Shown one piece after another: positions 1 to 64,000 of a stretch of 64,000 nucleotides of DNA. Positions within the stretch are counted from its first letter, which is position 1, and each line of letters begins with the position of its first letter. The translations under genes were made by a program, and so were the position numbers. Source of the DNA: Arctopsyche grandis (taxonomy: Eukaryota > Arthropoda > Insecta > Trichoptera > Hydropsychidae); the NCBI RefSeq assembly GCF_051622035.1, contig NC_135362.1, forward strand, positions 16,033,501 to 16,097,500, given 5' to 3'. The notes under the pieces were generated by a model. It was not told where the DNA came from, made no database searches, and saw only the letters and a list, made by a program, of their open reading frames with translations.

Positions 1-78
1 AAAATTGGCCAATTGGATTTTTAAACGACTTATCAATTTGATTTTTAATATTTTAATATTTAAGAATTTAATTTAATA

Positions 79-291
<213 letters not shown>

Positions 292-912
292 ACATAGTCC
301 AATCTTGAGCAAATTATAAATATACCTACCAATTTTTCAGTATATTTTTTTTATTATTATTAATTTACACATGAATTTTAATATTTTTGTGATATGTGTT
401 CTGAAACTTTTGATTTTCTTCACAATTAACTCGCGTTAATTATACTCGAAACGATCAATTGACGATAACTGGTTTGTGTCAGCCTTGATCAGTCCAGAGA
501 ACAGAACAAATGGGTGCGATGAACTTCACAGCTTTGAAAACGGCACTTTTTGTCCGCTGCACTGCTGTCGTTGTGGAAAACTGATTTTTCGCTGTTTTTG
601 CATCGTAATCATGTATAGGTAGGTATAAATATATCATCAAGGTTTTTAAATAATAATAAAAAATGTGGACAATCTCAGAACAACAGTGTTCGCCAAGTGA
701 GCTGTTTTTGGGTGTGAACCTTTTTTTTCGACTAATAAAGAACGAATACTAAGAAATTTATATTGTTCTCGCATCCTTTGAAAGGAAATAACTGGAATGA
801 ATACTTATGGTTAGATTTCAGCGGTGGCGTTTTCATATCCCAGGAAAACGAGTTTCCTATTGTTCTCAATAGTGAACTACATATATTGTTAATAGTGAAC
901 TATGTATAATAT

Positions 913-1297
913 TGTTGCGTAGGGGTGGGTGGAGGATCCAAGTAAAAGGCCAACAGTCGTTTCACAGCATTTATTGATGATTAAGGAGATACACGCACTG
1001 TCACTGCTCAGTCCAGAATGACATGATATCGCCTACGTACCTCCTTATAAAGGGTAGATCTCTCAGGACGCCTAATCTGTTTACCTGTTGTATAGTCACG
1101 TATTCGGATATGTATTTCCACGACATTGGGTCTCCCCGTACCGATTCTGAGAAATAACTAATAACGGTCATTGTTTAGCCTAAATGCACTTAGAGTCCAG
1201 ATATAATCCTTGGAAGTAAGTGCATGCACTTAGTTAATCCGATAACAGATATCCGTTGGTCTAAGTGCAGTTCGCTCAATCCGCGGCGTACGTAACA
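913..1297 (-). mobile_element. Solo-LTR-like sequence
   Basis: The block begins TGTTGCGTA and ends TACGTAACA, the TG...CA inverted termini expected of a retrotransposon LTR. Read on the minus strand it contains an AATAAATGCTGTG polyadenylation-type signal near 970. No coding retroelement sequence flanks it, so a solo LTR is the simplest reading. I could not find a clean target-site duplication, which lowers confidence. Confidence 0.35.
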
Positions 1298-1372
1298 TTA
1301 TTGTCAAGTATTGTGAATTGTCAACCCATTTTTTGTCCAAATAGAAACCGGCCGTCGTCCCTTACTTATGGT

Positions 1373-1546
1373 TAGAGGTAGGACCGGAAGCGTGCTTTTT
1401 CCAGGAAACAGGGCGTTTTGGGTCTATTTTCCAGGAAATAGAGGAAACTACAAAGCTGGAGTGCAAAAAAAAAAGATTCATCATAAAAATGAACAATACA
1501 CGACGAACAATAAATAAAGAACGGCACGCTTCCGGTCCTACCTCTA
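1373..1546. mobile_element. hAT-type MITE (TAGAGGTAGGACCGG family)
   Basis: A 174-bp element whose ends are inverted repeats (TAGAGGTAGGACCGGAAGCG at the left, its complement at the right). It is flanked on both sides by the same 8 bp, CTTATGGT (1365-1372 and 1547-1554). An 8-bp target duplication is the hAT hallmark. It has no coding capacity. Related copies lie near 43.65-43.79 and 45.04-45.35 kb. Confidence 0.85.
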
Positions 1547-1880
1547 CTTATGGTATTTTAGTACCTGCTCTGCAGGGATGTAGTGCGAAAAAAGGATTGC
1601 CGGAACGCTGAATTTACTAACTTTAACACCCCCACCCACACTCAAATTATTTTCGTTGAATTTTTTATATTAGCTAATAATGTTTTTTTTAATTGTTTTT
1701 GTCTATGTTTCTTATTCTATTTTGTCTATTTGTAACATATCTAATTATTTTAGACATTAAACAAAATAAGAATATTTTTATAACATTTCATTTTTGCTGT
1801 TATTTTCGTATTATTATTATTATTAGAATATTACTATATAATAATATGAAGTGGTTATAATGAGTGTGTTATAAAGAGTA

Positions 1881-2018
1881 AAAAGATTCAAATACCTGGG
1901 TACCTGGCTGAATGAAGAGATGGACCCAGATGAAGATCTAAGAATCCGCATCGAGATGGCTAGAACAGCATTTATTAAAATGAAGGCGGCGCTTGCAAAC
2001 AAGCATCTCAATGGTTAA
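1881..2018 (+). pseudogene. Non-LTR reverse transcriptase C-terminal fragment
   Basis: Translation gives about 45 residues beginning KRFKYLGTWLNEEMD and continuing RIEMARTAFIKMKAAL before a stop. This is the region after the RT catalytic core in insect non-LTR (LINE) polyproteins. The MART-FIKMKAAL-NKHLN string recurs at 42.09 kb, so both come from one element family. It is a truncated relic with no start and no catalytic YADD box. Confidence 0.7.
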
Positions 2019-2069
2019 AAACAGGAAATAAGTAATGTTTATTACAGACGGGCAGACCGATGTCGTTAA

Positions 2070-2621
2070 CCCTTTGAATGCTGACCAACGCCGATCGGCG
2101 TTTTGCCAACAAGTCCATGTACCTGAAAAACGCCGATCGGCGTTGTATTTTGAGCATGTACAAAGTAAACAAGAATACTACCCGCTAAGCCTTTCCAGGT
2201 AGCATTGAACATGGGTCGTGTAATCCGTGTCATTCATTTGTCAACATTTATAAAGACTGGTTTACACCGGAATTTCTGAATTTATAACCATAGCAGAATT
2301 TCCCGATGGAAATAACTGCCGAGTATTTTTGATTGTGGCTTGGCATTTAGATTGTGTGCATTACATTTTAACAACAATGAAGAAGATGGAACTAGTTTTG
2401 GAAAAATACATACTTTTGTTTATTTTATATTGTTGCAAGACAGATTAGAGAGTCTAAATACACATTTGCAAAACTCGCGGTAGTTATCTAGGGTAGTGCT
2501 ACAATTTTTATACTTTTTGGATTTGGCCTTTATTGGATTTCTACATAATTCTATTTGGAAATGTTGGCGAAATTTTCAGCGTGGCGGGCTTTCATCAGAA
2601 AAGACGTCAGCACTCAAAGGG
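2070..2621. mobile_element. piggyBac-like MITE with TTAA target sites
   Basis: The element is bounded by TTAA on both sides (2066-2069 and 2622-2625). Its terminal inverted repeats begin CCCTTTGAATGCTGAC and end with the complement GTCAGCACTCAAAGGG, which is piggyBac-type architecture. The left part carries two copies of the palindrome CGCCGATCGGCG. There is no transposase frame, so it is non-autonomous. Confidence 0.8.
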
Positions 2622-2777
2622 TTAAAATACATATTATATTTTATATTGAAAATCCCGATCAACGCATCTATAGAAAAAAAACGACCAATAGGATAAGGAT
2701 AGAATTATAAAAATAAACTTCGGCCAAATGTAGCTCACTACGGTATCATTTTAGATATTTCCACCACCGTGGAATTA

Positions 2778-2996
2778 AGGTCTGTTCATACCTATCCAGC
2801 ACGACCCGTATCCTGCAGGTGTCATGCAAGTGCGGATAGTATTCTTTGGTACATTATATGGAAGTATTCATACTCCATTCGCGCATGCGCATTTACGCAT
2901 TCATGCGCGTCCATATAGAATGTACTAAAGAATACTGTGCGTACTTGCAGGATACTTGCAGGATTCGGGTCGTGCTGGATAGGTATGAACAGACCT
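2778..2996. mobile_element. Foldback MITE, Harbinger-like (TTA target site)
   Basis: A 219-bp near-complete inverted repeat beginning AGGTCTGTTCATACCTATCC and ending with its complement. It is flanked by TTA on both sides (2775-2777, 2997-2999). A 3-bp TTA/TWA duplication suits PIF/Harbinger. The whole element could fold into a hairpin. Confidence 0.7.
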
Positions 2997-3229
2997 TTAC
3001 TCGTAGAGAGGAATTTTGCCATTCCCTACAACCTTATCGTCATGCCCTTGCTCTTTTCGTTATGTTTACTTTTGATGGCAACCGATGTGATTGAATTGTC
3101 GTATGTGTGTATAGCTCATTGATATTTGCGTGATACGCTATCGAATAAATCGTTTCGATTCCGTTCCATGTTCAATTTTGAGCTGATAACGAGCCCAATG
3201 TGACCAATTAGCTTCGGCGGGTTGGCGAG

Positions 3230-3296
3230 ATGGCAACCGACTCCACAGGTGACATCGAGGCGAGGATAAATTCTGAAAATGCTACCAAAAGCAAAG
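3230..3296 (+). CDS. Tpd52: TPD52 family, alternative first coding exon (short isoform)
   Basis: The ATG at 3230 opens a 22-codon frame (MATDSTGDIEARINSENATK, then SK) that ends one base into a codon at a strong donor, G|GTAAGAA. That phase is exactly what the acceptor at 6912 needs (G + TG = Val), so it joins to the same second exon as the long first exon at 6325. The resulting protein is 201 residues, close to the usual TPD52-family size of about 185-225. I infer a separate promoter just upstream, in 3.0-3.2 kb. The exon is not recognised by homology; it is supported by phase, donor strength and protein length. Confidence 0.65.
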
Positions 3297-3696
3297 GTAA
3301 GAACCACTGAAACGCTCCTTTCTTTTGCGTAACTTTTAACCGCTGCGTCACGACGAGGATCGATACTTGTGGAAGTGTAACACGTTATGACGATGCAATA
3401 CACACTGCCATTGTGCTCAATAGAAGCGCTGGATTACATACATACGTTTTCAAGTTAAATATCGTCGTTTTACGGCAGGCTGGTTTGCTTTCGAGTCGTT
3501 CGCTATGAGTATGTATTTGAAACCCGGTCGATATATCGATTTAAATTAATTATTACCATATAGTTGTTGATTAGAATCGTATTAGAATTTAGCTAGAAAG
3601 TAATTTGACTATTTTGGTATGAAATAATTGTCTATTTATTGTGTCGATGAAATAAATGTTTATTGGGTTTTTAAAATTTATTCTGAGCATAGTTTT

Positions 3697-3850
3697 TAAT
3701 GCTGCTGGTCAGACTTGGATATTTGTGACTCCAAGTCGATCGTTTCCTATCAGAGTTTGCCAAATTATCTGATTTCATTGTTGAAGCGGTTCGTCCATCA
3801 AATTGGCAAAAATCATTCTACCCACTTGTCACTATTTGAATACTAGTGTT
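3697..3850 (+). repeat. SINE body fragment
   Basis: The segment running GCTGCTGGTCAGACTTGG ... GATCGTTTCCTATCAGAG ... CACTATTTGAA matches the body of the SINE at 40.73-40.87 kb with scattered differences. The tRNA-like head is not joined to it, so it is a truncated or rearranged copy. Confidence 0.6.
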
Positions 3851-4672
3851 GTACCCGATGAAATATCATCGCTTGGGTGTTGGCATATTAAGTTATTAAA
3901 TAAAAGAAATGTGTCGGCTCTGTGTTCGATCCGCACGCGGTCGATTTTTTTTCAAATACCTTCTAAATATATTTAATTTAATATTTATATTTAATTGTTT
4001 AATATGAAAAAGAAACGGTAAATACTACCTACTTACCTACCTATGTACATGTAAACAATATAAAACACCAATAGAAAAATTAATTAAAAAAAAATTTAAA
4101 TAGATGGCGGTAAATGTTCAGAGACTTGGCGCTGTCTATTTGCCTAGAGGAAACATTGGTAGCAAACAGTTTATATACAAGTTTTTTTCTTTTGTTATTC
4201 GTATACGTTTGGTTGGAAGTGGTTTAGCTGTGACGTATGTATGTCGGATCGAAGCGACTATTATAGTATGGCGAGCGTTATCTCAAATACACATACAGAC
4301 AGACAGACACACAGAATAGCGATATTATATATGTATATGATGATTTCAAAAATGTATTATTTATATTACAGATAATACATTTTTCTATAACATATATTCT
4401 ATAACATACATATGTATGTAGATGTCTGGCTAATTTTCTTATATATAATATTTGTATTATGCTTATATGTATGTATGTCTGGTCACAGTGACGCGTTCTG
4501 TCATATCTCTGGCGACTATTCTGTAATATCACTGTGGCTAATACGTAAATAAATATTAAAATGGTAGAATTTTTTCATTTCGACATTTTCCACGAGTTGT
4601 GTAAGTGTAGGTTACGGTTGTCATTTTTCGGGGTCTGATATTGAGTCATGGTATAATCAATTAATATCATTA

Positions 4673-4900
4673 TTTTTTGTAAATATAGCTACAGCGTAGC
4701 TATATTTACAAAAAATTGTTTACCAGTAGAAAGGTCGAGGGTTCAAATTCCGGCCGGAATCGAATAATTATTCGATTTGTATACGCTGCTGGCAAAATCT
4801 GGATGGTTATTAAATCTAGATCGACCATCTTCTGTTAGATTGGGGCAATTTATCTAACTTTGTTGTTGTGGCGGATATTCTCCCCTTCCGTTTTTTTCGC
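4673..4900. repeat. Palindrome followed by SINE-like sequence
   Basis: 4673-4716 is a near-perfect palindrome (TTTTTTGTAAATATAGCTAC and its complement around a 3-base centre). Next to it is a pol III B-box-like GGGTTCAAATTCC (about 4739-4751). The following text, GCTGCTGGCAAAATCTGGAT, is organised like the SINE body seen elsewhere in the window but is diverged, so it is probably a distinct SINE subfamily. Confidence 0.4.
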
Positions 4901-5181
4901 AAATCTGAAATTGTTGATTAGCCAGAAGTAAAACTTTTGTCTTGTGTGAGTTTCTCTACATTAGAGCTCAAACTTGTATCGAAAATACTCTCATAGCCTT
5001 ATTTTGTTTTTCACACTTCTTGTATTTCTCAAATACATAGATTAAGTCATGGGTTGGTCACATCCGAATTTTTTAACTAGCGTACGTTTTGTATCCAAAA
5101 GTAACTACATATATCGACATGTTGACTGGGTTTTAGCAAAAATTGTGACAACCTTTATACGAGGAAATATAAATATTACCC

Positions 5182-5403
5182 CTATTTATTTCCCACTGAC
5201 TTTTTACAAGGTATTCTAGGCTTTGACTCATTTTCTTCGAGAAGAATTATTGCCATTTCCAAATATTTCTTTGGAGTATTAAAGGGAAGTATTGACAAAC
5301 CTTCGATTTTATCGGAACTTAAATTTTGGGCGCCTGAATGCGGTAGAGCTTTGCGTAATCGTTTACTTTTCCAACCTATTGCTGCGAAAACGTCTGCTTT
5401 CAA
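5182..5403 (-). pseudogene. Unidentified protein-like fragment, probably transposon-derived
   Basis: A 73-codon minus-strand frame with balanced, non-repetitive composition (KRLRKALPHSGAQNLSSDKI in the middle). It can be extended upstream by about 12 codons to an in-frame stop. I do not recognise the family. It lies in the intron between the two TPD52 first exons, on the opposite strand, with no splice context. A decayed transposon ORF is the likeliest reading; chance cannot be excluded. Confidence 0.25.
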
Positions 5404-6324
5404 TAACTCATTTTCCTTAATGTGATAGATGAACCTTTAGACCTGTTTGATTGTCATGTTGATGAACTGGTCAATTTCATGAGATTCAACACGAGTCTAT
5501 TTGCCAATTTTTATTGTTCTTTTCTTTTTTTTTGTAAGACTGGTGTGACGCATTGGGGCAACCTGTCAGGTCACAGGTTTTGTTATTATCTATCCATATA
5601 TATATATTGTATTTATTATAATAATAAATCAAATATAAATTGTTAATATGTCCAAGGGAGTTTTCCCATGCAATGTGAAGCTAACACAAGAGAAGCATGT
5701 TATATTGTGCATGTTTTCCATATTGTATAAATAGAAAGCTCCTTTAAAGGAATTGAAACATGTTGCCTGCGTGACTAGAGAAGTATTAAATGGATTTTTT
5801 TTACACTAAACAGGTTTTAGCGAAATTCGGCTCGTCTCATAGGATGTTAGTCCTTTTATATGTATAATATATCACGTTCTCTACATAATATACTACCATT
5901 GTGCATACTCGATTGATCACCATTGCACAAGTGTAGGTTAAATATGTGTTATTGATTCTTAGATACACTCAATAAGCTAACGAATGAATTTGAATGTATA
6001 TAATATAAGTTTCAAGGGACTTGAACGTACATACATATATGATGATTCGATCAATTCGGTCGTTAGCCGAGTCATTCGATTTATGTAGTTTCGAGTATCT
6101 TTACAAGGTTTTTATTGTAGTTTTTATTGTGTCGTGAAAGCATTTTTGCGTTATTTGGCATAGTTTGCTTTCGTACACGTGGACGCTTCGATGTGTGACT
6201 CGACGCCGTCACGTTTGAATTGGGTTTGAGATGAACTAACTGTTGAGCGGTGATGTAAAAACATAAAAAACAAGAGCGGTCGCACAGGTAACGCCAGCAG
6301 GTAACCAGTGGGCAATAGACGGCC

Positions 6325-8925
6325 ATGCAGGATGGGGACGGCGACCCCGACTCGCTAGAACCACTGGAACAGTTGGAAGCACTCGAACCTCAGAGTCTGG
6401 AGTACATCGAGGATCCATACTTTATCCGTTTGGAATCGCACGCGACGCCAAGCCTAGACGAGGACGAGGATGAGGACGAGTCGGAGGCTGTGGCGTGGAG
6501 CCGCCTCTCGCCACCCGATCTCCATGACGATAGTCTCCTCTGCGTGGAGACAGAGTTCGTTTCGGACCAGAAACCGAGGCGGGGGCGGCTGCTAGTTTTC
6601 AAAAGGAAGGTGCGAGACGTTCGCGTCACCTTCCAGGACCTCTCCAAACCGTACTTAGTCAAGATCTCTAGCCACAACAATTACAAGAAGTTCCTAGGCC
6701 TGGCCGCAGGAGGTTCTACTAACACCAAACACACACACACATCACCGTCAATGCAAAACAGTAGTGCTTTCAAATGCATATTTTCGTTGTAGTACTTTGA
6801 CCTTTGCGCGCTACGGTTTTGCATTTGAGGTGTGCGTCAATTCTATTCTAATGGTAATGTTTGGTTTGGAAAGTCTGTTTTAATTTTGTGTGTGTGTTGT
6901 TTTTTTAATAGTGGATGAAGCTGCTCCGGTCACTCCCGGCGAAGAAGCCGTGCCTGAGCTGATCGGCCTCACTCCGGAGGAGGTCGAGAAGCAGAAAGCG
7001 GAATGGAGTCAGGAGTTAGCGAGAGTCGAAGACGAAATCGCCACACTCAGATTAGTATTGGCTAGCAAGGTTCGAGTAAGTTCAGAGCTGAAGCGTAAGC
7101 TGGGAATTTCCGTGTGGAAAGAGTTCGCCGATGATATGAATCAAGGCATCAAGAATGTCAAGGAGAGTCAAGTGTAAGTCATTATTTTATATTAATTTAT
7201 ACGTTTATTCACATATGTGTCAATATTTATTAGTGTTAGTATAATTAGTAAAATAATAGGCATGCACAAAAGAAGATTCAGTTTTTTTTTTTTGTAATTT
7301 GATGATTTTCATTTTATTTTATTTTTGGATGCCGGATATCTTTCAACGACAGCTATCATAATGTTGAAAATTGTGTTGGACAGATTACTAAAGTTGTTAC
7401 GGATGCTCCAGTGTAAGTAATCCGTAACTGATATTCGATATTCTTGCATTTCTCTTTTACTAATCAGTCTCACTATTTGCATGTATTTTATTTATTTGAT
7501 TCGATACTAATATGGTAGTTATGTATGTTACTATAATATAACAGCTATGCTATTATTTAGGTTTGATGTAAAATTATTCTAATTGTGAATTGTTAAATGG
7601 ATGATTTCCTACACGGCAATTGGTGCCACGAAACTCGCGAAATACAGAATATCTGGCACTCAAATTCTCGTTAGTGTGACAGGTCACGTGCGTGACTCTC
7701 GGTGGGTGAAATTTCGAGTGCTAGATATTCCGTGTGTGAGATCGCCATGTGCCAAATAGTCACAGAATCATGTGAAATGATCTATATTTTTCAAGATGTG
7801 TGTGCAAAAAGTCAGTGTAAGCTCTAAGCTAAATAAGCAGTGTTTTTTTTTAAATCGGTTATTGGGTATTAGTGTTGGCAATAAAGTACGATACATATGT
7901 ATAAACATTTATTAGATTTTCCTTTAATTTATTACTAAACAGTAATTGCATTGCCTTCACTGACATACAATAAACTGATCAATTTCAATGGTGGTGATTT
8001 TACACCATGGTGTAAACATTTTTCTTAAATTATTAATTTTTATTTGAGTTGATTTCCGTTCAGGTGTTGCTTTTTTATATATAAGGTGTGGTTTGCTATT
8101 TAAATTGATATAAATTGTTTTATTTTTATTATTGTAACTTAGGCTAAATTGGTATTTAAATTTGTTGAATAGTATAAGTTTTACCTGTACCTTGTATACG
8201 TACATCTAATATATTATTTCGAAGGAGACTTTGTATGTATGTATGTTTGTTTGGGTCATAGATTCCATGACGTTTAATTTAATAAAAAAAATGAATATTA
8301 AAACTGAAAAACACTAGTATTTAATATTTTCAAAAAATAGGATTACATTTTTTAAAATTAGAATAAAACTTTTATAAAATGATTGTTGTATAATATTAAT
8401 ATGGAGCATATTTTGTGAACATTAAAATTGTTTTGAACTAGTTTAGAGTATAAGGTGATATCAATAATTTATTATTATCTGCATATATGGGAATGTTTGC
8501 AGAAATATGGGTATTGTAATTGGGTTCAAATGTGGATGTTTGATTTTTTTTAATAATTATGTATGTGTGTTTTTCAGATTCCAAAAGACCGAATCTGTGA
8601 TCAAAACAACAGCCGAGAAGACGTCGTCTTTGTTCGGAGGATTGACTTCAAAATTAGGACAGATGAGAAATTCAGATTCTTTCCGTTCATTCGAAGAAAA
8701 AATGGGCAGCGCTTATGAAAACGTAAAGGTACTGAAAATTTTCTCCAATACATATAATTTGTATGCAATATGTTAAAAATGAATGATCTTTCGTTTCAGG
8801 GGAAAGTATCGAGGTCTAATTCTGAACAAAATTTCGACGAATGCATGAGCGAGGGCCGAGATCGTAGAAAATCGCAACCCGTAGCAACTTCGCCCACGAT
8901 TCCAGAGAATGTACCCCTTCAATAA
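6325..8925 (+). CDS. Tpd52: TPD52 (tumor protein D52) family protein, long isoform
   Basis: Coding exons are 6325-6712, 6912-7173, 8578-8728 and 8800-8925, giving 308 residues (328 with the cassette exon 7353-7412). All junctions are GT-AG and in phase. Exon 1 encodes a long acidic N-terminus, with Asp/Glu runs around residues 45-55, that is absent from the short isoform. Exon 2 opens VDEAAPVTPGEE and holds the family coiled coil (LTPEEVEKQKAEWSQELARV, then DEIATLRLVLASK). Exon 3 holds KTESVIKTTAEKTSSLFGGL and SFRSFEEKMGSAYENVK, the conserved C-terminal block. TPD52 proteins dimerise through the coiled coil and act in vesicle trafficking and lipid-droplet biology. Exon 4 is a polar, Ser-rich tail. 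Convergent with AGO1 downstream. The family call is firm; the ATG at 6325 is the first in a frame open through exon 1. Confidence 0.9.
7353..7412 (+). CDS. Tpd52: TPD52 in-frame cassette exon (60 nt)
   Basis: Between the second and third coding exons, 60 nt are bounded by ..CGACAG and GTAAGTAA. Entered with the GT carried over from exon 2, it reads V-YHNVENCVGQITKVVTDAP-V and leaves with the same two-base phase, so including or skipping it preserves the frame. Mammalian TPD52-family genes have alternatively spliced inserts just after the coiled coil, which fits. The acceptor polypyrimidine tract is weak, as is common for regulated exons. Confidence 0.7.
7600..7770. repeat. Foldback repeat in TPD52 intron
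   Basis: Imperfect inverted arms (AATATCTGGCACTCAAATT versus AATTTCGAGTGCTAGATATT) lie around a CACGTG-containing centre. The arm sequence GGCACTCAA.TTCTCGTTAG recurs at about 26.07 kb, so this is a dispersed foldback/MITE family. Confidence 0.5.
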
Positions 8926-9205
8926 TATTAATAACATTCGAATGCTTTTGCACCGAAAGTGCTAACGCGCTTGAAACTGCAATGCTATAAACTTGTTCGT
9001 TTTAAGATGTCCAACCTATTGCAAAACAACAGATTACTATATTCTTACACAAGAGTTGAAGACAATTATCCAAGAGTTGTACTGTGTTAACGTAGCCGTT
9101 TTAAACGATATTTTGACTTCAACCGATAGTAAAATTTGAATGCAAAGGATATTTTTGTGATCTTATATATGTAGATCCGTCTATTTTCCCAGTTTGAATA
9201 ATAAT

Positions 9206-9211
9206 AATAAA
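9206..9211 (+). terminator. Probable TPD52 polyadenylation signal
   Basis: This AATAAA lies 281 nt after the TPD52 stop at 8923-8925, just before a GT/T-rich stretch. It is the best candidate 3' end before the convergent AGO1 unit. Confidence 0.45.
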
Positions 9212-9774
9212 AAAATGATCATATTATATAATCTCGCTTGGTTTTAATATACATTCATATGCAAGCGTCAGTGTTTATTAATATTTCAAAACGTGTACTT
9301 TTAATTTCTATTTGTATATATTTATAATATACTAACTGATTATAATTTTGGCTTATTTTTACACCGTTAACTGGAATTAAAATTGAATGTATCTGATCTG
9401 CACACTACTCACTGTGAGATCTATGCTTAAAATGCAACGGGTTCGATCTTATACTAGTGTTCATATTAAAAAAAGAAAATATATTTCTTTATGTTTCAAA
9501 AAGACAACTTTGTCCTAAGTGAACTGCCTTAATAAATACATTGTCAAATTTATCCAATAAGTTAATTGGTTTGATAGATATTAATCAAATCACTTGCGTA
9601 TACATATATATATTATTGTGAACTCAAATATTTATATTTTGAAAATTTTCAGTAAATTATTGTAAACCTACATATGTACATATATTGAATTTTATTATAA
9701 TTTTCCCCATCCTATAAAATCCAATCCAATACAATTGTAACGGGAGACAAATTGAAAACACATTTCATTCTAGA

Positions 9775-12700
9775 ATATTGACTTTTATTGTGGTCTTGAG
9801 AACATACAGAATATGGTAGGATTTTTATAAATAATTTTAATTAAAAACATCCGGTGAATAATGAGAAAGATTGTACCTAAAGAATGTCTGTAACTAATTA
9901 ACATATTGCAAAAATTGAAAGTCGGCTAACAATTGTATTTTAGTAGTAGGCACACCACATCCGTTTTAAACTTGTACCCTGCACGAAGACTTATAAACAA
10001 ATAAACCCATATATATTTTTCCATTTCATCACTAATAAAAGAACAATGACATTTCTGACAATCTGGGTTAGACGACTGGTGTTCTGATAAGGAAGAATAC
10101 TGACACAAACGTTACTGGTGCTTACGGCGAATCTACACAAAATATATATATAATTATTAAAATATTGATTATTTAAAAAAACAATAATATTATAGTTCAG
10201 GATACGTTCCATATTCTAAAAGTTCCATTTGAGCCTAAAAGTAGAATAAAATAAATTATATCTATCGGTCGCGTTTGTAGAACAAATTCATTAAAACTTA
10301 TCAACTAATGTAGTCTAAGCAGATATAAAGAGACTTGCAACAATAGCTGCTTACATTATGTGGAAGAAAACAATATTTTTCCTTTTTCTTTTAATGATGT
10401 TTAAAGCAAATGATCACTTAGAATACTAAACATAAACTCAATAGCAATTAAGCGTAAATTGACATTATATTTTAAGGTATTTACGACTTTTATTTCATTT
10501 TTGTACCAAATTGCAATAATGTTGAAACTTCACGATGACTTTTTTCTCTTGACATAAATGCGAATAATTCGATTGAATTATGAGTACTGAAAACAGCTTT
10601 TGGTTATTAAATCAATACAATAAAGTGAACAAAACACCAAATTTAGAGTTAGCTGCATGTTGCAAACATTAGTAATAATTACTATAAAGCGAAAGGACAA
10701 TTTCATTTGAAAGCGCACCAACCAGTATAACAACGGTTTATTTGACAGAATTTGTCAAATTCATGAGAAATAATAGCAGCTTTACAACGGTCATTCGACA
10801 TTGGCTGATGAGATACGGTACACCATAATTCTCAATTAACTCTTTTGCCGCCACCAGCGAGTCAATATTTTGGACTATCACGATTGTGTGAAAACCACAA
10901 CATTTATTTCTTTAATTTTTTTGCCTGTTGACTTAATTTGACTAGAGAATTTTGCAAAGTGTGAAATTTACTAGCAATTGACTTATTGATCAATAGAGTT
11001 GTGTTGTAATGACTCAAATTTAGGTCTAAATTAATTTGGATACAATCTTTGCAACCGAAATGCAAAATAAAGTGTAATTTTTACAAAAACTAGTCAGTTT
11101 TCACATATTTTCATTTTTTTTTACATAAAATATGACGCAAAAAGGTGTTAATACTAATTCAGGGTAAGTGGTTAGCTTGAGTATGATCACAAAGTAATTC
11201 AAATTACATACTATTTACGAATTGTAGAAAACGATATTACTAAAATAAATTTGAATACACAAAGTAAGACGCAAACGTGTTTGCGTCAAAGTATTGGTCA
11301 AAACTAGTAGCAACATACTTTTATCCATGTATGTAAATTTAAACGGCGAATACCAATCAATTTGCGCTGTTAAGTGATTTGAAAATTAATTTCACCGGTA
11401 ATTATTGCAACAATGCCAAAGCTTAGTATTTTCAACTGGTTTTGAAGAATATGTTAAAAAAACAATGAGAACAAATTTAAATGCTGGAAAAAGGCACAAA
11501 TAAATAAAGCGACCCTTTCGAGTATAAACACGACACAAACATTCAACACGGATAATCTAAATTTTTAATATTAAATTAATTAACATCAATATAGATATAA
11601 TACATCAGTGGAGGTTCTATAAAAAAGAGGATATTGTCAAATAATGAAATTAAACAAAATGCCGATCGTGATAAAATCAAGTCTCTAATTACAAAATTGT
11701 TAAATGCAGCCACTGCATGTGCATTTTAAAAATGACACCGCAGCAAATGCAAATAGATTTCCCCAACAAATAATAAAAAATATCAAACCGTGTCGGTCTT
11801 TAATAATACACTTAGAACATATTCAATATTTTTTCAATGATGTAATGAAACCAAATATATATATATATATATATATATTTGGATAAAATAATTAATGATT
11901 ATGTAGAAAAAATAAGGTTACGTGCTGAATGTCAATACAACTCATGGAGTTCTTTGAACCCTTACGAGCTTAAAATATAATTTTGTTTTAATATACATAC
12001 ATAATTACTCACTACATATATTAAAATTCTCTCATCTCAAACGAAATGCATAATTTATATATGTATATACATATATAGCCCAATTTACATATATGCTCAC
12101 ATTACACGAATTACAAGCAGAGTAGATAGTGGTCAATATTACGAATTATCATTACGTTGAAACAACGATGAGAAGAAAAAATAAAAAGAAAAAAACTTAA
12201 AAAAAACCTTAACGACTTAATTGCATAAAATCCCTTGTATGTATTTAATTATAATTAAATTATTTCACGTTTATTTTTTGCATATGTAGAAACTAGTGGA
12301 TTAGTGACATAGTTAATATTTAATGATACAATTGAGTGATCTCAATATTACAATGTCAATTTTTCGTTCTAATGTTTAAAGTCACTAACTAGTGGGGGAA
12401 TAATATATGATTTCAAAAAACTTATTACAAAAACCGTGGTGAAAAAAAAGCACGCTTTGTAAGTTTTGAAATAAACAATTATAAAATAATAAATATCATG
12501 TATTGAAAATATCCTATCAAAAAGTTACAAAACAATCAATTTAACAATTTGAAATAAAAAAAATAAATTTAACTTTACTCTGGGCATGCATAGGTTTTAT
12601 TAATTCCTTTGGTATCCAGATTTGCATGAAGTTTATACAACTTTGAGATCTAATTCTATAACAATCATATTTAAAATACACATTAATATATGGCAGTGGA

Positions 12701-14226
12701 AAAAATGATCTTTTTTTAATATTAAAATTACATGTATTTATCTCCATACGATTATTTTATTTCTTTTAATACTAATATGGGCTATTTTAAATGATACAAA
12801 AAAGAAAACAAAGAGATTCTACAAGATAAACGAAAGTTATTCACAAAAAAAATAATTTTGACAAGACCTTTTTCATTTTCTATAAGGGAATGTGTACGTG
12901 TTTTGCGCATGTTCAACAAGATAGCTTGTACAGAAGAACGAAACATGAATGCTTCCTCGATATATACAAAAACTTATAAAAGGCTTTAAATTTAGTTGAA
13001 ACAAGTGCATATCTGTTTTTCATAAAATACTTAATTAAACGCACACGATTTCAGAAACCCCCATACAATTAACTCATTGAATGTCTCTCTTATTAAAATA
13101 ACAGGTCATTTTATAAATTATTATTACAACTAAGAATTTTTTTTTTTTTTTGGTTGTCAAATATTTAATCACATAAAAATTTTGATTACACTACTTATAA
13201 TTTTGGCCACATTAAACTTCCAAGGAAATGGTTTAATTTAACTACGATAGTGTGATTTGATGTTCCAATTTAGACTAACAATGGTTTAAACTGATTATTG
13301 CGTGTATCAGGTACGTAATTGTAAAAAATACACTGATGGTAAAATAAATAAAAATTACACTTTCAATGAAAAATTTCATTTTATAATAACAATAAGACTT
13401 AAATATACTAATGACGATTAAAATCACATGTAAATAAATACATACAAAAAGGCATTAAATTTAATTCAGGAAGGAAAGAGTTAGTCTAAACTTAGCCAAA
13501 CACACTATTTACTGATATAAGAAAATAATGGGATTTACCCTATTAAAATTGAAACTAATTAATTTCATCCATCAATAAAATATTGGATTTATCCGGACAG
13601 TATTTCATTAATTTTAAAGTTTATATCAACACACATTTTTACTTATTGCATTTTATATACATTTAGTTTTAAGTACTATACATATAGTTTTTGTGCATAG
13701 CCTGATTTTTATATATATTAAATTACCTGTAATGTACATGATACGGTTTGTTTTTGAGTCCAGTTAATTTGGGTTACACAAGGATCAATTATAATGATGA
13801 ATAATTTTGGTCATCTAAATAATAAAAGCTCACTTAAATAAATATATGAAGAATAATGTGTATGTGTTAACATTAAAAATTCGATAAATCATTATCTATT
13901 TAATACCTATATTATATGTATCAATGGAAAGATGTATTTCAACAGAATATTATTTTGGTTATAAAAATTATGTAATTTTTACATACAAAAATTAACATTA
14001 AACAATAATAAGCTATGTGCCAGTTCACACATGTAGTTTTATGTTAAAATAAAAATAAATTCAATATATGTGCAACACATATGATTGAAATTTCAGCCAA
14101 AGTTGGTGATTTTGAACAAAATAAAATAAGATATTTTGATATCATATATCATTCCAAAATATATATAAATAAAGTAACAAAATTCGAAACAAAATGATTT
14201 ATAAAACGTGTTAATTTTAAAAAATG
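9775..14226 (-). other. Probable AGO1 3'UTR (AT-rich, non-coding)
   Basis: About 4.4 kb downstream of the AGO1 stop without exon-like frames or clear transposons. It is AT-rich with a short TA tract near 11.86 kb. A minus-strand AATAAA (TTTATT at about 9784) is a plausible end. Long AGO1 3'UTRs are known in insects. The extent is inferred; RNA data would fix it. Confidence 0.35.
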
Positions 14227-17200
14227 TTAAGCAAAGTACATGACTTTCTTTGTGTCGGCATGAACTGTGATAGCTCTAGCCATTGCGCCAGGAGTGCGAT
14301 CTTCGGAACAGCCAGATTGATGACTGCCTTCACCAGAATCGTGCTCTTTTTCCACAAGGTGATAGCGAGCTCTAAACGCAACAAGATGAGCGTAGTATGC
14401 TGGCGCTGGAATGCTCACCGATCTTGTGCAGCGCACATACGTGTGACATAGCTGATAAGTCAAGCACTGCAGCTCGTCTGAATCGAAATGATTATCATCC
14501 CACAAGACATGGTAATGAGATGGTCGACTTGTACCCTGAAAAATAAAATAAACATGTAATATCACATAACCAAATCGACGTAAACAAACAGGTGATGAAT
14601 GATCCAACTAATACAATAATGATCCAACTAATACTATAAAAAAACATTCACATGTAATATACTATGTAATGATGACCATCATACTATTTAATGACGACCA
14701 TAAAGTTTCTTTTTACCTCGTGATTTTCAAATGCACACATAATAAAAAATTATTTCGTGATAGCATGAGAAAGGTAAACTTAGTATTTTTTTACCTGAAT
14801 ACCTTGATGACTGCATAAATAAAAGTCAAACTCGGTTGGATGTGTTATGCCAACGTCTACCGTCGTGCCTGCAGGTATATTTCCAGACTTGCCAGACTGT
14901 TCTTTTTTATCGGAACAGAACAGTCGGGTGTGGTGACGTTTTTGCACCACAATGAATGTTATACCAGGTTTATAATCGGCTTCGAGTTTAATGCAAGCTT
15001 CACGGACCGCAGTCAATTCGTGTTGTAAAACATGTATAAACTGTCCTTCTGACACACCATCTCGGTACATGATGATTCGGTGCGGTTTGAAACCACCCGT
15101 ACTTTTATAGAACATTATGAGTAACTCACGGACCATACTACTCATTTCCTGAATAATCTCCTGCCTGTTAAACAATAATAGAACTTAGTAGATTTTAGTT
15201 AAAAATATTTACAAAGCCAAATAGTAATTGAATTTTAAAAAGCAATTAAAAAAATGTTTATTTAACCGCCCGCCCGCCGGTTCAAACGAATGTTGTTTTT
15301 CGGCAACCGGTCCTCCTCTGTCGGCTCTAACAAATGTTGTTCCGGCGTGCACGCCGCTCCATACATTGCTCCATAACAAAAAAAAAAATAGTATGCAAAT
15401 ATTTTTCCGGTTGGCGAAAATTATATTGGCGGGTGGAGGGTTAAAAGGATTATTAAGGAATCAAAGTTATATTTAAATATTATCAACTCATCATGGTAGT
15501 TAAATTAAGTGTGTGAGGTAAAGAAACACATAATGAAAAATGAAGTACCTATGCTGCTGTACTCGTACAGTGGCTGCATATCTAGACGGATGAGCGTCCA
15601 TTGACCCGACAACGGCTGCTATAGATGGCTTCTTATTGTCTCCAGCGGGAGGATGTGTCACGTCGGCTCCCAAAAATATGACAGGCTCGTTGAACACTTT
15701 GGGTCTAAGAGACGGCACCAAAATTGAGTTTATGCCACCCAATTTAACATTAATTTTCAAACAGAGATTGCTTAATGTCTGTGGTGATGTTTTATTGACA
15801 TTTTTTGCTTGGACGCATTGAGTAGCCATTCCGAGAACAGTATCTCCAACTCTTTTTACTTCAGCTGTAAAGAAGAAAAGAAAATAAATAAATGCGCATG
15901 ATATCTAACAGCAAAAATTGAGAATACTTGAGATGCAATTAATAGATTAATTTTTGTAAAACTTGTGCATTTAATGAAATAATCAGTAACAACCAATTCA
16001 CTCAAATAAAAAAGAAAACTGTAACATATTTAAATATTATTGGAAAATTAAAAGAAGAAAATAAATACCATAAACTGGAGTTTTTCCTGGAAGAACAACG
16101 ACAACTAACTGCAATGAAACAAATGTAGATTTCAAATATTTGAACATAGGTTCAACTTGATCAGGTCCAGTGGCGTATTTGCAAAAGCAAGGTTGTCCTA
16201 TTATCGGCATGCCAGCATCGTTCGAGATCTTTTGCAGCTGCTGCGTAAAATTTCTGTAACAATTTTAAAATTACGTTGATAGAGAAAAAAAACGCTCAAT
16301 CGTGTTGTGTTAAAAATGAACCATACTTTAAAGCATCCTCCCGAACAGTACGTTGCGGTGCAAAACATGCGATGGCCCAGACGCGAATTTCAACTCCAGT
16401 GAAGAACTGTTTTCCACGCATATCCCACACTCCCTGATTGGGCAGCGCCTGCTGTTTACTCTGTGAACAAGCCACCATCTTACTCCGACATCGCTACTGT
16501 TCGCTAACCAAACTTTTAACTGCTTCAGAAATATTCCATTAATTATGTATATAATGGAATGATATTTATTTGATGCAATCAATATATAAGAATTAAATAA
16601 AAAAAAATAATAGGAAAGAATTGATCAACAATGGATCTCATAAAAAGTGACTTTGACAAAAAAATTCCAATTGATATGTTTGCAAACAAAGAAATATCAT
16701 TCGTATTATGTAAATTATTTTACTTGTCCTCCCAGTGAAGAAATTCGTCCACCATATTGTAGTTTAGGAGGTGGCAATACTCGACCACGTACTTCCATCA
16801 TATGATTGCTAATTGTCAAACCAAATTCTTGCACGTACGAATCATTATTGAAATCGGCTCGTCGAACTAAATTATTGATCTCTCGTTCTCTGTAAAATTA
16901 AGAACGTCATATATGAATATATTAACTTGCATGGTAAATCCACGTGATCCAAGCAATAAATATGCACCTATCTGGAGCGCTACGAGCTGTTGCTTTAATC
17001 ATCGTCGACGTTTGCATATCTGTCAATTTTTTTATACATCTCTGTCCTGGAACGATATTTGATACTTCTAAGGGTAAATATGTGTGTTTGTGCTCTTGAC
17101 CAACTTGAAGACAAGGAAGATGAGGATAGCGTAATTTCATTTTATACTTGTCTAAGAAATACTTGGCTACAGTACATTCCACTGTTTGTCCATTTTCTAA

Positions 17201-19918
17201 TTGTAAAGGGAATCTAGAAAACCACACCCGTAAAAGTTAGTATAGAAACGAACCATTTAAAATATTGAATTGAATTTAAAATCTATCTTACGATTGCATT
17301 TGTGCAGGTCGTCGTGTAACGTTGCATACTCTATATTTTCTTTTCATTGTACCACAATGCGTTATTTCTATTTTCAAACCTTTGATTTCTTTGGTGAATT
17401 TGACTCTTTGTGAATCAGTCAGTGGTTTTCTCTGCTCGTTGATATCTCTGATATCGAGAACTTCACACATAAAATCTATCACTGGTTGAGCCTTGTAAAA
17501 TGCAGTTGCCGAAACTAAAAAACATCACAATTTTAAACACTTTGGACGAACATTTAAGAAAATCGTGTATGTTTAAATAATAAAGTAAAATTTACCATCG
17601 ATGTTAAGCATCATTTTCCATTGGCTTGGTCGAACAGATTGATGGAAACCAAACCAAACTTCTCGCCCCCCACCGAGAGGATGATAGTAACCATCTGGAG
17701 ATGAGAAAAAGCTCCTGCCAACAGGAGTATACGTCATAGATGGTAAATGCCGCATAACAACATCCAAGGCAAGGATGGCATCATAAGGTATTTGTCGAGT
17801 GCGCCCCTCAAGCGCTTCTTCCAAAGCATATAGCGAAACCTTTACAATATAAAAAGCAATTTAATAATTCATATATTGTAATAGAATAAAAAATAAATCC
17901 TATATGGGAAATATTTATTACCTGTGCGACCCATTTAATAGTTACGCGAAAAACACGATCTTTACCTTCACCAGGTAAGGTTACTTCTAATTCGAGTCTA
18001 TCGTTACCAATCGGTAATGGGTCTCGTGTATAAAGATTATTTCGGCCATCAAATACTGGTTTTAAAGTTCCGAAAATTTTGCTATATGCATGTACCATTG
18101 TCTCAATAATTTCCCTATTTACCTAAACAAATAAAAAAGACGTTAAAGATTACCGTTACAAAACGAAAAAATAAAAAAGAAACATCAAAAAATTCGATAC
18201 ATTACCTTTCGAGGGCATTTATCTGGTTGTATATTGATATCATAGTGATGGACGAATCCTCTAGGCATTGATATTTGGAAATGATTTGCTCTTAGACCAA
18301 TAGGTCGACCTTCGCGACCTAAATTGGGTCGACGAGGGCATGAGAATACTGGTAAATCAGCGGTTGGTTGGGGGTTGGCTGGTACCAACCCCAATGTTCC
18401 ACTCCCTCCTCCGACACTCCCACTCCCTCCCGAAACTCCCGTAACACCACTTGCATTGGAACCGACACTTCCACTGGCTGGGGGTGCTGGTTATAGAACG
18501 AAAATACACAATTAAAATGATTACAACACAATCAATGAAAATTGATGATAAACCATGCACAAACAAGAATCTATCTGATATACATAAAATGAAGATATTC
18601 TACTATGTATGTATAAAAACGCATACATCCGAATATAGTTTTATGTATTAAAAACAAATATTCCTTGCAAAAAACATGGTAAACTCAGGAATGGTAATTT
18701 ATTTATGTAAATGAATACAAAATAAGAATAATTAATTATTAAATAAACCTGCTGTTCCATACATTGCATTAAAATAATTATGAATTTGACTACATTGCTG
18801 AAATATTACAAATGCATTGTTTTAATTTTATAATAAATGCCTGAAACGGTAGCATTAATCAATATTAATCAAAGTGCCCATAACAGAAAATATTTTCATT
18901 AAAACAAAAAGAAAAGAACCAAAGTTGTATAATATAAATATTAAGTTAAGTGATAATTGTGTAAATAAGTATCTAAATCTCCCATAATAGAGACAACTGT
19001 ATGAAATATGAATAAAATAGTTGATAGAACAAATGATGATTTTTTTTAATGGAAATGGTCATTTCCAAAAGAGTAGACAAATTTAACAAAAGCATGTGTG
19101 CATATGAAAGTAATTAAAAAATTAAATCACAGAAGACAAAGGTAAACACGAATTCTAAATGCGTCAAAGTAGCATTTTAACTGGAAAAAAAATTGTATTG
19201 TATAAATAATAATGATATTAAACTTTTGCTTGCAGTTCTAAAAATAGCGTTAGTCGAACATTTGTTATTATTAAAATTAGTGAGCTCCTGACACGTCCAA
19301 TAAAACGATTCTGATTAGATTTCAACGCATAATCGATTGGCTATGTTAAAAAATAGCACAATTTTTATGCCATTTGTACGATGTTATATGTAGTTTAATT
19401 TTAAATTAGATCTCAATTGGAAAATAAATATTTATAATGTATAATATGTATCAGAAAAATCACAAATCTTTCATACATCATTACAAAATATCTCTGCATA
19501 TATTAAAATAAAAATAAAAAATTAATATAATATGCATAATTATATTCAGAAAATTTCATTTATGCGTGTCCATCTCCTGTTAGTATAAGTAATAGCCAAT
19601 TGTTAAGACAAGCTTGAAGGTTTAAATAATTGTAATCATTTCCATCATAGAATCACAAATAATTAGTTAGTAGTGGTTTTGACTAAACGTTTATTCAGTC
19701 ACATAACAATGACAATATTGCCTTTGTATCAAGAACCCACTAAAAATTGTATTAATACAAAATATATTTGCAATTACTTCTGATTAAAAAATTAAGAAAT
19801 GAACAAAAAAATTTTGATGTACGTCATGATGAACTATAATACTAGTGATTCCACATGGTGTGCATAGAATGTAGAATAAATTTTGATTTCGTATATATAC
19901 ATATATGTATATATATAA

Positions 19919-19993
<75 letters not shown>

Positions 19994-22900
19994 ATATACA
20001 TACATGTATGTATTATTAATGTAGCATTTATAAACAGGCACCTGCACAAGCACACACACACATACGAAAACAATGATTTTGAAAATTCTGTTCAAAATTG
20101 AAACTACACATCAAACTGTAAATTTGAAATATGGTCTTAAATGAGATTACGTGAAAGTTGTTCGAAGCTGGTCTGGGGCTGTGAGGGACTCGGGGGCCGT
20201 GGCGGCGATGGGGTCCATGATTCTAAAAATGATAACACACATGACAGGGTGAAAGTATAGTGATCAATTCACCACCACCATGTATAAAAAAAAGCAAAAA
20301 ACAAAAAAACTATTTTCGTGCCAAAATCTACACTCAAATATATTCAAACACATGCCAATCCGTACACAAACAAAAAAAAATTAACGAAAAAAATCAATCT
20401 CGAAAACGCTTCAACTAATTTAAACATAACATTTTTATTGGAAACTATTATATGTAATTATAAGTGTAGCATCTCATACAAATTCAATTTGAAAATAAAA
20501 CATTCAATACACAAAATTATAAGTACTTCTAATTTTAATGTAATATTTAATGGGTTTAGTATAGTCTAATTAATAATACATTTTGTTTGCTTATATGACC
20601 TATTTCATTATATACAAATTATAACTGCCAATTTCTAAAATCATAAGAATTTGAAAAAAAAAAAAAATACGATGAACATATCTTGTTAAAGTTTTACAAT
20701 ATTTTCAATTTCTTATGACAATTCTGTCACATGAGGTACATACATGTGTGCAAAATTCATGCACATGCTATTTTTTGTACCCGTCTGAATATACCAGTTT
20801 GTTTTTGTGTATATAATTTATTGTATCATTTAAAAACCATCTAGAGTAGTACTAATACATAAAATCAAAAAAAATCAAGCTTATAATTTTGAATTAGAGA
20901 TATTTGATAATCAACTTAAACTTTATCTCTACACTTACATAAATACATACTAAACAAATAAGTCTTCACATATGAAACATAATTTAAATTTTCACTGGAA
21001 CTATGCATAAATTTTTTTGTAGTTGAAATTACTGCAGACTCACTTATTTTACTACGGACTAATACAAACAAAAATTCTTCATTACAAAATTGACTAGTCG
21101 ATTAAATATTATAAAAAATAACACAGAACAGTGACGGCCTATTGTCGGTGCTGCGACATGTCGATAGAACAAAATCGCATTGACAAAAATGATGTTTTTT
21201 AAAAGAAAGTAATAATATATGAGAGTCAAAAATTAATTACACTTTTTGTTGTACAATTTATTTACACAAAGGTAAAGGTTCAAGATGTACATAAATTATC
21301 TACATAGTCTACTCCGTTTTACATACACTTAGTTTAGTCTTCCAAGGAGAATGTTTTCGGCTTACTACACATTTAAGTCTGTGGAGAATCGACGAAGAGT
21401 GAGGCATTTTGCAGCAGATTCCAGGTGTTTCCACCACATACTCTATCGCTTCGATTCTGATTCATAATGATGTACCCACATTTCATCACAAGTGACTGTT
21501 CTGCTTAAAAATGTGTCGATTTTCAACAGATTTAGACGTGCAGGAAGCGGTGCAAAAGCGGCTTATATGCGAGCTTGTATACTGCTGGACCAAGTGTATT
21601 ATAAAGGGAGGAGACTATAGAAAAATGATGTACATTTTGAAGCCCTACCATTGTGTAAATCAGGCTTCGGCAACCTATGACTCCCAGGTCACCAAGTGAC
21701 ACAATTAACAATTTCATATGACCCATTTGAGTTAGGGCGCGATCACACAGCGAGGGAGCGGTATGCTGTACGCGGGATATTTTTTTTAGATAGTTTTAAA
21801 CACACACAAAATGTAGGGTCATACCCGGTATGATACGCCGGATCTTACGGGATCGTGCGGGATCGGAGCGGTCTCGTTGAAATTCTATAGAATTGTTTAT
21901 ACTAACTTGACGGTGATATATACTAATTCGTCGACCCTCGGACGACGCTTGACAGTGATCGATAACGGTGTATCCCATATTTTTTTTGACATCTCCTCCC
22001 AAGCTTCATTGCGAATGTTTTGGTCCTTATATTTAACAGATCTGACGTCATAGACACATTCGTACTGTCGCACAACTTCTATTAATTTTTCTGACATTAT
22101 GAATTGCGATGTACCGATATTATGAACTGCGGTGACCGAGCTCAAAAGACGAACTGTTTGTGATGTTAAACACAAAACTGCAATTGCAGTCACCACTTTC
22201 TTGAGTATAAAAAGTATAAATAAAAAATACTTTGTTCTTGATATAAAATAAAGTAAAAATGGGCTCTCTTTAAACGAACATGTTATTGTATCGACATGTA
22301 CATACATTCATATGGAAATGCATTCAGTATCAATTAGTTACAGTCCATATTGAGTGCACTATAGCCCTTTACGTAAAAAACATCTTTGTTCGTTTATTTG
22401 TTGATGGTATTAGGGATTTAAGTACGTATTTAGTTTTTGTACCAAAAAACTTGAGTCCATTGTCTAGTCATTTCTGTCTATTTAGTAACAATTGGTTCCG
22501 GTTAACAATTAGTGTACTACATAAAACCCTTTATGCTGAATACATCTTTGTCCGTGATCGCAGAGTTTGTTTATGAAAGTATCGAATGAGTATTTAATTC
22601 TTAAACCTACCCGGAAATATTAGTCAATTGTTGTTATAAACCGGACACTTGTTTGTCTATTTTTGTTAATTGTTTACTAATTAAGTTTAAAACTGAATTA
22701 TTAAACAATAAAAGCTTGAAATCCTTAATGTAATTTGTATTTTCTATAATCTTATTATTCCGACAAGTTCTGCTATATTTTTTTGCAAATATGGGATACA
22801 CCGTTATCGATCACTGTCAAGCGTCGTCCGAGGGTCGACGAATTGCTATATATCACCGTCAAGTTAGTATAAACAATTCTATAGAATTTCAACGAGACCG

Positions 22901-25900
22901 CTCTGATCCCGCACGATCCCGTAAGATCCGGCGTATCATACCGGGTATGACCCTACATTTTGTGTGTGTTTAAAACTATCTAAAAAAAATATCCCGCGTA
23001 CAGCATACCGCTCCCTCGCTGTGTGATCGCGCCCTTAACCAGTTGGGGCTAGAGTTTTGTTTACATATATTAAGTATAAAAAAAATTATCTTATTCAAAA
23101 ATATGCACCGGGTCAAAAATAAAAGCATCTACGCAACAACTTGAGTTTGTAATGAAAAAGGTTATTAAGATCCTTATCAAAATAGCAGCAATGATTTGCA
23201 TTAACACACAGTTGATTCAAAGCTTTTTTGGAAGACATCGAGTCAAAATATGGAGATTTGCTGTTACATACTGAAATACAATGGTTAAGTTGAGGCAGTT
23301 CTTTATAGATTTATAGAGAGCATTGATGACATACAAATATTTACTAACAAAATCGATAAAAATCATCTCGAACTCAATGATAAACAATAGTTTTTTAAGA
23401 CTTGATCTTAATGAAATGATGAACCATTATAATGATTTCAACGAACGACTCCAGGAATATAGGAATAGCTACAAAGTTTTGAAAATTGTGAATACGAGAA
23501 ATGGGAAGAGTTTTTGTTTCTATAATATATATTTTATTTTTCACTAAAACGAAAACACTCACTGGCCCGAAACATCTTAATATTTTAATTTTGACCCAAA
23601 ACTAAAAAAAAGGTTATCGACGCCTGTAGTAAATAAATTGTAGAACAAAATGCAGATAATTTTTGACTCTCTCTCTCATACCAACGTTCTGTCTCATCCA
23701 AAATTTACTTAAAAAGCGATGAAGACGACGATCTGCTGTAGCTTTCGAAGCCAAGTCCGAACAGAGTGAGAGTATTGTAAGTAAGTACCCACACTTCCGA
23801 TTGAATTCGAGTTAATTTTGCAATATTAAATGTCTTACCATTGTTACATACATTTTGCTATTTCGCTCGACAAATATGAAGTGTGAATTATTTTCGACTA
23901 CAACAGCACCGTCGAGAATTGAAACGACGAGCCGTCACTGATAAAAAGCTTCAGTACAAACAATACACAAACAAACAAATAAAAAAAAGCTAAAAATAAT
24001 AATAATACTAAAACAAAACAGAGCAAATAAAAAATATTTTCATGCATAAAAAACACATTCTAAAAACATATGCAAAAAACACAATGTAAAAAAAAAACAA
24101 AACTAATAAAATTCGTCCATATAAAAGAAAAGATATTTAAACGTACGAAAACAAAAGACGCTAGAAATATTGTACTGAAACGGAGCATTGCACCCAACAT
24201 ACAAATCGGAAAATTTTCTAATGAAACTTTTGAGTAATTGGCACATCAATTACGGTGAGGAACATCCGAACGATACTAAAAGATACCCAACGGAACCGTA
24301 GATACTGTTGTACGCTACGATCTGGCACACCGGCGGGAGAAGAACATGAGAAAAAATCCGGTACAACAGTTTATAATAGTATACTTATAAATTTACAATA
24401 ACACACATTGCGACGAATTTACCCATGGGGAGAAGCATTTACATCGAATTATCATTTGACAGTATAATTCAACAAGGATGGGTAGAGGGGAAGGTGGAGG
24501 AGAGGAGGGGTGAGGGGGGGGGGTGTGTGTATAATTCGTCGCGAATTAAAAATGGTGAGAAATAGAATTGGCTTGTTCGTATATTTAGTATGTCTAGTAG
24601 TGACATATTTAATAGGGTCACAATGCGGCGTGGAGGGGGTGGGGTGGGAGGGGTGGTGGGGGGGTGAGACAAAGGCGAGGGGCGGGAGGGAGGCGGGGGG
24701 TATCGATCGAGTCAGTGGCGGTCGGACGCGGGGCGAGGCGAGGCGGGCGGGGCGGCCCGGAGTGTAGGCTTACGTTGAGGATACATGATGGCGGGTAGCG
24801 AAGACGAAGACGAAGACGAAGCTTAGGCGAGGTAGAAGTGACGAGCTGTCGACGACGATGACGATGACGATGACGTTGGCGGTGACGGTGACGACAGCGA
24901 TGGCGATGACGAGTCGAGGGGCGAAGGCGAAGGCGAAGGCGAGGGGCGTCAGCAGGTGTCGGGGGGGGCGCGGAGGTCGTCGGGCGCCGCGACAGCCATC
25001 ACACAACACACCCACACCGTTCTATCTAACCACAGCCACAGCCACTTGCGCGACTCGCGACCGCTCCCAACACCTCCGACTACGACCATGCTCCTACCAC
25101 ATTTATATCTAATCTAGTTTCGTCAAATGACTCAACCCGTCGTTGCCGATTCATTCAATATTTATTTCGAAATTTACAATGCCACGCTAGTGGTAGGGTC
25201 AGAGAAATTAAATATTAATAGAAGTGGCTTTAGGTGTTATATTGTTGTCGAGTGACATTCTGTCCATAGTCGGATCTAAATAATTTTAGCATCAGTCGTA
25301 TTTGACGCTCGGTGCTCGACGTATGTCCGATAAAAACTTCTCTGTTTGTCTATATTACTCGCAAGATGGGCAAACATCGGTAAAAATTGCACAATACATT
25401 CAAAAGCACACAATAAACAACATGGGATACATTTTTTTAAGTGAATTGATCCGATTGTATTCCGTGCGATGTAGCGTATTTATAGAGACGTACCGCGTAA
25501 AATTGACAACAATTATTTATTCGTAAGGCCCCTCTATTCTTATTACATCTCTCTGGGTAGGGTGTTATTTGTGGCACCTCCCGTTGACTTTGATAAATTC
25601 ACACGGAATTGACTCAACGCTAACGAGCATTACTACTAGATTTTGAATTAAAGACTGTAAAAGCCAAAAATCAGGGGCGCCATTTCAGCTTTTCCCAGGG
25701 GGGAATTTTTACTAACCTCTTCTAACTTTTTTTAATTTCATCGTTCACCTCTTGTCTAGCAAATGATTAATACTGACGTGCAAAATATACTACCCATCAA
25801 AAAAATCCTACAATCTATTCATGGTTCGATATCGCAAGCATTAAGACGGTGTCTTCCCGGCATATTTCAAATATGAAAAAAAAATCGATCTCGCTTCATT

Positions 25901-28900
25901 CCATTCAGAACATTCTAACGACGAAAATAAACTTTCACAATCGATTTTAAGACAAAATCGCATATTATCGTATTGATTAAGGTAATTGGACTATTCGTCA
26001 CATTGCGGTGGTCACAAAGACAATTTTTGCCATGAAAATCGCGAACACACAATATTTGGCACTCAAGTTCTCGTTAGTATGATGGACTTTTCGGCTTGCA
26101 GATGTTCCGTTAGAGAGATTTTAGTGACTTTGTGACCAGTAATCACCGAACCATTGATTAATACCATTTGATCTGCGCATGAATTCATTTAAAATTTCGT
26201 AGTACATATTTTAACAAGATTTTTATTATTCACTAGCTGAACCCCGGCATGCGTTGCAATGCCATAATAACGCATGCAATTCCCGTTCCCGTTCTCGTTC
26301 ACATTTGTCGGAAAAACGCAGGTAGCGAACACATTTGAAATTATTGCGTTGCAATGACACTCATTCCCGTTTTTTTTCCACAGTAATCTTCCCGGACATG
26401 CATACAACAAATCCTGAAAGTTCCATCGTAATCGAATCAGTGGCTTAGGAGCCTATTCGAGACACACACACACAGACAGACATTGATTTTTTTTATATAT
26501 ATTGAAGAAGATAAGAAGATTTGGTGTCACCCCCGCACCTGACTTGTAACGCCACTGATCAATACCAAAGGCAAAGTACAATCGAAGTTAATGAAAATCC
26601 CACATGGATAAAATTCGATGGAGTCGATGCACGCGAAAGCCACAAGGGAAGAAAGGGAGAGGGAGAGGGAGAGAGAGTGAAGTGCGAGCGAGTGAGCGAT
26701 ACGATGGGTGTGCACATGGCCAGGGTGTGGGTGTGTTCGCAGACGCGTAGGTGTTCGTGAGCGGCTGGGTGTGAGTGTGAGTTTGCGTGTGCGCGCGAGT
26801 GCGCGTGTGCAAGAGCAAGAGCAAGAGCGATGTCCATCGCGAGGAGCGGTCTCATTGGGAAGTCAACGTCGGCTGCCGCGGCCGTCGGGAAGCAGTTGAG
26901 GCTCATCAAGCTCCAGCCTGTCAAACGCGTCGTCGTCACTTTCGACCCTTTCCACGAGGCAGCCGTCAACTGCAGGTGAGCCCCCACTCCCCCCCCCACT
27001 CCCCTAACCCCCTTCCTCGTCTAACCCTCCTCCTTATCGATCTGAATGAAATGGCGCACTTCGCTCTGGACTATGCTCGACTTTTATTTTGAGGTTAGGT
27101 TCGCTCGAGAATTTGACAGCACTGAACAAAGCGTTCAATATTCTGCAAAAGTCGTTTGGATCGTTCCCACTACGATCGGGCAATGAACTCGCCTGCGAGT
27201 GCTATTACTGTTTTCTACCACAAAACTGCTCTCATATTACCGAATCTATCTGTTGAGTTTTGTAACAAGTCTCAGTACCAAAACCGAAGTATATTGAATG
27301 AAAAAATGCACGAGCCTACAGTTCTAAGGACGATTGGCATATTAGGACTTTTATACAGCGTCTGGGAAGCATGCTTTGACGAAAGCAGGGCCATCAAATT
27401 CTGGAAAAAGTGACACAAAGCATCAAAGATGCATGTTTATCAGGTCTACCACACCCTATGTAAATGAGAACGCTGTACTCGCGAATATTTGAATACTGTT
27501 AATATAAAAGGATCTAAGTGCCATTTTTGAGATTTTGAAATACATCGGTTCTTGCCAATGCATTGTACAATTGTATGAGCAATACAAACTTGCTTTTGAT
27601 ATTTTTGGGAACTTAAATTATTGTTATTAAAATGTTGTCGTTGGCATATAGGACGTATTTCTGACGTAAAACCGATTTTGGATTTTTTGGCACTTTTATT
27701 TCCGGTATTAATTTATTTGCAATCACTCTTTAAATTGGGTAGATATCTTTCATAGATTGATTTGAATTTGTTTGAAAGTTATCATAGAGCTTTATAATAA
27801 TGGTTTTATTTCTTGAATTCCATAACAAAAAGTCTTTAGAATCTCAGTTATTAATTACAAATATAACTGAGATTCTAAAAAAAGACCTTTCATTCTGGGA
27901 CATTTTAAAACTGTTATTATTCATAATAATATTGAAGTTGACCTCATATCAACACACACATTGGGTCATGTTCATTTCAGAGAGGTTACAAGAAATGTTC
28001 TATTTATAATCTATTAAAGAAATTGTTAATAATTTTTCATGCAAAAGCAATGTTTGCTTTCAACATATGTATAATCAACAGATACAATTCCGTCAAACCA
28101 AATAAATAATAAATTTATATGATCTAAGAGTATAATTAAACTGGTGGAAAAGGTCATCCAAACACTAATATTATCATTATAATAATTTTAAAATAGAAAG
28201 AATACCTTCCCATAGATTCTACCAAGGGCAAAACAAACAATTGTGACATTTTCAAATATATAAATTAACCTTGGTCGTGTTCGTAGAAGATATCTAGGTG
28301 GGTCCCGAATAAATCATGGGAATGTTCTAAATAAATCTTGATTTGTATAACATACTGTTGTGGCAGAAAATTGAGTGTACAAATAGCGGAATTAGAAAAT
28401 AGACACTTCTTCATATTTAACATATGTGCATACATACTCATCATCGACATGCTAGGCAAATTGATAAGGAATTTAAATAAAGAATGAATAAAACCAACCT
28501 GCCTGCAGACTATCGAAAGTCGTAAATTAATACAATGCCTACTTTCGTACATGTTTGTGTTTTGATATTTACAATGAAATATACAAATTGCATATCTGGA
28601 AAATCGCCCCATTCTTGATGTTGATACAATAAAATAATATTGCGTCACAAGAATCACTGTAATTCAAAATCGAATTAATTTATCATTTTAAAATGTTCAC
28701 ATGATCTAATACAGTTTATGGCCAAAAATCTAAAACTAGTTGACCAATTTTTTGCATATATTTTCAGCAATGTAATCATTTCGGTAACAGCATAGTTGAA
28801 AAATCAAAACAAAAACAAAGTATCAAATGACTGAATTCTTACATTATTAATGTAATGTAAAAATAATGGGCAGTTACTTGATATCGATTAGTTATTAATA

Positions 28901-29043
28901 AACTTACCTCCACACTGCCCGCATCCATACGCCTTTCCCAAGATGCTAACCGCTGCATTTAATCCAATTGATGCGATGTCCGGAATCGACAAATGCGCCA
29001 GTGGTTCTGGACCACCAGGTGTTAATTCTCTTTCTGTAGACAT
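14227..29043 (-). CDS. AGO1: Argonaute-1 (miRNA-pathway AGO)
   Basis: Coding exons from 5' to 3' are 29043-28908, 18486-18206, 18122-17922, 17839-17596, 17514-17292, 17213-16968, 16889-16724, 16460-16327, 16253-16069, 15864-15549, 15164-14795 and 14535-14227: 936 residues, every junction in phase. AGO1 binds miRNAs and silences target mRNAs in the cytoplasm. After a Gly/Ser linker come the N domain ([20 protein letters not shown]), PAZ (from about residue 288), MID ([20 protein letters not shown], with the 5'-phosphate-binding lysines) and PIWI. The slicer tetrad D-E-D-H is complete: D673 in [11 protein letters not shown]713 in RQEIIQE, D746 in YRDGVSEG, H884 in YYAHLVAF. The protein ends MYFA as in animal AGO proteins. 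[10 protein letters not shown] has one more residue than the human KSTRFKPTR. The near identity to animal AGO1/AGO2 PIWI and the lack of a Gln-rich N-terminus exclude insect Ago2. Confidence 0.97.
15266..15440. mobile_element. TTAA-flanked MITE in AGO1 intron (piggyBac-like)
   Basis: TTAA at 15262-15265 and 15441-15444 flanks a 175-bp element with imperfect inverted ends (CCGCCCGCCCGCC versus GGCGGGTGGAGGG). It is much richer in GC than the surrounding intron and has no gene. Confidence 0.6.
19918..19990. repeat. (TA)n microsatellite
   Basis: About 65 bp of alternating TA inside the AGO1 intron. The overlapping open frames are artefacts. Confidence 0.95.
20151..20222 (-). CDS. AGO1: AGO1 Pro-rich cassette exon (72 nt)
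   Basis: A GC-rich island in AT-rich intron, bounded by TTTTTAG and GTAATC on the minus strand. Entered with the single base left by either first exon, it reads without a stop as 24 residues including [19 protein letters not shown]. It leaves in the same phase as it enters, so it can be skipped or included without changing the frame. Included, it lengthens the AGO1 N-terminal tail to give 960 residues. A competing ATG-initiated frame ([10 protein letters not shown]...) leaves the exon in the wrong phase for the next exon. Confidence 0.65.
21340..21500 (-). pseudogene. Mariner transposase fragment (inverted)
   Basis: The minus-strand translation contains [17 protein letters not shown], the mariner motif around a catalytic Asp (TCDE.W..HY..ESK), with an in-frame stop. 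It then jumps, by an apparent internal deletion, to [10 protein letters not shown], which belongs near the transposase C-terminus. Non-functional. Confidence 0.7.
21511..21699 (+). pseudogene. Mariner transposase C-terminal fragment
   Basis: The frame reads [15 protein letters not shown] ... [14 protein letters not shown], the C-terminal part of mariner transposases (EVQEAV... RW.KCI...GDYVEK). It lies head-to-head with the minus-strand mariner fragment just to its left. Relic only. Confidence 0.7.
21735..23034 (-). mobile_element. PIF/Harbinger-like element with 246-bp inverted arms and a MADF ORF
   Basis: Exactly bounded by TTA target duplications (21732-21734 and 23035-23037). The ends are GGGCGCGATCACACAGCGAG and its complement. 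The inverted arms (21735-21980 and 22789-23034) are nearly identical, implying recent origin. The centre carries a MADF-domain ORF but no DDE transposase, so the element is non-autonomous. Harbinger elements typically pair a transposase with a separate Myb/MADF-type DNA-binding protein, and this copy keeps only the latter. Confidence 0.8.
21897..22097 (-). CDS. MADF-domain protein fragment of the Harbinger-like element
   Basis: From the ATG at 22097 there are 66 codons. Residues 2-40 ([20 protein letters not shown], then [19 protein letters not shown]) match a MADF (Adf-1/Myb-SANT-like) DNA-binding domain start. The frame then runs into the inverted arm and ends there, so the domain is cut after its second helix. 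It could be a first exon whose partner was lost, or a truncated competitor of the transposase accessory protein. Confidence 0.55.
   Translation of the reverse strand: MSEKLIEVVRQYECVYDVRSVKYKDQNIRNEAWEEMSKKIWDTPLSITVKRRPRVDELVYITVKLV
23110..23470 (+). pseudogene. hAT transposase relic (GTF2IRD2-like family)
   Basis: Broken + strand frames spell conserved hAT transposase pieces: [16 protein letters not shown], then after a frameshift [18 protein letters not shown] (compare the family motif GDL.YHTEVRWLSRG), then [19 protein letters not shown]. Stops and frameshifts separate them. It belongs to the hAT shell at 21129-23940. Confidence 0.7.
24480..25110 (-). promoter_or_regulatory. GC-rich proximal AGO1 promoter/5'UTR island
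   Basis: A sharp rise in G+C and CpG against AT-rich surroundings, with simple repeats (GACGAA, GATGAC, GGCGAA units). It contains the MYPQ first exon, so I read it as the proximal promoter and 5'UTR. The open frames here are low-complexity and not genes. Confidence 0.5.
24774..24786 (-). CDS. AGO1: AGO1 alternative first coding exon (MYPQ isoform)
   Basis: On the minus strand, ATG TAT CCT CAA C is followed by a consensus donor, GTAAGC. The one leftover base fits both the cassette exon (giving Q-S-W-T) and the next constant exon (giving P-P-P-A). An AGO1 N-terminus starting MYP is familiar from other insects. The result is an 895-residue AGO1. The 5'UTR lies in the GC-rich stretch up to about 25.1 kb, which has CGTCTTCG and CGATGA repeats. 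Confidence 0.65.
26010..26515. repeat. Dispersed repeats upstream of mRpL53
   Basis: 26010-26140 is a foldback repeat (GGTCACAAAG ... CTTTGTGACC) sharing its arm with the TPD52-intron repeat at 7.6 kb. 26231-26515 starts CTAGCTGAACCCCGGCATGC and ends in a CACACACACAGACAGACA tail before an AT run, the layout of a common insect retroposon end. A similar ACAGACAGACAGACACACAG tail occurs at 4.3 kb. Confidence 0.45.
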
Positions 29044-29488
29044 GATCCTGTCGATAATTCAATTATATTTTAAATATTATTTGAAAAATTATATGTATTT
29101 TTGTGTTGTTTCAGAGATTTTGTCTTCAATATTACAGCTCCAAAAATCTTAGGTACAAATCCTAGTTGCTTAATTAAAACTGAAATTGTATGTGACAGAC
29201 GAGAGCCATCCATATCTTGCTTACTAAATCCTGAAGTAGCGGGTAATGAACTATTTTAAGAATATGCTATTGTATAGCAATGTCTATAATGTATCTAACA
29301 TAATTTTGTATTTTTCAGGAAGCAGCGGTCTCAATACAATCAATTTTAAAGCTGGTAATCTATCGTGTCTCGAACTCCTTCAACTTTATAATAAATATAT
29401 TACACCCTTGGCGCCGAAAGAAGAAGCAGCGATAGACGCCGTCGATAAAAAATCGAATAAACTCAAGAAACAAGGCGGAAAAAAGTAG
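26830..29488 (+). CDS. mRpL53: Mitochondrial large-subunit ribosomal protein L53 (mL53)
   Basis: Three exons, 26830-26975, 29115-29242 and 29319-29488, give 147 residues with in-phase GT-AG junctions. Exon 1 encodes a basic N-terminus suited to mitochondrial targeting, then [20 protein letters not shown], the MRPL53 signature (human: LRPVKQVRVQFCPFE). Exon 2 gives RDFVFNITAPKI and TEIVCDRREPSISCLLNPEV. Exon 3 gives INFKAGNLSCLELLQLYNKY and a Lys-rich tail. The protein is part of the mitochondrial 39S subunit. The start is the first ATG in frame at the end of a GT-rich leader. Intron 1 (2.1 kb) contains an AGO1 exon on the other strand. Confidence 0.9.
28908..29043 (-). CDS. AGO1: AGO1 distal alternative first coding exon (MSTEREL isoform)
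   Basis: 45 codons plus one base, beginning [20 protein letters not shown] and ending before GTAAGT. The phase fits the cassette exon and the first constant exon. An acceptor-like TTATCGACAG lies 5 nt before the ATG, so upstream 5'UTR exon(s) are expected. The exon lies inside mRpL53 intron 1, antisense, only 71 nt from mRpL53 exon 2. Confidence 0.7.
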
Positions 29489-29518
29489 AATTGAAAGGAA
29501 ATCCACTAAAAACCAAAA

Positions 29519-29698
29519 ATGTATAATAGTAAAAAAGGTAACTTACACGTCATCGATCGGATCTACAACCAAGTTCCAGCATTTACTGATGTCTTTTCGG
29601 AAGACACTTTCTATGTGTTTGTCGTGTGCTTTGTCCTGTCCACGTTTTTGGTTGCATTTATATTATCTCGATTTATTACACTGAAACCAGTAGAATGA
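29519..29698 (+). CDS. 59-residue single-pass membrane protein ORF, downstream cistron of mRpL53
   Basis: The ATG at 29519 is 30 nt after the mRpL53 stop and opens 59 codons to a TGA. Residues 1-29 are polar (KKGNLHVIDRIYNQVPAF within them). Residues about 31-50 (FYVFVVCFVLSTFLVAFILS) form one clear transmembrane helix, followed by a short RFITLKP tail. Composition and codon use look like a real small protein. There is no splice acceptor between the two ORFs, so it is probably translated from the mRpL53 mRNA by reinitiation or leaky scanning, or from its own promoter. I do not recognise the family. A mitochondrial or ER micropeptide is possible but is inference. Confidence 0.6.
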   Translation: MYNSKKGNLHVIDRIYNQVPAFTDVFSEDTFYVFVVCFVLSTFLVAFILSRFITLKPVE

Positions 29699-30332
29699 AT
29701 GAAACGTTAGAAAGTAAATATGTGTAATTGTTTAAAAAGTATGGTCAAATTGAAGGCATGCGCACTTCATTGAAGTGTAATTTTATTTATAGAAAATAAT
29801 CTATTAATGAAACACATACAAGTGAAGAATGTATTCTTTGAATTTGACCATACTAAAAATAATCTCCACTTTCCATTATATTTCATGAATGTTTCCTTAT
29901 GCTAGTCAAAAATTTAATATAATCCTTCTATCCATATAGAATACATTGATATAAAATTTAAAACTTGTTTTTATTCAAATTCCAACCAAAAGATCCAATA
30001 CTTTTAATGCATTCAGACACTAATCAACAATGAACACAATTGAAAATAAAGTTCAAACAAATTTCTTATACAAAAATTGAATACACAATTTTTAGAGCAA
30101 TGATCACTGTTAAAATGAAGAAATTAGTAAATTTTCATTCAGCAACGTCACACAGAACCGAAGCGACTGCATTTTTCACACGCATTAGTTGACACAATGG
30201 CACATTGCATCACAATTGTGCAAACAGCAACCTGGCAAACTGGTCACGTCTCAGATCGAGTTCTTCACGAACGATAACACTTTCGCTATCGAACACTATG
30301 AGAGATGCACCAATAGTGGTTGGTATACATAC

Positions 30333-30640
30333 GGCTCGGTAATTGGAACTGCGTTCCAGCAGGAAACGCGAGGCGTCTGTTCGAAGCTCGGGAACTGACC
30401 GGCGTTATCCCGGTCTCGATCCCGATGTAGCTAGAGAACAGAGATCCAGAGGTGCAGCGGTTCGGATGAGAGTATGTGTCGGTGTCTGGGTGTCTATGTT
30501 TGTATGTCTGTATGTCAGCGGAGGTGCTGTGGTGTCTGTGAAGAGCCGTGACCTTGAGGCGGACCGCCACCACGGAGACTGCGCACACACTCGCGTCGAT
30601 CGACAACTGTTGGTGCGAGTGCGCCATCGTTTTCATCGTT
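30333..30640 (-). other. Candidate AGO1 5'UTR exon with GC-rich island
   Basis: A minus-strand consensus donor, GCC|GTATGT, lies at 30332/30333 at the edge of a CpG-rich stretch. Being upstream of the acceptor before the MSTEREL exon, it is a good candidate for a non-coding first exon. Splicing across it would place all downstream mRpL53 exons inside an AGO1 intron. The upper boundary is a guess. Confidence 0.35.
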
Positions 30641-30953
30641 CTGTTTTTCTATGGGCTTCAGGTGTCACTTGTTGTTGGTTTGTTTTATGACGCACGACTT
30701 TTCAGCCTTTCGAGCGAATGACGCAGTTAAGTGAAATTAAAAGCCGCACTGCACTGTTGAGATTAAAATAATAAAAAGAGACCCTCGAGATCCTACAGAA
30801 GTTCTTTGCAAGCCTTTGAAGTGACAAAATATTTCTATCATTATTTTTATCTTTATCTACATATACGCTACGTGTGGGTCTACCTCGTTCCACCAACTTG
30901 AAATTTCTCGAGACTCGTTTGCCCAACTTTTTCGGTGTATTTCGTCGTCAAGC

Positions 30954-31366
30954 TTGTATAAATGGATGCGGTGCATCCGCTCTAAAATCGCCAGACAAAT
31001 TGAACGACAGATTAACGGACGGCTGCTTTAAATGCAATTCTCGTCTTCTAGAATGATAGATTGCACATCAGATGACGGGTAACCTTTCGATGTGCACAGA
31101 TGCAATTATTAAAATTGAGTTGGATCTTTCAGGCGATTTTAATAAGGCAATATTCGATAAGTTCCGAATCCTGCCTTATTAAACTCGCCAGAAAGATCCA
31201 ACTCAATTTTAATAATTGCATCTGTGCACATCGAAAGGTTACTCGTCATCTGATGTGCAATCTATCATTCGAGAAAACGAGAATTACGTTTAAAGCTGCC
31301 GCTCTGTTAATCTGTCGTTCGTTTGACTGGCGATTTTAGAGCGGATGCACCAAACCCTGTATAAAA
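30954..31366. repeat. Foldback element, about 190-bp arms
   Basis: Long imperfect inverted arms run from about 30954 and from 31366 towards a short centre at about 31150 (GGTGCATCCGCTCTAAAATC at one end, its complement at the other). No coding content. Confidence 0.75.
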
Positions 31367-31423
31367 TACCAGGGCTGTGGAGCAGGGGCGTCATTTCAGG
31401 GGGGGGGGCAAAATTTTGGTAAA

Positions 31424-31730
31424 CGGGTTACTTGTCAAATGTGAATCGCTAACAGGATAACCGCTCGCGCGGATCTCCCGTCGCACGAAAATTGCTCGCA
31501 TATACTATTTTTTACGAGATTTTTATTATTATCGACTAAACATATGAACTTCGCACTTGATACGGACATACGATAAAATTATGTCTAGTCGATAATAATA
31601 AAAATCTCGTAAAAAAAAAAGTATTTGCCACCAATTTTGCATACAGTTTTCTTGCGACCAATTTTCGTGCGACGGGAGATCAGCGCGAGCGGTTATCCTG
31701 TTAGCGATACACATTTGACAAGTAATCACC
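31424..31730. repeat. Foldback element (GGATAACCGCTCGCGC family)
   Basis: Inverted arms begin CTTGTCAAATGTGAATCGCT and contain GATCTCCCGTCGCACGAAAA. The inner arms are TACGAGATTTTTATTATTATC and its complement. The same family occurs at 43.98-44.21 kb and, more diverged, at 40.46-40.63 kb. Confidence 0.75.
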
Positions 31731-31799
31731 GAACCACGCTACATATGGGTGGGTCTACCTCGTTCCACCAATTTCTCGAGACATAAATTTATAATATAC

Positions 31800-33589
31800 A
31801 TAAATTCAGAAATCGGTTTCAAATTTGAATCTTCGTATTACGTCATTTTATGAAAAAAGTGTTATACGCCATAGTAAACCTCGACGCAAGCACACATACA
31901 GCTGATTGTTTGAGTCCGCTTTAACAATGATTTTTTCAAGTAGTCCTGGTACTCAATTTTACTCGAATTGCTAAGCAAAAAAGAATCATTTGAAAGTTTA
32001 CGAATATTCTATAACTTCAAATGAGTGTTACATTTCGCGTCGTGTTCGCACCCACTTGGAATAATTCTGATCTGATTGTTTGAGTTCGATTTACCATGTT
32101 TTCTAAATTGACAGTTATAGACGCAAGATTAATTTATCTGTCAGTCAATCTATTGCGACGTCTTCGATTTCAACTTGCCAAGCTGAATTGTGTCAAGACT
32201 TTTATTAGTCCATTGATTTAATCGGATCACTTTGGACTTACATATTTGATACATTGAGTGGGCTCAATTTAAAATATGATTGTTAAATCTGCAATTACCA
32301 ATTCAAACACGGGAAGGGATTTTAAATGTGATGTTTTAGATATTTTGATTTTAGACAAAAATTCTGTAAGTATTAAATTAACGAGTATCGACTCTTTATT
32401 GATAAAATTAGTCTATTGGTACTTTCATTTAAATTTGTAATACAAGTACATATATATGTACATAAGACCATATATGAAAATGTAATAAAATTGAAAGCAT
32501 ACTAAAAACATAGTTTTCCCTTCAAAAATTATAAAAGATCTTGTGTATCATGTTTTAATTCTGGAATATTTCAGTAATTGTATGTACGTGTCCTGTCACA
32601 GATAGCACACATTTTTACGATATATATTTTGATTTAAAAGAATCGATCCTATGCTACAATATGAATCACGAAAAGCATTTATAGACCATAATGTAATCAC
32701 GGTTGCATTTTTTTTAATTAAATGTAAATATTTTGTAAAATAATGTAGGCGTTGTCATGGAGTTTATCATTTATATTACGTATTATAATGTGATTTATGT
32801 AAATAAGTCACGATTTTTTAGTGCGATTACGTTGTTTTAAGTTTTAAACACAAACAAAGAAAAACACAACCGTAATCAGTTTCGATTTGGCTTCAAATTT
32901 CATCGCTCACGATATATTTTTTTAGAAACAGTAATTCTTATACATATTTCTGTCCTCTTTTATTATATTATACTCACTGATGATGCATAATGTCAACAAT
33001 TTTCAAGTAAAAAAATAAGGTAAATGAAGAAATAAGTATCGTCCCTTTGTATAATGGTGCGAATGAGAGCTGCTTGCGCCACCCAAGTTATTTTTTGATT
33101 ATTTTTTATTACAAAAAACAAGTAGGGAAAACGAAAGATCTCACAGGTCCGTAATATTCACTAATTTTAGTCCTTTGGCTCGCCTCAAAATATGCAGGTG
33201 AACGTTCGATGGTTAAAACGAAACAAAAAGCACCACCATGGGCTTTTTTACCTTTTTTTCAAGAGTGTGGAAGAAAAACTCCTTGTCTTTCATCCACTTT
33301 TCGATGAAGACGATTCATATGGAAATTGCATTCAATCATTTGACGAATTGAACTCATATTCAAATTTTAAGAACAATGACGTCACGTCACTTATTCCACT
33401 TCATAAAAAAAAACACATTTTTCAGACAAGCTTTTATGTATGTACAAATATGTTACAGTCCAAGCGTACATTTCGATCGTTCATGAACATACTAGTTTGT
33501 TCACACAGGAACTAATGTGGCCAATTGTATTATACCCGAAAGAACAATATTCACAATCGCTTGTTCCATTCTCCATTATTTATTCGTAG
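31800..33589. other. Intergenic AT-rich stretch, no gene seen
   Basis: There is no exon-like island or clear transposon terminus. A 107-codon + frame at 33192-33515 has no recognisable domain and no splice context, so I treat it as chance. Confidence 0.5.
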
Positions 33590-33823
33590 TTAGTGGCTGC
33601 CCATCCATATGGACTGCGAGGCTGCAGTGTTCCCAGTAAAGTACAAATGCATGTTATTTTTGCTGTCCATATGGACTGCGGGCTGCAGACCTCCCAGTAT
33701 AATACTATTTGTACCCAGTATGCTATTTTTGTTTGTATTTGATCATCGGCATGGTCAGTGAGCTACTACAGCCCGATTAATTGCTGCAGCCCCCCCACTA
33801 TGAATTCTCGCGAGCCGTCACTG
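33590..33823. mobile_element. Old hAT-type MITE with internal tandem duplication
   Basis: The right end GCCGTCACTG and the left AGTGGCTGCC are diverged CAGTGGCGGC-type termini. The flanks match 7 of 8 bases (ATTCGTAG, ATTCGTAC). A unit containing CATATGGACTGCG is present twice in tandem near the left end. The interior matches the reverse complement of the element at 43161-43484. Confidence 0.55.
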
Positions 33824-35112
33824 ATTCGTACCCTGGGTTGCAATATTTTAAAAATCATTGGAAACATGAATTATACTACGACGTAATGTGAATCAATCAG
33901 ATTTTCTATTTCAAATACTTTGCATTTTGACATCAACAAAGGTATTGACGGATCAAAAGTTAAATGCGATACCCGATGGGAATCTATTTGAACACTTCAA
34001 CTAAAACCAATAGTTCGTGTATGAACGAACCAGAATGAACACTTGGACTGTAACATACATATGTATGTATGCAAATTAATATGATATTTACTTGCCTTGT
34101 GTTGCACTACGACGATCAACTTAAACATGGTTACAAGATACAACGTGCTCGGTTGCGATACAAAGAATGAATCATTGAAAGCGAAATTGAATGATAACAG
34201 AGTGCTTCGTTTTGTATGATTCATTCAAAATGATTTCCACACAAGAAACTCTTCACTTGTCTGATAACATTTCGATTTCGAATTCCTTTCAGATGAGGTA
34301 AAAGTAATTTTAGAATACGAATTGTATCACAAATATGTAATTGGAGAATGAAATTAAGAAATATTGACTTCTTAAATAATACTTACCAATATTCATAAAA
34401 AATTGTCTCAACAAAAGTGAATCGTAGTGAAAAAGTTGTATTAAAAAAAAAGTTGCTATGGTAATAAAGTAACAAATATAGAAAAAAATAAAGAGTAAAA
34501 ACATACATATCTAAGAACATATTTATCAGTATTTGAAGAATAATAGTCAATATTTTAGACTTTTTTACATCATATATTTTAATGAACGAATTTAATGCAT
34601 TTTACAACTTCAATACCTGTATTTTTTATCAGAGAATGGGCAACGATTAAATTTACGATAATTTATTATTTTGAACATGTTGATACGTACTTGTATAAAT
34701 CAACAGTAATTCAGTGTGAACGCCAACACAAGTCATGTGTGAATATACATACATACATATTTTATCAAAAACGGTTAAGCAGTTTAATATCACAACCGCA
34801 AGATATGTACATATGTAATTCTAAAGGCAAGATATCATAACCACATCCGAATAGAAAAATCTGACTATAATGTCTGGGAAATAGGAATTCATTGTTAATA
34901 TATTTCATTAAAAAAAAACAAACAACATAGTGGTTAAACTTATCACTCAAGATTGGATCGAACCAAAAATCTTGTTCCAGTTGCGAATTGTATACTTACA
35001 TTATAATATACACTTTAGTGAGGCAAGAGTCACTTGCTCATCCAAGTTTTTGGTCAATTCAAACCCGTTCCAAGACAGCTTTCTTTTGGTAAGATACACA
35101 TATATATGTACG

Positions 35113-36944
35113 CAGTGGCGGACTGGCCATACAAGCGAACATGCCCGATGGCATGTGGGCCCCACTATCTGTTAGAAAATAGGGGCCCTCAGTAAAATTA
35201 AATAACTTTTTAACGTGTGTAAAAATTTATAGGATATTGCACTTTGGGACCTAAAGTTTGGGTATTTTAACAAAACGAATTTCTTACGATATACACAAAC
35301 AATTAATACCTGCTTTAACAGCCCAAGGATCGGTTAACTTTTTTTTATTAGGCTCGAAATGTAAGTTTCAACATTTTCGTGGGCCCTTTTGCCGGGCCCA
35401 TTTCCAACCTTAAGGTTATGTATATGTATATACCAATACCTATGTAACAACTACATACTGAAATAAAAATGGGAATAAACAAATTTCTGTGAATAATATA
35501 AACTGAATTGCTTAAAACAATTTTGATAGGACGATTCATCATCAACCAGCGATTTAAATTTACTTCATAATAACATTTAATTATACTTCGACGATATAGT
35601 AAGATTTAAATACACAATTTTAAACAGTTTCGGAATATAAAATCTATTCCTTATCTAGACACAACCATGTATACAGAAATATAGGATAGGGGCCCCCTCC
35701 CCAAAATCCCGATTTTAGATTAACATTAACTGAAAATATTATGCATTTTTTTCAGGGACGTAATAGGGGGGCGCTCGCCTCCCTAAATTAAGGAATAGTG
35801 TGAATTTAGAAAATATTATGAATTTAACGATTAATGATATACTATGGATCTATGAATGCTACTGTATGTTACTTTTGGGTATCTAATAAAATAATCGCTG
35901 CTATGTGCTTTGAAAAAAAAAAGATTTTATTATTTCGAAACAAGTATATTTTGGTTTTTAAGTAGTATGCCTTGGGTAAAATTCTTAGAAATTGTTCATC
36001 CTATGGAGCGAATCGTTAGAAAGGTCCCCTTTACTTTATTTTGTCTCAAAAACAATGTGTAACGTTTATTTTTCCGAAAGTTCGTATATTTTTTGATTTC
36101 AAGAAAGGTTTTAAATTAATATTTTACTGAATCGGTTAAATCACAAATGATTTTATTTCTCCTATTTTATTTTATTTGCAGACGTCCATTCTCTCACAAA
36201 ACAACGAATGAGATGGATTTAAACTTCATGTGTAACGAATTCGGTTCAAAACAAGTTTTAGTTATTTAATATAAATAATAATAAGTCACACAGAGCCATA
36301 CACATTTTTCTATATTATGTAAACGTGATCAGCGATCGATTATGAGTTCGAATTTTTGCATGATCTCAAAACTTTTTCTATTGTTATTACGTACATATGT
36401 ATGTACATAGAAAAAAAATTTCGCCTGCGGCGCTTTTTTCGCTTTTTAGATAATATTTTTTTATAATTATTTTTTCAAAAATAAGCTTATTTTTTTCATA
36501 TTTTAAAACTCAATAAGGTGTATGCAAAGAATATTTTCCATTTTTAAACAAGATTTATTGAAAAATTTTCAATTTGACCAATCTTTGCCTGCCCCTCCCA
36601 AGAAAAAGCTGAAATGACGTCCCCGATTGTTTTATACCGAAAGTAAAAACCGCTTTTATGCCGCATTCTTTTATGATGCATTCTATTTACCTAGGACAAG
36701 GGTTAAAACGAAATTTACAATGTAATTTATATTTAATTTATGTATGGATCTATTTTGCTTTTGCCATTTTTCTTGTACTTAAATTAGTTTATTCCCATTT
36801 TTGAATTTTTTTTATCCTTGATTTTTAGCGTGATGGAAAGAAGAAAATTTTGTCATATGGGGGGGGGGGGACAAATTTTTTTAACCCTGGGTGGGCCCCC
36901 TTTGACTCCTGGCATGTACTGATTTCAGTCCCAGTCCGCCACTG
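35113..36944. mobile_element. hAT-type transposon, non-autonomous, with nested insertion
   Basis: A perfect 8-bp target duplication TATGTACG (35105-35112, 36945-36952) flanks 14-bp inverted termini CAGTGGCGGACTGG. The 1.83-kb interior has no intact transposase. A second element, about 35754-36628, is nested in it (CAGGGACGTAAT ... ATGACGTCCCCG ends), related to GGGGCGTCATTTCAG ends elsewhere (25.68, 31.39 kb). Confidence 0.85.
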
Positions 36945-37458
36945 TATGTACGCATCATTCGATATATTATACATACGTATGTAGATATGTAAGTATCTTG
37001 CAGATGAAAATTTATACATACATAATTCTATAGCTACACTGCATTTCACATTATGTATAATTATTATATGTATTAGTATTCAACCATGAATAATTAGAAT
37101 AATCTGTAGTAATTTCAGATATAAATAGTACATAGACTATTCAATCAGTGATAACTGATAACAGTCTGTTAGAAAGCAACGTGAATACTGATTAAATTAT
37201 ATAAATGCAAAAATCATAAAATCGACTGTGTATGAATTATATATAAATTAAGATTTGGTTTCAATCATTTGTAATAAATAAATTGAACCAAAGTCGTAGA
37301 AAGGAGACTTATCGTTCAGTACCATGTGTACAAATAATATTATCAAAGTGATGCAATAACGTTTCCCAAACGAATAAAGTTTAGATAGCATTGCACGTGT
37401 AGTGTAAGACCCTTTCAGTTACTGAACTAACTGATTTTGGTTCTCGAATACATATCTG

Positions 37459-38025
37459 CATTGGCGGCCCAGGGCAACTGGGAACTGCCCCACACACATT
37501 TCTTTCAAACAAAAAAATAATAAATTTTGTATATTGTTTGTCTCGTTAAGAGTCAACAAGTGTTTGTTTATCCCGTTCACCACGTGGTGAGCAGAACCGG
37601 TTCGTAGTTCAGTTCGGGGCAGTCGCCTATCTGCCGTGGTCCCGTGGTTGCCAGCTTCAGTTAACCTGCTACTCTGGCACTTGCGAGTGGTACTGTGTGT
37701 AGAGTGTAGACAGTTGAAGCAGAGAAAAAGATCCGTAGTACCGTAATCAGAAGGTCGCTTTTAGTTTTTTTAGAGGGGGAAAGGTCTCTTTGGGGCAGAA
37801 TACGCCAGCCTCAATCGTCTATATTTTTTCATTAAATATTTTTGCTTTGTCAGAACACATAGTGAACGAAGTCGTCAATTTGTTTAAAAAGTCATTTTCT
37901 TTGTATAAAATGTTACGCAAAATATATTAAGTTCATCTTTTTTGAAAAAATAAATATGGAGGGGGGGGGGGGTGGCTTTAGCCTCCTCGTGCTTCGCCTG
38001 GTTTTAAAGTCACGAGCCACCTCTG
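37459..38025. mobile_element. hAT-type MITE
   Basis: The ends CATTGGCGGC and CACGAGCCACCTCTG are diverged CAGTGGCGGCTCGTG-type termini. The flanking octamers CATATCTG and CATATGTG match at 7 of 8 positions. It is richer in GC than its surroundings and has no gene. Confidence 0.55.
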
Positions 38026-39648
38026 CATATGTGCATTTTATATTCTTTCACGACTCATGATTAGTCATGAATCACGAGACTGGTACTGAGGACTCCATTA
38101 TTATCAGCCGAGTAATTTCCGATCTTCTCTACATTTATTTCCACAACACACATGTCTATAACTTTGTCAATCCAACACACTCGTCGTATACTTCGACATT
38201 TACTTTCAAGACCATTTCTCGTCCATCGTTCAATCCAATTTTCTAGCCCAGAGGTCTCAGAACTTGTTGGGGCAATAAAAAAAAAATATATTTTTAATGT
38301 TATCTTTTAAATTTACAGTAAGATTTTTTTATAAAATCCTATACATTCTGAAAAATTTAAACGACAATTCAAATTGATACTATTTTATTGAATTCATTTA
38401 ATTTCAATGGAGAATACAGTTATACATATGAAAAATGTGCATTATATTCAATAGATTGAGCTTTTATTACCTTAAGATATTCACTTTTACCCTGGTTCCG
38501 AGACTTCTGTCATCCTGTTTTAATAAATTGAAATAATCCAATTATTTGAAAAATTTAATTAAAATATTTACTATTAATTACTAAAATAATCAATTAAATA
38601 TTAACATAACCTAGTCAAATATTCTGGTTTTCGATTGCTGCTTATTGAACTTTCATTATTCAGAAATACCGACCCCCCGCAGTTATGAAACTGCAAAAAA
38701 TACACGAATCTCAATCTCACCGTAGATCCACATGGTTAAAAAAAAAAGCAAGAAAAGCGCGGTTGAGAAAATCATTTTATTTTCAATCTTCTTCGACAAT
38801 TATTAATTTCATTAAATATTAAAATAACTAAATAAACTGGAAAAAAAGAAAGGAAATACTAGTTTACAAAAGGAAGTTTACGATTTTTATGAAAAAGTTC
38901 TCATTCAAAAGTCACCATTCTTGTAATATATGTGCCTCGGAGGGGGGGGGGGGGAATACAATTAAAATGTCCCGGTTTGGATATCAATAAATCTGGCAAT
39001 TGACAATAATGAACCATTTTTAGTGTATTCAAGCAACCTCGACGCCTATATCAGGTTATCGGGACAATGGCAAATAGCAATACAACAGAGCAACATTGCT
39101 CAAAGATAGCAGAAAAAGTTTTTCCTTATTTCATCCTTCAGTGGCGGGTCTTCTAATTTATGTATTCAAATTTTGAAACATATTAGAACCCCTCCCCCTC
39201 CTAGAAAAACAACTCAAATCGGTCAAAACTTTTTTACTTCCCTGGAAAGAGCTGAAATGAAATGGCCCCCGTTTGTGGCCTCCAACATGCACAATTCGTC
39301 AACACATACATCGAGTGCATATATGGTGCAGACATGGTGCGGTGAATCATCGAGAAAAATGCACGCATGCACATATGTATGGAAAAAAAAACCAAAACAA
39401 GCGAAAAAGGTGTCGTGCCGCTGAACGGCGGTGCATCGACCAGTTTTTGGCGAGTGTAGGTCAAGAATGCGCCACTTGCGGATGGAAAAAGGGGGATCGA
39501 AGAGAGCGCAACAGGGTGCACTTCTGATGGGTTACGACGTCATCACTCTATCCGAGAAAAATTCGATGACGAGGGGAGGGGAGGGGGTGGCAGGGGTCGA
39601 TCGATGCGCAAATCAGCGGCTGGGCTGAAACGGAGGGCGGCGGCTCAC

Positions 39649-40100
39649 CTGCGGGGGCAGAGCGCCCGTCCTCGGTCGCCGACACTGTCCGAGGCTATGT
39701 AAAGCTCTGTGACGAGTTTGGCGAATTCGCGAGCGCGGCCAGCAGCAAGTCAGCACTCGCCGCTCGGAACTCAGCACTCAGTACTGTGCAGTATGTAGTC
39801 AGCGAGCGCGCCGGCTCGTGTTGGTAAACATGACCTTGTAAACAGTCTGATGCGCGCGCAGCCTGCCCCCCCCCCTCCACCTCGCCGGCCGAGTCGCAGC
39901 CAATGGCATCCCTCTTCCTCCCCCGACCCTCAGCGGCACCTGTGCGACTGTTCGCGAAACACGCCCCGCCGTGTATTTGCGTTCGCGAATTGCAATTATT
40001 TGCGGCGCAATTCCTTTCGCAGCATATGTATGTGTGTGTGTGTGTGTGTATGCACGTTTGCATTTCAGGCGAATTTCTGCGTTGCGATTTTGGGTTCGAA
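39649..40100 (-). promoter_or_regulatory. GC-rich island with a minus-strand splice donor
   Basis: A CpG-rich block beginning at GCAG|GTGAGCC (donor at 39648). Between the Rbfox 3' end and the AGO1 exons, on the AGO1 strand, it looks like a distal AGO1 first exon and promoter. A lncRNA promoter is the alternative. The open frames in it are mostly low-complexity. Confidence 0.35.
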
Positions 40101-40320
40101 CGTGTGAGGGTGGTTTTGGATATCTCGCTCTCTGTAGGCGAGTGGACTAGTCCATATTGATGCTATGATTAAGTGGAAAGGTGAAAGGTGAAACTTTGTT
40201 CGATCGCTTCGACTAGATTTTAATCTACCTACCTATGGAATGAAAATGGGTCTACCTCACGGGTCTAACGCCCGAAAACGCAAATATCGGAAGGCCGAAT
40301 GAAAATGGTTCGGTGATTAC

Positions 40321-40453
40321 TAGTCACCGGACCCAGAAGGTGCCGCGTATTGTTCAAAGGTTGTAAATGCATTGTTTAAGGTTTGCCGAACATTTTTTAC
40401 AAAGGATTTACAATAATGGAACAATAGATAGCACTGTGACTATCCTACCTCTA
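40321..40453. mobile_element. hAT-type MITE, 133 bp
   Basis: Ends TAGTCACCGGACCC ... GTGACTATCCTACCTCTA, flanked by GTGATTAC and TTGATTAC (7 of 8). It is the inverted-orientation relative of the element at 41892-42024, with exactly the same length. Confidence 0.7.
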
Positions 40454-40639
40454 TTGATTACTAGTCAAATGTGAACCGGTCACAAGACAACCGGTCGTTA
40501 TAGATCGGTCACACGTGATCACCCGTCCCACTAAAATTGGTCACGAGAAAACTGGTCACACCCTAAATTCGGTCAATCTTCTCGTGACCGATTTTAGGTT
40601 GTGTCCAATTTTCTCGTGACAAGTGTTAGGGTGTGACCA

Positions 40640-41070
40640 GTAGCAGCATAGCTCGGACGTTAAGCTTCTGCTTACCGTCAAGAAGGTGCCGGGTTCTATC
40701 CCTGAATGAAAATGAATTTTTCAGAGTATGCTGTTGGTCAGACCTGGATTTGTGACTCCAGGTTGATCGTTTCCTATCAGAGTTTGCCAATTTCCTCTGA
40801 TTTCATTGTTGAAACGGTTCCCGGAAAAAAAAATTGGCTAAAAATCCTTCCTACCTACTATGTCACCACTATTTGAAAAATTTGATTGATGTACAATAAA
40901 AATGTATGTACAATTCATAGATGTCTCGTTAATTTGCGAGTTTTTTCAGTGTCTCGCAATTCAACGACTTATAATAAAAATGCTGTATTTGTATTTGTAA
41001 TTGGCCAGGAAGGCGCATTGGGATTTACCTGTAAGGCCTTCCTGGTATATATGTAAAATAAAAATAAAAT
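40640..41070 (+). mobile_element. tRNA-derived SINE with hairpin-containing tail
   Basis: The head has an A-box-like TAGCTCGGACG (about 40649) and a B-box-like GGTTCTATCCC (40692-40702), at tRNA-like spacing. The body is GCTGTTGGTCAGACCTGG ... ATCGTTTCCTATCAGAG. The tail has the hairpin CCAGGAAGGC / GCCTTCCTGG (41005-41014, 41036-41045) followed by AATAAAAATAAAAT repeats, like the 3' end of a partner LINE. The body recurs at 3.7 kb. Confidence 0.65.
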
Positions 41071-41781
41071 AAAATATGACTAGTAGTCCGTTTACCATGA
41101 AAATATACGTCCGGCAAAAATATGGGTCGGGAAATTGTTCCCTCATACTATCATTACCATTTTTTTTTCTTTATCTATGTTCATTAAGGTGACCATTTTT
41201 TACAAGCCCATTCTATGTTTCACTTCGAAATCGATTCAGTATTTATTCCTACAGTCTTCCGATCGTTTTGATAATTTGCCATTTTGTGCGCTTTCTGATA
41301 GTTCGTTTCTGATAGTTCGATGGTGAAAAATAATCGTAATAGACACGTTTAAAATATGCTAAAATTTTGACCATCTACATAGATGTCTAATGGTAAGTTG
41401 CCGTATTTATTTCGTCAGCTCGGCGCCGACTTTTCAGCGCAGACAACTCAGCGCAAAATCATTTTTTTCAAAAAGTTTTAAATGCATTTTCGAAAATAAT
41501 TACTCTATTGAAATTGTCGGTCATATCTACATAATAACTTCATAAAATGGGAATTAATTTATTTGATAATCTTTATGCCTTTAAGATTTTCTCACTGGGG
41601 CTTACGTAATATTACGGAAGTAGGGTTTAAGAATAGGCGCTAGGGTGCTATTTTTCAGGAAAGAGGGTTTGCCTATTGTCAACCTACAAAGCTAGAGAGC
41701 AAAAAAAGGTTCACATTAGAAATTGACAATAGGCAACCCGTCTTTCCTGGAAAATAGCACCCTAGCACCTATCCTTATTAG

Positions 41782-42024
41782 TAGAGGTAGGATAGTCACA
41801 GTGCTATCCATTGTTCGGCAAACCTTTAACAATGCATTTACAACCTTTGAACAATACACGGCCCCCTCAGGCTCCGGTGACTACTTATTAGTAGAGGTAG
41901 GATAGTCACAGTGCTATCCATTGTTCCATTGTTGTAAATCCTTTGTAAAAAAGGTTCGGCAAACCTTAAACGATGCATTTACAACCTTTGAACAATACGC
42001 GGCACCTTCTGGGTCCGGTGACTA
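41782..42024. mobile_element. Tandem pair of hAT-type MITEs sharing one target octamer
   Basis: Two elements, 41782-41883 (102 bp, internally deleted) and 41892-42024 (133 bp), sit head-to-tail. The same octamer CTTATTAG occurs before, between and after them (41774-41781, 41884-41891, 42025-42032). Both begin TAGAGGTAGGATAGTCACAG. Confidence 0.8.
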
Positions 42025-42087
42025 CTTATTAGGGTTTCTAAATTAAGGCCGCAAAAATGTATTCTTAAGCAGGGTTTCTAAACCGAG

Positions 42088-42396
42088 ATGGCTAGAACAG
42101 TGTTTATCAAAATGAAGGCAGCGCTTACAAACAAGCATCTCAATCTTCGTACGCGTTTAAGATTTGCGAAGAGCTACGTCTGGATAGTGTTGCTACATGG
42201 ATGTGAAACGTGGACTCTGAAGATCAGCCGCATCGAAGCTTTTGAGATGTGGGTCTACAGGCGTATGCTGAAGATCTCGTGGACCAAACAAGTATCAAAT
42301 GAAGCTGTCCTCGGCATGATAGGGAGAGGCAGGGAATTTGTTTCTGTCATCAAGCGGAAAAATATGGAGTACCTCGGACACATGATACGGGGTCCT
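42088..42396 (+). pseudogene. Non-LTR reverse transcriptase C-terminal fragment
   Basis: The frame begins MARTVFIKMKAAL and contains VLLHGCETWTLKISRIEAFE and MWVYRRMLKISWTKQVSNEA, the region after the RT core in insect LINEs. It then degenerates into unrelated sequence. The same family as 1881-2018. Confidence 0.8.
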
Positions 42397-42744
42397 AAAT
42401 ACGAATTTCTCCGTTTTTTTAACTATGGGAAAAATGGGATCTTTGGTTTTCAATTTTTTCCCCGAAAATTATGTTTTCAAATCCAACATACATATTCAGG
42501 GTTTCTAAACTGGAGTCCGCAAAAAAATTCCTTTTTCTTTGCTTTCCTCAAAGCTTCCCAAAACGTCTAATTTTCCCAAGCTGTTCTGGTGGGTCTTCGG
42601 CGGACGAATGCCCCGAAACGGGATCCTTTTGTCAATTTCTATTGTTAATCTTTTTTTGCTCTCTAGAGAGCAAAAAAAAAGGTTAATAGAAATTGAAAAA
42701 AGGATCCTATTTTTTTCTGTGCTGGCGCACTTCCGCGTCGCTCT

Positions 42745-42930
42745 CTAGTCCTGGTCTCGCCTCGCGATGTATCTTAAGAACTGGAGGATACGTCCAAGAC
42801 AGATTCTTATCTCTTGCAAAATAGAGGCACTTGTTCTTGCGGTCCAGGGGATTCTAAGCATCCATCTCCAGTACCATATCTCAAAAGAGTTTATTTTCAA
42901 TGTCTCCACTCTATATACGGGGAGAACAAA
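42745..42930 (-). pseudogene. Second reverse transcriptase fragment, opposite strand
   Basis: The minus-strand frame includes NSFEIWYWRWMLRIPWTART, the homologous SFE.W.WRRML.IPWT motif from a different LINE. It faces the fragment at 42.09 kb across a palindromic stretch (CTCTCTAGAGAG centre, about 42668). Relic only. Confidence 0.7.
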
Positions 42931-43160
42931 GCTGGGATTGGACACATTTTCGTAAGCTGGGGCACCACCGTGTGATTCACTCATCACCCAGTCTTTCTAA
43001 ATTTTGCTTAGTTTCGACATTGCGCTTTTCGCCATGCCAATCCGCCCTTTTATTTCAGTCTCACACCCTCCTTCGTCCTATAACGTTGATCCAAAATAGA
43101 TGAGTTCGTGATTTTTTTTTCTTGAGACCACTTCGTAATTATGGGCACCTATGTATGTAT

Positions 43161-43484
43161 CAGTGGCGGCTCATGAGTAGAGCCCGGAATCTGAAGGGGC
43201 TGTTTATTGTTCAAAGATTGTAAATGCATTGTTAAAGGTTTGCCGAACCTTTTTTACAAAGGATTTACAACAATGGAACAATAGGCGGCACGTTTCCGGC
43301 CCCTTCAGATTCCGACCTCTACTCATGAGAATTTATAGAAGGGGGGCTGCAGAGATTAATCGGGTTGTAGTAGCTCGTTGACCATTCCATACGCTTGTTG
43401 ATCAAATGCAGACAAAAATAGCATGCATTTGTACTATACTGGGAGGGCTGTAGCCCCACAGCCCATATAGACGAGCCGCCACTG
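43161..43484. mobile_element. hAT MITE with another hAT MITE nested inside
   Basis: The outer element has termini CAGTGGCGGCTC and GAGCCGCCACTG and a perfect octamer duplication GTATGTAT. The inner element, 43178-43321, has ends TAGAG(C/G)..GGAATCTGAAGGGG and its own octamer CTCATGAG on both sides. The nesting gives the order of insertion. Confidence 0.85.
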
Positions 43485-43979
43485 GTATGTATGTAGTTCG
43501 CACTCTGTTCATAGCGAGTCCTAATATTCTGCTTTCATATAGCAGACGACAGAGTAGATTCGCCATTTTATGAGCGGTCTACTCTGCCTTTTTTATTTTA
43601 TATATGTACGTAGTAACAAGAGATGAAGTTTTGTGATCATTGGTGAGCGGACCGGAAGCGTGCCGTTCATTGTTAATTGATCGCGGTGCTTTGTTAAAGG
43701 TTCTCTGAACCTTTTTTTTGCACCCTAGCTTTGTAAATAGACCCAAAACGCCCTGATTCCTGGAAAAAGCACGCTCCCTATTCTAAAATTCGACTTCAAT
43801 GTCATGTTTTAATGGTTAAGAAAAAAATGTGTTTGTGTGTAACACCGTTACTTCTATCGAACTGAAATTTGGTATCAGTTACTCAATTGTTTATTGATAC
43901 GTGAATTTTTTCTATTTTTTAAGTTGACCAGAAGTAGAAACCTTCCTTTACAGGTGTCCTTTTTTAAGCGATCCACATC

Positions 43980-44215
43980 CCAAATGTGAATCGCTTGCAC
44001 GGATCTTCTGTCACACTAAAATTCGTCGCACAGGAAAATTGCTGTACAGAAAACTGCCCAAATATTGCTCAAAACTGCCCAAATCTCGCAAAAAAAGCAT
44101 TTGCTGAGCAATATTTGGGCACTTTTCTGTACGGCAATTTTACTGTGCGACGGTAAATCCGCGCGAGCGATTTTCGTAGCGGCGGTTATCCTGGTAGCGA
44201 TTCACATTTGGAATG
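43980..44215. repeat. Foldback element (same family as 31.42 kb)
   Basis: Inverted arms contain AAATGTGAATCGCT, GCGCGAGCGATT and GCACAGGAAAATTGC. The inner arms AATATTGCTCAAAACTGCCC and GAGCAATATTTGGGCA face each other. It shares its outer sequence with 31424-31730. Confidence 0.7.
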
Positions 44216-44440
44216 AAAACCGTTTACCGGTATTCACTTACGTGCGAATAGAAGAAAATAAATATGTATGTAATAAAGATGTAAACTGAAATGTATCTCT
44301 CGTACAATAATTTTGAATTGATTTGAATTTTGTCTATTATTTTTGTTTTTAATAGATTTTTTATTGAATAAATGCAAAGTATGCCAATAATATTTATATT
44401 TATACTGCATCTGATGATATGTATTTCATTGGGCATGTGG

Positions 44441-44500
44441 ATATGTATTTAGTATATACTTTTATTTTTAAAAATAAAAGTATATACTAAATACACATCT
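44441..44500. repeat. Near-perfect 60-bp palindrome
   Basis: GATATGTATTTAGTATATAC is followed by TTTTATTTTTAAAAATAAAA and the complement of the first block with one mismatch. AT-rich and cruciform-capable; no gene. Confidence 0.85.
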
Positions 44501-45039
44501 CTATGTCGATCTATTTATTGTATCTGTTACAGTTGAAGTGTGTCTTCCAGTTGTAATATATTTTAACTAATTGGAATATATTCCATCTAACCTGGTACCG
44601 TTACCTAAGTACCGTTATAGTTGAAGTGTATTTTCAGTAATATATTTTAATTAGTTGGAATATATTCCGTCTAACCCACATACGTTGATTCATATGGCGA
44701 ATTACATTACAACTGGTTAAAATATATTATAACTGAAAATACAGTTTATGGGGGATGAACGTATGAGACGACTGGCATGTTGATGCACGTGTTTTATTTA
44801 TGACAGCTGAAGGCAGAGTGAGTAGCCGCTCTCCGAACCCAGCCGAGTTGGTCCCCACTCGCAGGAAGGTTACCAAACTCGACCATGTCGTATAGCGAGC
44901 CGCCACAAGTTCAACTATAATTTGGTACCAGGTTACATGGAGAGGTTAGTTTTCGTGAAAACGTCACTTGACTAGTAAATTGAGTTGGAAAGTCACATTT
45001 TCGCTTTGAACACATTCTTAGAGCTATCGTAATATGGTA

Positions 45040-45350
45040 CTCATTACTATAGCGCGGCGCGACACTGCCCACCATTGTTCATTTTTATGGTGAACCTTTT
45101 TTTTTGCACTCTAGCTTTATAGTTTGCTCTATTTCCTGGAAAAAGCATGCTCGACCGCTGAAAACTACTCATTCCTAGAGGTAGGACCGGGGCAGTTAAA
45201 AACAGGGCGTTTTGGGTCTATTTTCCAGGAAATAGAGCAAACTACAAAGCTAGAGTGCAAAAACAAAAGGTTCATCATAAAAATGAACAATGCGCGGCGA
45301 ACAATAAACAAAGAACGGCGCAAACTTGGTCCGCTCTTTACTCTTTACCT
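45040..45350. mobile_element. Two TAGAGGTAGGACCGG-family MITE relics
   Basis: Text matching the 1373-1546 element (ACAGGGCGTTTTGGGTCTAT, TTCCAGGAAATAGAG, AAAATGAACAATG) occurs in both orientations around TAGAGGTAGGACCGG at 45177. Another partial copy lies at 43.65-43.79 kb. The ends are eroded. Confidence 0.6.
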
Positions 45351-45659
45351 TTATTCGTAATACCTAGCAAATATTAACGCATTACTCAAATTTAAAGCAT
45401 TCGTAAAAACACCAGAGCTGTAAAAACTCGACTGTTATATTACAAATGGCGCACATTGTTGAAAGTGTATTTGCGCTTGTAGAGGTATAATTTACTAGTT
45501 GAATTGTATTCGAATATGAATGACCTAAAACGCCAGTTGGAATATATTACAACTGAAAATGCACGTGGACTGTAACATATACATACCTTGTTTTCAGATA
45601 TTTTTCATTTCAGTTTTAAACAATCGAGTCGAAAGAAAAAACAATTTTCTATTTTTTCT

Positions 45660-48575
45660 TAAATTTATTTATGTAAAATGAGTACACATTTGAGATTCAA
45701 TGTAATATGTATAGAATAAAAATAACCAATTCGACTATTTATTGAGATTTTAATGGTAGGACAATAATTAAATTTGCAAAAAAAATTATCACAATGAACG
45801 ATATGAATTTACCTTGATCAGTATATTCAATGTTTGAATGGAACACAACAAATATATATAAATATAACATATATAAAAACAACACATTGCAATTTCGTAT
45901 TTATACTAATATGTAATATTAAGAATATAAGAAAATGGTAATTTTAAATAAAGATAAATATAAAAATGTATTTGTGCTGTCAATTTGTGTGCTATGATAA
46001 TATGTATCAATGTGCGGAACGGAAGACTCGTTTTTTTTATAAATTTAATTTAATAATTACATTTGAGACAATTGTTACACAAAAATTAAAAATATGAGTG
46101 GGCACACATAATAATGTTTCGCTGAAAAGTATAAATGCAGAGAAACAACACTAGCACGAGTGTAATTTGGCCAATCAAATGACACTACAATATAGCACAC
46201 ATCAAATGAAATTAAAAATATAAATTGGATAATGTAGCACTTAAGAAAAAATATGAATAGTGTTTTGTTCATATGAAAAAGATATATCGAATATCTTTCG
46301 GTAAATCCAATAGAATGTAGAAAACTAATGATTATGATAGAATTCTAGAGCTTTGAAAAATAATCTTGTTTTTTATTTAAATTATACCTAATTTATCTTA
46401 CAAACATCTATTCCAGCATTCACATTGGTCAAAAAGAATTACATTTTTATTCACACACTAAAATATGACACAGTATTAGAGAGATTTTTATTTAGTCATG
46501 GAGATTTATGAGTAATGGCAGCAATTTGCCAGTGCTACTTTGATCTAAAATAAGCCATTGAAAAACTATACAATCCCTGTAACTATGAAAATAACATTGG
46601 CATATTTTCTTAATAAAAAAAAAATGCTTAGAATAGTTAGGTTTACATTACATTAACTGGATATGTCACATTAACTTTCCATCGTATCAAGAGATAATCT
46701 CATATTTTTCACATTAAAATTAAATATTACTAATAAATTTAAAGAAAAAAAATAATAGAGTAATAGAGATGTTTTGTACGAATTCGAACATTAGATTTTA
46801 CTTTCTGACACAAAAGTAAACGATTTTAATTAAGAATAAAATAAAATTTTAATTGTAAGAATACAGTAATTCACAACTTTGAGTATTGATACGTATCATT
46901 TTAAACATGAGCTATGAAAATCATCTCTAAAATATATTATCAAACAACAAATATTACTTCAATTCTTACATTATGTACATGTAGTCATATCATTTAATAT
47001 TATCGTTACATTTAAAGACTATATTTAACAAATGATAAAATTTTGTTCATTTTTGCTCGATCGAAACATTTACAAAATTATTTGCGTATTATATGGCTGT
47101 GAGTAAACTGAAATGTTATGTGAATTGTTGACTATCAATTCAATAATTAAACAAAAAATTGAACACAAATAATAATTACGAAAATTGTACAATAAAAACA
47201 TATTTGGTATCCCATAATGATAAATTAATACAATAAGACCTCGAGTCTGTAGCATGAAATTATATAGATGATATTTGGGAAGTTCGAAGATATTGTAGGT
47301 AGAAGGCAAAAACAATTCAACGTGAACATCATTTAATATACGAGGAAATGAAAAAAAAAAGTTTTCATAAAAATTCAAATTTGAATCGAAATTTAATGTT
47401 TGCAATTCACAGCAAAATTAAACAACAATCACAGAAAAAACGCTAAAATAAATATCTAAACGTAATTTCAGAATGCATTGTGATTGATAAATCTTAGAAA
47501 AGAGGTCTTATTAATAGGAAATTTAATAATTATAATAATAATAAAATAATTACAACAAAGTATGATGCTAACGTAAGTTTAAATAAAAATGAGGATTTTT
47601 AACAGTACAAAAAATTAGCTGTCTATCACTTGATACAGAATTCCATAGTAGCCTAAAATGACTCACATTGAGAAATAACTATAAAAAGACTGGTTACTAT
47701 TATAAATATATAATTTATAGCCTATTTTTCTATGAAATAGAAGAACCGATATGTCGAGCCCCAAAACAGAGGGACAGATATTTAATTTAAATCTAAAACC
47801 TATGTGGATCAAAATAGATGATAAAGCTATAAAACAAAAATGATCAACTTGTATTTGGTGAGATGATGCACGGCAGACAACCTTCAATAGCATGCTAATA
47901 AATTTTTACACAATTATTTTTAAATAATGCTATCCGTTAAAATAACACACTACGAGAGAAAAGTATTTTCATGGATTTAGATAATGTATTATACAAAAGA
48001 AACTGTTTTTTTTTTAAATTTTAAAATGAGATTAAAACACATTAAATTTATTTTTACTAGTTGTATAATAATTCTGAATTAAATTGTAACTAGTACATGC
48101 ATCACCACCTAGCTGCCGTCATCATGTAACGTAAATTGTTAGTCTTCTTTACAAATTAAAATGTAATTATTAGTAATCACTTTGGTATAAAATATCATTA
48201 ACAGTTGATGCAATCTCGTTTACGTTTTACAAACTTATTATAATATGCAATATACAATTGGGAGGCAATACTGCCGCACATTTGAAGGAGTAATTTTTGT
48301 TATTGACATCGGTAACAGTTAAAAATACACTTCCAAAACTTAGACGTAGATGCTGCATCCCGCTTTCATTGACTGGTTAAATTGTTACACTGTAAGATTA
48401 ACCTTCAAACTTGATGATATATTTGTACCATGGATTATATTATGTAAAATATATTTTTTCTTTCATAATATAACAAGCATCTTTATAGATGAAAATAGGA
48501 GTTCCTTGAGTAAACTTACATAATTACTTTTTCATAATAAGTCATGGATATTTTACATTTTGGCATTTAAGGAAG
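45660..48575 (-). other. Probable Rbfox 3'UTR
   Basis: About 2.9 kb of AT-rich sequence after the Rbfox stop, free of clear transposons, ending where the repeat-rich zone begins. A minus-strand AATAAA (TTTATTTATG at about 45665) is a possible end. Rbfox genes often have long 3'UTRs. Inferred. Confidence 0.35.
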
Positions 48576-51500
48576 TCAATATGGGGTGAACCTGTTGTAA
48601 CCACTTCTATACATCGTGGCCTGAAAAAAAAAATCATAGTTAGAAATAGTAGGAATATGGATGGATTATAATGTACAGTGGCGCATTAAGCAATTGAATT
48701 CTTAAATTGCATGTATGTAATTATAAGAAACTTACTTCCACTGCATATTCTCGAATAAAGGTCAATTAAAAAATTAAAGATTCAATTCCATGTGTGTTCA
48801 ATACTATATAATATAATGGAACATCCACATATGTATGTATGTACGTACATATGTAAAATTTGCATGTTGCACAGAAAAAAATTGTAAACTTGACTGTCGA
48901 CTAAGTGGTTATTATTAAATTAATTAAAAATAATTTTTCTTAGCCTGTGTATTAAATACTTTTACTTAAATGCGCCACTGGCAGTTAAATTATCTTACCC
49001 CATAACCAGGAACTGGACCTATACCGTGACTTAAGTAAGGGTCTGTGTACTCTCGACTGTATCTAGAAAAATAAAAGATAAATATATTTAATAATGAATT
49101 CCTCAGTATATGAATTCATTGAAGGAAATATGGGTTTTTGTAAATATATATTTTTAGTATACCCAGCTACAGCTGCGTAACTCGCTACGGGCTGTGCGCT
49201 ATAAGCTGCTCGTGCGACGGCAGTGAAATTAGCTGCTGCTAAGCCTGCAGGAGTAGATGCCAATGGGGCTTTTAGTAGAGGAGCTGCTGCCGCTGCCAGG
49301 CCTGCTGCAGCCTATGTAACATGAAAATAAACATTAAAAGTCAATAGGAAACAAATTACACCAATGTTATATACACATAATTGAAGTGACGCGTTATCAA
49401 AATTCAGTCATCAGATAGAAAAATGCCAAGGAGAAAATAAATGTCAAAAGCGAACAGGACAAACAATGATGTATAATAATACATTTATATTGGAGGAACA
49501 ATGCGAGAACAGAACTGCATTGATTGAATCGAGATTTCATCCTGTCGAAAAATAACAATCTGGATTTGTGAAATTCGATACCTATATGCGTATTTATTTA
49601 TAAATAAATAAACAATTGAGTGAATAAGATGATATAATAATTCATGTGTTGATTGGTCATAAAAAAATATTTTTAATGTCAAAAATGGGTTTATATGTAT
49701 GTATGTATTACATATATTCAGAAATACCCCAGCGTCTAAATGGCAAAATCATTATATGTATCTGTTGGTTAATATTTATCGTTAGTTGATTTAGAAAATT
49801 GAATATATGAAAACAGAAAATGATAATCCTTGGGTAAACAAAGAAACATGTAAACAAGGGAGTTATTGCTTCTCCATATCAAATTTGTTTTCATTTTACA
49901 ATGTGAGTGTTAGTGTTGAATAAACGAATGCATTTTAAAACGAATATTATTATCAAGATAATATTACAAAATATTTCTATAGACAAATATATTTTATTTT
50001 AAATATACGTATAGAAAGATATTTATTATTTCGTAAAAAATTGCAACATTGAAACGGTTCAAAAAAAACAACAAAAAAAAAAAACAATAGAATATTGTAT
50101 ACATTGAGAAATAAGATTAATTGGTAATATTGAACAGCCATTCATTTAAAAAATAAAATTAATGAAAACAAATAACAATAAAATTTCAACAACTATAGTT
50201 TCTCTTCATGCGCCTAAGCCGTAAGTGACCGTCGCAATTGAATTTGTTATTAAATCGGAAGATATGGATGCACAACAAAATATTGAAGGCAGTTTTGTTT
50301 GCTAAATATGGATTTCAAAATGACGAGAGATTAAAAGTCAAGTGGATATAACAATCAAAACGAATATACCTTATTATTAAAAAAAATGTATAAAAACAAT
50401 ACTCACAAACGTAATGATGTCGATATTTCGTGATATAATGGGGTTAATCTTCTCTTTTGTTTTGTAAAATGAAAAAGACAGCAAAACCCAATTGACATAT
50501 AAAATGTTACACACATGGTCTGAAATTAAGCTGAACTAATTTTCCAATATTTTGTAATAAGAAAGTAGTTTTTTTTATGATCTAATAGGCATGCTGATCG
50601 ATAATAAAAAAGATCAAACAAGAGTAATGAATGAAGCAATACCTCCCGATAATACATCATGCATTAATTTTGGTTTCATTAAAAAATATAATTAGTGTAT
50701 ATTACACAAAAGAGGTGATCAAATAGAACATGTATTTATGGATATACACCAAGAAAATATATGTCTTGGTTATATTGATAAATTAAAAAAAGAACAATAA
50801 TCATTTATCTTTCCAAAGAAAATTTTAACTACCTATGTAAAAACAAACCGAAGAAAATGTGTACGTGTTTAATGAAAAATAAATAAAAAAAATTACAAAT
50901 TGTGAATTTTGAAAAGCAGACAAAATATTTATACTCAATAATGCATACACGTAATAAAATAAGTGGTTTCAAAATGATCCCGTACACAATGAAGAATTAA
51001 TAAGAAGATTATTGTGTACACAAACAAATTTAACTATCGTTATGAACTTCTGAAGGTGTGATGTCAAAAACTTGCGAACTATGCGCATATTGGAGATGAG
51101 TCTTGACAAAAAATAAAAGATTGAAAAACGATTATGACAACTTTTAAAAATATTCTAGGTGTGAGATAATTTGTTGTTAGTAGGTAAATTGAATTACTAC
51201 AAATAGACTATGAACTATGAGGAAACTACCAATTGGTCAAATACAATTTCAGATGTGCCATTGTACTTTGATGCATCTGAGTGATTGCAGTAATAATACA
51301 TATAACATATATTTTTAGTCACAGTGAAAAAAAAAACAAAAGAAAAACAAAATGGTGAACCACCTAACAATACGATAAAGCACAACAAATAATTTATTAT
51401 TGATAAATCCCACAATTAATCATAATTCCACCAAAGATTCCAATTTTTATTGTTTAACAAACGGAAGTGAATGGAAATGTGCAGCTTTTGCCAATACAGT

Positions 51501-54500
51501 AGGTATAGCTATATATGCGGGACAAATCTCGTACAATACTTGTATAAACACATAACCGTGGCACAAGTACAATATCTACAGGTAAGTAAGCATGATTCAA
51601 AAAGAAAGCATTAGCAAACAAATTTTATCTGACGACGTTACCTCCACGACGGGCTTGGCGGCCTGGAACAAGAATTATTATGCTTCGAAAAAATATTTTA
51701 CCCATTTACATATATTCTTAAGTATCATTGGACAAAAGAATTTACAACATGGATGCAATTCTATAAACGGAGTAGTTTCACGCAATGTAAATTGAAGACA
51801 TTGTTATTTGTAAGGATAATAAAATCAAAAGCCTAGGATTATATTGATTAATAGGACTACTCCACATATAAAAATAATCCACAGTATAATAAACAAAACA
51901 AAAAAATAACAAAAATTATGATGATGGTTAAAACGAAAAATAATCAGAATTATTTTTCCAAATGTTTTAAAAGATTGTTGATTTATACACTATAAACGTT
52001 AATTTATTACTAATTAAACTAGTGAGATTCGTGTATCCCCTAACTCACATCAACACATTCATACGTCTCGATTTTTCATATGGAAATAATAAGCGAAGAT
52101 TTTTACCTGTATTCTATAATTAGGATCCGCTGCGGCTGCTAGGTAGGGGTCATAGTAAATGCTGTAGATAGAAAAATGGAAATTACAATGTTGTTCGAAA
52201 AATCAATAAAATAAAACTACAAAATTTATTTAAGTTACAGTAAGAGCCACAATTGAGAAATAGATTTACTTTAAAAATCGGCTCAAAAATAATTAATTTA
52301 AAATCAATATCAACTACCATCAAAATTTAAACAAACTAATTGATTTTAACATGAATTATGTAATAAAGTTGAAATATGGAACGAGTCTAATGCTAAGAAT
52401 GCATTACACACGTGATGTTTTGCAGATGAATGAGTGAAATATTGGTATACTAATATTGAAATATGATAAATAATGCTGCGTGATATTGAAAAAATTTAAT
52501 ATAGCATGATTTTAGTTTAAGACGCATATATTGAAGAATTTTGATCATTAAAATTTAGTTTAAATCTTATATTAATATAGAACATCAATTAACCGAAATG
52601 TATTTTACTTACATAGACAATAAAGTAATTCTATCTGAAATAAACGCTAAATTTTCTAAAAGAAACTGTAGTAATAAAGAGATTAAAACGGAAAGCAATA
52701 AATTTTTTAATTAATATTTATGAACATTATATATTAAATAGAAGCAAAATTAGTGAATGCAATATTATAAATTCATACTGAGATCAACATGTATTTACAA
52801 GGTTACAAAAATAAAACAAACTACAAAATACATTCCCAAAAAATACATGCTGAAACATTAAAATGTTTTAAAAAAGTATTAACAACAAATTTTAACGTTA
52901 AATATTCAATGTTAGATAAAAATAACTACATACATAAATTATGTGGAGGGAAAAAAATGAGATGAATATTTGAGAATTGACACATCATGCATTAAAAAAA
53001 CAGCACATTGTACTAATACGCTATTTCCTGGAATTATAGATAATAATATATAACATTTTGTTTTTTTACAAAAATATGAATGTGTTTGCTAAAAAGAACG
53101 AAATAAAAAGTGCAATTTAATTTTACAATCAAAATCGTTTCATCATCGAAATACATATGTATGACTTCTGTAAGAAATGGAACAATTGCTTGGTGTATTT
53201 TGTGTTACTAAACAAATAAGAATGTTGTAATGGAGTATCAATCAACAAGTGATAAAAAAAATTGGTATAGACTAAATTTGAAATACAATTTTGTTTCATA
53301 GACTTTCATAAACAATCTTTCGAAATGTAAATTTTTGATATAAATAGTATAATATTGTATATATAAGAGAATGATTTGTTTTGGATGTGTGATGAGTGTA
53401 CTTACGTATGATAAGGTTGCAAAGTTGCAGTCAATGGAGTAGTGTGACGAGCGAATGCAGCAGCAGTCGGGGCTTGGGTGACTGGGGCAGCAGGGGATGG
53501 GGCAGCACCGGGAGAGGCAGGGAAGTGCGCAAGGGCTGCAGCACGACTCAGCGGCACGTGCCGCCCTCGATGCACGGCCACCCCTCTTAGGGCCGCCGCT
53601 ACATGCACAACAACACACACAAAATGCAATATGGCTACCATTTCATCTCACTAACGGGCGGCCACTGCTGCTCTCGGTTAAAATTAAAATTACAGAGAAA
53701 GCGTCACGCATCGCCCTTCACCTATCATGCTCAACTTAAACGAATATTAAAAATAAACTAAATAAAAACGGTAAAAAACGAGACGATATTAAAATGCTAG
53801 TCTCCGCCAAGTCGTGCACACAAAGCTATTAGATGATTAAAAATAAACCAACGACATCAAAGGTAATAAAAAGTGCTCCAATGTACGCGCACTTAATTGA
53901 CACACACACAGAGAGAGAGAGAGACACACGTATTGTATTTCTATTTATTATATATTATGTTTCATATATGTATGTATGTACACCGATTGATTGTCATTCA
54001 TTGAGCACCGTTTCATTACCCTTAAAATCACATCTTGCAGTGTGAATCTAAAAATAGGCAATGTTAGATCAGTTAGATAAATATATGAAAAATAGTACAC
54101 AGGAAAAACTTGTGCAATCCCGAGCGACAGTTACACGATTGGTGATGAAAAATTAGAAAACTACTACAAGTAACAAAGATGTTTAGGGATGCTGCGTTAA
54201 TGGGCGGATAGGCGATACCTCCTCCGTTGAGCCGCGTGCCGGGGCGTGAGCACGATTGAGGGCGTCGCGGGGGACGGGGGAGCGAGCCAGGGCCACGTCA
54301 CGCCTGAGACTCGAAGTCCTACTGACACACAACCACCCACTCACATACTGACTAAGTGCTCACATAAATTACTCGTGTGTTCGTGTTCGTGTGTGAGTGA
54401 ATTTTCATTTTCATTTAATGCGGCCACTTATGTAATTATCATTAAAAACAAAAATTTATATTCACTATAGTCATTTTCATTTTATCTATTTCTTCATTGA

Positions 54501-57500
54501 AATGGATGTCATGAAAAGTATCAACTTATCTTTTTATTTGTCTATTGATGTATAGTACTTTTGATCTCAAACATAAAATACACAACGAGTCAAAACAATC
54601 ACATTTAATTAATTATGATGGAGAATCCGCTGTTGAGCAAGTTTTTTCACTTTTTTTTTGGTCATAAAACGCGTTTTGCAGATTCCCATTTATCCAGTGA
54701 TGTAATTTATTCTTTGAATTGAGTGAAAAGCATTATTGTACATTTGAAAACGAAAAGGAAACTGAACTGCAGTTGAAAAAATGTGATAAAACAAGTTTAG
54801 ATTAATCGCTACGTGATATATGTATATACGTACGTATTCAAACATTCTCTAATACAAAAACAGATAAATTTAAATCATAGTATGTATGGAAGCTTTCAAT
54901 AATTAGCTAAAATAAAGTATGAGATCTATCGATAATTTCTTAAATTTTTTTATCATAATTCTTTCAAAATGCTATATAACTATATAAACATAGCTTAAGT
55001 TTCATCTTATACTAATCTATGTATAATAAAACAAATAAATATGGTAAAAAGTATTATCATGTCAAAAACATATTGTTTCTCTATTAGAATATCATTATAA
55101 TGTGTACACTCAAACAGAAACCATAATAAATTGTGCTGTAAGTTCTATCAACAAAGAAGAAGATAAGAAACACTTTTAACATTCAACCAAATATTTGACA
55201 AATTAAACTGAAAGCGTGTGTACGATTGAACAGTGAATTGATACACAGACGTATATCACATTTGTCTTTTTTGGTATTTTGTAATATATTTAATACAAGA
55301 TTTTCAATTACAATAGCATGATAAACGAATAAACACTATTTAATAAATATAAAGTTCAGACTTTTGACAAAAAACAAAACACATTGATAAGAAATGGCAG
55401 CATTTACTGTGTAACAAATTTATTACTGGCATTCATGGCAGAATCACTCAAAAAGAATTAACATGCCATCAATATTTTAATCAAATATGCCTATTTCCAT
55501 AACCAATGTACTAGCATGTGGATATAATATATATATATATATATATTTTTTTATTAAATTAAGAAATGAATAACACATACCTTCTGGCCATTGAACGCAC
55601 ACTGTAACAAAAAAGAGTACTTTAGTTGTGTGAAAATAATTGAGTTGAAATATCACGAAAATATAATTTTACAATGAAAATGTAGAATCATATGCAAATA
55701 TAAATTATGATTTAGTTATTGGTGTATTAAAATATATCAGTAGGACATTCTAACATATAGTATATTTATTATGTATTTGTAAAACATATAAAATACAATA
55801 TAGATTTTACACGATCATACATACACATACAAATAGGCACTGTAATAATTTCAGCAATTGAAAATAATAATAAAAAAAAGGAACAATAAACATTGCCAGA
55901 AAATAAGAACAAACAGATCACTTTCGAGAAAGAAGCGTTGATGAAAGTTTGGTGAGAGTGTTATGTTTATAACACTAAAAAGGAAACAAGAAACACATTT
56001 ATTGGAAAGAAATAAAATTTGGCTAACAATTATAATATATATATACATATATATAAACATTGCTAAGTTCAATGTATGTTACGATTATAATATAACATAC
56101 AAATTTAAAATATCTCTCACCTAATGCTGACATCGATTGATTCCTAGTCAGTAATACTGAATAAACCAAATAAATATGGATATAGTAATCGTCATAGTTT
56201 TATTGCTTTGTTTCTGAAGTTTGATTTTTAAGTCACCGGATTGACTAAAGCTGATTCTGAAGCTTAATTTTCTTAAGTTGAAAGACCATAATTATAAATA
56301 TAGAATTTATGTGGTAAAATATAACTTACCATTAGGTACTGTGGTAGGTTTCTTCGTTTGGACCCGGGCAGTAGCATTGTTCACCTAACGTAAACATTTA
56401 AGAGGAGTATCAGATACCGTAAATGATGATTTAATATATTTATTGTGTATATCAATATATTGATTTCAAAAGAATGAAAAAATAATGTAAATAATTAAAA
56501 AAAGAGGCATATACATATTTGCTTCAAAAATCAAAACTAAAAGCACAAAGTGTATCGTTTATTTATAACGGTATCTAAAAAGTATATTGATATCGAAATA
56601 CGATTAATTTTAGCAATGGAAATAAATCTACTAATGTAATAAATATATAATTATATTATAAATACGAGTTTATTTTGATTATTCACGATTTGGTGATGTG
56701 ATACAATACCTAACAAAATTGAGAGAATCTTTAGTAAAATCATGCATCATGATACTTGTTAAGATATTTATGTAAATTAACTGCTAATCTATTTTTTTAT
56801 TGTAATAAAATTTGATTTCGAAAATTGGAAAAGAAAAATCTGACTGAAAATTTGATTTTAGCTAATGGTTAAATTAAAATTGGAACAAAAAATGTAGGTG
56901 GTTACTAGTGAAAAGAAAAATTCAACTTAAAATTAGTTTCAAAGATAACAGTTATATTTCAAAAGAGAAAAATTTATCTTCCTATTTGACATTCACTCAA
57001 TTTCGTAGAGTAAGTACACTTTAATCTTTAAATTGATAGCTAATATGTATATGCTGTTAAAAAAACAAAAAATATATTATTGTCTTTTAGGCAAATAATT
57101 ATTTCATTATAAAATAATGATATCAAACGGATTTACAATTTGGAAATGATTTTTTTGTGACAGTATTTTAACCAAAAGGACAATAACATTATTTATATTA
57201 TATGTATGTATATGTAATAATAATAGATAATATTTTTGAAAATCTTAATCACGTGGAATCGAACCACTGTGATGATGCTAATATCAATGTACAATGACAA
57301 TAATTGATTAAATAAAATATAGATTTACTTTTACTATTACCCACAAAAGTATCAATAAGTTTCTGAGTGTGAAAAATTGAATTATATTTAGAATTAATTT
57401 GATTCCAACATATAACAATTATTATGAAACTGCATGAGAGCTCTCAAGTCTTACCTCACTTCCATCCAGGTGGTTAAAGTTCGTTCTACAATCTCTCTCT

Positions 57501-58415
57501 CTCACAACCTTTTTATCATCGGCACTTTAATATAGCCGTCTAGAGAGTGAAGGGATAACACAAAAATATGATATATTTTTGAAGGCTTAATATTATCAAC
57601 AAGAAAAGACTTGAATATCAGACGACTCTAAGAGGTCTGATATCCAGATCAAAAAAAAATTAAAAATACATATACTAAAACCACATTGCATTTGTGAAGA
57701 TTCTCCAGAGACAGAAAATCTTTACACATACAATGTGAAGGATCATATGAATTAGGTGGGTAAGGATGTATTCTGCAGTCTGTAGTACACCAACCTTGAG
57801 GTGTATTACAAGTAAATTATGTTATCAAAAAAATTTGCAGCCGATAAAACATTAGTAGGAATTTAAAAAAAGATGTGAAGAAAGCAATGATCATTTGGAA
57901 TAATATGTAAATATATATATATAAGTCACGGGCACGGTGTGTCTACAGAGCAGAAGGGGAAAGGTTGGGATTGGGAGGTTATTACAAGTTAAGTGCTACC
58001 ACAGATGGTAAATCATAGAGATCATGCACACCTCTATTTTCCTGCCCTCAACCACGGTGCCGTGAAGTCTCTCTCGTGCGCGCTCCGCATCACCACTATT
58101 TGCGAATGTAACAAAACCGAATCCCTGCATGCAAGACAGACAAAACATGCATTAAAAACAGCGTCGCTCAAAAAACAACGTGCAACAAAAATTAACATGT
58201 ATGCATCGCATATTGTATTGGAAAGGTTTCATGTATTTAGAAATTGCACTTTGAGCGTACGTTACATTTTATAATAAGCATTTGAGGTCTAAACACATTA
58301 AACAAATGATAAACAAGGTGCTTTTTCCGATGAACTATAATTACAGTCCTAATACTGATGGAGTCCACCATTTACAATGTATTTAAAGCATCTGGGTTTA
58401 AAACTATGTGATATG

Positions 58416-58474
<59 letters not shown>

Positions 58475-58475
58475 T

Positions 58476-58552
<77 letters not shown>

Positions 58553-61500
58553 ACTATATTAACTACCAATATATTTTCGAGACCACAACAACCAGATGAC
58601 ACGCCAAGCACATATCTAACCTTAAGCAGAAAGATTCAATACTAAGGAAGACGTACCACTCAAGTGAGAACAAATGAAAGATACATCATACGTTGAAGAG
58701 ATTAGATTGAAGAAAATTAATTACATACACCAAAAAAAATAAAAAAATAAAAAAAATTCAACACTTCCATTATTAAAGATTTAAGATGAATAAAACAATT
58801 CAGCAAACTAATAGCAGACTCCATCATATAATTACAAAATTACAAAAATAATTAGCAGCACTTTTTGTGAAATTTCTGTTTTAAAAAACCATTGTTCAAT
58901 GTACTTATACATTTTTAATCTTGGCATCAGATGAAAGATTAATTCATTTGTAATTTCAATATCATCAGAAACTTACCATGTAATATACATAAAAAAACTT
59001 AAGTAAATTTATAACATTATCAGGTGTTAAGCAGCTAGTTCAAAACTATAGAGAGAGAAAGTGATAATGATTAATTATAGCATGATCACAAATTATAAGC
59101 ACTTCCTTTTACCGAGTGGCATATAAAAACAGTACGTATTAATTACGCAATATTCAAAATAAGTAACAGGTCATTTGCCAAGAACTGATACTACAGAAGC
59201 TGTGATCCAAGCCACATTCAAGTATGTACAAAATTTGGGTGCTAAAGTTATACTACACTGAAAATCGATCAACATTACAGATATAATATATAAATGTATT
59301 TTAGTAATTGCAATATTTTCAACAGTTTTAATAAATGAATAAATTAAACATGCCTCTGAGTATCTCAGTACTAGAATGGCTTAAATGCATAACTAATCAC
59401 ACACAGGGCCTATCTTATGTACAGGCAGACGAGGATGCGCCTATGGCCAACAATATACAGAAATTTTGTTTTTTTTCTACAGAAATTTAATAAGTCAAAA
59501 AGTATTTTCTATTTGGTGCAACATTTTTACTGCATAGTACATAAAAAGGGATAATTTAAATACACAGCCCGTAAACACCAAAAGATAGGCTCTGATCACA
59601 CACAATATAATAGTATTGGGAAAAAAGAATTTTGAACCTGCTTAAAGTACATTTTAAACATGATATCAAATTTTATTGAGTTAATTGAAAATTAAGTTTT
59701 CACAATTCTAGAAATTAATTGTTAACATTTGTCAAATTTATTAAAGTGAGTGCAAAAAGTGTCATACTTGAGTAATTTTATCTAAGTTATAGAAAAAAAA
59801 TACTTCCATCAAACGTTGTTTTAATTCAAGCGGACAGTAGTGTACAATGTTTATTGTAATCAGAAAGAAAATGATAATAAAATATTACTTGACAATATGA
59901 CAGATTTGATTGCATATTCAAAAAAATAAATAATAATGAATTATAGTGATTAAGCACGGGATTTATATAAGAAATAATGCAACAACACAATTCACTATAC
60001 TTATACAGGAACACGAGTTGCGAAAAATTTTCTAAAATATGATAATTATACCTATTACGAAAACAATGTTTAAACACAAAATATAAAACATCCAACTCTA
60101 AGGTGCAGAAAATCCCAATCAATATGCAATTTTTAAAATTATTAATTGCAGTATTTGCTTAACGTAACACTATGCAATTTGAATTGACAGTAGCGTAAAA
60201 TGCCTCTTTAGAATTTTACTGCACATACACCTATTTCTCTATTTATATTTCTAAAGGAGTTGTGGTGACCGCAGGTAATGAAAATTAATTAAAAAATATC
60301 ATTTAAATGGCATGAAAGATAAAGATCATTGTGTTTCAAATGATAAATTAACTTTTTTCCAAGTATTAATCAAGGATTATAAGAATTGCATCAATGAGGA
60401 AAGATTAAAATAAAAAGTAGATAAAGAATCCAAAGAAAAAAAAAATAAGAAAGTTCTAACACTTACAAACTGATTGCATTAAGCTGATCTAAAACAACAA
60501 TTAAGTTATTTATAACAAAAGCAATATAATAACAACATTGTTAGTTAGTCAAGTGCAAAGATGTATTTTCATACAACAACGTAACTAGAATTAAATACAT
60601 TTACTGATTGTTATAAACATACATTTAAAAATTCTAATTTGATGAATAATGTAAGTTAAAAGTTTGTTAAAAAACTAACATTAATCAAGAGCAGTTTGTG
60701 ATAAAAAGCTTTTCAAGAAAAAAGCAGAGAGACTTGTGCTATAAAAAAATTACTATTCATTAATTATGTATACCGATAAAAATTCACATTTCCATATTAA
60801 ATCTATTAAATAATTAGGGTAAATACAGTTTGAATTATCGATTAAATTAAAATACATATAAATAGAAAAATATATATATGAGGCATCTGACACTGCATGA
60901 CGGTGTAGCTATGTTTTTATTCAAAAGAATAAAAGGTAACTGTATTAACAAAGGAGCACGGATAACTAAGGTGAATTACCAAAAATTTCACAAGGAAAGC
61001 GGTAACATTAAGCAAAACAATCCAATCAATATGAAAATATTTAAATATTCAGAAAAAAACGAAAAGAAATAAAATAAAATAGGCAGAATCAAAAAGTGAC
61101 AATATGTGATTGGGAGATTATCACACATTTGCAAATTCATTATTAAGCGGATTATGTAGGAAGTATTTTTTTCAAAATGGCTCGAATATATAAATATATA
61201 TATTTACAAACAAAAAATAAAATAGTAATACATATTTTATATAAACTTGAAAAAATATTGGGATCATTAAAGATATAATAATGAAGACATGTCTTTGAAA
61301 AATAAGTGGTAAAAAAAATTTACTTTCTGAGAAATATTCATCAAATTTTGTAAAACAGTTATAAATATACAAAAGCATGTCCTCGCACTTTTCATATAAT
61401 ATATATAGAAAATAATTTTTAAGTTCATTTTGAAATTTTTAAAATCATAATTATAAATATTCGTTTACTGCTGCATATGTTTCAAAATATATCAGTTAAA

Positions 61501-62718
61501 CATAAAAGAAATATGTATGTATTATTACACACAAATAAAGTAAATATTTACTTTCAATACTGTAACTTCTAGTGGAAAATGTTATTTGCAAATTGAAAAT
61601 ACACCATTCATTACTAATCACTCTGATGTACAAATATATAAAATAAAATAATAAAAAAAGATAACAGAACTGTATACAAGTTTTTTTTACTAAAGAGTGA
61701 AAGCAGCAAAACTTGACTATATCAAGTGCATATCATGAGAAACATTTGCAGAGTGAACTCAGTGATAATCTAAATAAATAACATAAGCCTTATTGTGAAA
61801 TACAATTCCACATGTAAATGTTTTAATTAAAAAAATTATAATTTATTATTAGAAATTAATTTTGTTTTTATAAATAAAAAAATATTATCAGACTCAAAAT
61901 AATATATTCTATATTATAACGTAATGCAAAATATGTAAACAAAACTAGAAAATATTGAATATGCGGTATGGTAATTCATTAAATACAACTATTTACTTGA
62001 TATTAAAGACTTGAAAAAATTAAAACAAACATATCTATCATTTAAGTTTTATAAAATATGAATTAAATAGATAAAAAAAATATATTTAACTATAGTTGCT
62101 TTTATTGAATTATCAATTAATATTCATCAGAGAACTTATTTGGAATCTTCGCAATAAGGCTTACAAATTATCTAATAAAATTTCAATATTTCAAAAATAA
62201 GTATTATAAAAATTTGAAGCCTACCTTCGAACCTCGTTCATTAAATATAATTTCAACATCTAGAATTGTTCCATATTGCTGAAAAAGAAAATCAAAAGTA
62301 TGTAAAATACTGTAATAAAATAATTACTAGGTATGTATTTATGTATATTTTATTAATATTATGTGAACTATATTATAATAGGGTACTATATTTAAATTTT
62401 GTTAACTAAATACATACAAAATTTTGGTTGGTAAAATAAATTAGCACTTACTCCAAACATTGTTCTTAAATCTGGATCTCTAAACCGAAAAGGTATATTT
62501 GAAACGTGTAGACGTTTCGGTTGACATATTGTTTTATCGCATGTGGTTTGGGTAGTGGGCACTCCGACAGATACAAGGGCACCAGCAACAGAAGTGGTTC
62601 CCGTCACAGTATTAGTTCCCTCTGGAGCACCAGCTACTGTCACTCCTGTCCCGACGCCGACGCTGGTACCCGACACAGGACCCTCCGGCTCCGTTTGCTG
62701 CAACCCACCAGTCTCCAT
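48576..62718 (-). CDS. Rbfox1: Rbfox-family splicing regulator (A2bp1/Rbfox1 orthologue)
   Basis: Coding exons from 5' to 3' are 62718-62452, 62278-62225, 58124-58032, 56384-56330, 55601-55581, 53598-53406, 52161-52107, 51662-51642, 49311-49163, 49062-48999 and 48620-48576: 338 residues, all in phase. The protein binds (U)GCAUG and controls alternative splicing in neurons and muscle. A Thr/Gly/Val-rich N-terminus precedes one RRM (about residues 68-146): RNP2 is LHVSNI (70-75), RNP1 is KGFGFVTF (107-114), followed by [18 protein letters not shown]. The C-terminal half is Ala-rich, with [21 protein letters not shown] and the diagnostic end [11 protein letters not shown]. Two exons are 21-nt microexons. 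An in-frame stop 12 nt before the ATG, if unspliced, supports the start; other N-termini may come from outside the window. Confidence 0.93.
51642..51662 (-). CDS. Rbfox1: Rbfox 21-nt microexon (AAKPVVE)
   Basis: A good acceptor (TTCTTGTTCCAG) and donor (GAG|GTAACG) enclose 21 nt in phase 0 at both ends. Using or skipping it adds or removes seven residues in the Ala-rich C-terminal region. No coding sequence flanks it for hundreds of bases. Support is splice signals and phase only. Confidence 0.55.
55581..55601 (-). CDS. Rbfox1: Rbfox 21-nt microexon (VCVQWPE)
   Basis: Bounded by TTTTGTTACAG and GTATGTG. The phase joins VPN to VCVQWPE and on to AAALRGVAV, a junction string I recognise from insect Rbfox proteins, so it is a genuine microexon of this gene. 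Confidence 0.75.
58023..58028 (-). promoter_or_regulatory. UGCAUG at +4 to +9 of the RRM-exon donor
   Basis: The 5' splice site of the 93-nt RRM exon reads GAG|GTGTGCATG, so a full Rbfox binding hexamer begins at intron position +4. Binding would overlap the U1 and U6 site. Confidence 0.7.
58128..58133 (-). promoter_or_regulatory. UGCAUG at -9 to -4 of the RRM-exon acceptor
   Basis: The 3' splice site reads TTGCATGCAG|GG. The hexamer replaces the polypyrimidine tract immediately before the AG. Another copy lies at 58146-58151. Rbfox bound here should block U2AF. Confidence 0.7.
58418..58550. repeat. (TA)n microsatellite
   Basis: Two long TA runs split by an AAATATTACA interruption, in the Rbfox intron. 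Confidence 0.95.
58560..62224 (-). other. Rbfox intron
   Basis: AT-rich intron between RRM exons 2 and 3. Apart from the hAT MITE at 59.4 kb I see no gene in it. The short frames are chance. Confidence 0.6.
59404..59594. mobile_element. hAT-type MITE in Rbfox intron
   Basis: 191 bp with ends CAGGGCCTATCTT and AAGATAGGCTCTG and a perfect octamer duplication ATCACACA (59396-59403, 59595-59602). No gene. Confidence 0.85.
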
Positions 62719-63109
62719 GGGAAATACACATCAATGGATTTCAAAGGTGGAACACATAAAGCGTAAATAATAAAAAGACTAAAAAAACTGTCAAATAAAA
62801 GCCTTCAAGCGAAAATTGCCAAAACATAAGTGATAACAGACATTCACAAATGGGATTAAATCATACAGTACTTCTACACATTAAAGAAAATTCGAAATTA
62901 AATAATTTAAAATATTTACTGAGCTAGCAGTTTTGACAAAACATATAACACAAAATAACCGAGAAATCCTTGAAATATATTATATAATTTAATTTACATA
63001 TATTCAATCACATTAAATACAGTAAGTTGAAATGTGTAACTATGAGGATGAAATCAAAACTGGTTGTTTTTCACGGGAAACTGTACATTAACATAGTAAA
63101 AGTTCTCAC

Positions 63110-63420
63110 CTGGAAGAATTTAATGGTACTTTCTAAGAGATGCCCAGAAAGGGGTAAGAATTGTACGAATTTCAAAACCGAACAGAATTGAGCGAATCGC
63201 AGAAATATTTCGAGTGTTTATTTTTTCACTAGACATCATCAGCGGTTCGTTGAGATCGAAGAAGCTACGAGTTTTCCCGCTCTCGAGTTTTCTTATCGAA
63301 GTTTTCGATTGCGGTCGTCAGCTTTTCTCAAAACAATAAAATTGCGAGCGGTCGGTCCGTCTATTGTTTTACCACTTGGCGAAACATTTCATCCAACACA
63401 GCAGTATTTTAAGTATGGAT
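63110..63420 (-). other. Rbfox 5'UTR exon
   Basis: The minus-strand donor TTCCAG|GTGAGAAC at 63109 closes a stretch that becomes richer in GC towards 63.2-63.4 kb. It would splice to the acceptor TTTTATTTGACAG at 62788, giving a second UTR segment 62719-62787 before the ATG. The upper limit and start site are estimates. Confidence 0.5.
63120..63239 (-). CDS. Upstream ORF in the Rbfox leader (39 codons)
   Basis: Two adjacent ATGs open a frame starting MMSSEKINTRNIS and ending YH* ten bases before the donor, wholly inside the 5'UTR exon. It could dampen translation of the main ORF. Conservation unknown. Confidence 0.3.
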   Translation of the reverse strand: MMSSEKINTRNISAIRSILFGFEIRTILTPFWASLRKYH

Positions 63421-64000
63421 AAGATTTCCGACATCTCGATTCTTCGAAGATGGGTACCATTGTTAGAAAATATACCCACTTTCAATGGAATCCCTAGTGG
63501 AATTTCGAGCAACCCAATTTTAATTGAATTAATGAAAGGCTGAGATTTGCAATGTTAAATTAAAATTTCCAAAATTTTTATTATTTCTCAAATTTTTCAT
63601 TAATAATGTAACGAATAATTTCAAAAATTGACATGAAATATTTTTGTTATAAATCTTACTTCAATGAATGACATCGATTATAAGACGATAATTTATATCT
63701 ACAACATACATTACAGTGAATTTTTGTATGTTCATATGCTATATGAATTTATAGTTCTCAATTTAAGACCACCAAATTTGGTTCACTACATACATACATA
63801 TTTCATGATCATGGATAGGTTTTAGTGGGTCATGGAGCCCAGAGCTGAAGGGCCCTTAGATAAAAACTTCAACGCCTGTCAAGTGTTTGCCTGATATGCA
63901 ATTCAACCGTTTTCAATATAGAATCACCAACTTTGGTACATTATTTCGTGTTACCCTAACTTAAGCGGTAAGTGGGCTTTGTGAAAAGTGGCCAGACCTG

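Follow-up and report, generated by a model that had tools for sequence, protein, structure and literature searches.

A probable autoregulated RRM exon with UGCAUG words at both splice sites in the Rbfox gene of Arctopsyche grandis

The Rbfox gene of Arctopsyche grandis has a 93-nt RRM exon with (U)GCAUG at or near both of its splice sites. It was found on the minus strand of the window, by which the whole analysed stretch of 64,000 nt is meant. The exon is most probably (at roughly 85%) a conserved, autoregulated cassette exon that is skipped by negative feedback; we infer the binding, the skipping, and the dominant-negative effect for A. grandis. In the proposed mechanism, abundant Rbfox would bind the UGCAUG words of its own pre-mRNA, two of them by the acceptor and one at the donor, over the U1 site. 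The bound protein would hinder U2AF/U2 and U1, and the RRM exon would be skipped. The protein made from the skipped transcript would be in frame and without RNP1, would be expected to bind RNA poorly, and could still compete for partners, thus serving as a dominant-negative brake.

The Rbfox gene and its RRM exon

The RRM joined across exons has the human RBFOX1 structure 4zka as its first match, with E 1.3e-31, and RBM9 and ASD-1 come next. All six best PDB matches are RRMs of RBFOX1 (ataxin-2-binding protein 1), RBM9, and C. elegans ASD-1. The joined RRM is also matched by Pfam RRM_1, with E 5.7e-18. Judged by these PDB and Pfam matches of its RRM, the gene on the minus strand is a homolog of Rbfox, the identity given to it in the preliminary description.

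Four exons, all on the minus strand, are of concern here. The exon with the RRM start is at 62452..62718 (coordinates counted from the METGGLQ codon), and the upstream RRM exon of 54 nt is at 62225..62278. The RRM exon proper (GFGFVTF...EGRKIE) is 93 nt long, has phase 0 at both ends, and occupies 58032..58124; it encodes RNP1 and about half of the RRM. The downstream exon is at 56331..56384, with either 56331 or 56330 as its last base. The preliminary description had given the same length, phase and content for the RRM exon, and the same edges for its neighbors (62225 and 56384), and all of these were confirmed. The 93-nt exon has a single match in the assembly (475.7 Mb, 189 contigs). Its 31 amino acids align with human RBFOX1 without gaps, 27 of the 31 residues being identical in a hand count on the PDB alignment, and because of this identity UGCAUG specificity is expected for the encoded protein.

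When 62225 is joined to 56384, leaving out the 93-nt exon, the frame is kept. With this exon skipped, 31 aa, RNP1 included, would be lost in frame. Along the RRM_1 profile of 70 positions, the skipped product covers only positions 2-37, while the full product covers 2-69; the skipped product is still above the family cut-off, with 24.3 bits versus 20.7.

The splice sites of the exon are ordinary in strength. The donor agrees with the consensus at 6 of 9 positions, the lowest score seen, yet one that is common to 9 of the 13 donors compared. The acceptor has 9 pyrimidines among the 14 positions at -17..-4, which is the median of 13 acceptors. An argument from weak splice sites was dropped, as neither the donor nor the acceptor is unusually weak for the window, a point that counts against the feedback reading.

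Elsewhere in the window, an inverted repeat with arms of 261 nt was recorded at 21722-21982 and 22787-23047. Its arms are 97% complementary, have 804 nt between them, and both carry almost identical open frames, for which no Pfam match was obtained at E up to 0.1.

Placement of the UGCAUG words

Three copies of UGCAUG accompany the RRM exon on the minus strand, at the positions named in the preliminary description. The first, at 58146..58151, corresponds to -27..-22 of the acceptor and falls in the expected branch-point region. The second, at 58128..58133, corresponds to -9..-4 of the acceptor and stands immediately 5' of its CAG. The third, at 58023..58028, corresponds to +4..+9 of the donor and overlaps the expected U1 pairing site. 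Two copies of GCACG, a weaker Rbfox motif, are present on the same strand, one upstream of the RRM exon (58183-58179) and the other within it (58079-58075).

The placement of the hexamers at this exon is not due to chance. Chance matches at a constitutive exon would agree with the ordinary look of its splice sites and with the frequency of TGCATG over the 64,000-nt window, which is not in excess (40 matches with both strands counted, where shuffles average 35.6 and 28 of 100 have at least 40). The three copies are, however, situated at the splice sites of the Rbfox gene itself. A Poisson estimate gives 7.6e-8 for a cluster of this kind, in which two or more copies start at -30..-6 and one starts at +1..+8; it was computed for windows picked post hoc and with a rate of one TGCATG per 3200 nt per strand.

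The other junctions checked in the window also speak against chance. GCATG was looked for within 40 nt before 13 acceptors and within 30 nt after 13 donors, all of them from an Ago1-like gene, the Rbfox gene, and a TPD52-like gene; one further donor string was not located and was left out of the set. Only the acceptor and the donor of the RRM exon have GCATG, and the other 24 junctions have none. The two other genes are presumably Ago1-like and TPD52-like, as they are called here; the Argonaute (Ago1-like) exons are found at about 14300-18500 on the minus strand, the same strand as Rbfox.

A scan of the assembly with the bracket pattern TGCATGYAG-N{80,110}-GTNTGCATG gave 42 matches, compared to 4 for the reversed-pattern control. 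Forty of them are repeat-like, with 38 on contig C41 and one each on C163 and C185; of the remaining two, one is the RRM exon of Rbfox and the other is on C3, where no exon is evident. The 38 matches on C41, outside the window, all belong to a TATG-type repeat block whose copies are scattered over more than 1 Mb. When the gap was widened to 111-140 nt, the bracket had 6 matches in the assembly and the control 1. The layout with all three hexamers and a gap of 80-110 nt has one match in the whole assembly, which is the Rbfox RRM exon, and its control has 0. These counts may be low because the scan passes over simple repeats and words of very high frequency. With the junctions and the single three-hexamer match taken together with the position in Rbfox itself, a constitutive exon bearing fortuitous hexamers seems very unlikely.

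Relatives of the exon with its flanks were sought by pattern scans of the collections genome_contigs and viral_contigs (prokaryotes and viruses), which returned 96 and 7 stretches, respectively, none of them confirmed.

Predicted RNA structure at the exon

At the donor, a hairpin of 8 bp, AUAGAGGU-GUGCAUG-AUCUCUAU, is predicted at 58015..58037 on the minus strand. Its stem would include the donor GU and its 7-nt loop would present UGCAUG, and the donor word is unpaired at 0.98 or more in the predicted fold. RNA structure could act on the exon in its own right, either through the hairpin shutting the donor or through pairing of the acceptor CAUGCA with the donor UGCAUG, which would loop out the exon. 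The folding energy at this donor, -12.2 kcal/mol, is the lowest of the 13 donors, and the acceptor sequence UGCAUGCA is complementary to the donor word.

The controls count against such a role. An equally long stem was formed in 2500 of 20000 tail shuffles (12.5%) and at 209 of 3509 minus-strand GTs, and the stem is longer at 2 of the 12 other donors. Locally, the hairpin has a z of -1.54 and is matched in stability by 15 of 200 shuffles, and the fold of 173 nt around the exon is not better than its shuffles (z 0.42). Looping-out through acceptor-donor pairing was ruled out, with a pairing probability below 1e-8. Regulation by RNA structure is, on these values, extremely improbable. The predicted hairpin with UGCAUG in its loop is suggestive and, by the controls, not rare. 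For the acceptor copy at -9..-4, the 173-nt fold predicts partial pairing, which does not help the model of Rbfox binding.

In an elaborated form of the negative feedback, this lineage would have gained extra parts, namely UGCAUG on both splice sites, one more copy close to the branch-point region, and a donor hairpin that encloses the GU in its stem and displays UGCAUG in its loop. This is an unlikely reading. If it were true, binding of Rbfox would lock the donor shut, and the exon would respond steeply to the level of Rbfox.

Direction of regulation and known systems

Rbfox bound 3' of an exon often favors inclusion, so that skipping would not follow from the donor copy by itself. Binding could favor inclusion of the RRM exon in a positive feedback, chiefly via the downstream copy, as activation is common when Rbfox sits downstream of an exon. 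PMC13158602 reports that Rbfox, acting at a weak 5' splice site, promotes inclusion of a MYH9 exon, the motif there being GUGACU and not UGCAUG. The exon described here, however, has two of its three copies on the upstream side, and the third lies over the U1 site; moreover, the equivalent mammalian exon is repressed (PMC3126832). Positive feedback is hence considered quite unlikely.

Negative feedback with skipping of the RRM exon, the reading we prefer, has close counterparts. Damianov & Black 2010 reportedly describe Fox elements that overlap the splice sites of Fox-1 and Fox-2 in mammals and that flank the Drosophila exon. With Fox elements reportedly overlapping splice sites in mammals, occlusion of both splice sites is not unusual, and the preliminary description went too far in calling the occlusion in this insect unusually direct. 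The mammalian Rbfox1/2/3 RRM exon (Fox-delta-RRM) and the one in A. grandis share an in-frame RRM exon of 31 aa and, reportedly, splice sites that bear Fox elements. The species are different, skipping in A. grandis is a prediction, and the likeness is drawn at the level of the exon and the presence of Fox elements.

In 293T cells, Rbfox3 represses the RRM exon of Rbfox2, lowering inclusion from 92% to 39-48% (Dredge & Jensen 2011, PMC3126832). The same paper, citing Damianov & Black 2010, names equivalent alternative exons in the Drosophila homolog as well as in Rbfox1 and Rbfox3, and states that products of RRM-exon skipping can be dominant negative. The mammalian parallel drawn at first, that of an autoregulated 93-nt RRM exon with a dominant-negative product, is right. 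The same autoregulation is described for all three mammalian family members in PMC5816070, and dominant-negative Fox isoforms are cited in PMC6884704.

In another insect, Drosophila, Rbfox1/A2bp1 has an equivalent exon that is alternatively spliced (PMC3126832). Negative feedback, as first proposed for A. grandis, is the best explanation of the exon and is not special to this insect, given that exon of the Drosophila homolog. Fox sites reportedly flank the Drosophila exon as well.

The exon of A. grandis is a new example of an Rbfox feedback exon, and its mechanism is already in print. It adds one more such exon with Rbfox words directly on the splice signals, in this case an exon with a single match in the genome. 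The arrangement fits an ancient feedback and offers a compact target for testing occlusion.

In a wider comparison, SR proteins and hnRNPs regulate themselves via unproductive splicing and decay, as outlined in PMC6884704. They have in common with the Rbfox exon that an RNA-binding protein controls the splicing of its own transcript, and they differ from it in outcome, which is mRNA decay in their case and a predicted in-frame protein here.
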